Notes under the pieces: generated by a model
Database searches by the model: none
What the model was told of the DNA's origin: nothing
What the model saw: the letters and a program-made list of their open reading frames with translations, nothing else
Made by a program: the position numbers and the translations under genes
Source of the DNA: Oscillospiraceae bacterium
GTDB taxonomy: Bacteria; Bacillota; Clostridia; Oscillospirales; Oscillospiraceae
Assembly: GCA_017416325.1 (NCBI GenBank)
Contig: JAFQCV010000076.1
Coordinates: forward strand, 1-38,058
Direction of reading: 5' to 3'
Length of the DNA: 38,058 nucleotides
Part shown: piece by piece, positions 1 to 38,058 of the stretch
Numbering within the stretch: the stretch's first letter is position 1
Layout: each line of letters begins with the position of its first letter

Positions 1-970
1 GGTCAGCGATGACGGAGGACTGGCCGATAGCGATGTTGGCGAAGGGGCCGGCGTGGATCAGAACGGGCTGATGCTCGACAGAGTAGCACATGGTGGGGTT
101 GATGGCGTTACGCATCCATGCGGTCATTGCGCCTGCAACATCCAGATCCTCGGTGGTAACAGGCTCACCGGTCTTGGAGTAAGCAACAACGATCTTGCCG
201 ATGCGCTCGCGCAGATCCTTCAGATCCTTGGCAACAGCCAGAATAGCCATCAGCTCAGAGCCGACAGCGATGCCGAACTTGCTCTCCATCATGAAGCCGT
301 CCAGACGGCCGCCGATGCCGATGATGATGTTACGCAGGCTCTGTGCGCAGAAGTCGATGATCCAGCCCATCTCCACGCGCTTGGGGTCGATGTCCAGACG
401 CTTCAGACCCTTCTTGGCCAGCCACTCATCGGTGTTGTTGCGCTCGTGCTGCATACGGGCAGTCAGAGCGACCATAGCCAGGTTGTGGGCGTTCATAATG
501 TCGTTGATGTCACCGGTCAGACCCAGGCTAAACTCGGTCATGGGCATCAGCAGAGCGTTGCCGCCGCCGGCAGCAGTACCCTTAACGTTCATGGTGGGGC
601 CGCCGGAGGGCTGACGCAGAGCGCCGCCGGCATTCTTGCCGATGTAGCCCAGGCCTTCGATCAGACCCAGGGAAACAGTGGACTTACCCTCGCCGAAGGG
701 GGTGGGGGTCACAGCGGTAACCTCAATGAACTTGCCGTCGGGCTTGTCCTTCAGACGGTTCATAACCTTGATAAAGTCGATCTTGGGAGTCTTGCCGTAG
801 GGGATGATCTCCTCGGGCAGCAGACCCAGCTTCTCGCGGAAGAAGTCCACGGGAGGCAGAGTTTTTTCTGCTTCCTCAGCGATCTGCCAGTCCTTGTACT
901 GGGTGGGGTCGAGCTTTACAAAGCCCTTCTCGTCCACATACTTGCCATTCTCGTCGAAAACGATTGCCAT
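1..970 (-). CDS. fhs: Formate--tetrahydrofolate ligase (N-terminal 323 residues; cut by window edge)
   Basis: Ligates formate to tetrahydrofolate using ATP, giving 10-formyl-THF for purine synthesis and the methyl branch of one-carbon metabolism (cytoplasmic). The reverse strand reads open from ATG at 970 to the window edge. Visible are the P-loop TPFGEGKST near residue 90, followed by the family-typical run around [19 protein letters not shown] and the [12 protein letters not shown] segment. The full family length is about 555 residues, so roughly 230 C-terminal residues lie outside. The start is set by AAGGAGGAAACTTACT just upstream. It lies 59 nt downstream of the trigger-factor-like gene, and no terminator separates them, so it should be co-transcribed from the ZTP-riboswitch promoter. 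A long open frame on the opposite strand is a codon-bias shadow. Confidence 0.96.
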
Positions 971-994
971 AGTAAGTTTCCTCCTTGTTTTTCG

Positions 995-1011
995 GTGCCG
1001 CTTTGCGGCAC
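995..1011 (-). other. Intercistronic hairpin between the trigger-factor-like gene and fhs
   Basis: A perfect 7-bp stem (GTGCCGC-AAA-GCGGCAC) lies between the two genes, 25-40 nt upstream of the fhs start. On the minus strand it is followed by CGAAAAAC rather than a T-run, so it is not an intrinsic terminator. It could be an mRNA processing or stability element that sets the fhs level. Confidence 0.5.
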
Positions 1012-1029
1012 ATTATTGATTTACTTATA

Positions 1030-1974
1030 TTATACTACCGTAACATCAGCAGCCTCTCTGACGAGGGCCATGACCTTACTGGTGAGTACACTTTTCACGA
1101 CGGCCTTTTCAAACTCGGCGTCATAATAAGGCTTCAGCTGCTCGGGCGTCATGTTGTTCTGCCGGCAGATCAGCAACACAGCCTTGTCGATCTCCTCTTT
1201 GGTGGCCTCCAGGTTTTCCAGATCTGCGATCAGCTCGATGGCGGCCTGAATTTTTACCCGGATGGCAGCCTCAGCGCGGAAATCCTGCTTCAGCGCATCC
1301 TCGGTGGTGCTCATAAACTGGCAGTACATTTCCAGGGTCAGACCCTGCTGGGTCAGCTGAGCCTGCAGATTCTGCAGCTGCTCTTCCACAGCCTGATCGA
1401 TCTGCTCCTTGGTGGGTTCGAATTCCAAAGTTTCCGCAGCCTGCCGCAGCAGCCGATCCTGCAGATCCATCTCGCCCCGCTCATCGGTGTAGGCCTGCAG
1501 GCTTTCACCCAGCTTCTGACGCATCTGGGCTAAGTTTTCACAGTGACCGAACTCCTTGGCGAAGGTGTCGTCCAGCTCGTACTCGGTCTTGACCCGGATC
1601 TCGTGGATAGTGCAGCAGAACTCGGCCTCTTTGCCGGCCAGGTTTTCTGCGTGATACTGCTTTGGGAAGGTTACCTTGACGATTACCTTTTCGCCGCAGA
1701 CCTTGTCCAGCAGCTGCTCTTCAAAGCCGGGGATAAATGCGCCGCTGCCTAAGACTAAAGTTTGCTTTTCAGCGGTGCCGCCGGCGAACTGTTCTCCGTC
1801 GCAGAAGCCTGCGTAGTCCAGAACGATCTCATCCCCGTTTTCCGTGGGACGGTCAGTGATTTTCGCGATCCGGGGGTTCTGCTGACGCAGCCGCTCTAAG
1901 TTGCGGTTAATCTCATCCTCGGTGATGATGTGGCGATCCATTTGGGCTTTCAGCCCACGGTAAGTAAAGCTCAT
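1030..1974 (-). CDS. Trigger-factor-like peptidyl-prolyl isomerase/chaperone lacking the ribosome-binding domain
   Basis: A 314-residue protein resembling the FKBP-type PPIase and C-terminal chaperone domains of trigger factor. Residues about 44-128 form the FKBP core (GDEIVLDYAGF, GSGAFIPGFEEQLL, VTFPKQYHAENLAGKEAEF). Residues about 135-314 are the helical C-terminal domain. Bacterial trigger factor is about 430 residues. The N-terminal ribosome-docking domain with its GFRxGKxP signature is absent; the protein opens instead with about 40 residues resembling the linker before the PPIase. Start 1974 is chosen over an upstream in-frame start because AGGAG lies 6 nt before it and because the upstream start would fall inside the ZTP riboswitch leader. 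It is first in an operon with fhs. A housekeeping tig elsewhere in the genome is expected but not seen. Chaperone activity is inferred from family membership only. Confidence 0.85.
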   Translation of the reverse strand: MSFTYRGLKAQMDRHIITEDEINRNLERLRQQNPRIAKITDRPTENGDEIVLDYAGFCDGEQFAGGTAEKQTLVLGSGAFIPGFEEQLLDKVCGEKVIVKVTFPKQYHAENLAGKEAEFCCTIHEIRVKTEYELDDTFAKEFGHCENLAQMRQKLGESLQAYTDERGEMDLQDRLLRQAAETLEFEPTKEQIDQAVEEQLQNLQAQLTQQGLTLEMYCQFMSTTEDALKQDFRAEAAIRVKIQAAIELIADLENLEATKEEIDKAVLLICRQNNMTPEQLKPYYDAEFEKAVVKSVLTSKVMALVREAADVTVV

Positions 1975-2011
1975 AAAAACTCCTGATTCCCCACAAACGG
2001 GGTAAAATATG

Positions 2012-2044
2012 AAAAAAGGCAATCCAGCGCGGTGCTGAATTGCC
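2012..2044 (-). terminator. Intrinsic terminator / expression platform of the ZTP riboswitch
   Basis: GGCAATTCAGC pairs with GCTGGATTGCC and is followed on the minus strand by six T residues. The 5' arm overlaps the conserved CUGGGC end of the ZTP aptamer, so ligand-bound aptamer folding would compete with terminator formation. This is the usual antitermination (ON) logic of this class. Confidence 0.85.
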
Positions 2045-2114
2045 CAGACGGTCGGCATTACAGCGTTACATTTCCCCGCGGTGCGCCGCGATATCCGTCA
2101 GTCGTGTAACGCAC
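2042..2114 (-). ncRNA. ZTP (pfl) riboswitch aptamer
   Basis: The leader on the minus strand matches the pfl motif. A P1 stem GCGTTAC/GTAACGC (2106-2112 with 2063-2069) encloses GACUGACGG, a CGCGG-CGCA-CCGCG hairpin and GGGGAAA. After a short linker comes CCGUCUGGGC. The GACGG and CCGUC segments give the pseudoknot of this class. ZTP/ZMP signals shortage of 10-formyl-THF, and the downstream operon encodes formate-THF ligase, which is a classic target. The terminator follows immediately. Confidence 0.9.
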
Positions 2115-2118
2115 CTTT

Positions 2119-2147
2119 AATTTACCCCATTTTTATCCATTTGTCAA
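2119..2147 (-). promoter_or_regulatory. Sigma-A promoter of the ZTP-controlled operon
   Basis: TTGACA (2142-2147) and TAAATT (2119-2124) on the minus strand with a 17-nt spacer. Transcription should begin near 2112, at the first base of the aptamer. Confidence 0.85.
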
Positions 2148-2180
2148 GTGCGTTTTTTTGGTTTCCCCAGAAAATGACCC

Positions 2181-2209
2181 TTGCGCTGTGGGGAGAAAAT
2201 GGGTATGAT
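2181..2209 (+). promoter_or_regulatory. Promoter of the ECF-type membrane protein gene
   Basis: TTGCGC (2181-2186), a 17-nt spacer and TATGAT (2204-2209). It is divergent from the ZTP operon promoter and about 45 nt upstream of the start codon. A small GTCC/GGAC hairpin occupies the short leader. Confidence 0.65.
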
Positions 2210-2251
2210 AGGGAAGGTTCGTCCCCATGGACGGAAACAGGAGGTTATCTT

Positions 2252-2797
2252 ATGAAAAGAAATATCCGCTTCATCACCGAAACCGCGGTGATGCTGGCGC
2301 TGCTCATTGCTCTGCAGGCGATTACCAAGCCTCTGGGCCAGCTGGTTACCGGCTCTTGTGTCAATGCCATCCTGACGGTAACCGTGTTGGTAGCCGGTCT
2401 TTACAGCGGCATCACTGTGGCGGTGATCTCCCCGGTGCTGGCGTATTTACTGGGCATCGCGCCCCAAATCCTGACCGTACCGGCAATTATGGCAGGCAAT
2501 ACGGTGTATGTTTTGCTGCTGCATTTTCTCGCCGGCAAAGACAGTAAAAAAATTGTCAGACAGTTTGTGGCCTGGCTGGTAGCGGCGATAGCAAAATTTG
2601 CATCTCTCTATGCCATCGTGGTTTGGCTGATCTGCGGCGTGTTCGCCGAAAAATTGTTGGCATCCGGGACGCTGAAACCGCCGATGTTGCAAGCGCTGCC
2701 CGCCACCTTCTCCTGGCCTCAGCTGTTTACCGCGCTCATGGGCGGCGGTATCGCCCTGCTGATCGTCCCGGCGCTTCGAAAGGCCTTGCGGAAATAA
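2252..2797 (+). CDS. ECF transporter S-component-like integral membrane protein
   Basis: A 181-residue, strongly hydrophobic protein with about five or six membrane segments and a basic C-terminus (ending RKALRK). Size, segment layout and the opening (ETAVMLALLIALQ) resemble the small vitamin- or cofactor-binding S-components of energy-coupling-factor transporters. The substrate cannot be told. The start is set by GGAGGTTATCTT before ATG 2252; a longer in-frame extension upstream would run through the promoter. A strong terminator follows. The last 96 bp of the gene region recur nearly unchanged at 5828-5923, so the 3' end of this gene marks one boundary of an inserted or duplicated segment. 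Confidence 0.7.
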   Translation: MKRNIRFITETAVMLALLIALQAITKPLGQLVTGSCVNAILTVTVLVAGLYSGITVAVISPVLAYLLGIAPQILTVPAIMAGNTVYVLLLHFLAGKDSKKIVRQFVAWLVAAIAKFASLYAIVVWLICGVFAEKLLASGTLKPPMLQALPATFSWPQLFTALMGGGIALLIVPALRKALRK

Positions 2798-2799
2798 TC
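2704..2799 (+). repeat. 96-bp direct repeat, copy 1 (3' end of ECF S-component gene)
   Basis: Matches 5828-5923 over 96 bp with four mismatches. It covers the last 31 codons of the S-component gene, its TAA stop and 2 nt beyond. The repeats bracket the ubiA-HAD-GT operon. Confidence 0.95.
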
Positions 2800-2801
2800 A
2801 A

Positions 2802-2843
2802 ACACCTGACCATGGCGGAATGTCACGGTCAGGTGTTTTTGAA
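2802..2843 (+). terminator. Intrinsic terminator after the ECF S-component gene
   Basis: ACACCTGACC pairs with GGTCAGGTGT, followed by TTTTT. Confidence 0.9.
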
Positions 2844-2862
2844 TCTGTAATGGGCGCTGTTT

Positions 2863-4245
2863 TCAATCGAGAGGATTCTCCTGAGTATACTTCTCAGCGA
2901 TCTTCTTTTTTTCTCCTGAAAATATACACTCACAGGCAAACGCGGCGCATACCATCATAATTGGCAGATAAGGAGCGTGATATCTTGCAGCTCCGACAAC
3001 CACAACCGTTATACCCGTTCCGCAGAGCATGCTTAACCACAAAGGCAGCATACTGCGCCATTGCTTTTTCTTGAAAAGCAATACCGTGCCAGAAGCGAAC
3101 AAAACGCAAATCATCATGTACCAAATCTGGTTTAAAATAATCAGAACATCTCCTATGTGGATCGGTTCATCTGAATGACCGGTAAACTTGTTTGCTACCG
3201 ATTTAATGTATGCCATACCGCCGGTAAACTTTTCGTTGTTAAAATATGCAGTGCCTGAATAGGTTTCTGTACCGTACAGGAAGAAAAGCTTGGCAGGGAT
3301 TTGCTTTAGATAATCTCCGGGGTGTTCTTTGATCCATTCCAGGGATAGTTTGGTGTAATACTCATCGCAGTCCTTGAATGTCATATCCTTTTTTAGCTCA
3401 GGGTCTATATAGCCCACTTGACCTTCCCCAACCAAGTTCATATAACTGCCATCGGCATCATCATTTGCTGACATGATAAAATTATAACCGAAAGTGACTG
3501 CTTGATAGACAAAGTGTCCGCAGCTTGCAAAAGATATGCAGCCGATGAGAAGAATCACTGCTGCGTAGCTGCCGAGGAGGGACAGGATATGGCGTAGCTT
3601 TTTGCTTTTGATGAGGATTACGCATACAGCGCCTATTAGGAAAGCAAGTGCGATAGGCCTGACCCAGTTTGCCAGCGCCAAAAGAATACCTGCTGCAGGA
3701 TAAGCCCATTTTTTGCCGGAATAGAGGAGCGCCAATCCGCAGAAAGCCAAGGCACTAAAGGGAACCTCTGTTTTGAGCTGTACAATTTCACTCCAGAAGG
3801 TATTCAGAAGGCAGAAAAGGATTACAAACCAGAAGCAGATGGTATTTCTGCGAAATGCTTTTTTGATGATATACAGGCAACTCCACAGCAGCATCTGCAC
3901 AAAAAGCATGTTTATGAAAAAAAACACTCTTAGATCAGATGTTACGCGCAGGATAAGGGCAATCAAATTAACGAGGCCGTTTCCGAAAATATATGTTTGG
4001 GATAAATGCTCTACAGAGGGATACCACAAACCGTTTTCGGCACATTGCTTTGCCAGGAACAGATAAACACCGGAATCTGAGGTCTGCTTACCTGAGAACA
4101 GAATCAACAGGAGCATCTGCGCGGCAATCATTACAAAGAAACTGATGACCGCAAAAATCCTCAGCAGGCGATAATAGCGGGTACCTTCTGTAGGTTTCAA
4201 TCCGCAGCCAGGCCGGTCTTCTGTTATTGCCAATTTACTGAGCAT
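2863..4245 (-). CDS. GT-C fold membrane glycosyltransferase (polyprenyl-phosphate-sugar dependent type)
   Basis: A 460-residue polytopic protein with about ten hydrophobic helices. It has a first extracytoplasmic loop carrying QTSDSGVYLFLAKQ and a second soluble loop between residues about 255 and 350. This is the layout of GT-C enzymes (PMT/ArnT-like), which move sugars from polyprenyl phosphates onto surface acceptors outside the membrane. Start 4245 is preferred over one 27 nt upstream because AAAGGAGACAAAAT lies directly before it. It overlaps the end of the HAD phosphatase gene by 22 nt, so the two are probably translationally coupled. It is third in an operon with a UbiA phosphoribosyltransferase, suggesting that the donor is a polyprenyl-phosphate pentose. 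Donor and acceptor are inferred. Confidence 0.75.
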   Translation of the reverse strand: MLSKLAITEDRPGCGLKPTEGTRYYRLLRIFAVISFFVMIAAQMLLLILFSGKQTSDSGVYLFLAKQCAENGLWYPSVEHLSQTYIFGNGLVNLIALILRVTSDLRVFFFINMLFVQMLLWSCLYIIKKAFRRNTICFWFVILFCLLNTFWSEIVQLKTEVPFSALAFCGLALLYSGKKWAYPAAGILLALANWVRPIALAFLIGAVCVILIKSKKLRHILSLLGSYAAVILLIGCISFASCGHFVYQAVTFGYNFIMSANDDADGSYMNLVGEGQVGYIDPELKKDMTFKDCDEYYTKLSLEWIKEHPGDYLKQIPAKLFFLYGTETYSGTAYFNNEKFTGGMAYIKSVANKFTGHSDEPIHIGDVLIILNQIWYMMICVLFASGTVLLFKKKQWRSMLPLWLSMLCGTGITVVVVGAARYHAPYLPIMMVCAAFACECIFSGEKKKIAEKYTQENPLD

Positions 4246-4787
4246 ATTTTGTCTCCTTTCACCAGAAAGCATTCTCGTGCGATTTTACCTATGGGAGCAT
4301 CCGAATTGGAGTCTGAATAAAACGAATCGATAACTGCATCGGGATATCTCTCCAAAAAACGCCGGACCTTCTCCAGTCCGTAGCAGTTTACGCCGGTGTA
4401 TCTACCGGAAGAGATGTCCACTGCAGAGGCTATGACCGTGGCGCTGCCCAATCTCTGCATGGCTTCCCGGACCAAAAACTCGGGGGAGGCGGAAATAATA
4501 ACATCATCCTCTCCCATTTGTCCAATGTACCAAGGCTTTATCCTATGTATATGCAGATCCCAAAAATCCTGCAGAACCCGCTGTGGGTCATTCATACCCT
4601 GCAGAAAGCTATAAAAGCGCTCCTTGAATGCGGTTTTGTCATAAACGCCTAGGAGATACAAGGCAAAGCCCGCCCCCTGGCGGAACAGATACCTGAGCAA
4701 AAGGGGGTTACGCTTGACACAGAATTTATAGAAATCTATGGTGGAATCGCCGTCATAGATTGTCTTGTCGAAATCGTAAGCATTCAT
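4224..4787 (-). CDS. HAD-IB-like phosphatase
   Basis: 187 residues of haloacid-dehalogenase fold. Motif I is DFDKT (nucleophile D5, D7), motif II is the SAS at 99-101, motif III is a Lys near residue 140, and motif IV is the DSNSD at 159-163. A helical cap spans about 15-90. It begins 3 nt after the UbiA-family stop codon and overlaps the glycosyltransferase start. In actinobacterial decaprenyl-phosphoribose synthesis, the UbiA-family product is a phosphorylated lipid that must lose its 5-phosphate. This HAD enzyme is well placed for that step, but the assignment is by context only. No clear ribosome-binding site precedes it, consistent with coupling to the upstream gene. Confidence 0.78.
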   Translation of the reverse strand: MNAYDFDKTIYDGDSTIDFYKFCVKRNPLLLRYLFRQGAGFALYLLGVYDKTAFKERFYSFLQGMNDPQRVLQDFWDLHIHRIKPWYIGQMGEDDVIISASPEFLVREAMQRLGSATVIASAVDISSGRYTGVNCYGLEKVRRFLERYPDAVIDSFYSDSNSDAPIGKIARECFLVKGDKICSVNWQ

Positions 4788-4790
4788 AAT

Positions 4791-5684
4791 TTAACAGTAA
4801 AGTATCAAAAACATGATGAACATATAGATCAATATCATGAGCAAAAGAACGCGGTCTCCGAAAATGACCTCAGTGGGGTCGCCGTCCGAGTTTTTCTCGA
4901 TATTGAAGTTATATTTCAAAACGATTAGCAGCAGGTAAGGAACTGTCCAGATCAGTGCGGTACTGGTGCCCTGTGACACATCCAACGTCCACAGAGAATA
5001 AAAAACCAGAGCAAGGGTCATGCACATATCCATGCTCTTGTCGAGAAAACCATAGCTGTAGGCATTAAGCACATCCCGTTTGTTGGTGGATTCCAGAGTG
5101 TATTCGTTTCTTCTCTTGCCGAAGCCCAGATAGAACGAAGCAAGCACGGTGGTAAGACAAAGCCATGCCGAAAGCTGAATACCGGTTACTGCCGAGCCGT
5201 ACAGTAGACGGAGCAAAAAGCCCGATGCCAAAATGGTAACATCAAGCAGGGGGATGTTTTTCAAGCCGAAACTGTACCCTAGGTTCAGGGCGAAATAACC
5301 GAGGAGTATCACCCAGCCTGTGAGATTCCAGCCTACTGACAGATAATTCAGCATCATGGAAAGGAGAAACAAGGCGACAGCAAGGATTACAGCACTCTTT
5401 ACTGCAACTGCACCAGAGGCAATAGGCCGTTTGCGCTTTGTGGGATGCGCGCGATCCTTTTCTGCATCGCGTATATCGTTGATAACGTATACCACCGATG
5501 CGAGGAAGGAAAAGGCAGCAAAGCCGCAGACGGTATCTACCAGTAACGGCAGTTCAAAAAACCTTTTGCTGAAAATAAGCGGAAGGAAAATAATGATATT
5601 CTTAACATAGTGCTTTATTCGCAGCAACTTAAAAAAACTGACTATTTTGGTGAAGCCTCGTTTTTGGGAAACAGATTGCGTCAT
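4791..5684 (-). CDS. UbiA-family polyprenyl-phosphate phosphoribosyltransferase (decaprenyl-phosphate phosphoribosyltransferase-like)
   Basis: 297 residues with about eight or nine membrane helices. The first Asp-rich motif is NDIRDAEKD (residues 69-77), followed by HPTKRKRPIASG. A second conserved region is LGYSFGLKNIPLLDV. The HPxKxxRPIASG variant is characteristic of the phosphoribosyl-transferring branch of the UbiA superfamily (5-phosphoribosyl diphosphate plus polyprenyl phosphate) rather than quinone prenyltransferases. The start has AAAGGAGG at good spacing. It is first gene of the operon with a HAD phosphatase and a GT-C enzyme. No DprE1/DprE2 epimerase lies beside it, so the sugar may stay ribose. 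The lipid chain length cannot be read from sequence. Confidence 0.85.
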   Translation of the reverse strand: MTQSVSQKRGFTKIVSFFKLLRIKHYVKNIIIFLPLIFSKRFFELPLLVDTVCGFAAFSFLASVVYVINDIRDAEKDRAHPTKRKRPIASGAVAVKSAVILAVALFLLSMMLNYLSVGWNLTGWVILLGYFALNLGYSFGLKNIPLLDVTILASGFLLRLLYGSAVTGIQLSAWLCLTTVLASFYLGFGKRRNEYTLESTNKRDVLNAYSYGFLDKSMDMCMTLALVFYSLWTLDVSQGTSTALIWTVPYLLLIVLKYNFNIEKNSDGDPTEVIFGDRVLLLMILIYMFIMFLILYC

Positions 5685-5734
5685 ATGGCCTCCTTTTCGA
5701 ATGTTTGTATAAATTTTACAGGAAAAAACCTACA

Positions 5735-5763
5735 AGTAACCCAGTGTATATGTGGAATTTTAT
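5735..5763 (-). promoter_or_regulatory. Promoter of the ubiA-HAD-GT operon
   Basis: Minus-strand TTGCAA, a 17-nt spacer and TAAAAT lie about 50-80 nt upstream of the UbiA-family start, just inside the 96-bp repeat copy 2. The operon therefore carries its own promoter within the bracketed segment. Coordinates are approximate. Confidence 0.6.
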
Positions 5764-5827
5764 CATATATACCCTTTAATTGCAACATTTTTTAATTCTA
5801 CGTACAGCCATATGCCTAAAAGATTAT

Positions 5828-5923
5828 CACCTTCTCCTGGCCTCAGCTGTTTACCGCGCTTATCGGCGGCGGTATCGCCCTGCTGATCGTCCCGGCGCTT
5901 CGAAAGTCCTTGCGGAAATGATC
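5828..5923 (+). pseudogene. 96-bp direct repeat, copy 2 (orphan 3' end of an ECF S-component gene)
   Basis: Repeats the last 31 codons of the gene at 2252-2797, in the same orientation, with four substitutions. One of these turns the stop from TAA to TGA, so the frame and stop are kept. No 5' part of a second gene is present upstream; the preceding DNA is the promoter region of the phosphoribosyl-lipid operon. It is therefore a displaced gene tail, either the original 3' end pushed away by an insertion or the remnant of a tandem duplication. Confidence 0.9.
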
Positions 5924-5928
5924 CTGAT

Positions 5929-5966
5929 AATAACAGGGGGCTGTTTTGCAACAGCCCCCTGTTATT
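5929..5966. terminator. Bidirectional hairpin terminator
   Basis: AATAACAGGGGGCTG pairs perfectly with CAGCCCCCTGTTATT (15 bp). It ends the displaced gene tail on the plus strand and the lipoprotein gene on the minus strand. Confidence 0.85.
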
Positions 5967-5991
5967 ATCTGTTCGGCATATTGGAATTTGA

Positions 5992-6480
5992 TTACTCAAT
6001 AATGAACTCTGCCCACAGAGAGCAATCTGTATGCTTTTCTCCACCAATATCTACACTACAAGCCGCGCGAAAACGGTATGTTCCAGGAGTGCTTATATCT
6101 ATAATTTCTATAGCAACATAGCTCTTGTTTTTTATTTCATTTGGACGCAGTTCGTATTCCTCTGTTGCAAGAGTCATATCACTGAGAACCCAGCTTACCC
6201 ACTCACCATTTTCAAGCCGCTCAATCCAATATGTTCCACTGAATATAACGGAATACTTGGTTTTGTTATGCCAATAGACATCCAGTGTTGTCTTATCTGG
6301 ATAAGTATATACACCACTAACCTGAATAGAAATGCTATCCACATCAGAATGAGAATTTCCTGTAATGATTGGCTGTTCTGTGAAGTCAGGCTCAACGTAA
6401 TTCGGTTTCGTTTCATCGGTACAAGCAACCAAACCAAGAACACAGACAAGTGTTAAAATAAAAGCTATGTATTTTTTCAT
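5992..6480 (-). CDS. Small lipoprotein with Ig-like/beta-sandwich ectodomain
   Basis: 162 residues. A type II signal peptide (MKKYIAFILTLVCVLGLVAC) ends in lipobox LVAC, so the protein should be anchored to the outer face of the membrane. The rest is beta-rich: alternating hydrophobic strands, paired Trp/Tyr residues and a terminal SLWAEFIIE strand, typical of bacterial Ig-like immunoglobulin-fold lipoproteins of Clostridia. The start at 6480 has GAGGAGG 8 nt upstream. Function unknown. It is the minus-strand gene of the first of three repeated promoter modules; its promoter is nearly identical to those of the genes at 10224-10784 and 11384-11824. Confidence 0.75.
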   Translation of the reverse strand: MKKYIAFILTLVCVLGLVACTDETKPNYVEPDFTEQPIITGNSHSDVDSISIQVSGVYTYPDKTTLDVYWHNKTKYSVIFSGTYWIERLENGEWVSWVLSDMTLATEEYELRPNEIKNKSYVAIEIIDISTPGTYRFRAACSVDIGGEKHTDCSLWAEFIIE

Positions 6481-6521
6481 ACAGCCAATCCTCCTCATCA
6501 AATTTAAGCTTATCTAACAGA

Positions 6522-6550
6522 ATTATACTTTCATAGCACACAGAAATCAA
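6522..6550 (-). promoter_or_regulatory. Module A minus-strand promoter
   Basis: TTGATT (6545-6550), 17 nt, TATAAT (6522-6527). The spacer TCTGTGTGCTATGAAAG is almost the same as in modules B (10828-10856) and C (11873-11901). Confidence 0.8.
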
Positions 6551-6627
6551 GCTGTTCTGCCTTTCGCATAGGCGAAAGGTAAGTTTCTTGGCTTCTGCTT
6601 TAGAAAAGAAACTCTTGCCGACGGGAG

Positions 6628-6785
6628 AAAGCCTCCCTTGTGTAAAGGGAGGTGGCTTGCCGAAGGCAAGACGGAGGGATTGTCAATCCCCCAGTCTGCT
6701 CCGCAGACACATAGTTTATGGTGTGCTTGCCACCGGCAAGCGATTATCTAAATCGCTACGCTACCCTTTGCACAAGGGGGGCTTT
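6628..6785. repeat. MITE-like palindromic repeat element
   Basis: A 158-bp element whose ends are inverted repeats of about 22 bp (AAAGCCTCCCTTGTGTAAAG against CTTTGCACAAGGGGGGCTTT, two mismatches). It contains further small hairpins (CTTGCCGAAGGCAAG, GTCTGCTCCGCAGAC, CTTGCCACCGGCAAG). There is no coding capacity. It sits between the divergent promoters of module A only. Confidence 0.75.
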
Positions 6786-6788
6786 TGG

Positions 6789-6817
6789 TTGCAATCTCCG
6801 CTATTTCGTGCTATAAT
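6789..6817 (+). promoter_or_regulatory. Module A plus-strand promoter (orphaned LMW-PTP promoter)
   Basis: TTGCAA (6789-6794), a 17-nt spacer ending TGC (extended -10) and TATAAT (6812-6817). It reads into the truncated LMW-PTP start at 6921. Confidence 0.8.
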
Positions 6818-6956
6818 ACCCCCAAATGTAGGGGGCGGCGCCCACGACGCCCCATTTCAAAATGTCGTTTGGTATTTCGGGACGTCCAGGGGCCGTCCCC
6901 TACAATGACACTACGGAGGAATGGTTATGCATAAAGTGTTGTTCGTCTGTCACGGG
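6808..6956 (+). repeat. 149-bp direct repeat, copy A
   Basis: Near-identical (about nine mismatches by eye) to 11048-11196. It covers the -10 box, a GTAGGGG...CCCCTAC palindromic leader, an SD and the first 12 codons of an LMW-PTP gene. Confidence 0.9.
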
Positions 6957-6980
6957 ACCACTCCAATCAGCCGGGATTAG
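6921..6980 (+). pseudogene. 5' stub of a low-molecular-weight protein-tyrosine phosphatase gene
   Basis: ATG 6921 with CGGAGGA upstream encodes MVMHKVLFVCHG, matching the start of the intact gene at 12180 (MVKILFVCHG). Homology then stops before the catalytic Arg of the CX5R loop, and a TAG follows after 19 codons. It retains a full promoter and SD. The DNA beyond is not phosphatase sequence, so the gene was cut here by a rearrangement. Confidence 0.8.
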
Positions 6981-7063
6981 CTTAGAGAAACCACGATAAA
7001 TTGCCTTTTGCCCCCCAATTACTACTTTTTGAGAGCCGATATGATATAAGACACAAAAATATA

Positions 7064-7102
7064 AGACCCGAGGAAGGTGCAAAAATGCCTTCCCCGGGTC
7101 TC
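7064..7102. terminator. Hairpin terminator downstream of the MBL gene / PTP stub
   Basis: AGACCCG-GGAAGG pairs with CCTTCC-CGGGTCT and is followed by CGTTTTTG on the plus strand. The rest of 6981-7253 holds a GTCTGCCAT/ATGGCAGAC inverted repeat and a weak ATCACC/GGTGAT hairpin, with no convincing gene. Confidence 0.55.
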
Positions 7103-7253
7103 GTTTTTGTTTGTCTGCCATTTCGTCCTAAACGCGTTTTATGGCAGACGAACATGATAGATTACATTGGTAAGGGTATTGCTATGCTGCCTTTGTAGAA
7201 ACATCTAGAGACACTGCATAGTGGAGGCATCACCCAAAGTTCTCGGTGATTGT

Positions 7254-8510
7254 TTATAGTGTAATAATATGCGACTGGGGCGTTACTGCAATTGCTGGAG
7301 AGACGATCTCATTCTTATGATCGAAATAGTAATTTCTGTGGTTCATAAGGTAAACAACTTGACATCCGCTTTGGTTCAATCTGTTCAAATGAGATATGTC
7401 TGGGTGCTTGTATCCGCGGTGGGGTCCTGCAAAAATAATCAGTTCCCTCAACCGTGGAAGATCGATATGTTTAATTGGCTTGTTATAATAGCAACTATGA
7501 TGAGGAACCACTAAGTAATCCACTTTAAAATCTGTAGGGAATTCTTCGTACAGACAATCTCCAGGAAGAAGAATGGATCTATTACCTTCGACTACGCAGA
7601 TAAGACTTCTTGCGTTTTCGTCTGTTGACTGATCCGAATCGATTTTCTTGGCATTTCCGCGATAAATACTGACATTTCCAATTTGTAGAATATGTGAGTC
7701 ACCGTTAAAGCTTGTTAGAGAGTAATCGATATCCTGTAGAAATATGCAATTGTGGGGCTTTAGCAAACTAAGTAGGTTTCGCTCAGTTGGTGTAGGCGAC
7801 AAACGCTTTTGGGGCAATATCCAAATTCTATTCAAGGCACTATCGCTAAGATAGCGATATCCGTTTATATGGTCATAATCATAATGGGAAATAACAACGA
7901 TACCTTTCTCGTCGATTTGCCGTAATTTTCTTTCAGCGCATCCCCTGTTACCGGATGGACTAGATTTGATTCCAATGTCAAAAACACCCAAAGGTCTTTC
8001 CTTGTCTTCATCATATCCGATAGAAAAATTAGCCTGAGCAACATTTACACATTCTATATGGGTAATGTTTTTCTTAAAGAACGACTGCGCACGGGATACT
8101 TTGGCATAGATATCATTGCTATCATTATATGTGTCTATAGAATTATAGATGGTTGAATTGTACCGTCCTATATATTCGTGCGCTAACATATTTAGTTTAT
8201 TTATTTCCTCAAGGTTTTCAGGATTGCCATGCATAAAATAATGCATTGATAGAAAAGTATTTAGATCTTCAATGCTATTGTAATACTGATACATGTAATC
8301 ATAGTCGCAAGATTTCTTTTGAATATATTCCTGAAAATCCTGTTTACGCTTAACATATGAATTATAACGCATATAATAATTAACTTTGGCCTCGGTGTAA
8401 AATGCTAATTCATCTGTCAGTTTCATGGAGTATGATTCCACGACAAAGTGGTCTGCATCAAATTCGCGGACACGAAATGATATGACGTTCTTTTTTGACT
8501 TTGTAGCCAT
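7254..8510 (-). CDS. Metallo-beta-lactamase-fold protein, ComEC C-terminal-like, with novel helical N-terminus
   Basis: 418 residues. Residues about 175-415 form an MBL-fold hydrolase. The metal signature is SHYDYDHING (H209, D211, D213, H214; the usual HxHxDH with Asp at the second position). A later Asp sits in LPGDC (317-318) and a histidine pair in VPHHS (337-338). A C-terminal stretch (AGPHRGYKHPDISHLNRL) recalls the GxxxNxYGHPxxxVL motif of ComEC-type nucleic-acid hydrolases. Residues 1-170 are Tyr/Asn-rich, probably helical, and not recognised. There is no signal peptide, so it should be cytoplasmic. Codon use is AT-rich compared with flanking housekeeping genes. It lies downstream of the abiE pair on the same strand, inside the DNA bracketed by the 149-bp repeats, so a defence role is plausible but inferred. 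Confidence 0.75.
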   Translation of the reverse strand: MATKSKKNVISFRVREFDADHFVVESYSMKLTDELAFYTEAKVNYYMRYNSYVKRKQDFQEYIQKKSCDYDYMYQYYNSIEDLNTFLSMHYFMHGNPENLEEINKLNMLAHEYIGRYNSTIYNSIDTYNDSNDIYAKVSRAQSFFKKNITHIECVNVAQANFSIGYDEDKERPLGVFDIGIKSSPSGNRGCAERKLRQIDEKGIVVISHYDYDHINGYRYLSDSALNRIWILPQKRLSPTPTERNLLSLLKPHNCIFLQDIDYSLTSFNGDSHILQIGNVSIYRGNAKKIDSDQSTDENARSLICVVEGNRSILLPGDCLYEEFPTDFKVDYLVVPHHSCYYNKPIKHIDLPRLRELIIFAGPHRGYKHPDISHLNRLNQSGCQVVYLMNHRNYYFDHKNEIVSPAIAVTPQSHIITL

Positions 8511-8567
8511 ATTATAACCCTCTTTTTAGTATCTTCTGCTGCTTTTCTCAAATATACAATTCACTAA

Positions 8568-8591
8568 AACGCAACATGCTTGAGTTGCGTT
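8568..8591 (-). terminator. Hairpin between abiEii and the MBL gene
   Basis: AACGCAAC and GTTGCGTT form a perfect 8-bp stem, followed on the minus strand by TTAG. This is probably a weak terminator of the abiE operon, leaving partial read-through into the MBL gene. A CCCAATTGGG palindrome lies just upstream. Confidence 0.45.
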
Positions 8592-8652
8592 ATTATTTTA
8601 CTACCCAATTGGGTCGCAATTATCTTTGCTTTAGTAGTACAGCAATGGTAGA

Positions 8653-9480
8653 TTACTGCTTGCAGATATTGCTTAAGTTTCTAATGATCATTTCAAAAGA
8701 GATATCCTTGGCGTACGCAAACAGCTTACAGTATTTCTTCCACAGAGCGCGGAGTGTTGCACTTTCTTCAATATCCGCAAGGATGGCTGCCCGGTCTGCA
8801 ATCTGTTCAGCTGTGCCGCGGTGCTGGGCTGTTGCCTGCAGTGCCTGCTCAAATAGTTCCTTATTATACTTCTGTGTAGTGGCAAGGATATAAACATCAT
8901 AGAAATCTCTGGGCCGGGTATTGAAAACAGTTCTGCGGAGAATAGTTTCAACCTTTTCTGCCAGTACCGTTTCGATGTTGTACGCACACAGCTGAAAAGA
9001 TTTGTTCCTGTCGAAAATTTCATTGAAGGAAAACTCTACTGCACCAGGGGTTATAGCATCGCCGGTGGAAACATCAATAGACAGCGGCACCAAAACGGTA
9101 TCATATTGTGCTTCCAGTGCAACCCGATAACCTCCGTAAATATCATCCTCACGAATAGGGTTAATTGTGCCGATTTTGAAATTGACTTCATCATCACAAG
9201 GGGTAGAACAAATTTGCTCAAGGGCATTGCGGATCGCGTCCGGGGTTAGTGGCAAATTCTTAAGGGTTGTGTCTAGGTCCATCGTTGCCCGGTTATCCAA
9301 CCCCACAATGGCAGCTACCAACATACCTCCCTTTAGGACGAACTTTTCTTGGTGTTCAGAATGTGAGAGTCGCACAAGCAGTCTTTCAAACATATAGTTT
9401 TGCAAAATCACCTGAGCAGGAATATTCTTCTCCTTGGCAATATTGCGGATCTTTGCCTTCAAGCTCATAGCATTACTCAT
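8653..9480 (-). CDS. abiEii: AbiEii-type nucleotidyltransferase toxin
   Basis: 275 residues of the AbiEii/AbiGii (DUF1814) family. These are DNA-polymerase-beta-fold nucleotidyltransferases that arrest growth in type IV toxin-antitoxin and abortive-infection systems. Visible motifs: FVLKGG (47-52), the metal-binding MDLDTT (D68, D70), AEKVETILRR (174-183) and RPRDFYDVY (189-197). It starts with ATGA overlapping the antitoxin stop, with GGAGG inside the antitoxin's last codons, so the two are translationally coupled. Length and motif set are complete, so it looks functional. It is cytoplasmic. The pair is flanked by repeated intergenic modules, as expected of a mobile defence cassette. Confidence 0.9.
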   Translation of the reverse strand: MSNAMSLKAKIRNIAKEKNIPAQVILQNYMFERLLVRLSHSEHQEKFVLKGGMLVAAIVGLDNRATMDLDTTLKNLPLTPDAIRNALEQICSTPCDDEVNFKIGTINPIREDDIYGGYRVALEAQYDTVLVPLSIDVSTGDAITPGAVEFSFNEIFDRNKSFQLCAYNIETVLAEKVETILRRTVFNTRPRDFYDVYILATTQKYNKELFEQALQATAQHRGTAEQIADRAAILADIEESATLRALWKKYCKLFAYAKDISFEMIIRNLSNICKQ

Positions 9481-10070
9481 AACAGCACCTCCAAGTATTG
9501 CCGGACCAGTGTAGTCAGCCGCATCTTCTTTGCATAGGTATTTAACCGGTTTAGATTTTTCTTTGGGTGGTTAGCATATTGTTTCAAAGCTACCAGGAAT
9601 GTTTCTGTGCCTATCTTGTTTCGGCTCCGGATAACATCACAGATTGTGCGCTCCAGATCGTAGCAAGGAACTGAATTGCCCAAAGTTGTTTTTGTGGTCG
9701 TTCTGCCCAGATCAAATAATTCTTGTTTAATGTGGTAGATTTTACAGCTTTCTTGAAGTACGGCAGAAACACCAACACCGGTAGGCACGGTAATGCTATG
9801 CACAAACGGTGTTCTGTCTGAAATGCCATGAAGGAAAAGTGCTGTCTCGTGAGAGAATACCATGTTTTCCGAACGCAGACTGATAGAAAGCAGTTCATCG
9901 GGCATTTCCTCCGCTAACATATACTGTCCTTGTGCAATCCGTTGCAGAGTGCCACCTTTAGTCAGCTTGTAAAGCATAGCCCGGGAGATTCCCGCCGCTT
10001 CCGCAGCCTTCGTTGTAATAATCGTTCCACCTTGTTGTGATAATGCCAGTAAGATGCGTTCATAATTCAT
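9477..10070 (-). CDS. abiEi: AbiEi-type antitoxin and transcriptional autorepressor
   Basis: 197 residues. An N-terminal winged helix (residues about 1-55: LALSQQGGTIITTKAAEAAG then ISRAMLYKLTKGGTLQRIAQGQYM) is typical of AbiEi antitoxins. The remainder carries the family C-terminal domain (FSHETALFLHGISDRTPF, then CYDLERTICDVIRSRNKI). AbiEi proteins neutralise AbiEii and repress their own promoter. Start 10070 is preferred; a GTG 12 nt further upstream lacks a usable SD. The stop overlaps the toxin start by 4 nt. A palindrome sits next to its promoter, fitting autoregulation. Confidence 0.9.
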   Translation of the reverse strand: MNYERILLALSQQGGTIITTKAAEAAGISRAMLYKLTKGGTLQRIAQGQYMLAEEMPDELLSISLRSENMVFSHETALFLHGISDRTPFVHSITVPTGVGVSAVLQESCKIYHIKQELFDLGRTTTKTTLGNSVPCYDLERTICDVIRSRNKIGTETFLVALKQYANHPKKNLNRLNTYAKKMRLTTLVRQYLEVLL

Positions 10071-10085
10071 TGCCCTCACCACCTG

Positions 10086-10101
10086 TTTACAACTATGTAA
10101 A
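10086..10101. promoter_or_regulatory. Palindromic operator candidate in the abiE leader
   Basis: TTTACA-ACTA-TGTAAA is a perfect 6+6 palindrome lying between the -10 box (10103-10108) and the AbiEi start, about where transcription begins. It is a likely AbiEi autorepression site; binding is inferred. Confidence 0.55.
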
Positions 10102-10102
10102 T

Positions 10103-10131
10103 ATTGTAGATGGAATTTGCACGATTGTCAA
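10103..10131 (-). promoter_or_regulatory. abiE promoter
   Basis: Minus-strand TTGACA (10126-10131), 17-nt spacer, TACAAT (10103-10108). Confidence 0.85.
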
Positions 10132-10155
10132 CACCGGGTTTTCTCGACAGTCTGA

Positions 10156-10182
10156 CAGCCGCCGACTGTCCGTCGGCGGCTG
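10156..10182. terminator. Hairpin between the abiE promoter and the module B gene
   Basis: CAGCCGCCGAC pairs with GTCGGCGGCTG (11 bp). It lacks a T-run. Its position and the following ATCTGTTC...GGAATTT match the region after the module A terminator, so the hairpin belongs to the repeated module. Confidence 0.55.
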
Positions 10183-10223
10183 CTGCTATCTGTTCAATAT
10201 TTTGGAATTTCTGTGCTCTCCCG

Positions 10224-10784
10224 TTACCTTGAAATGCCATAATAAACACTTGATTTTGGCCATTTGGGAATCTCTTTAATATTAAGATACTCCTGGAACA
10301 AAGCGATCGTTTCATCATCGTAAGGAATAATCAGCGCATCTCGCTTTTTAAGAGCTTGGTAACCACCCATTTCTTCATATGGCACACGGGCACCTGGTTT
10401 CCAAATCATAACAAAAGGATATTTTACTGGGGAATAGCGACGTCCAAAGGATAGTGCCGAAGTAGCTATGCAAAATGGCTGGTTAACGTCTATCGTATAG
10501 CTCATATCTTTAATATAAACAGTGAATATTGTTCCATCAAATGACCACTTCGCTAGACAGAATTTACGCAATCGAAGATTTTGAAAATGGACTGCACCGA
10601 ATACAATTACAAAGAACAAGGATACCCAAACACCGTCTAAATTCTTATAAATAATTGCAGGAACAATGAATATAAGATGCACTATTAATTCAAGGGGAAA
10701 CAGTATACGTCCTGCATTCGCAAAAATCTTTCTTTCCTGCTCAGGGAATATATATTGGTCTTTAAAAATTTGCACGCCATTCAC
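10224..10784 (-). CDS. Unknown two-helix membrane protein with a cytoplasmic beta domain
   Basis: 186 residues. Two adjacent hydrophobic helices (about 27-47 and 52-72) are followed by a soluble beta-rich domain with FDGTIFTVYIKDMSYTIDV and FVMIWKPGARVPYEEM. This is a layout like small YcxB/PH-like membrane proteins of Firmicutes, but no family is confidently recognised. The GGGGTG before ATG 10784 is close, and a GTG a few codons in is an alternative start. It is the minus-strand gene of repeated module B and shares the module promoter with two lipoprotein genes that encode unrelated proteins. Confidence 0.65.
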   Translation of the reverse strand: MNGVQIFKDQYIFPEQERKIFANAGRILFPLELIVHLIFIVPAIIYKNLDGVWVSLFFVIVFGAVHFQNLRLRKFCLAKWSFDGTIFTVYIKDMSYTIDVNQPFCIATSALSFGRRYSPVKYPFVMIWKPGARVPYEEMGGYQALKKRDALIIPYDDETIALFQEYLNIKEIPKWPKSSVYYGISR

Positions 10785-10827
10785 CCCGTTGTCAAATTCA
10801 AGCTTCCCAAACTGTTTGCCTAATTAA

Positions 10828-10856
10828 ATTATAGGCTGAAAGCACACAGAAATCAA
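10828..10856 (-). promoter_or_regulatory. Module B minus-strand promoter
   Basis: TTGATT (10851-10856), spacer of 17 nt (TCTGTGTGCTTTCAGCC), TATAAT (10828-10833). Same promoter as modules A and C. Confidence 0.8.
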
Positions 10857-11028
10857 GATTTTCTGCATCCCTCCCGAATCCCGATCTTCGCCAAAAAGAA
10901 AAGCAGCATTTTTCGGCGTCTATGTGAATGGCGTAACACTTGCCAACGGGAGGTAGGGGCGGATGCCCACATCCGCCCGTGATACGTTCTGTTCATAACG
11001 GGACGATGTAGGCATCGTCCCCTACAAG

Positions 11029-11057
11029 TTGAAATCATTCGTCATCTGTGCTATAAT
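11029..11057 (+). promoter_or_regulatory. Module B plus-strand promoter (orphaned LMW-PTP promoter)
   Basis: TTGAAA (11029-11034), 17 nt ending TGC (extended -10), TATAAT (11052-11057). Palindromic GTAGGGGCGG/CCCCTAC-type repeats lie just upstream (10953-11026). Confidence 0.8.
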
Positions 11058-11196
11058 ACCCCCAAATGTAGGGGGCGGCGCCTACGACGCCCCGGTTCAA
11101 AATGTCGTTTGGTATTTCGGGACGTCCAGGGGCCGTCCCCTACAATGACACCACGGAGGTATGGTTATGCATAAAGTGCTATTCGTCTGCCACGGC
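11048..11196 (+). repeat. 149-bp direct repeat, copy B
   Basis: Second copy of 6808-6956, same orientation. The two copies bracket 4.1 kb holding the MBL, abiEii and abiEi genes and the module B minus gene. Confidence 0.9.
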
Positions 11197-11205
11197 AAGA
11201 TTTGA
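11161..11205 (+). pseudogene. 5' stub of a low-molecular-weight protein-tyrosine phosphatase gene
   Basis: MVMHKVLFVCHGKI then TGA: 14 codons that follow the intact phosphatase up to the CX5R loop. The intact gene continues NICRSP. CGGAGG precedes the start. The 3' flank (11206-11300) resembles the flank of stub A over a short TTGCCCC...ACTACTTTTTGA stretch, so both stubs derive from one truncation event that was then copied. Confidence 0.8.
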
Positions 11206-11338
11206 CCCAGGAACGGCACACCAAGCTATGCAATGCTATACCACCCTTTGCAACGGGTTTGCCCCATTTGTACTACTCGCATACTACTTTTGAAAGTAAC
11301 CACATTTTGCCCCAACATGACGAAATAGCACAGCCGCA

Positions 11339-11370
11339 TCCATCACGGAGGCGGCTGTTTTATCGCTTTA
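11339..11370 (-). terminator. Hairpin downstream of the module C lipoprotein gene
   Basis: CAGCCGC pairs with GCGGCTG around a CATCCATCACGGAG loop. On the plus strand TTTTAT follows. It occupies the place of the module A and B hairpins. Confidence 0.5.
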
Positions 11371-11383
11371 TTATGTAATGCTT

Positions 11384-11824
11384 TTAAACTACACCTAAAA
11401 CTACTTGAAAGGAGGCGAAGCCAGTACCTTGATTATTGGAAAGATAAACCGCATTTAAGAAAATTACAGCACCATCAGTCAGTGTAACTTGGTAGCCTAC
11501 TCGTTCCTGTCTGGTTTTGCCCGCTGTGCCAGTAGATGAATTGATGTTGATGCTTATCAATTCAATAGCACTTGCTTTTCTACCTGCTAGGTAGGCACTC
11601 ATTTGGGCGATGGCATTATCGGATGTTTCTGCAACCTGGGGATGTAACAGAGCTTTAGCATCGGATGTGTTATCATCGGCGAGTGCTGCCATCATTTCCT
11701 CTACTTTCGGGGTAGCTTCTGCCTCACCAGCTATTGCACCTGACATGTTTTGTGTAAAATTACAGGCGGTCAAACATCCAAGTAAGGCCAATAGAACCAA
11801 GCCGAAACAAATTATCTTTTTCAT
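11384..11824 (-). CDS. Small lipoprotein of unknown function
   Basis: 146 residues. The signal peptide MKKIICFGLVLLALLGCLTAC has a lipobox at LTAC. The mature part begins with a low-complexity Ala/Glu linker, then PKVEEMMAALADDNTSDAKALLHP, a pattern like DUF4878-type secreted domains, and a beta-rich C-terminus (VGYQVTLTDGAVIFLNAVYL). The start at 11824 has AAAGGGG at good spacing; an upstream in-frame start is not supported. It is the minus-strand gene of module C and not similar to the proteins of modules A or B. Confidence 0.72.
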   Translation of the reverse strand: MKKIICFGLVLLALLGCLTACNFTQNMSGAIAGEAEATPKVEEMMAALADDNTSDAKALLHPQVAETSDNAIAQMSAYLAGRKASAIELISININSSTGTAGKTRQERVGYQVTLTDGAVIFLNAVYLSNNQGTGFASFQVVLGVV

Positions 11825-11872
11825 CAATAGAACCCCTTTCAATTTTTATTATCAAAATGATTGCCTAATTGA

Positions 11873-11901
11873 ATTATATACAGATACCACACAAAAATCA
11901 A
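11873..11901 (-). promoter_or_regulatory. Module C minus-strand promoter
   Basis: TTGATT (11896-11901), 17 nt (TTTGTGTGGTATCTGTA), TATAAT (11873-11878). Third copy of the shared promoter. Confidence 0.8.
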
Positions 11902-12124
11902 GAAACTTTGCATCAATTGAGATTTTCCGCTACCCGTCCATATCTGCAAATGCAGCTATGATAGAGGTAGCGGGATTTTTATTTTTCGGTGTTTGCTCCG
12001 CTGCTCAAAAGCCGTTTCTTCGGCTTCTATGCTAATGGCGTAACTCTTGCCGACGGGATGGGCAGGTGGCGGGACCAAGGCCCCGCCCTACGATTTTCTA
12101 TCCTGCGTTGCCGTAGGGCGGGGG

Positions 12125-12153
12125 TTTACTCCCGCCGCAAAATATGTTATATT
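12125..12153 (+). promoter_or_regulatory. LMW-PTP promoter (module C)
   Basis: TTTACT (12125-12130), 17 nt, TATATT (12148-12153). It is diverged from the promoters of modules A and B. Between 11902 and 12125 lies CTTGCCGACGGGA, shared by all three modules, and a GGCGGG/CCCGCC palindrome. Confidence 0.5.
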
Positions 12154-12179
12154 ATTGCCAACGAAAGCGAGGAAGCGTT

Positions 12180-12611
12180 ATGGTGAAAATTTTGTTTGTC
12201 TGCCACGGGAATATTTGCCGCAGTCCCATGGCAGAGTTTGTGATGAAAGACCTTGTCCGCAAGGCGGGCCGGGAGAAAGATTTTGAGATCGCCTCTGTGG
12301 CAGTCAGCCGGGAGGAGCTGGGCAATCCCGTTTATCCCCCTGCCCAGCGGGAACTGAACCGCCACGGCGTACCCTTTGACCACCGTGGCGCCCGGCAGAT
12401 CACCCAGGAGGATCTGGAGCATTACGATCACATCTATTATATGGATGCCAGCAACGCCCGGTATCTGCAGCGGATGTTTGGCGGCAAGGCAAATAAGTGT
12501 CAGCCGCTCCTGTCCCATGATGTTGCCGACCCCTGGTACACCGGGGACTTCGGGGAAACCTGGGCGGATATTTTAGAGGGCTGTCAGCGGATCCTGGAGG
12601 AACTAAGATGA
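12180..12611 (+). CDS. Low-molecular-weight protein-tyrosine phosphatase
   Basis: 143 residues. The catalytic P-loop is CHGNICRS (nucleophile C8, R14). The general-acid Asp is in DVADPWYTGDF near residue 118, and the tyrosine-rich HYDHIYYMDASN segment follows the family pattern. The enzyme hydrolyses phosphotyrosine or low-molecular-weight phosphoesters in the cytoplasm; in Firmicutes it is often linked to exopolysaccharide or stress control. The start is chosen at MVKILF, with GCGAGGAAGCGTT before it. The stop overlaps the DUF2284 start (ATGA). This is the only intact copy; two 5' stubs lie upstream at 6921 and 11161. Confidence 0.93.
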   Translation: MVKILFVCHGNICRSPMAEFVMKDLVRKAGREKDFEIASVAVSREELGNPVYPPAQRELNRHGVPFDHRGARQITQEDLEHYDHIYYMDASNARYLQRMFGGKANKCQPLLSHDVADPWYTGDFGETWADILEGCQRILEELR

Positions 12612-13147
12612 TGGACAGAGAAAAGCTGGAGACCCAGCTGGCGGAGCTTCCTCTGTACTGGTATCACTTCTTTTCCCCGGAGGAGCTGGAATTCTCTACA
12701 CGCATCCGCTGGATCTGCGAAAATGAATGTCCCATGTACGGAAAGTCCTGGGCATGCCCTCCCGGGGTGGGCGAGGTAAACCAATGCGTCGCCCGGTGCA
12801 AAGGCTATGAAAACTGCCTGATGATATCCACCCTTACAGAGGTTTCGGATATTACAAACATCCCGGAAGCCCTGTATACCCGCCACGACCACGAAGCCGT
12901 CACCAATACGGTTCGGGATCTTATGCGGCAGCAAGGGATCGAACCCTACATCCTGTCTACCGAGGCCTGTGCCCAGTGTGAGCGGTGCGCTATTTTGGAC
13001 GGTGAGCCCTGCCGCCTGCCGGAACGGATGCACCCCTGCGTAGAAAGCCACGGCATCAATCTGCTGCCCTTGCTGGAAAGCTTAGGCATCCCATTCCAAT
13101 ACGGAGAAAATGTAGTGACGTGGTTTTCTCTGCTGTTTTATAACTGA
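12608..13147 (+). CDS. DUF2284 metal-binding (Cys-rich) protein
   Basis: 179 residues with conserved cysteine clusters: CENECPMYGKSWACPPGVG (about 38-56), CVARCKGYENC (60-70) and CAQCERCAILDGEPC (122-136). These match the DUF2284 family, thought to bind metal or an iron-sulphur cluster. No signal peptide. Translationally coupled to the phosphatase by ATGA. The biochemical role is unknown. A second ATG 3 nt downstream is an equivalent start. Confidence 0.88.
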   Translation: MMDREKLETQLAELPLYWYHFFSPEELEFSTRIRWICENECPMYGKSWACPPGVGEVNQCVARCKGYENCLMISTLTEVSDITNIPEALYTRHDHEAVTNTVRDLMRQQGIEPYILSTEACAQCERCAILDGEPCRLPERMHPCVESHGINLLPLLESLGIPFQYGENVVTWFSLLFYN

Positions 13148-13153
13148 TCCACC

Positions 13154-13178
13154 GGGGCTGACGGAAACCGTCAGCCCC
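13154..13178. terminator. Hairpin after DUF2284
   Basis: GGGGCTGACGG-AAA-CCGTCAGCCCC, an 11-bp stem without a T-run. Probably a terminator of modest strength. Confidence 0.5.
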
Positions 13179-13180
13179 GC

Positions 13181-13351
13181 CAATTTCCGTTTATCGGGCG
13201 GTTTCGTTAGGATTCGTAGGGCGGACTCATGAGTCCGCCGATCACTTCCCGGATTCTGAAAAGTTTGTATTTTGCAAAAGACTATGGAAAAAATGGACGA
13301 AACTGCTCGAAATAATGCACCCTGGTCGGCGGGCTCATGAGCCCGCCCTAC
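13181..13351. repeat. Palindromic intergenic repeat block upstream of secA
   Basis: It begins with the dispersed motif CAATTTCCGTTTATCGGGCG (13181-13200) and TTTCGTTAGGATTCGTAGGG. It contains CGTAGGGCGGACTCATGAGTCCGCC (an internal palindrome) and, in inverted orientation near 13325-13351, GGCGGGCTCATGAGCCCGCC. No coding potential is seen. Confidence 0.65.
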
Positions 13352-13455
13352 GCACGCATGATTTGCAACTACTCGATAAATGGAAATTTGTCGGCATTTG
13401 GGGATAATTGCGTGGGCGGAAATTTACAAACAGGCTATGATTTTTATAATTGTTG

Positions 13456-13464
13456 TGCTATAAT
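13456..13464 (+). promoter_or_regulatory. secA promoter (extended -10)
   Basis: TGC-TATAAT about 33 nt upstream of the secA start codon. The -35 region (TATGAT at 17-nt spacing) is weak, as usual for extended -10 promoters. Confidence 0.6.
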
Positions 13465-13496
13465 AGGAAAAATTAGCTGCATTGTGGAGGATTCCT

Positions 13497-16181
13497 ATGG
13501 GACTGATAACAAAAATTTTCGGCACTCGTTCAGAGCGGGAACTGAAAAAGATCCAACCTCTGGTGGACAGGATTCTGGCGCTGGAGGAGACTTATGCTGC
13601 CCTTTCCGAAGAGGAACTGAAGGGAAAAACCGCAGAATTTAGAGAGCGCCTGTCCCAGGGGGAAACCTTGGACGATATCCTGGTGGATGCTTTTGCCGCC
13701 GTCCGGGAGGCTGCCTGGCGCGTGCTGGGTATGAAGCCTTATCCGGTGCAGCTCATCGGCGGTATCATTTTGCACCAAGGACGGATCGCGGAAATGAAGA
13801 CCGGCGAAGGTAAGACTCTGGTTGCCATTTTGCCCTGTTATCTCAATGCCCTGACAGGACGGGGTGTTCATGTGGTCACCGTCAACGATTACCTTGCCAA
13901 GCGTGACTCCGAGTGGATGGGCAAGGTCTACCGCTATATGGGTCTGACGGTTGGCCTGATCATTCCCGGCATGAGCCCTGCGGAGCGCCGGGTATCCTAT
14001 GCTGCGGATATCACCTACTGTACCAATAACGAGCTGGGCTTCGACTACCTGCGGGATAATATGTCCATTTATCAAAATGAGCTGGTCCAGCGGGGGCATG
14101 CTTTCGCTATTGTGGACGAGGTGGACTCCATCCTCATCGATGAGGCCCGGACACCTTTGATCATCTCCGGCAAGGGCGAAGAATCCAGCCAGCTTTACCA
14201 GATGGCAGACAGCTTCGTAGCTTCTCTGCGGAAAAAGGTCTTCGCCAAGACCGAAGACAAGGAAGTTCACGACAATTACGATTGCGACTATTTCGTAGAT
14301 GAGAAGAGCCGCACCGTTTCTCTGACAGCCTCCGGCATTGCCAAGGCAGAGAAATTCTTCGGGGTGGAAAACCTGGCAGATAGCGAAAACACCACCGTGT
14401 CCCACCACATCAACCAGGCTATGAAAGCCCGGGGCTTGATGAAAAAGGATATCGATTATGTAATTAAGGATGGCCAGATCATCATTGTGGACGAGTTTAC
14501 CGGCCGTCTGATGTACGGCCGCCGGTACAATGAAGGCCTGCACCAGGCCATCGAGGCAAAGGAAAAGGTTGCCGTTGCCGGGGAGAGCAAGACCCTGGCT
14601 ACCATCACCTTTCAAAATTTCTTCCGGCTGTACGATAAGCTTTCCGGCATGACCGGTACGGCGCTGACAGAGGAAGAGGAATTTGCCACCATCTACCGGC
14701 TGGATGTGGTGGAGATCCCCACCAACCGTCCTGTGGCACGTAAGGACCGGCCGGATGTGGTCTATAAGACAGAAATGGCCAAATACCGCGCCATTATCCA
14801 GCAGGTGAAGCAGTGTTATGCCAAGGGCCAGCCGGTGCTGGTAGGTACTATCTCCATTGAGAAAAGTGAGCTGCTCAGCAAGCTTTTGAAGCGGGAGGGA
14901 ATTCCCCATAATGTTCTGAACGCCAAATACCACGAGATGGAAGCCCAGATCGTGGCCCAGGCAGGTAAATTCGGGGCAGTCACCATCGCCACCAACATGG
15001 CAGGCCGTGGTACGGATATCGTGTTGGGCGGCAACGCGGAATTTTTGGCAAAGACCGAGCTGCGCAAGGCAGAAACGCCGGAGGAGCTGCTGGCAGAGGC
15101 AGATTCCTTTGCCGAGACCCGGGACCCCGAGATCCTGGCCATCCGGGGAAAGTATGAGCAGCTGCTGCAAAAGTATAAGGCGGAAATTGCCGACGAGGCA
15201 GAAAAGGTCCGCGCTGCCGGCGGTCTGTTTATCATCGGTACGGAGCGGCACGAGTCCCGCCGTATCGACAATCAGCTCCGTGGCCGAAGCGGCCGTCAGG
15301 GCGACCCCGGCGAGAGCCGGTTCTACCTGAGCCTGCAGGATGATCTGATGCGCCTGTTCTCCTCTGACCGGATCATGACCATGATGGATACCTTGGGCTT
15401 GGAAGAGGACATGCCTATCGATGCCAGGATCCTCTCCAATGCGGTGGAAAATGCCCAAAAGGCAGTGGAAAGCCGTCATTTCCGCTCCAGAAAGAGCGTG
15501 CTGGAATTTGACGATGTGATGAATACCCAGCGTGGTATTATCTATGCCCAGCGGCAGAAGGTGCTCAGTGGCGAAGATCTGCGGGACAATATGCTCTCCA
15601 TGCTCCGGGATGTGATCCTGGGGGCGGAAGAGGAAGAGCTTACCCGATTTGAAGGGATCTTCTATCCCGTTGGCAGTGTAGCCCGGAATCCCGACCCCGA
15701 GGCGCTGTGCGAATTGGCAGAGCAGACCTATGACCGCAAGGAAGTGGAGATGACGCCTTCTGTAATGCGGGAAGTGGAGCGGGTCATCATGCTCCGGGTG
15801 GTAGACGAATACTGGATGGACCATATTGATGCCATGGACGATCTGAAGCAGGGCATCGGACTGCGGGCGTACGGTCAGCACGATCCGGTCATCGCCTATA
15901 AAGAAGAGGGCTTCGCTATGTTTGAAGCGATGGTTGCCGCCATCCGGGAGGAAACGGTGCGCCGGCTGATGCTGGTGCGGCTGCGTCCCCAGCAGGAGCT
16001 GCGCCGCCAGCGGGTGGCGAAGGAGACCGGTACTGCCGCGGCATCCCAGCCCACGGTGAAAAAGCTGCCTGTCCGCAATAAGGATACCAAAGTAGGCCCC
16101 AACGATCCCTGCCCCTGCGGCAGCGGCAAAAAGTACAAAAAGTGCTGTATGCAGAAGGACAAGGAAGCCGGCAGAGAATAA
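13497..16181 (+). CDS. secA: Preprotein translocase ATPase SecA
   Basis: 894 residues, near the usual length for a Gram-positive SecA that keeps its C-terminal zinc tail. It drives Sec-dependent export through SecYEG by ATP hydrolysis. Visible: Walker A MKTGEGKT (about residue 100), a DEAD-type box in [14 protein letters not shown], the preprotein cross-linking region, the second nucleotide-binding fold with [13 protein letters not shown], the [10 protein letters not shown] motif, and the zinc-binding SEC-C tail [13 protein letters not shown]. Start 13497 is chosen for GTGGAGGATTCCT upstream; a more upstream in-frame codon lacks an SD. A long frame on the opposite strand is a shadow. It is followed by pgeF and a solute-binding lipoprotein. 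Confidence 0.98.
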
Positions 16182-16300
16182 GCGGACGGTGTCCGCAGAC
16201 AACTCGGGACTGGCTGTCGGGTGAGATTCGTTACACATCCTGCCACAGCCCGGTTCGTTACAGGGTGAAAACTTTCAAATTGACCATTATGGGAGAAGCT

Positions 16301-17101
16301 ATGGCCATAAAAACCGTTACCCAAGACGCATTGGAATATCTGGCAGCAGAGGGGATCGGCGCGCCCCATGCTTTTACCACCCGCTGGGGTGGTGTTAGTC
16401 AAGGGCAGTTTTCCAGCTTGAATCTTGCCATGCACCGGGGCGACCCCCATGAAAATGTGGAAAAGAATTATGCCATTCTGGCAAAAGCTTTGGGTTTTGA
16501 TGTTCGGGATCTGGTGCAGACCCGACAGATTCATTCGGATATCGTGCGAACCGTAACCCGGGAGGATGCCCGGGGGCTGGATCATCACGCATATCCGGAG
16601 TGTGACGCGTTGATCACCCGAGAGCCCGGCGTGGCACTTTGGATTTTTACCGCCGACTGTACCCCTATTTTGTTCCATGACCCTGTCACCGGCGCTGTGG
16701 GCGCGTCCCATGCCGGTTGGCGCGGGACGGCGGCGGACATTGCCGGGAAAACCGTCCGGGCAATGGTTCAGGCCTTTGGCTGCCGCCCGGCAGATATCCG
16801 CGCTGCCATCGGGCCCAATATCGGCCCATGTTGCTTTGAAACGGATAAGGATGTGCCGGATGCCTTGGTTGCTGCCTTTGGCAGCCGGATCTGGGAGCAT
16901 ATCCGCACCCAACAGAATAAATATTATGTAAACCTAAAAGAGATCAACGCTCTGGCGCTCCACCGGGCAGGCGTTGAAAATATCGAGATCAGCGATGCTT
17001 GTACGATGTGTGAGCATGCTAGGTTCTGGTCTCACCGCTATACCCGGGGAGACCGGGGCTCTCAAGGCGCGATCATTGTTTGTAAGGAGGGGAATGTATG
17101 A
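16301..17101 (+). CDS. pgeF: PgeF/YfiH-family multicopper-oxidase-like purine nucleoside phosphorylase/editing protein
   Basis: 266 residues of the CNF1/YfiH-like (LACC1) fold. Metal and catalytic signatures: TRWGGVSQG near the start, QIHSD (about residue 69), FTADCTPILFHD, SHAGWRGT and IGPCCFE. Members remove L-Ser wrongly built into peptidoglycan precursors (PgeF) and/or act on purine nucleosides. Two in-frame ATGs lie close together (16289 and 16301); 16301 has GGGAGAA before it and is preferred. It is 119 nt after secA, and its stop overlaps the next gene's start by 4 nt. Confidence 0.88.
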   Translation: MAIKTVTQDALEYLAAEGIGAPHAFTTRWGGVSQGQFSSLNLAMHRGDPHENVEKNYAILAKALGFDVRDLVQTRQIHSDIVRTVTREDARGLDHHAYPECDALITREPGVALWIFTADCTPILFHDPVTGAVGASHAGWRGTAADIAGKTVRAMVQAFGCRPADIRAAIGPNIGPCCFETDKDVPDALVAAFGSRIWEHIRTQQNKYYVNLKEINALALHRAGVENIEISDACTMCEHARFWSHRYTRGDRGSQGAIIVCKEGNV

Positions 17102-18624
17102 AGAAAATCACCGGTCTGTTGCTGGTGTTGGCGCTGCTGCTCAGCGGCTGCGCAACGGTGGAATCTCCCTATGTTCCCACCGGAGATGCCTTGGGAGAGG
17201 ATCTGGTTCAGACACCCACCCAAGATACGTCGGATATGGCGCTGTCTCTGGCTTATTACCCGGATCGGTCCTTAAACCCCTATACCTGTACGGATACCAC
17301 CAACCGGGTGGTGCTGTCGCTGATTTATCAGGGACTGTTTACTTTGGATAAAAGCTACCAGGCATCTCCCATGCTTTGCCACAGCTACCGCATGAGCCGG
17401 GATATGCGTACCTATGTTTTTTATGTCCGCCCCGATGCCACCTTTTCCGATGGTACGGCAGTCACCGGCTCGGATGTGGCGGCGAGTCTCCAGGCGGCCT
17501 TGAAATCTACCGTCTATGGCGGCAGATTCCGTCATGTGGTTTCCGTGAAGCTGCTGGAGGACGGCGGTGTCGAGATGGTGATGGACACCCCTTATGGAGA
17601 TCTGCCTGTTTTGCTGGATGTGCCTATCGTCAAGGCTTCCCAGATCGAGGCGGAGAAGCCTCTGGGCACGGGTCCGTATTTGCTGGAGAACACCGTTTCC
17701 GGTCTGTGGCTGCGCCGCCGGATGGTTTGGTGGTGTGAAAGCGCCGATTTGATTGCCACAGCGGATTTTATTCCCCTCACGGCGGTGGATTCTGCGGCGA
17801 AGGCACGGGATGCCTTTGAGGAACAGAAAGTGAGCTTGGTCTGCGCCGATCCGGGCAGTCCCACCTATGCGGATTTTCGCTGCGACTATGAGCTTTGGGA
17901 CTGTGAAAGCGGACAGCTTTTGTACTTGGCAGCCAATCCCACACGGCAGGTGTTTGGCAATGCGGCGGTTCGCAGCGCTTTGGCCCGTTCCATAGACCGG
18001 GAAGCTATGGTGGATACCTATTACCGGGGATTTGGACAGGCGGCTGTTTTGCCGGCATCGCCCTATTCTGTTTATTACGACCAGAAGCTGGCGGCAAGAT
18101 ACGCCTATGACCCGGAGGCCCTGACGAAGGCGGTGGAGGCGGCAGGCCTTGTGGGGGCAGAGGTTGTGATCCTGCTGAACAGTGATGACGGTGTTCGTCT
18201 GCGGATCGGCCGGGAAATCGTGCAGATCATGGAAGATGCCGGTCTGGTTGTGCATGCCATGGAATTAAATCAGGATGATTTTTTGATGCATGTGGAGTGG
18301 TATGAGTACGACCTGTATCTGGGACAGACAAAGCTCTCGCCCAATATGGATCTTTCGGAGTTTTTTGGCAAAGACGGCAGCATGAACTATAATAACCTGA
18401 CAGACCCGGCGCTTTATGCCTTGAGCCTGGAAGCGCTGGCCAACGCCGGTAACTATTACACCCTGCATAAAGCGGTGGTGGAAGACGGACGGCTGTGTCC
18501 CATTTTGTTCCGGGACTATGCCATCTATACCCAGCGCGGCCTGTTTACCCAGGTCTCCGCGCCCCGGGATAACTTGTTCCAATATACCATCGGTGTCACG
18601 ATGGAGGATGTGTTGATTCCATAA
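17098..18624 (+). CDS. ABC transporter substrate-binding lipoprotein, family 5 (peptide/nickel/oligopeptide type)
   Basis: 508 residues. The signal peptide MKKITGLLLVLALLLSGC has lipobox LSGC. The family-5 fold is shown by LNPYTCTDTTNRVVLSLIYQ near the N-terminus, then RPDATFSDGTAVTGSDVAAS and KPLGTGPYLLE, and by the segment with NAAVRSALARSIDREAMVDT. No permease or ATPase genes lie beside it, so it may be an orphan receptor or work with a transporter elsewhere. ATGA overlap with pgeF shows translational coupling. Ligand unknown. Confidence 0.88.
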   Translation: MKKITGLLLVLALLLSGCATVESPYVPTGDALGEDLVQTPTQDTSDMALSLAYYPDRSLNPYTCTDTTNRVVLSLIYQGLFTLDKSYQASPMLCHSYRMSRDMRTYVFYVRPDATFSDGTAVTGSDVAASLQAALKSTVYGGRFRHVVSVKLLEDGGVEMVMDTPYGDLPVLLDVPIVKASQIEAEKPLGTGPYLLENTVSGLWLRRRMVWWCESADLIATADFIPLTAVDSAAKARDAFEEQKVSLVCADPGSPTYADFRCDYELWDCESGQLLYLAANPTRQVFGNAAVRSALARSIDREAMVDTYYRGFGQAAVLPASPYSVYYDQKLAARYAYDPEALTKAVEAAGLVGAEVVILLNSDDGVRLRIGREIVQIMEDAGLVVHAMELNQDDFLMHVEWYEYDLYLGQTKLSPNMDLSEFFGKDGSMNYNNLTDPALYALSLEALANAGNYYTLHKAVVEDGRLCPILFRDYAIYTQRGLFTQVSAPRDNLFQYTIGVTMEDVLIP

Positions 18625-18630
18625 AGGCGC

Positions 18631-18660
18631 TAAGGCGGTCTGCTTTCGCAGACCGCCTTA
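18631..18660 (+). terminator. Hairpin at the end of the secA-pgeF-SBP run
   Basis: TAAGGCGGTCTGC-TTTC-GCAGACCGCCTTA, a 13-bp stem. The T-run is poor (ACTGCTTAAC), so efficiency is uncertain. Confidence 0.6.
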
Positions 18661-18680
18661 ACTGCTTAACAAGTTTCGAC

Positions 18681-18781
18681 CAATTCCCGTTTGTCGGGCA
18701 GTTTCGTTAGAATTCGTAGAGCAGGGTATCCGCCCCTACGGATTCTAACCTACATTACAAAAGGTAGGTTCCCCTTTTTTT
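18681..18781. repeat. Dispersed palindromic repeat plus T-tract hairpin
   Basis: CAATTCCCGTTTGTCGGGCA and GTTTCGTTAGAATTCGTAG repeat the 13181 block. GTTAGAATTCGTAG is matched in inverse by CTACGGATTCTAAC. AACCTAC (18747) pairs with GTAGGTT (18764) and is followed by CCCCTTTTTTT, a terminator-like end. The rest of 18782-18945 holds only the promoter of the next gene. Confidence 0.6.
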
Positions 18782-18855
18782 GAAATGCTTTACCGGTAAT
18801 TAGGTGATTGCTGGATACATGGACATGCTTTGGCGTTGCAGCCTCCCCCTTGCCG

Positions 18856-18884
18856 TTGACTCTTTGGCGAATTTGTGATAGACT
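18856..18884 (+). promoter_or_regulatory. Promoter candidate for the FkbH-like gene
   Basis: TTGACT, 17 nt, TAGACT, about 70 nt upstream of the start. A second TTGACA lies closer to the gene but lacks a good -10. Coordinates approximate. Confidence 0.45.
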
Positions 18885-18952
18885 GATAAAAATAGTTATA
18901 GCTTATTCTTGACAATATTTTTGAAGCGCTCTCAAAAATAAGGAGAATGAAA

Positions 18953-20770
18953 ATGGTTGATCTCGCTAAAATCAAACTTATCATTTGGGATTTGGATGAA
19001 ACCTTGTGGGAAGGTACACTTTCCGATAATGAAGCCCTGAAAATAAGAGAAGAATTTGTGGATTTTATCCGGGAATCCCTGGACAGAGGGATCGTTCACT
19101 CGATTTGTTCTAAAAATGACTTTGAGGTTACAAAAGAATATTTGGTATCTCAAGATTTATGGGGGTTGTTTGTTTTCCCTTCTATAAACTGGAGTCCCAA
19201 GGGCGAGCGTATCAAGAATATCATTGGTGACATGAACCTTCGCGCTGAAAACATTTTGTTTGTGGATGACAACACTTCCAACCTGAAGGAAGCAACCTAT
19301 TATTGTCCGGAAATTAAGGTGTGCACCCCGGATGAGCTCTTGCTGTCCACCAGCGGTATTTACCATATCGGCTCTGTCGACAAAAACCGTCCCCGTTTGG
19401 CACAATACCGCCTGTTGGAAGAAAAGGTAAAGTCGCAACAGCAATTCTCTTCTAATGAAGCGTTTTTAATGTCTTGCCATATTTGTGTGGAATTTCACGA
19501 GGATTGCCTGGAAAATGTGGAACGCATACATGAGCTGATTATGCGCAGCAATCAGCTCAACTACACCAAATATCGCCAGGATAAAGAATCCCTTATTTCA
19601 GATTTGTCCCTGCCCGATACCAAAGCGGCATATATTACGGTGAAAGATGATTTCGGTGAGTATGGGATTGTAGGCTTTTATATGATCCTGAACGGCACGG
19701 TTAAGCACTATCTCTTTTCCTGCCGCACATTGGGAATGCTTGTGGAACAATACGTCTATAGAAAGATAGGTTGTCCCCAATTCGATGTGGTAGGCGATGT
19801 AATCACCAAGCTGGATAACACCACGGTTCCCCCATGGATCAACCAGGAAGGCGAAAACAACGGCACACAGCGAAACAAGGGCAATACCGGGGACCTAAAA
19901 ATACTCTTCAAGGGGCCCTGTGACATTAGCCAAATTTTTTCGTTTATTGAGCAAACTGCGTCCACGACTGCGGAATTTACTTACACCAATGACGATGGAA
20001 CCAGCGTAGAAGGGTATAATCACACCTCTCAATTAGTCACGTCGTTAAACGCTACAAAGTCCGACAAAGCAAAACTAACAGAGGACATGCCGTGGCTGGA
20101 CGAGAGAATGTTAGACGCTGCTTCCTGGTTGGAAAACGACGCAATTATTTTCTCCACCTTGACAGATGGAAATTTAGGTATTTATCAGCATAAACAAACC
20201 GGTTGGCAAGTTGCTCTTTGCGAAAAATACTATGATTTGACAGACCCTAAAAACTGGGAAGATTACATCCATAAAAACATATTCACATCAGGTATTCACT
20301 TCACAAAAGAGGCGCTTGTTGATTTTTCGGAGAAATATCAATATGTAAGCAATGCTGACGGGGGTGTGACCATTCAGAACCTGGATGTCCTCTTTAACGC
20401 AAAAAAAGAGACTGCAAAATTGATTTTGGTGCTTGGCTCAGAAAAAGCCTTTATCGGTCCTACAAAGCCTTCTTACGAAAACAGGCATGTTTTTCATGAG
20501 ATGCTGAACAGAAAAATGGAAGCATGGGCGAAAGGAAAGAAGAATGTTTATCTGATCAACATTGGCGATTACATAGCATCGCAAAAAGATTACTTGGATA
20601 CGATCAATCATTTTCAGAAGCATGTTTATTTTCATATGGCTAAGGATATTTTGCTGTGCCTGGGAGACGGACAAGCAGAAGTGAAAATGAAAAGCAAGGC
20701 GTTTCTTTACTGGATTACGCTGAAAGGGAAAATGAAAAAATTCTTGGTCAAACTGCTGAAAAGAGCATAA
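18953..20770 (+). CDS. FkbH-like HAD-IIIC protein fused to an SGNH-like domain
   Basis: 605 residues. The N-terminal HAD domain has IIWDLDETLWEGTL (nucleophile D13, D15), the HSICSKNDF motif and FVDDNTSNLKEA, the signatures of FkbH-type HAD-IIIC proteins that load glyceryl or other acyl units onto carrier proteins. An acetyltransferase-like middle part runs to about residue 300 (RSNQLNYTKYR, DDFGEYGIVGFYM). The C-terminus, from about 320, starts with ILFKGPCDIS and ends with HFQKHVYFHMAKDI, resembling SGNH/GDSL esterase-type domains of surface-polysaccharide enzymes. The SD AAGGAG favours ATG 18953 over one 6 nt earlier. No acyl-carrier protein or polysaccharide cluster is adjacent. Codon use is AT-rich compared with secA, suggesting transfer. 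Confidence 0.8.
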   Translation: MVDLAKIKLIIWDLDETLWEGTLSDNEALKIREEFVDFIRESLDRGIVHSICSKNDFEVTKEYLVSQDLWGLFVFPSINWSPKGERIKNIIGDMNLRAENILFVDDNTSNLKEATYYCPEIKVCTPDELLLSTSGIYHIGSVDKNRPRLAQYRLLEEKVKSQQQFSSNEAFLMSCHICVEFHEDCLENVERIHELIMRSNQLNYTKYRQDKESLISDLSLPDTKAAYITVKDDFGEYGIVGFYMILNGTVKHYLFSCRTLGMLVEQYVYRKIGCPQFDVVGDVITKLDNTTVPPWINQEGENNGTQRNKGNTGDLKILFKGPCDISQIFSFIEQTASTTAEFTYTNDDGTSVEGYNHTSQLVTSLNATKSDKAKLTEDMPWLDERMLDAASWLENDAIIFSTLTDGNLGIYQHKQTGWQVALCEKYYDLTDPKNWEDYIHKNIFTSGIHFTKEALVDFSEKYQYVSNADGGVTIQNLDVLFNAKKETAKLILVLGSEKAFIGPTKPSYENRHVFHEMLNRKMEAWAKGKKNVYLINIGDYIASQKDYLDTINHFQKHVYFHMAKDILLCLGDGQAEVKMKSKAFLYWITLKGKMKKFLVKLLKRA

Positions 20771-20778
20771 CAAAAGCG

Positions 20779-20836
20779 AGGGGTATTTCCCCTCGCTCAG
20801 ACTGTCGAAAAAGCCCAGCTTTCGCTGGGCTTTTTT
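20779..20836. terminator. Double terminator after the FkbH-like gene (bidirectional)
   Basis: GCGAGGGG-TATTT-CCCCTCGC at 20779-20799, then AAAGCCCAGC-TTTC-GCTGGGCTTTTTT at 20810-20836. The second reads as a terminator on both strands and also ends the small Cys-rich gene. A GGGCGCCCC/GGGGCGCCC hairpin follows at 20847-20869. Confidence 0.88.
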
Positions 20837-20876
20837 GGCAGTCTGTGGGCGCCCCAAACGGGGCGCCCTTGTTTTC

Positions 20877-21017
20877 TTAGCAGCAGTTGTGGTCGCAGCC
20901 ACAGCCGCAGTTGTTGCCGTAGTTACCGCAGCCGTTGTTACCGTTGCCGCAGCAGCAGAAGAGCAGAACCAGGATGATGATCCACCAGCAGCCGTTATTA
21001 CCATTGGACATACACAT
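20877..21017 (-). CDS. Tiny Cys/Gly/Asn-rich single-pass membrane peptide
   Basis: 46 residues. A short polar start (MCMSNGNNG) is followed by one membrane helix (CWWIIILVLLFCCC) and then a tail built of Gly-Asn and Cys (GNGNNGCGNYGNNCGCGCDHNCC). There are 12 cysteines in 46 residues, clustered at the membrane edge and in the tail. GGAGG lies 9 nt upstream of ATG 21017; a second in-frame ATG is at 21011. It has its own terminator. Similar short hydrophobic-helix plus Cys-rich-tail peptides occur in spore-forming Clostridia, but I do not recognise a named family. A role in the spore or envelope, or metal binding, is speculation. Confidence 0.7.
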   Translation of the reverse strand: MCMSNGNNGCWWIIILVLLFCCCGNGNNGCGNYGNNCGCGCDHNCC

Positions 21018-21135
21018 AATCAATTACCTCCAAGATTTTTTTGAGCGGTTTGCCGCTCATTCCATGGTATTCCGGGAGGTAAAAAAGGTGCAGGGCAGAT
21101 AACAGCCAATTTCCGTTTACCGGGCAGTTTATTGG

Positions 21136-21711
21136 TTACTGCCGGGAAATATCGCTTCCCATAAAGAATTTCTTCAAAGGCACATACAAAACTCCGGCTA
21201 CCGCCAGCGCCAGCACCATACAGGGCAGCATATACACGCCGTTATAGACCAGGGAGTACAGGCTGGCATTGTCAAAAGTGCCGAAACCGAGGACCTCGGT
21301 AGGCTCGTAGATCCGGTAGATGGTCACGCCGCTGATGTAGTGGACCAGGAATCTGCCCACGCAGCCAAGAACTGTACCGGGGAAGATGCCCCAGCTTTTG
21401 CCCCGGAACAGACCCGCAAGGCCCAAGGGGGTATAGGCCACCAGATAGTCAAGAAGCATGGATTGCCAGCCCCAGGCATAGGCGCTGTCGGTAATAAGCT
21501 GCAGCAGACCCAAGGTAAATCCTGCCAGCAGACCCCGACCCAGACCCCACCGCACGGCGTACAGGCAGATAGGGAACATGGCAAAGGTAATGGCACCGCC
21601 GTTGATCATGTCCGGAAACAGCTTAAAAAAGCTGAGGATCTGTGCCAGGGCCACGAACAGGGCGCCTTCGCACAGGGCGCGGATGCGAAGATGGTTGGTT
21701 TCTTTTTTCAT
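21136..21711 (-). CDS. thiT: Thiamine ECF transporter S-component ThiT
   Basis: 191 residues with about six membrane helices, the usual size for ThiT. Typical features are the N-terminal LRIRALCEGALFVALAQILSFF, the GGAITFAMFPICLYAVRWG loop, and Trp/Tyr-rich QLITDSAYAWGWQSMLLDYLVAYTPLGLAG that lines the thiamine pocket. It binds thiamine and docks on the shared EcfT/EcfA module encoded elsewhere. Start 21711 has AAAGGAG 8 nt upstream; the frame extends further 5' but into the riboswitch. A TPP riboswitch directly upstream confirms the substrate. Confidence 0.93.
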   Translation of the reverse strand: MKKETNHLRIRALCEGALFVALAQILSFFKLFPDMINGGAITFAMFPICLYAVRWGLGRGLLAGFTLGLLQLITDSAYAWGWQSMLLDYLVAYTPLGLAGLFRGKSWGIFPGTVLGCVGRFLVHYISGVTIYRIYEPTEVLGFGTFDNASLYSLVYNGVYMLPCMVLALAVAGVLYVPLKKFFMGSDISRQ

Positions 21712-21727
21712 AGAGAGTTCTCCTTTC

Positions 21728-21782
21728 GGGGCATTGCCCCACAAAAAATATGCCGCATTGCAAACCGTCCAGGTGCAATGCG
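21728..21782 (-). terminator. Expression platform of the TPP riboswitch
   Basis: CGCATTGCA pairs with TGCAATGCG across ACCTGGACGGTT and is followed by GCATATTTTTTG (terminator, 21743-21782). Just downstream, GGGGCAATGCCCC (21728-21740) forms a small hairpin close to the SD. Confidence 0.75.
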
Positions 21783-21811
21783 ACATCGAAAAGAAGTCCC
21801 ATCTATGCATC

Positions 21812-21903
21812 TTTCCCTCCGACGGTACTAACCGTATCAGGTTCACGGGTCAAGGCTGCCACAGCCTAATCTCAGCCGGATGCGTCCGGCTCCCCGAAGA
21901 CTT
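21812..21903 (-). ncRNA. TPP riboswitch (THI element)
   Basis: On the minus strand: CGGGGAGC, then GGCTGAGA, then CCGTGAACCTGATACGG, then GTACCGTCGGAGGGAAAG, all hallmark THI-box segments in order. It represses thiT when thiamine diphosphate is abundant. Confidence 0.97.
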
Positions 21904-21924
21904 ATTTGTTTTGCGACTGCCCTT

Positions 21925-21952
21925 ATTATAGCGAAAAAAAGCGAAATGTCAA
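21925..21952 (-). promoter_or_regulatory. thiT promoter
   Basis: TTGACA (21947-21952), 16 nt, TATAAT (21925-21930), 22 nt before the riboswitch. Confidence 0.85.
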
Positions 21953-21960
21953 GGAAAAGT

Positions 21961-22110
21961 CGAATTCCCGTTTATCGGGCAGCCGATGGCTACCAATTGA
22001 CAATTGAAAATTGACAATGGAGAATTTCGGAGTCGCCAAAGGCGACATTTTTAAATCATTTCCGAAGGAAATACCACAATTGTCAATTATCAATTATCCA
22101 TTATCAATTC
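21961..22110. repeat. MITE-like element with AATTGACAATT terminal repeats
   Basis: After a copy of the dispersed CGAATTCCCGTTTATCGGGC motif (21961-21980), 21994-22110 has long imperfect inverted ends: CAATTGACAATTGAAAATTG on the left and CAATTATCCATTATCAATTC on the right. A CGGAGTCGCCAAAGGCGAC hairpin lies inside. No gene. It resembles abundant non-autonomous elements of clostridia. Confidence 0.7.
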
Positions 22111-22159
22111 GTGCGTCAGCACGATAAATGGCAAGTTATCGGTTTCTCGACACACTGAG

Positions 22160-22286
22160 GGGTTGTCTCACTAAGAGGAAAACTTCCCGTTTTAGAACGT
22201 AGGGACACCCCTTCGGGGTGTCCGAAACAGAAAAATCGGCACGATCGTGCCGATTTTTTCATAGTATTCGTATTTTGAGACAACCC
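22160..22286. mobile_element. 127-bp MITE with 11-bp terminal inverted repeats
   Basis: GGGTTGTCTCA at the left end and TGAGACAACCC at the right end are perfect inverted repeats. Inside are GGACACCCC-TT-CGGGGTGTCC (22203-22223) and AAAAATCGGCACGATCGTGCC plus GATTTTTT (22231-22259), a bidirectional terminator. No transposase. It sits 10 nt after the PAP2 gene and probably supplies that operon's terminator. Confidence 0.75.
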
Positions 22287-22295
22287 TTTATGTTA

Positions 22296-22865
22296 TTAAT
22301 GCATTTTTCTGTTTTTCCAAACAGAAAAGCCTTTTTTCACCAGCCAGCAGCTCAAGAAAGCCAGGGCAGTTCCCAGAATAACCGAGAAGATCACATCGGT
22401 GGGGTAGTGAACATACAGATACATCCGGGAAAAAGCGATCAAGCAGGCCAGTACCGTAGCGGGGATGCCCAGCTTTTTGTCGTGGACCAGCAGGGCAATA
22501 GCGCCTTCAAAAGAGGCGATGGTATGCCCGGACGGGAAAGAAAAGTCGTGAGGGGTGGATACCAACAGGGTGATATTTCTTCCGTAATGCTCCAAAACAA
22601 AATCATAGGGGCGGATTCGCGCTACCAGTGGTTTTAGGGTGAGGTTGCACAGCACAAGTCCCATCACAAGCGCGATACCCATGGAAAGGCCTGCCCTGCG
22701 GTACTTGGGGATGCAAAGAAGTATTACAGCCGCGGCGATCCAGAAAATGCCCGCATCTCCCAGAAGTGTGATCCACGGCATCACGGTATCCAAAAGGGGA
22801 CACCGGAGGTTTTCTGCGATCCAGTCCAGGATCGGCAGGTCAAAATGCTCCGCAAGATAAGTCAA
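22296..22865 (-). CDS. PAP2-family membrane phosphatase
   Basis: 189 residues with five or six membrane helices and the three phosphatase motifs: KPLVARIRP (KX6RP), PSGHT, and SRMYLYVHYPTD (SRX5HX3D). It dephosphorylates lipid (di)phosphates such as undecaprenyl pyrophosphate on the outer face of the membrane. The start codon appears to be TTG at 22865, with AAAGGGG 8 nt upstream inside the end of the preceding gene. It is last in an operon with a glycosyltransferase and an NAGPA-like glycosidase, consistent with recycling a polyprenyl carrier. Which lipid it uses is unknown. Confidence 0.88.
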   Translation of the reverse strand: MTYLAEHFDLPILDWIAENLRCPLLDTVMPWITLLGDAGIFWIAAAVILLCIPKYRRAGLSMGIALVMGLVLCNLTLKPLVARIRPYDFVLEHYGRNITLLVSTPHDFSFPSGHTIASFEGAIALLVHDKKLGIPATVLACLIAFSRMYLYVHYPTDVIFSVILGTALAFLSCWLVKKGFSVWKNRKMH

Positions 22866-22868
22866 TGA

Positions 22869-24287
22869 TTATTCCCCTTTCTCAAACAGCGTATAAAGGG
22901 TCATAGGCTCCAGGGCAGCGTCCGGCAGGATCACTGTATTGTTTTCATCGGGCTTGAATACAACGGTCAGAGTGGTTTTTCCGTTGCCGTCTTTCTCCTG
23001 CCGAACCCAGCCGGAGAAAACCTTTCCCTCGGGGACGGTAACAGCAGGTAAAGTCAAGGTCTTGCTGGCAGCATCCACAAAGACACTGTCTAAAACGGTA
23101 TCTCCATCTACAAAGGTCAGGCGAACCTGCTCTGCCTGCTGGGCGATGTCCACCTGGGTCATGTCGCTGAGCAGCCATTTGCCATGGGCATCCATGGTAA
23201 AGAACAGGGTGTAGTCCATCTCGTAGTCCTTTACCGTTCCGTCCGTACGGGTGACGCTGTTGGTCATGGCGGCGCGCACAGAAAACAGGGTGTCGCTGTA
23301 CCGGTAGAAGTTGCTGTAGGTGATGGGGCTGATCTCATAGCGCAGATAGTTCTGCATCCACCGATCAATACGGCTGATAGTAGTGTATACTGGGGCGTTA
23401 GGTACGCAGCAGTTTTTTAACTGGGTCAGGGAAGCGGCCTTGATCATGTACTTGGCGAAGGTTTCCAGGGTGTTTTTGACATAACCTTGCTCGTTTTCAG
23501 TCATTTCCATGGTGACCCGGGGGAGGAAATAAAGGCAAATTTCTTCGTTGTACGACATGGTTACCGGGTTGCCGTTTTCATCGGTGACCGAAACTTCCGG
23601 GGCGACCAGAAGGCCGGAAACGGATTGCACCTCCAGCCGCAATCCCTGCAGGCCCTCGGGCAGGTACTTATCCGCGCCGGTGCTTACTTTGCGGACGGTA
23701 TAACTGTCATCCAAAGCCACGCCGTTGATGTAAACGGTATAGCCGGGGCGTTTTTCGATTTGCACAGACTTTGTTCTTGTGACATTCAGTTCCAGCTTTC
23801 CAAATTCCCACTGGGGGATCTCAGCTTGGCTGTCAGCGCCGCCGGTGAGGGTAAATGTGCCGATTTTGTCTCCGTCCAGCTTGATAATATACTTGTGGTC
23901 ACCGGAAAGACCGGCAGAAGTTTCTACGTAGGTGAATACTTTCCCTGCAGACATGGCTTCCATATAAGTGGCAAAAGCCTCGCTGCCCTCGTAGGCTGTG
24001 TCTTCCATACCGGCAAGGGTGTAAAGGCTCTCCCAATCCGGGTCAGAGAACAAGGAATCAAAAACCTCCTGGCATTTTTGCTCCGGCTGGGAGGCTTCGT
24101 AGCGAACTAGCCACGCTTCCAGCGGGTTCAAGAGTGCGTGAATACCCAGAAAGAATACGGCGATCAGCAAAATATAAATGGAATAAAATACGATGGTGCT
24201 GACCCGGGGCTTCCGAAGAAGCTTCTTATTTTCTGTTTGTTTGGGCGTTTCAGCAGATCCCTGCTGAGAATACTTTCCTTTATACAT
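22869..24287 (-). CDS. Membrane-anchored extracellular protein of unknown function
   Basis: 472 residues. A Gln/Lys-rich cytoplasmic start is followed by one membrane helix near residues 32-52 (STIVFYSIYILLIAVFFLGI) and a large extracellular part. The middle (about 60-380) alternates alpha and beta and includes KRPGYTVYINGVALDD, similar to small TcaA/zinc-ribbon-linked domains. The C-terminal 90 residues (FVDGDTVLDSVFVDAAS, VPEGKVFSGWV) look like an InlB B-repeat or Listeria-Bacteroides-type beta domain. ATG 24287 is preferred because GAGG is correctly placed; ATG 24293 overlaps the upstream stop. Probably a structural or regulatory partner of the adjacent envelope enzymes. Confidence 0.7.
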   Translation of the reverse strand: MYKGKYSQQGSAETPKQTENKKLLRKPRVSTIVFYSIYILLIAVFFLGIHALLNPLEAWLVRYEASQPEQKCQEVFDSLFSDPDWESLYTLAGMEDTAYEGSEAFATYMEAMSAGKVFTYVETSAGLSGDHKYIIKLDGDKIGTFTLTGGADSQAEIPQWEFGKLELNVTRTKSVQIEKRPGYTVYINGVALDDSYTVRKVSTGADKYLPEGLQGLRLEVQSVSGLLVAPEVSVTDENGNPVTMSYNEEICLYFLPRVTMEMTENEQGYVKNTLETFAKYMIKAASLTQLKNCCVPNAPVYTTISRIDRWMQNYLRYEISPITYSNFYRYSDTLFSVRAAMTNSVTRTDGTVKDYEMDYTLFFTMDAHGKWLLSDMTQVDIAQQAEQVRLTFVDGDTVLDSVFVDAASKTLTLPAVTVPEGKVFSGWVRQEKDGNGKTTLTVVFKPDENNTVILPDAALEPMTLYTLFEKGE

Positions 24288-24289
24288 AA

Positions 24290-25408
24290 TCATTCCTCAC
24301 TTGACGGGCGGACCATGAAGTAGGTGGGCATACGCCGGGGCGTTTCCTGCAGCAGAGAATAGCTGTTGATCATAACCAGCGCATCTTCTGTGCCGTATTT
24401 TCCATAAATGTCTTTGTAGAACATAACGGAGGAGGAGCCGCCGTCCAGATTGCAGGCGTTGACAGCGCCGTATTCCACCATAATGTTGATCACATCGGCA
24501 TAAGTGCCGCCCAAAGAGCCCAGCTGCCGTCCGTCAATGCACAGGAAGATGATGGCGCCGTCAGCCCGCTGACCGATAGCGGTACGGGGGTTGTAGCCGG
24601 AGTTTTGATTGTAGGCGGATTCGTTGATCACGCCGTCCATGATCAGCACAGGGCCGAAGCAGCAGCCGTCACGAATCTTCAGCTCCTTGGTTTTTTCGGC
24701 AGACATGGTGTTGGCCACCAGAAGAATGTTATCCTCTGTGAGACCGGCAAAGCCGTTGTAGCTTTTACGATCGTTCCAAACAACTTTGCCCTCGGATACC
24801 ACAAGTCCCTGGGGAACACTGCCAATAGAGGGGCTGCCGGTGCCGTTGTCAAAGAACGCGCCGCCGTTGATGCCGGCGACTGTGCCCAGTTCCATCATGG
24901 CCAGATTGATAGGCTTGCCCAGGATATCCGTGGAATAGCTCTGCCCGGGATACAGGGAGGTAGCCAAAAATACAGTGGATGGATCACGAATGATCATGAC
25001 ATGGGCGGTATAAGTATCACCTTTGATGTCTTCGATCCGGATGCCGTCCGGGTGCTCCTCCCATTCGGAGGAAAGCTCGCCGCCGTTCATGCCGGATTGG
25101 ATCACCACCTGATCTGCATTGGATACATCGGCAGGCAGGGTAGAGGAGACACTGTCCTGTACCTTTTGGACGCCCTCCGCGCCGATAAACAAACGGGGGA
25201 TCCATTTGGTGGCGCTGGCTTCCATAAGGGACATGGTCAGCACATTTTTGGCGGATTCAGAGGGTCCGTTAAAAATCAGGTTACAAACCATGCACAGGCC
25301 TGCTACTGTTAAAAGGACAAAAGTAAACAACATCAGCAGTGTTCTGCGGACGATACACCACACGATCTGACTGGTTTTGCGCTTGGGATGGGGATCTCTT
25401 TCTTTCAT
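24290..25408 (-). CDS. NAGPA-domain phosphodiester glycosidase family protein (DUF2233)
   Basis: 372 residues. A single N-terminal membrane helix (about 22-45) is followed by a linker and the NAGPA domain. Typical blocks are GTVAGINGGAFFDN, GLVVSEGKVVW, GYNPRTAIGQRADGAIIFLCIDGR and CNLDGGSSSVM. Family members cleave GlcNAc-1-phosphodiester or act on cell-wall and exopolysaccharide glycans outside the cell. It starts 11 nt after the GT2-GtrA stop. Substrate unknown; the context with a glycosyltransferase and PAP2 phosphatase points to a lipid-linked or phosphodiester glycan. Confidence 0.87.
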   Translation of the reverse strand: MKERDPHPKRKTSQIVWCIVRRTLLMLFTFVLLTVAGLCMVCNLIFNGPSESAKNVLTMSLMEASATKWIPRLFIGAEGVQKVQDSVSSTLPADVSNADQVVIQSGMNGGELSSEWEEHPDGIRIEDIKGDTYTAHVMIIRDPSTVFLATSLYPGQSYSTDILGKPINLAMMELGTVAGINGGAFFDNGTGSPSIGSVPQGLVVSEGKVVWNDRKSYNGFAGLTEDNILLVANTMSAEKTKELKIRDGCCFGPVLIMDGVINESAYNQNSGYNPRTAIGQRADGAIIFLCIDGRQLGSLGGTYADVINIMVEYGAVNACNLDGGSSSVMFYKDIYGKYGTEDALVMINSYSLLQETPRRMPTYFMVRPSSEE

Positions 25409-25419
25409 ATATGTTTACC

Positions 25420-26520
25420 TCATTGGTTATTTTTCTTGGCAGCAAAGACCCAGCGCTGCTGCACCAGGAAACTGATAAAGTACAGAACCACCATCACCAA
25501 AATGTGATAGACGGAGCGCGCAAGCACGAGTGTTTCACCAATATGCAGCAGTCGATAGACACCCTCGGTAGCCAGCAGCTGCAGCAGCGCAACAGGGACA
25601 GCCAGGGCGTAATATTTGCCAAGAGCTGTCCACACGTTCCCGGAGGAATGGAAGACGAGCTTTCGGTTTAAGTAGAAATTCAGCAAAGAGGAAACCAGCC
25701 GTGCGCCGAATACGGCGGCAGCAGTGAGCATGACACCGGAGAGCCCTTTGTGCAGCAGGAAGGTCAGCAGCAGATACATACCTTCGTCCGCCAGAGCGCA
25801 GGTAAGAGAGCTGGCGGTGTATTTGAAGAAATGCGCCAAAATCAGTTTGTAGATGCGCCAGGAATCCTGCACCGCCCGGAAATGGGAGCTTTTGTTTTCC
25901 TCTATGTAGACGGTGCGGATCTTCACCTCTTCAAAGGAAAGGGATCGTTCCTGCATAGCCAGAAGCATATTGGTTTCATATTCAAATCGGTCACCCTGGA
26001 TGTCTATCAGGATCTCCAGCGCGGGTCTGGGAATTGCCCGAAGGCCTGTCTGGGTATCAGAAATCGTCATACCCACAAAAACCTGGAAGACCCAGGAGGT
26101 GATCTTGTTACCGGTACGGCTGCGGGGCGGCACATCCGGCTGATCAAAATCCCGGACGCCCAGTATGATTTTTTCCGTTTCAGCCATACGCAGCGCGCAG
26201 GCCCGGGTATCTTCCGGGTGGTGCTGGTTGTCACCGTCTACGGTAACCACACCGACAGCATGGGGACGGTTTTCCAGAAACCAGCGAAAGGCAGTTTTTA
26301 ACGCAGCGCCCTTTCCCCGGTTTACGCTGTGGTGCAACAAGTGGACTTGGGGGTTCTGGGCAGCGGTTTCAAAATAGTGCAGATTTTCCGGCTTGCTGCC
26401 GTCATTGACCAAAATGATGTCTGTAAAGCCATATTCCAAAAGTCCGTTGACCACGGCGATCAGTTTGTCATCGGGGTCCAGAGAAGGGAGAACAACAGAA
26501 ATATTCGAAAGATCCACCAT
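25420..26520 (-). CDS. GT2 glycosyltransferase fused to a GtrA-like membrane domain
   Basis: 366 residues. The N-terminal GT2 fold (about 1-225) shows ISVVLPSLDPDDKL, IILVNDGSK, RGKGAALKTAF and the DGDNQHHPED metal site. The C-terminal about 130 residues have four helices and end FLVQQRWVF, typical of GtrA/DPMS-type domains. Such fusions make polyprenyl-phosphate-sugar and help flip it. Start 26520 has CGGAGGTG at good spacing; an upstream frame extension covers the promoter. It is first gene of the operon with the NAGPA protein, the 472-residue protein and PAP2. Confidence 0.88.
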   Translation of the reverse strand: MVDLSNISVVLPSLDPDDKLIAVVNGLLEYGFTDIILVNDGSKPENLHYFETAAQNPQVHLLHHSVNRGKGAALKTAFRWFLENRPHAVGVVTVDGDNQHHPEDTRACALRMAETEKIILGVRDFDQPDVPPRSRTGNKITSWVFQVFVGMTISDTQTGLRAIPRPALEILIDIQGDRFEYETNMLLAMQERSLSFEEVKIRTVYIEENKSSHFRAVQDSWRIYKLILAHFFKYTASSLTCALADEGMYLLLTFLLHKGLSGVMLTAAAVFGARLVSSLLNFYLNRKLVFHSSGNVWTALGKYYALAVPVALLQLLATEGVYRLLHIGETLVLARSVYHILVMVVLYFISFLVQQRWVFAAKKNNQ

Positions 26521-26558
26521 CGTTACACCTCCGTTTTGGTAAGAATGTCGTGATATTA

Positions 26559-26567
26559 TAGCATATT
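26559..26567 (-). promoter_or_regulatory. Extended -10 promoter of the GT2-NAGPA-PAP2 operon
   Basis: TGC-TATAAT on the minus strand in the 79-nt gap before the GT2-GtrA gene, about 38 nt upstream of the start. No clear -35. Coordinates approximate to a few bases. Confidence 0.55.
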
Positions 26568-26599
26568 TTCCCGGAAAAGGGAAGAGCGTAATTGTGTAT

Positions 26600-27403
26600 T
26601 TACGCCGGGTCACCGGGACCAATGGACCACAGATTGCGAATCTGGCCTTTGATCTGGGAATATGACCAAAGCTTCCCGGAATTGCTTTGGCTGTTGGGAT
26701 CATTGATCCGCAGGAAGCCCTCTTGGGTGCCTGTGATGACAATAAAATGCCCGGAAGAGGTAAAATCACCGGGTCCCATGGCGCAGATCACGGGGCAGCC
26801 TGCTTCCAAAGATTTTAAGATCCGTCCTTCGTCCAAAGGAAGCTCCGTTACAGACAATCCCAGCTTAGGGCCGCCCTGACTGATGAGCGTCCAGGAAGAG
26901 CCGATGCCGGAGACATAGTAGCCTTCATCCGCAGCGAAACGGATCATGGCATCCGGAGAAAAGGCAGGATCGTCTGTGACATAGATGGCGGCCATGGAAA
27001 GACACACCGGTCCGCAGGCGGTGAGTCCCGCAACATCGCTGCCGTAGGTGAGGTATCCCCAACGGGGATCCCATTGCAGAAACAGAGGCACAGTATCGGT
27101 GTTTAAGTAGGGGGTCATATCCGGTGTGTGGGTGATATTTTTGGCAGCCGGATACTCCAGGACAAATTGTTCTGCTTCAGGGTTGCGTTTTAAAAGGTCG
27201 ATGAGGCTGTCCGGATAGTCTCGCAGCGAATATCCCTGCTCCTTGGCATAGAGCCAGACCGTGTGCTCTGCAGTTCCCGGTTCGGGACGGAAGGAAAGCA
27301 AGCCGGTGCTGACGGCAGCCAAAATACAAAGCGCCAGCAAAATGACAGCCAGAAGCACAACTATCTTGCGCAGGGGATTGGGGCGGGTATGGGTATGTCT
27401 CAT
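26600..27403 (-). CDS. Membrane-anchored C39-like cysteine peptidase
   Basis: 267 residues. An N-terminal signal anchor (about 13-35) is followed by a linker and a papain-like peptidase_C39_2 domain from about 105. Likely catalytic residues are C130 (LTACGPVCLSM), H219 (SSGHFIVITG) and D235 (INDPNS). These stand-alone C39-like enzymes act outside the cell, often on the cell wall or on leaderless substrates; there is no adjacent ABC exporter. It has its own promoter (TGC-TATAAT with AAGACA upstream) and a GGGAGG SD. Confidence 0.85.
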   Translation of the reverse strand: MRHTHTRPNPLRKIVVLLAVILLALCILAAVSTGLLSFRPEPGTAEHTVWLYAKEQGYSLRDYPDSLIDLLKRNPEAEQFVLEYPAAKNITHTPDMTPYLNTDTVPLFLQWDPRWGYLTYGSDVAGLTACGPVCLSMAAIYVTDDPAFSPDAMIRFAADEGYYVSGIGSSWTLISQGGPKLGLSVTELPLDEGRILKSLEAGCPVICAMGPGDFTSSGHFIVITGTQEGFLRINDPNSQSNSGKLWSYSQIKGQIRNLWSIGPGDPA

Positions 27404-27489
27404 GGCGACCTCCCGGGATTTTTTTGTTATTATAGCATAGAATAATGGAAATGTCTTCTGTAAATTGTGGGATTTTTAAGAAAAGAAAA

Positions 27490-27530
27490 ACAGCTTGTTT
27501 TTGCGCTTTTTAGGCACAAAAGCAAGCTGT
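27490..27530 (-). terminator. mntP terminator
   Basis: ACAGCTTG pairs with CAAGCTGT across a long loop, followed on the minus strand by TTTTCTTTTC. Confidence 0.75.
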
Positions 27531-27536
27531 GTAATT

Positions 27537-28121
27537 TCAAAGCCAGCTGGAAATAAAGATTTCCAGACCGATCAGGATCAAAATCACGCCGCCCAGCATA
27601 CCCGCTTTTCCGGACAGGTGTGTACCGGCTTTTTTGCCGATGGCAATGCCTGCCATGCAGATCCCGAAGGTTACCGCGGCAATCATGGCAGCGGCCGCCA
27701 GTGCCATGGCACAGTCATAGGCGGCGATGGTAAAGCCTACAGATAAGGCATCGATGGAGGTGGCGATACCCTGGGTCAGCAGAACTCCCACAGTAAGTTT
27801 GGGAACACAGTCTGGGCAAGCTTGCTCACAGCGGCTGTCATGGATCATTTTACCGCCGATATAGCCGAGCAGCGCCAGGGCAATCCAGGGGATCAGGGTC
27901 TCAAACGCGCGGAAGTACTGGACAACGGTGTGGATGCAGATCCAACCGATGATGGGCATTAACGCCTGGAAAAAGGCAAAGACACCGGCGATGATGCACA
28001 TTTTTTGGGATGACATTCTGGGCTCGTGCAGGCCGTTGGCAAGAGCTACGGAAAAAGCGTCCATTGCCAGCCCGGCGCCCAGCAGGATGCTGTTAAAGAA
28101 AAAAACAAAATTCCATTCCAT
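27537..28121 (-). CDS. mntP: Manganese efflux pump MntP
   Basis: 194 residues with six membrane helices in two repeats. Each repeat carries the signature Asp motif: GLAMDAFSVALANG (about 18-31) and GIATSIDALSVGF (about 117-129). A Cys-containing loop (CEQACPDC) between repeats is unusual. It exports Mn(II). The start has GGGAGACAGGACAGT upstream. It has a single-gene operon with a strong promoter. No Mn riboswitch is present; a short inverted repeat in the leader may be the control site. Confidence 0.93.
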   Translation of the reverse strand: MEWNFVFFFNSILLGAGLAMDAFSVALANGLHEPRMSSQKMCIIAGVFAFFQALMPIIGWICIHTVVQYFRAFETLIPWIALALLGYIGGKMIHDSRCEQACPDCVPKLTVGVLLTQGIATSIDALSVGFTIAAYDCAMALAAAAMIAAVTFGICMAGIAIGKKAGTHLSGKAGMLGGVILILIGLEIFISSWL

Positions 28122-28154
28122 ACTGTCCTGTCTCCCTCAAAATACCCATCTGGG

Positions 28155-28170
28155 TGTAAAGTTGGTTACA
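28155..28170. promoter_or_regulatory. Inverted repeat in the mntP leader
   Basis: TGTAA-N6-TTACA just after the expected transcription start. It could bind a metal-dependent repressor or activator; it does not fit the MntR consensus closely. Confidence 0.35.
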
Positions 28171-28179
28171 AACGAGATT

Positions 28180-28208
28180 AGTCTAGCATTTTGTGGACTT
28201 GCTGTCAA
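28180..28208 (-). promoter_or_regulatory. mntP promoter
   Basis: TTGACA (28203-28208), 17 nt, TAGACT (28180-28185) on the minus strand. Confidence 0.85.
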
Positions 28209-28225
28209 GGGAAACAGATACGCTA

Positions 28226-28284
28226 TAAAAAAGAAATGACCCTTGACCGCGGTGCTTTGCCGAATGCGGTCAAGGGTCATTTCT
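28226..28284 (-). terminator. Strong intrinsic terminator with 19-bp perfect stem
   Basis: AGAAATGACCCTTGACCGC pairs perfectly with GCGGTCAAGGGTCATTTCT. On the minus strand the stem is followed directly by TTTTTTATAG. It ends a minus-strand transcript that has no gene upstream within 500 nt, so it supports a non-coding RNA at 28285-28620. Confidence 0.88.
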
Positions 28285-28620
28285 GTTCACTCTTATTATC
28301 TAACATCATTGATTAACCTCTCTTTCTGCAGATTGGACGCTGCGGCTCATCATATCGTTTTGTTTCTTCCAACTGCCACTACTTCCATATTCTCTAAGCG
28401 AGATGCTCTTTTGTGTTGGAACCTACCTTCCTATGATGCCGGTCGTCCTTAGGCCGTTTGCGGAATCAGCAGACCATTTGCCCAATTTAGTTTGTGTTTC
28501 AATTTATTGCCGTTTCTTTCGCGTTTACATCCTTTGATTTCTGCTGATTTGGGTTTGGCCTTTGGTTTATTTACCTATACATTGGTATCACCCTTTCTGA
28601 CTATAAGTTATCACAAATAA
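28285..28620 (-). ncRNA. Putative structured non-coding RNA
   Basis: A 330-nt A-rich minus-strand region without a convincing open frame, ending in the strong terminator at 28226-28284. Long-range pairing is visible: AATCAGCAGA (28540-28549) with TCTGCTGATT (28464-28473), 10 perfect bp around an A-rich 66-nt loop. Also GTTGGAA-side/TTCCAAC (28415-28421 with 28367-28373) enclosing a CTC-GCTTA-GAG hairpin. Upstream are two TTGATT boxes (28620-28633) and an AT-rich TAACTT/TATAGT region, but the promoter is not clear. A 41-codon frame inside has no start codon. It could belong to a known class (for example raiA-type RNA); I cannot assign one. Confidence 0.5.
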
Positions 28621-28708
28621 ATCAAAAAATCAATATGTAAAACTATACAAAATAACCAAACCGAAATGGTGCAAAATACAGAAAATAACAATACCGGAGA
28701 AAAAACCG

Positions 28709-28738
28709 TTGACAATAGAAAGAAGTGCGCTGTATAAT
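28709..28738 (+). promoter_or_regulatory. Orphan plus-strand sigma-A promoter
   Basis: TTGACA (28709-28714), 18-nt spacer, TATAAT (28733-28738). No plus-strand gene lies downstream for over 7 kb; a terminator hairpin follows within 60 nt. Confidence 0.7.
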
Positions 28739-28744
28739 TAATTT

Positions 28745-28810
28745 GTTGAGCGGCTTCCAATAGGGAAATAGGAAACCCGGACACCGGTAGTGGGTGTCCG
28801 GGATCTGTTT
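28745..28810 (+). ncRNA. Possible short RNA from the orphan promoter
   Basis: The transcript would run from about 28745 through CGGCTTCCAATAGGGAAATA to the hairpin at 28776-28802 and TTTATTT, giving roughly 60 nt. If termination fails it runs antisense into the DHHW gene. Confidence 0.35.
28776..28802. terminator. Bidirectional terminator hairpin
   Basis: CCCGGACACC-GGTAGTG-GGTGTCCGGG, 10 bp. It ends the MBOAT-DHHW operon (minus) and the orphan plus transcript. Confidence 0.75.
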
Positions 28811-29912
28811 ATTTCAGGGCAGAACTGTTGTTGAGTACCAGAGTGCTATATAGAAACAGGACATCCTCTTCTCCTGTCAGCTCCAGGAAACGGTCTAACA
28901 GTGCGCTGCTGACATAGCGGATATCCACCAGAACTACCTCGCTGTAGGCTTCCACCAAAAGGGGGGCTATGCTGGAACCGAAGGAGTCCCGGAACAGGAT
29001 CAGTCGGTCCCCGGAGGTGTTTGCCGGATTTTGGATGGTTAAGATCGCCTGGGAGCCGGACAGGAAGATCTCGTAGGGATCTTGTCCGTCAAACCGATCC
29101 AGATCGTAGATGGGACCTGTTTTCCCGGTCTCTGTGTTGTATACCGCGCAATTTTCCAGGACAGCGTTGGTCAGATAATAAATACTCTCCGGTTTAGAGG
29201 GCAGGGCAGACTGTCCGCTGTAAACGCCATAGAAAGGATACAGTTCCCGAACCGTATATTCCGGTTTGTTCTGGAAGCCCATGGCATTTCCCAGGGTCTG
29301 CACCACATTTTCCAGCCGATCCTGGCGCCAATGGGTATCTGTTTTGTAGTAGTCTTCTATGGTAAGCGCGTCAAAAATGTCCACATAGGTCATGGAACTG
29401 CCCAAACGATTTTCCATGGTCTGGGTAAGCTTTTCATAATCCATAGAGGGACGGCCGGCGCTTTCCGCCAGGAAATAGTTTTTGTCCGGGATCACGGAAT
29501 AGTAAATATTGTGGCTTCCGCTGCCAAAATACTTTTCGCGGATAAACTGTATCCGGTCAATGGCGTGAGACAGGCTTTCTTCGTTCAGCGGATAGTCGGT
29601 TTTTCCCAGGTAACCATCGGCTTGATAGTACCCGTTGTTATCGTCCCGGCCCAAAAGCTTGGTGTGGATGAAAGCTTTCAGAGAGCGGAAAGTGTCGCGT
29701 AATGGGAACTGATCGACGGTATAGCTTTCAAAGCCGGGGAAATAATTGCCGCTAAAGAGCTTGTCCGCAGAATAATCGGGCATTTGCGCCAAAGGACGGC
29801 GTTCAGAATCCGATACGGCAATGCTTTTGTGGGTCAGACACAGAAGACTGATAACGACTGTCAGCACCAAAAAAGAAACCGTAACGGCAATATGCTTTAA
29901 TTTGTCAGTCAT
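28809..29912 (-). CDS. DHHW/AlgX-like O-acetyltransferase accessory protein
   Basis: 367 residues. One N-terminal helix anchors it outside the membrane, and the rest is an SGNH-like domain. Motifs: KTDTHWRQD (D192, H194) and the Ser-containing RDSFGSS near residue 309, which together give a Ser-His-Asp type triad as in AlgX/AlgJ. Such proteins take acetyl groups from an MBOAT protein and put them on exported polysaccharide. It follows the MBOAT gene by 11 nt, has AAGGTG as SD, and is last in the operon. The polysaccharide modified is unknown. Confidence 0.85.
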   Translation of the reverse strand: MTDKLKHIAVTVSFLVLTVVISLLCLTHKSIAVSDSERRPLAQMPDYSADKLFSGNYFPGFESYTVDQFPLRDTFRSLKAFIHTKLLGRDDNNGYYQADGYLGKTDYPLNEESLSHAIDRIQFIREKYFGSGSHNIYYSVIPDKNYFLAESAGRPSMDYEKLTQTMENRLGSSMTYVDIFDALTIEDYYKTDTHWRQDRLENVVQTLGNAMGFQNKPEYTVRELYPFYGVYSGQSALPSKPESIYYLTNAVLENCAVYNTETGKTGPIYDLDRFDGQDPYEIFLSGSQAILTIQNPANTSGDRLILFRDSFGSSIAPLLVEAYSEVVLVDIRYVSSALLDRFLELTGEEDVLFLYSTLVLNNSSALK

Positions 29913-29923
29913 AGAAATTCACC

Positions 29924-31327
29924 TTAGAAACGGAAATACAGGAAGGGGTTAAAAGATCCGTCCACCAGATAGGCAGTCACCGCCAGCAGCAGCGCGGCCA
30001 GGAAAAACGGCTCCAGTACATTGAGGAGCTTGCGCCCGGTGGGGTTAGCTTTGATTCCTTGAATGATTCTCTTGGGAACAGGGGTTGCGCCAACTACGGC
30101 AAACAGCAAAATCCAGGCAAAGCTTCGCAGCTGATACAGGGCTTCCTGGCTGACAAGAGGGTGTCCACCTGCGCCAAACAGACCGCCAATATCCGTAAAA
30201 GCCTGACCCATACTGCTGGCATTAAAAATGACAAAGCTGATCAAGACCAAAAACAGCACATACAGGTGGGAAAGAAAGTCAGGAAGCCTTTTTAACCAAG
30301 CGCCCAGGAAAAACTTTTCCAAAACCAAAAAGAATCCAAAATATAGACCCCAAACGATAAAGTTCCAGGCCGCGCCGTGCCAAAAACCGGTGAGCAGCCA
30401 AACGATCAAGATGTTTCGCAGCCATTTTCCTTTGGACACCCGGTTGCCGCCCAGGGGAATATACACATAGTCCCGGAACCAGGAACCCAGGGAAATGTGC
30501 CACCGCCGCCAAAATTCCGAGATGCTTTTGGAGATAAAGGGGTAGTTGAAGTTTTCCAGGAAGCGAAAACCAAACACTTTCCCAAGACCGATGGCCATGT
30601 CCGAGTAACCGGAGAAATCAAAATAAATATGCAGGGAGAAGCCAATGGCGTACAGCCAGAAGAACAGTACGCTTTGGTCACTGGATCTGCGGAATATGTC
30701 GCAAAGCTCTCCTAACTGGTTAGCGATCAGAACCTTTTTCCCAAGACCGATCAAAAACCGGGAAATGCCGTCAGAAAAGTTTTCTACAGAGTGGGTGCGC
30801 TGTGTCAGATCCTCTTCTACCGTGGTGTAGCGTACGATTGGTCCGGCAATGAGCTGGGGAAACAAAGCGACATAGGTAGCAAGAGAAATGAAATTTCGCT
30901 GAACGGCGGCATCCCCCCGGTAGACATCTACCGTATAGCTAAGGGTTTGAAAGGTATAAAAGCTGATGCCAATGGGCAGTGCCAACCCCAAAAGCCGCAG
31001 CTCCAGGCCGGTCAGGGCGTTCAGATTCTCCAAAAAGAAATCGGAGTATTTGAAAAAGCCCAGCAAAGACAGACTGGTGATAACAGAAGACCATAAAAAG
31101 ACCTTCGACCAGATGCTTCCCCGGAAACGGTGGATCAGCAGGCCGTGGATGTACGCGGACAGACACGCGCCGATCATCAGCAGGACATATACCGGCTCTC
31201 CGTAAAAGTAGAAAAACAGACTGGCGATCAGCAAAACCGGGTTTTTGCCCTTTTTGGGCACCAGAAAGTAGATGACTAAAAGCAGGGGAAGAAAATAGTA
31301 TAGAAAAGGGATGCTGGAAAATAGCAT
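29924..31327 (-). CDS. MBOAT-family O-acyltransferase (AlgI/PatA-like)
   Basis: 467 residues with about 11 membrane helices. Family motifs: FPQLIAGPIVR, YFDFSGYSDMAIGLG, EFWRRWHISLGSWFRDYVYI (His 277) and the catalytic LTGFWHGAAWNF (His 317). It passes acetyl groups across the membrane for polysaccharide O-acetylation together with the downstream DHHW protein. The start has GGAAAGGA upstream. A hairpin terminator precedes it, so expression depends on read-through or an unseen promoter. Confidence 0.93.
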   Translation of the reverse strand: MLFSSIPFLYYFLPLLLVIYFLVPKKGKNPVLLIASLFFYFYGEPVYVLLMIGACLSAYIHGLLIHRFRGSIWSKVFLWSSVITSLSLLGFFKYSDFFLENLNALTGLELRLLGLALPIGISFYTFQTLSYTVDVYRGDAAVQRNFISLATYVALFPQLIAGPIVRYTTVEEDLTQRTHSVENFSDGISRFLIGLGKKVLIANQLGELCDIFRRSSDQSVLFFWLYAIGFSLHIYFDFSGYSDMAIGLGKVFGFRFLENFNYPFISKSISEFWRRWHISLGSWFRDYVYIPLGGNRVSKGKWLRNILIVWLLTGFWHGAAWNFIVWGLYFGFFLVLEKFFLGAWLKRLPDFLSHLYVLFLVLISFVIFNASSMGQAFTDIGGLFGAGGHPLVSQEALYQLRSFAWILLFAVVGATPVPKRIIQGIKANPTGRKLLNVLEPFFLAALLLAVTAYLVDGSFNPFLYFRF

Positions 31328-31353
31328 AAGCAGCTTCTTTCCTTTCCGGAATA

Positions 31354-31393
31354 ATAAAGTGGGCGGTAACTTTTGCGTTACCGCCCACTTTTT
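31354..31393 (-). terminator. Terminator between lipoprotein and MBOAT genes
   Basis: AAAGTGGGCGGTAAC pairs with GTTACCGCCCACTTT; bidirectional, with TTTTT on the plus side. Confidence 0.8.
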
Positions 31394-31408
31394 GGGAGGT
31401 CAAAAATA

Positions 31409-31903
31409 TTAGGCGGAAGGATTCTGGAAAGCCTCGATCATAGCCTGCTCATCGGCAAACTCAGAATTGATCGCCATATACAGTACGCAGTCGCCCACGG
31501 CAACGACCTTGACAAAGTCGGGAGGGGCGGCGCAGACCCATTGGGCGTTGGCAGCCCGGTCTTCCAGGTCAGATACATAATTGGCAACATTAGTGCCATC
31601 TTTTACCCGGATGACAGCAACCTCAAACCGCTGGGAAGAGATCATAGGCATATAAAGAGCGATTTCTTTAAATTCCAGCTCACCCAGGGTCAGTGCGTTT
31701 TGATAAAGCTCCGTTCCGTCGGTGATCTCTGCCATGATCTGGGTATCCGCCTTTTGGGCGATCTGCTGCAGGATCTGCACTGCGGTTTTGTTGTCCCAAC
31801 CGCCGGCCTGGTCAGTGGAAGGGGTCTCATTTCCGCTGGGCTTGCAGGCCGCCAGAGACAGAACCATAACAAGACAAAGCGCGAGGGTAAAAATTTTCTT
31901 CAT
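31409..31903 (-). CDS. DUF4358-type lipoprotein
   Basis: 164 residues. The signal peptide MKKIFTLALCLVMVLSLAAC has lipobox LAAC. The body (AEITDGTELYQNALTLGELEFKEIAL, then RFEVAVIRVKDGTNVANYVSDLEDR) matches the clostridial DUF4358 lipoproteins of unknown function, which are often next to MBOAT/AlgX pairs. Start 31903 has AAAGGAAATAACGCA upstream; a longer frame is not supported. A candidate promoter with TATAAT lies near 31974-31980. Confidence 0.82.
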   Translation of the reverse strand: MKKIFTLALCLVMVLSLAACKPSGNETPSTDQAGGWDNKTAVQILQQIAQKADTQIMAEITDGTELYQNALTLGELEFKEIALYMPMISSQRFEVAVIRVKDGTNVANYVSDLEDRAANAQWVCAAPPDFVKVVAVGDCVLYMAINSEFADEQAMIEAFQNPSA

Positions 31904-32061
31904 TGCGTTATTTCCTTTCGATGTTGCGTTGGTTGCGATCGTGTAGCGCATATGGCCCGAATCGCATGGGCATTATACAATGCGGCAATAGGCAGTATGC
32001 AAACAGAGTGTGAATAAACTATAGTTATTTTGCAAACATTTCATGGAAATTATACCCCATT

Positions 32062-32081
32062 TTTAATAAAAAATGGTAAAA
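32062..32081 (-). terminator. Weak AT-rich hairpin after the NuoE-like gene
   Basis: CCATTTTT-TATT-AAAAATGG. It is the only candidate terminator for the RACo-NuoE pair and also lies next to a TATAAT box that could serve the lipoprotein gene. Confidence 0.35.
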
Positions 32082-32098
32082 ACTCAAGAAAAATCCAA

Positions 32099-32524
32099 TT
32101 AATTACTGGAATCTTCCAATAATTTCTTAAGAAGCTGCGGACTTGCCTGATGATAAAGCTTCCCATCGAATTTGATGTTAGGACCTTTTCCGCACATACG
32201 CATACAGGGAACATAGGAAACAGAGATCTTTTGGCTTTCCAATTTTTGAGCAGCCTCCCCAATGGCTCGGTGTTTGCTGCAATTCGGGCCGGAGCAAATC
32301 TGCAGAACATGGGTATCCCCAAGGCGCAGACTGGGGATCCGGCGGATCAATGCCAAAAGAAAACTTTCCTTGACCCCGAAATTTACAGCAACCCGAGGAA
32401 TGGCAAAAAGGGGAATAGAGCCGCCGGACTCCTGCTGAACTTCCTTCAGAAGATTCATAATTGTATTTTGATCGGTGCCCAGAGTTTTGTAATAGGCGAT
32501 GGCTTCTTCCAAGCTCCAGCTCAT
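32099..32524 (-). CDS. Stand-alone NuoE-like thioredoxin-fold [2Fe-2S] protein
   Basis: 141 residues. The N-terminal helical part (about 1-65: QNTIMNLLKEVQQESGG, IPRVAVNFGV) and the C-terminal thioredoxin-like domain follow the 24-kDa NuoE/HydC subunit. The cluster ligands are C77-X4-C82 and C107-X3-C111 (ICSGPNCSKH, PCMRMCGKGP), the complete NuoE set. No NuoF or hydrogenase subunit is present. The start overlaps the stop of the RACo-like gene (ATGA), with AAAGGAG before it, so the two are translationally coupled. It most likely acts as an electron donor to that partner (inferred). Confidence 0.88.
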   Translation of the reverse strand: MSWSLEEAIAYYKTLGTDQNTIMNLLKEVQQESGGSIPLFAIPRVAVNFGVKESFLLALIRRIPSLRLGDTHVLQICSGPNCSKHRAIGEAAQKLESQKISVSYVPCMRMCGKGPNIKFDGKLYHQASPQLLKKLLEDSSN

Positions 32525-34071
32525 GAATGATGCTCCTTTATTTGTAAACGCTCTCGAACAGAGGGATAACGGTTTATGTCCGTATGGGGGATAAATTTTG
32601 CCGCCTGCATACGGATCAAGAAATCGGGAATGGAGGCAAACTGTACGCAGTAGAGGTTGCTTGCCAATTCCCGCGCCTCTTTCAGCTTGCTTCTGTCTAA
32701 CAGTAAAAGCTGAGCGCCCTCTAAGGAGGTGTTGGCAATGCAATGATACCGGTCCCGGGGAAGATCCGGGAAAATACCAATGGTTATGGCGGATTCCAAG
32801 TCAGAGTGAGCCGGGAAAGCGCCGGATAGGTATACCTTATCCAGTTGTTCCGGTGAAATTCCGGCAGTTTCCAGCAGACACTCTACCATGGTGTAGGCTG
32901 CTGCCTTGGTGTCTAAATACTGCCCGATGTCTGTTTGAGAAAAATACAGCGGTGTTTCGGTGGCAGATTCGGATGCCGGCGCATAAACGGCAGCATACTC
33001 CTGTTCCTCTTCCAGATATACGATCCGGTCAGAAGCGCTGGGAGTTAATTGTCCGGCGGCGTCGATCCACCCGTTGATCCGCATTTGCGCCATCAGGTCA
33101 ATGATACCGGAGCCGCAAATTCCCACAGGCTTTGCGCCGCCAATGGTGGTAAAACGCAGCTTGTCCTGTTGGATCGCTACGGAATCTATGGCGCCTGCTT
33201 GCGCCCGCATACCGAACCGGCTGATGTAGCCTTCCAAAGCAGGGCCTGCCGCGCCGGCACCGGCCAGTATCCAGTCCCGATTCCCCAAAACCAGCTCTCC
33301 GTTGGTGCCGATATCAAAAAACAGGCAGGTTTCCTCTTTTTTGTGGATACCCAGCACCAAAAGACCGCTGATGATGTCACCGCCAATATAGTTTGAGGCG
33401 GCAGGGAGGATATATACCAAACCTGAAAAATCCAGCCCCAGTTCCTGTCCCCAAAAGAAACCGGGATCAGAACAGACCGGCGCAAAGGGAGCTGCAAATA
33501 CTGTCCAGGTATTCAGTCTCAGCAGAAAGTGGATCATGGTGGTATTTCCCGAAACGGTCATCACCGGACACAAAGATGTGTCGATTCCGGTTTGCTCATA
33601 TAGCCGGGCCAGCAGGTCCTGAAATGTCTCGATGGTTGCTCTGTGTAAGACCTGCACATGGTCCGGGTCTTCCAGTGTGTAGGTGATTCGCGTCAGAATA
33701 TCAGTTCCGAAATCGGTCTGACGGTTCACAGCCTTTTCCTCGGCGACCACTGTGCCGGCGTTTAGATCCACCAATCGCATCACCACGGTGGTAGAGCCGT
33801 AGTCTACCGCAAGAGCATAGTGGTGTGCGCGCCGATCACCGGCTTCCAAATCGGTGATGACCCATTCCGTTTCCCGGAAAACCAAGGTGACGGTAAGATC
33901 GTTGTTGTCCCGGCATAGGGGATATAGCTTACCCAATATGGGCAAGGGAAATTCTACCGGCGCATATCCAAGGTCCTGCAAGGCGAGCTGGATGCGCCGT
34001 TGATCGCTGATGGGGGCATCTTCCGTTGGCGGAGTCAACTGTAGAAAGACTTTTTCGCTGAGAAGCGCCAT
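32521..34071 (-). CDS. RACo-like ASKHA ATPase (reductive activator of corrinoid proteins) without N-terminal [2Fe-2S] domain
   Basis: 516 residues. It begins directly with the linker/middle region of RACo proteins (SEKVFLQLTPP) and continues into the ASKHA domain. Phosphate-1 loop ALAVDYGSTT (D90), then NTTMIHFLL, YIGGDIISG, LFFDIGTNGELV (phosphate 2), AGAAGPALEG and GICGSGIIDL, and C-terminal VYLSGAFPAHSD. RACo and RamA use ATP to drive reduction of inactive Co(II) corrinoids. The usual N-terminal plant-type [2Fe-2S] domain (about 90 residues with CX5CX2C) is absent. AAGGAGG fixes the start, and the frame upstream has no cysteines of that type. It is coupled to the NuoE-like gene. Confidence 0.88.
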   Translation of the reverse strand: MALLSEKVFLQLTPPTEDAPISDQRRIQLALQDLGYAPVEFPLPILGKLYPLCRDNNDLTVTLVFRETEWVITDLEAGDRRAHHYALAVDYGSTTVVMRLVDLNAGTVVAEEKAVNRQTDFGTDILTRITYTLEDPDHVQVLHRATIETFQDLLARLYEQTGIDTSLCPVMTVSGNTTMIHFLLRLNTWTVFAAPFAPVCSDPGFFWGQELGLDFSGLVYILPAASNYIGGDIISGLLVLGIHKKEETCLFFDIGTNGELVLGNRDWILAGAGAAGPALEGYISRFGMRAQAGAIDSVAIQQDKLRFTTIGGAKPVGICGSGIIDLMAQMRINGWIDAAGQLTPSASDRIVYLEEEQEYAAVYAPASESATETPLYFSQTDIGQYLDTKAAAYTMVECLLETAGISPEQLDKVYLSGAFPAHSDLESAITIGIFPDLPRDRYHCIANTSLEGAQLLLLDRSKLKEARELASNLYCVQFASIPDFLIRMQAAKFIPHTDINRYPSVRERLQIKEHHS

Positions 34072-34119
34072 GCGCAGAACCTCCTTATACTTATTTTGTA
34101 CGAAAATGGAACACACTGC

Positions 34120-34153
34120 GTAAAACAGGAGGGGCTGTGGCTTACAGCCTCTC
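34120..34153 (-). terminator. gltS terminator
   Basis: AAACGGGAGAGGCTGT pairs with ACAGCCCCTCCTGTTT, followed by TACG on the minus strand; on the plus strand GATTTTTATTT follows. The 50 nt after it before RACo contain only a weak promoter-like TATAAG. Confidence 0.6.
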
Positions 34154-34164
34154 CCGTTTGATTT

Positions 34165-35637
34165 TTATTTGACTGCCGCTTCCGGTTTCGGGGCAGCGGA
34201 GCTGTCTTCCTCAGCCCAAACGGTCACCGCGGCGTTTTGATACCGCTTTTTGAAGATCCTTCTGCGGAATAAAAATACCGTGTAAGCCATCCAAAGGATG
34301 AAGAAAATGCCACAGGCAATTGCCGCGTTTACAGGCGATTTTCCGGCGAAGCCCAGCAAAAACAGCAGCGGGGCGATCATCACCATAGCGGGGAAATTGG
34401 AAAGAATGTAAAGGCTGGAGGTAGGCGTACGCAGATCGGGATCCACCTCTTTCATAAGGATCATGCCGTTGGAGGCTGTACCGGTGAGCGTGCCGAAACA
34501 CATCAGGAAGAATTCATGCTCAAAGCCCTTGAAACATTCTTTGGAAACCAACCGGATATAGATGTAGGTGATGATCGAGCCGATCACACTGAGGATCACA
34601 ATGGGCAGAATGTAGTTTTTGATGTCATTGATCTCAATGGCGGCGACACCGGCAACGATCATTAAATCAAAGGAGAAGCCGGAGATCCGATCCATTTGAT
34701 AATTGTTGATGTAAACCCGGTGCATCAGATTGTGCTTGCGCAGCTGTTTGACAACAAATTTGATCAGGATAGCTGCCAAAGATGCCCACAGGAAATTAAA
34801 GCCCCAGGCGATGCTGTTGGTGAAATCGGAAATGACCCCCAAAAGGCACATGAAGCCAAAGGAAATGGCATAGGCCAGGGCTACAAAGCCTGCCTGCAGG
34901 GTAAATTTGTCCACAGATTCATTGTCGGGAATTTCGCTGGCATGCTGAATTTCTTCTGCAATTTCCCGATTGGGATCAGCCTTACGAACAGACAGCTTGC
35001 CGCGTTTTTTGGAAATGTTGATATGCAGAACACCAAACACGGAGGCAACCACAAAGCCGATAGAGGCAAGGGACAGGCCGAAGCTGCCGTTTCCTAAAAA
35101 CTGTGCGGCGGGCGTGTTTGTGTAGTTGATATCCCAACTCAGAGCGTTACCGGGGCCTTGCCCGAAAGCCAGGGGCAGGATCAGACCGCAGATGTAAGAA
35201 ATGATCTTGTCCCCATGTCGGGTCAGCAGGAACAGAACCAGCGTGATGCCAAGACCCACAAAGGCCTGCAGCATATAAGTGCCGCCTTGCAGTGCGCCGA
35301 ATTCCAGTACTTGTGTGCCGTTGGTCTTATGGGTGCTTTTTTCTGTCTTCAAGGACATGGCGGCAAAGCCGACGGCGAGACAGTGATAAGTAATGACTTG
35401 CATCAGCCGATTGTCAACCAAGGTAAAGCCCAACTGCTTGGCAATGATATCTACAACAAGCAGCAAAGAGCCTCCCAAGAGCGCCGAGGGGATCAAACAT
35501 TTCCGAAACAGGGGAACGGTACGCCGGAGAATGTTGCCCAGCATCAGAAACAGCAGCAAAAGGCCAAGCTGCACCAAAAATCCCCAGACAGCATCATAAT
35601 TTGCCAATGTAAAGTCCCAACTGGACGCGTAGTTCAT
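34165..35637 (-). CDS. gltS: Sodium/glutamate symporter GltS-family transporter
   Basis: 490 residues with about 12 membrane helices. The two re-entrant repeats show GLILPLAFGQGPGNA and CFGTLTGTASNGMILMKEVDPD, the family signature. Residues about 205-245 form a charged loop (KKRGKLSVRKADPNREIAEEI), longer than in E. coli GltS (about 400 residues). It imports glutamate or a related dicarboxylate with Na+. The start follows GGGGTTGGTGC; the SD is weak. Its own promoter lies upstream. The true substrate is not certain. Confidence 0.85.
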   Translation of the reverse strand: MNYASSWDFTLANYDAVWGFLVQLGLLLLFLMLGNILRRTVPLFRKCLIPSALLGGSLLLVVDIIAKQLGFTLVDNRLMQVITYHCLAVGFAAMSLKTEKSTHKTNGTQVLEFGALQGGTYMLQAFVGLGITLVLFLLTRHGDKIISYICGLILPLAFGQGPGNALSWDINYTNTPAAQFLGNGSFGLSLASIGFVVASVFGVLHINISKKRGKLSVRKADPNREIAEEIQHASEIPDNESVDKFTLQAGFVALAYAISFGFMCLLGVISDFTNSIAWGFNFLWASLAAILIKFVVKQLRKHNLMHRVYINNYQMDRISGFSFDLMIVAGVAAIEINDIKNYILPIVILSVIGSIITYIYIRLVSKECFKGFEHEFFLMCFGTLTGTASNGMILMKEVDPDLRTPTSSLYILSNFPAMVMIAPLLFLLGFAGKSPVNAAIACGIFFILWMAYTVFLFRRRIFKKRYQNAAVTVWAEEDSSAAPKPEAAVK

Positions 35638-35672
35638 AAAAGCACCAACCCCATGTTAAATAGTTCTTAATA

Positions 35673-35703
35673 AATTATAAGTGTTGGCGCAATTTTTGTC
35701 AAT
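35673..35703 (-). promoter_or_regulatory. gltS promoter
   Basis: TTGACA, 17-nt spacer AAAATTGCGCCAACACT, TATAAT on the minus strand, about 40 nt before the start. Coordinates approximate to a few bases. Confidence 0.8.
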
Positions 35704-35755
35704 GAAATGCTTGTAAAAGAAAAGTGAATCCATCATCCAAGTGCCTAATCGCAGA

Positions 35756-35787
35756 AAAAGACCGATCCAAAATGGATTGGTCTTTTT
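35756..35787. terminator. Terminator downstream of the small membrane protein gene
   Basis: AAAGACCGATCC pairs with GGATTGGTCTTT; T-runs are present on both strands. Confidence 0.8.
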
Positions 35788-35815
35788 TGCTGTTACGAAC
35801 CATTATGATGCCAAC

Positions 35816-36028
35816 TTATTTTTTGCTTTTTCGAAATACCAAAAACAAAAATATGATAGATATTATCAATGAGAAAACCGCATACAGCACATACGGCAGT
35901 TCTACGACTCTTTCCAAAACATTGCCATCGGAAAGTCCATAAAAAACACATCCGATTATATTTGCCAATGTCATGCCTATGAATATAATTGAGAAAGAAG
36001 TTAAAAACAATAAAATCTTCTTTTTCAT
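35816..36028 (-). CDS. Small two-helix membrane protein of unknown function
   Basis: 70 residues: a basic start (MKKK), helix one (ILLFLTSFSIIFIGMTLANI), a short outer loop with LSDGNVLERVVELP, helix two (YVLYAVFSLIISIIFLFLVF) and a basic end (RKSKK). AAAGGCGG precedes the start. AT-rich, single-gene unit. No family recognised. Confidence 0.6.
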   Translation of the reverse strand: MKKKILLFLTSFSIIFIGMTLANIIGCVFYGLSDGNVLERVVELPYVLYAVFSLIISIIFLFLVFRKSKK

Positions 36029-36077
36029 TAAAACACCGCCTTTGTTTAATTATAGCATAAAACGATAAGTCAAACAA

Positions 36078-36498
36078 GGTTCGAATCCATCTTGACGGAG
36101 ATTTTAGTGAAATCGTGGCTTGTGCCACGGTGAAATCAAAGGCTTATGCCTTTGGTGAAATATTTTGCTAAAGCAAAATATGAAATTAAATCCACCCATC
36201 GCCGCAGCGATTTCACCCGAACGAAGTGAGGATTTCACATTGCGAAGCAATATTTCACCCACCCGTAAGGGTGGATTTAGTTGAAAAAGACCTTGTCTTT
36301 CGACAAGGTCTTTTTCTGGTGGGGGATGGTGGATTCGATTTGCATTTTCTCTTGCCTTGCAAGAGAAAATTATTGTATCGACCAGTGTTTGCACTGGTCG
36401 AAGCGATATGCCACCGGCATATCGCATTTAGATGGGTTCGAATCTCACCATCTATCTCCCACTAAACCAAAAACACCAGCCGTTAAGGCTGGTGTTTT
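36078..36498. repeat. Array of about nine short hairpins with T-arm-like words at its ends
   Basis: Successive perfect stems separated by TGAAAT/ATTTCA spacers: CGTGGC (36114), AAAGGC (36138), TATTTTGC (36161), outer AAATCCACCC/GGGTGGATTT (36188-36278) holding three small stems, AAAAAGACCTTGTC (36284-36315), TTTTCTCTTGC (36345-36369), TCGACCAGTG (36378-36401), GCGATATGCC (36403-36425), and terminator AAAACACCAGCC (36470-36498). GGTTCGAATC, a tRNA T-arm word, occurs at both ends (36078 and 36435). No complete tRNA folds and no gene is present. It resembles clostridial interspersed hairpin arrays. Confidence 0.7.
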
Positions 36499-36644
36499 GG
36501 TTTGGCAGTTTTGAACTTAATGTATATTTTTGATTAGGTTTAAGAGGGGGGCAAAACCGAAAAGTGCTAGAGTCGCAACAGTTTTTTGGATACCAAGCAC
36601 TCAGCAAAGTAGTTGTTTTTGTGTTTGAACCAAATGTATAAAGC

Positions 36645-36899
36645 TTAGTATACAATCTTTCGGATGGAATCCACGGACAAGTTATATTCGTCCGCTAATT
36701 CTTCTATACTACACCCATTGCGGAATTCTCCTCGAATTTGCTCGTTTCGTTTTTTATAGTAGTTTCGGGCACCGGAAGCTTCACCCCATTGCTTTTTTTC
36801 TTGTGCATTGGGAACATAGATGGTCTCACCTGAAACATACTGCTGCAATTCTTTCAAAAGTCGGTCAGGTAAAATCTCCTGAGCATTCTTATACTTCAT
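36645..36899 (-). CDS. CD3324-family small DNA-binding protein
   Basis: 84 residues. It begins MKYKNAQEILPDRLLKELQQ and YVSGETIYVP, and ends with a helix-turn-helix (CSIEELADEYNLSVDSIRKI) as in Mor-transcription-activator-like CD3324 proteins of Clostridia. Start 36899 overlaps the end of the upstream gene by 11 nt, so the two are coupled. Role: putative transcription factor, targets unknown. A 14-bp palindrome at the operon promoter may be its operator. The 36530-36644 gap downstream shows only an AGTGCT/AGCACT weak inverted repeat. Confidence 0.85.
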   Translation of the reverse strand: MKYKNAQEILPDRLLKELQQYVSGETIYVPNAQEKKQWGEASGARNYYKKRNEQIRGEFRNGCSIEELADEYNLSVDSIRKIVY

Positions 36900-37902
36900 G
36901 GAGAAATTCCTCGGGAGTACGGTATTCGCGGATGTTACCACCGTGGCTTGTGATAATGCTGCGCATCTGATCTTCCAAGGTATTTGCTCGTGCAACAAAC
37001 CGGGACAGATCAGCATACTCAAATTCGCTCATAAGTTCCATCTTATCTAATCCAAAATCGCTGCATACTTCATTCAGCTCGTTTTGAAGCATAATACCCC
37101 ACATATGAACTTTTACAGCATCATTCTGCTGACCGTAGTGACGAATGCGCAGCCAGGTGTAGGAAAGCTCTGCGTACCAGTCCGCTAAGTCCTGAAAATT
37201 ATGTTCGCAGTTCTCGCTGTTTTCTTGGATCAGAAAATGCCCTACCATAGAAATCAATTCGTGACAAAGCTGTTTTCTGTGAAGATCATCCGAAGTACGG
37301 ATAACTGCAACGTATTTCTCGGCAAAGCCGCAGGGAACATGCTCCATGGTTTCCAACTCATCCAGTTGTTCAATATGAGATTTGCAGAAGTAGCTGTGAT
37401 TGGCAAAGGCAATTGCACGAGCAAGATAGTCCAGCACATAGCCCGCACAGAGACGGATACCACTGCCTTCTGCAAATAACAGCTCCGTGTAGAGATTCTT
37501 AGCTGTAGCATAGGATTCCAATGCGTGTTTTCTTGCCTGAATAGGATCACGGAGATTATCCAGTTGCGTATTCTTAAGCATCTCAAACCGCGTGGCATCT
37601 TCGGGAGTGCGGGCATACAGTATCTTGCTGTCGGCCAATACAGTAATATTATATTCATCCAAAGCGGCAAAGCGCTCCAACCGCTCCCATTCGATACCCC
37701 AAATATCGTATCCTCGGCCCTCTAAAATGAAGGTCTGGGCAAACTGCCTGCCCTTGTCGGTAACGGGGACAAAATAACTCACAGTATCAGCGTACGAATC
37801 AATATTGAGTGTGGGGTGCGAAATAACCAAAGCAATGTCTTCTGCATACTTTTCCTTTACGGTATTCAGCACCCAGTTAGTAATGAACAAATCATTTTTC
37901 AT
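36889..37902 (-). CDS. Nucleotidyltransferase-like conserved protein paired with CD3324 regulator
   Basis: 337 residues. The first about 120 residues (ITNWVLNTVKEKYAEDIALVIS, YFVPVTDKGRQFAQTFILEGRG, YDIWGIEWERLERFAALDE, ILYARTPEDATRFE) resemble the aminoglycoside-nucleotidyltransferase-like layout, but the GSxxxxxxDxD motif is degenerate (SHPTLNIDSYAD), so catalysis is doubtful. The remainder is helical with Cys, Trp and His scattered. No signal or membrane segment. It occurs with a CD3324-type HTH gene in the same order in clostridia (from memory). Function unknown. Start has GGAGACATTTAT. Confidence 0.7.
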   Translation of the reverse strand: MKNDLFITNWVLNTVKEKYAEDIALVISHPTLNIDSYADTVSYFVPVTDKGRQFAQTFILEGRGYDIWGIEWERLERFAALDEYNITVLADSKILYARTPEDATRFEMLKNTQLDNLRDPIQARKHALESYATAKNLYTELLFAEGSGIRLCAGYVLDYLARAIAFANHSYFCKSHIEQLDELETMEHVPCGFAEKYVAVIRTSDDLHRKQLCHELISMVGHFLIQENSENCEHNFQDLADWYAELSYTWLRIRHYGQQNDAVKVHMWGIMLQNELNEVCSDFGLDKMELMSEFEYADLSRFVARANTLEDQMRSIITSHGGNIREYRTPEEFLHEV

Positions 37903-37933
37903 ATAAATGTCTCCTCAATTTAGTTTCCAGTCG

Positions 37934-37947
37934 ACTGTAATTACAGT
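37934..37947. promoter_or_regulatory. 14-bp perfect palindrome at the CD3324 operon promoter
   Basis: ACTGTAATTACAGT overlaps the downstream half of an extended -10 box (TGA-TATACT) on the minus strand. This position fits a repressor operator for this operon. Confidence 0.55.
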
Positions 37948-38058
37948 ATATCACATATTTTGAGAAGGGAAAGGGAGTAAATGATTCCATATTGTTCTTT
38001 CCAAAAGGATTCCTCGGTCGTTCGAATCTATCATGTAGGTGTTTTGCATCCATGAAAA

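Follow-up and report, generated by a model that had tools for sequence, protein, structure and literature searches.

A cluster-free RACo-type ASKHA protein overlapping a NuoE-like [2Fe-2S] gene belongs to a stable clade without the iron-sulfur domain

Among the closest described systems is RACo, or AcsV, the reductive activator of CoFeSP (PDB 3zyy, 4c1n; NF040756). In the RACo-CoFeSP complex, Ser398 of RACo binds the Co(II) of CoFeSP (PMC4934906, excerpt). RamA-like or RACE proteins (DUF4445) are activators of methyltransferase corrinoid proteins and of MetH (Price 2018, PMC5764234, excerpt). The activator of corrinoid-dependent methyltransferases has been described with one [2Fe-2S] or two [4Fe-4S] clusters, and in O-demethylases the activating enzyme together with ATP moves the potential of the corrinoid upwards, from -530 mV to -250 mV (both from an excerpt of PMC6739815). 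Our literature searches returned nothing plainly describing a cluster-free RACo, which is no proof of absence. MutL of glutamate mutase is an ASKHA-type protein as well and is also tied to a B12 enzyme; it is present in the genome studied here (G000), and it differs from the protein described below in belonging to another family (PF13941) and in sharing a separate operon with a small B12-binding subunit.

The window, by which we mean the whole 38,058-nucleotide stretch of this Oscillospiraceae genome that was analysed, encodes on the minus strand a 516-aa cluster-free RACo-type ASKHA ATPase (32521..34071) and a 141-aa NuoE-like [2Fe-2S] protein (32099..32524), coupled through a 4-bp ATGA stop/start overlap (32521..32524, minus strand). 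The original prediction described an ASKHA protein lacking the Fe-S domain of RACo whose stop overlaps the start of a NuoE-like gene, and both the domains and the overlap confirm it. The four NuoE cluster cysteines that it noted in the neighbour are also present in the sequence (Cys77, Cys82, Cys107 and Cys111), and its statement that no methyltransferase is adjacent agrees with a scan of 15 window proteins besides the pair, only part of the ORFs, in which no such family was found. Greedy gene picking at this locus chose an antisense ORF instead of the NuoE-like gene. A strong terminator-like hairpin (34123..34159, minus strand; -23.5 kcal/mol, z -4.95) separates the upstream transporter-like gene from the ASKHA gene, suggesting that the two genes are transcribed as a separate unit; the terminator-like pattern scan as a whole gave 4 sites against a shuffle mean of 2.8, hardly above shuffles.

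Compared with RACo, the window ASKHA shares the linker, middle and C-terminal domains and the ATP motifs of the ASKHA fold, for both phosphate and adenosine, which the alignment shows to be conserved across its clade. It differs in giving no match in the Fer2 domain search, in carrying alanine at the Ser398 position, in scoring 386 bits against the NCBIfam AcsV cut-off of 800, in lying outside the acs cluster and in occurring in a genome that has AcsV too. Its RACo domain order minus Fer2 was seen both in the domain search and in structure comparison, the latter a second look with VIA-align on ASKHA and NuoE-like models built from 19 and 3 sequences, respectively.

The absence of the Fe-S domain extends well past this locus. 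The species-genome scan yielded 32 loci with 57-81% identity to the window ASKHA, and pooling the species-genome, genus and class searches gave 69 distinct RACo-type ORFs: 42 short rows, including three partial copies (L035, L159, L160), and 27 others, with L032 and L034 left out as too short. The Fer2 cysteine motif, sought as C-x4,5-C-x2-C ahead of the linker, is absent from all 39 distinct full-length short sequences and present in all 27 other RACo-type sequences. In a tree of 64 of the 69 rows, the short (39), AcsV (17) and methyltransferase-linked (8) sequences each form one group with support of 100/99 or better, the root being a midpoint root only and a long-branch warning applying to short rows L120 and L121 against the AcsV side. 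The missing Fe-S domain is the mark of a stable clade and no local split: many gut and acetate-making bacteria have the same cut-down ASKHA protein, and the clade appears to extend to an Acetobacterium-like genome. Because the domain is absent clade-wide, no recent hand-over of a lost domain to the NuoE-like neighbour took place in this lineage, which speaks against the proposal that the electron-transfer domain had been replaced in trans by that neighbour.

The short clade also departs from RACo at the cobalt-binding residue. In the alignment, the Ser398 position holds alanine in all 39 distinct short sequences (41 rows when two partial copies are counted), serine in 17 of 17 AcsV sequences and alanine in 9 of 9 methyltransferase-linked activators. 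The window residue assigned to this place by alignment is Ala274 (codon 33250..33252, minus strand), and since the model has pLDDT below 50 at residues 274-290, its proposed equivalence to Ser398 rests on sequence. With alanine for the cobalt-ligating serine, an exact copy of the known RACo-CoFeSP chemistry is impossible for the short clade.

The NuoE-like gene adjoins the short ASKHA in three of 39 loci (the window, L003 and L004, all with the identical 4-bp overlap), a count that includes five loci (L014, L015, L020, L025, L116) ending less than 450 bases past the short ASKHA, where adjacency is not visible; a search of the genomes of these five found no NuoE-like relative. Regardless of its place in the genome, a strong relative was found in 7 of the 38 short-ASKHA genomes, being confined to two sister species among the 24 outside the genus set, and one further short-ASKHA genome gives a weak match at 29% identity. 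Of the 61 genus genomes, 20 encode a NuoE-like relative, 15 of them without a short ASKHA, and the 19 genes besides the window's are orphans, none beside a short ASKHA. Association between the two was weak there: NuoE-like genes occur in 5 of 8 close-short genomes and in 15 of the other 53 (p 0.10) or, when all short genomes are counted, in 5 of 14 and in 15 of the other 47 (p 1.0). Co-conservation of the pair, as the two-part proposal would require, is not what these counts show, and the NuoE-like protein is probably a local neighbour rather than the universal missing half of the short ASKHA. In the three species where the two genes adjoin, it may act as electron donor for the short ASKHA.

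With NuoE, HydC and FdhG (PF01257) the NuoE-like protein shares the four cluster cysteines, conserved in every one of 26 rows, as well as the two halves of the NuoE fold, and its PF01257 score of 36.2 bits exceeds the gathering score of 24.8. In contrast to these proteins, it reaches 29 bits where the nuoE_fam cut-off is 142, has no NuoF gene beside it and stands mostly apart from true NuoE in a tree where good support is confined to 5 of 23 inner branches: of the four rows with a true NuoE label, three lie apart on a long supported branch, and the fourth sits among the orphans on a long branch. A shared upstream partner was rejected, as the six same-strand upstream neighbours of the NuoE-like gene fall into five unrelated families in five cases and have no match in one. 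Pairing with a distant NuoF-type enzyme was provisionally set aside, because both NuoF-type genes found in G000 adjoin a NuoE of their own. A co-occurrence of the orphan NuoE-like gene with the NuoF-type PF10589 remains at genus level (15 of 20 against 12 of 41, p 0.001), unexplained since the G000 NuoF-type genes have their own NuoE.

The host genome encodes, in its CoFeSP gene cluster, a 643-aa AcsV with Fer2 (905 bits, cut-off 800), so a full-length activator already exists in this genome. Each of the 14 genus genomes with a short ASKHA also gives an AcsV-type match, whose open frame runs to at least 641 codons, Fer2 having been checked in the G000 copy only. In the genus, the methyltransferase-linked activator class tracks corrinoid proteins of PF02607 (24 of 24 genomes against 2 of 37); neither this class nor a PF02607 match was found in G000 (86% complete), and PF02607 is absent in 7 of 8 close-short genus genomes. 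Relative to RamA-like or RACE proteins, then, the short clade has the ASKHA core in common, as well as the alanine seen here in the corrinoid-protein-linked class, but neither the N-terminal ferredoxin motif nor the PF02607 link of the genus members.

Two corrinoid targets were considered and rejected. MetH reactivation would call on PF02965, which occurs in 1 of 61 genus genomes, and with no PF02607 match in G000 (86% complete) we found no MetH target. That sole PF02965 (the MetH reactivation domain), on C5 of G050, lies near a PF02607 match in an 835-codon open frame. Glutamate mutase was set aside because it has its own MutL: the only PF02310 match of G000 is the small subunit in an operon with that MutL. 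Other evident corrinoid targets are missing as well: besides the scarcity of PF02607 in the close-short genomes, G013, G021 and G029 (99, 99 and 76% complete) have no PF02310 match.

The distribution of the short clade points towards CODH/ACS. CdhD, of the CoFeSP subunit family, was found in 34 of 38 short-ASKHA genomes and gave no match in 4: of the genomes behind named short-ASKHA loci 19 of 22 have it, of the genus genomes with a short ASKHA 13 of 14, and of the class sample both other short-ASKHA genomes. The base rate is 18 of 291 genomes in the Clostridia class sample, which includes three of the 38. The genome of L010, one of 30 distinct scan genomes, was left out of the CdhD and P0002 counts, and the genus class lists (short and AcsV-type) were read by hand from search output. 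In the class sample, short ASKHA and CdhD are associated even with the window left out (Fisher 0.003), a result resting on two genomes from a single genus. Inside the window's genus the two show no association (p 0.67), CdhD being nearly universal there (53 of 61 genomes), so the CODH/ACS link rests on deeper, non-independent lineages. The two genes are physically separate: they lie on different contigs in the 13 genus genomes that have both, and more than 360 kb apart in G188 and G278.

We favour, tentatively and at somewhat less than an even chance, a reading in which CODH/ACS bacteria have in this ASKHA a RACo paralogue without the cluster, one that needs an external donor or does not itself transfer electrons. 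The original prediction differs from it in taking the ASKHA and NuoE-like proteins as a dedicated two-part corrinoid activator, with the NuoE-like [2Fe-2S] cluster feeding electrons to Co(II). We regard this as unlikely, even though the 4-bp overlap is retained in three species at a dS of about 1 or more, the pair stays constant while the preceding gene varies (L003 and L004 have an M48 peptidase there, the window has the transporter-like gene), the cysteines are kept in all 26 rows and the terminator-like hairpin stands upstream. Against it are the adjacency in 3 of 39 loci, the strong relative in 7 of 38 genomes and the weak genus association; these three species have other neighbours in common too, so that their adjacency may amount to a single event. 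Thus the cluster-free ASKHA overlapping a [2Fe-2S] gene stands, whereas the two-part system fares poorly: of three findings named beforehand as speaking against it, two were made, namely a pair that is not co-conserved and a full-length RACo in the same genome. The third, a NuoE-like protein that pairs with a distant hydrogenase, is opposed by the NuoE genes adjoining both G000 NuoF-type genes and favoured by the genus co-occurrence.

The short ASKHA might also be a non-reductive partner or regulator of AcsV, either as a linker heterodimer borrowing the Fer2 of AcsV or as a brake. Its retained linker domain, the AcsV-type protein in all 14 short-ASKHA genomes of the genus and a distribution that tracks CODH/ACS would suit such a role, but the gene is unlinked to the CoFeSP genes in all 15 genomes where both places are known, and we hold this alternative to be improbable too, to about the same degree as the two-part activator. 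Less probable again is a non-corrinoid target, with the ATPase now serving a different low-potential or metal enzyme in anaerobes. The absence of the cobalt-ligating serine in 39 of 39 short sequences would fit, yet alanine occupies the same place in 9 of 9 methyltransferase-linked activators; G013 and G021 have neither searched corrinoid family besides CdhD, and no clade-wide neighbour family appeared among the ten scanned. To our knowledge, the characterised proteins with the same linker, middle and C-terminal ASKHA domains all act on corrinoids, which argues against this reading.

Under the favoured reading of a cluster-free RACo paralogue, the short clade accompanies CODH/ACS (CoFeSP) genomes, which thus have an additional, unlinked paralogue besides full-length AcsV. 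Since the ATP motifs are kept, the mechanism we consider likeliest is a corrinoid switch driven by ATP and supplied by an external donor. The anatomy, the clade, its distribution, the want of a general pairing and the presence of AcsV are observed; the ATPase activity, the corrinoid target and the donor we infer. Most likely, the short ASKHA would bind ATP and carry out on a corrinoid protein the ATPase part of the cycle already described, either to shift the Co(II)/Co(I) potential or to free a stalled complex, and the electron would be delivered by a separate soluble donor, which the ATP-driven rise of corrinoid potential in O-demethylases makes plausible. In the three sister species, the orphan NuoE-like [2Fe-2S] protein now in the same operon may be one such donor, and other members of the clade would work without it. 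A more specific version, in which the short branch is an ATP-driven corrinoid switch of CODH/ACS bacteria with a donor interchangeable in trans and the window's species group has fixed a NuoE-like donor in the operon, strikes us as rather doubtful; if true, this species group would be a natural place to catch a two-part machine. With the ATPase kept, the cluster and the cobalt-binding serine missing and CODH/ACS still followed, the ATP step of corrinoid activation would part from the electron step, a separation testable in a model acetogen where the short ASKHA seems to occur.

Several minor observations came from the surrounding gene neighbourhoods. Across ten neighbours at eight loci, no common neighbour family of the short ASKHA was found; the sole MTTB-family methyltransferase gene among these ten belongs to G278, 149 bp downstream of its short ASKHA (L156:9912-11369, plus strand). 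The glutamate-mutase-like operon of G000 (L158, C37) has its small B12-binding subunit and MutL assigned by Pfam, next to GlmE-like and methylaspartate-lyase-like genes named from their sequences only. On C48 of the same genome, a 757-aa ORF with FeS, CdhD and Pterin_bind domains (L157:9103-11376, minus strand) is predicted to join the large subunit of CoFeSP to an AcsE-like methyltransferase in one chain, the AcsE reading coming from the domain. In the acs cluster, a DUF3786 protein (L157:6465-7142, minus strand) directly follows the full-length AcsV gene.
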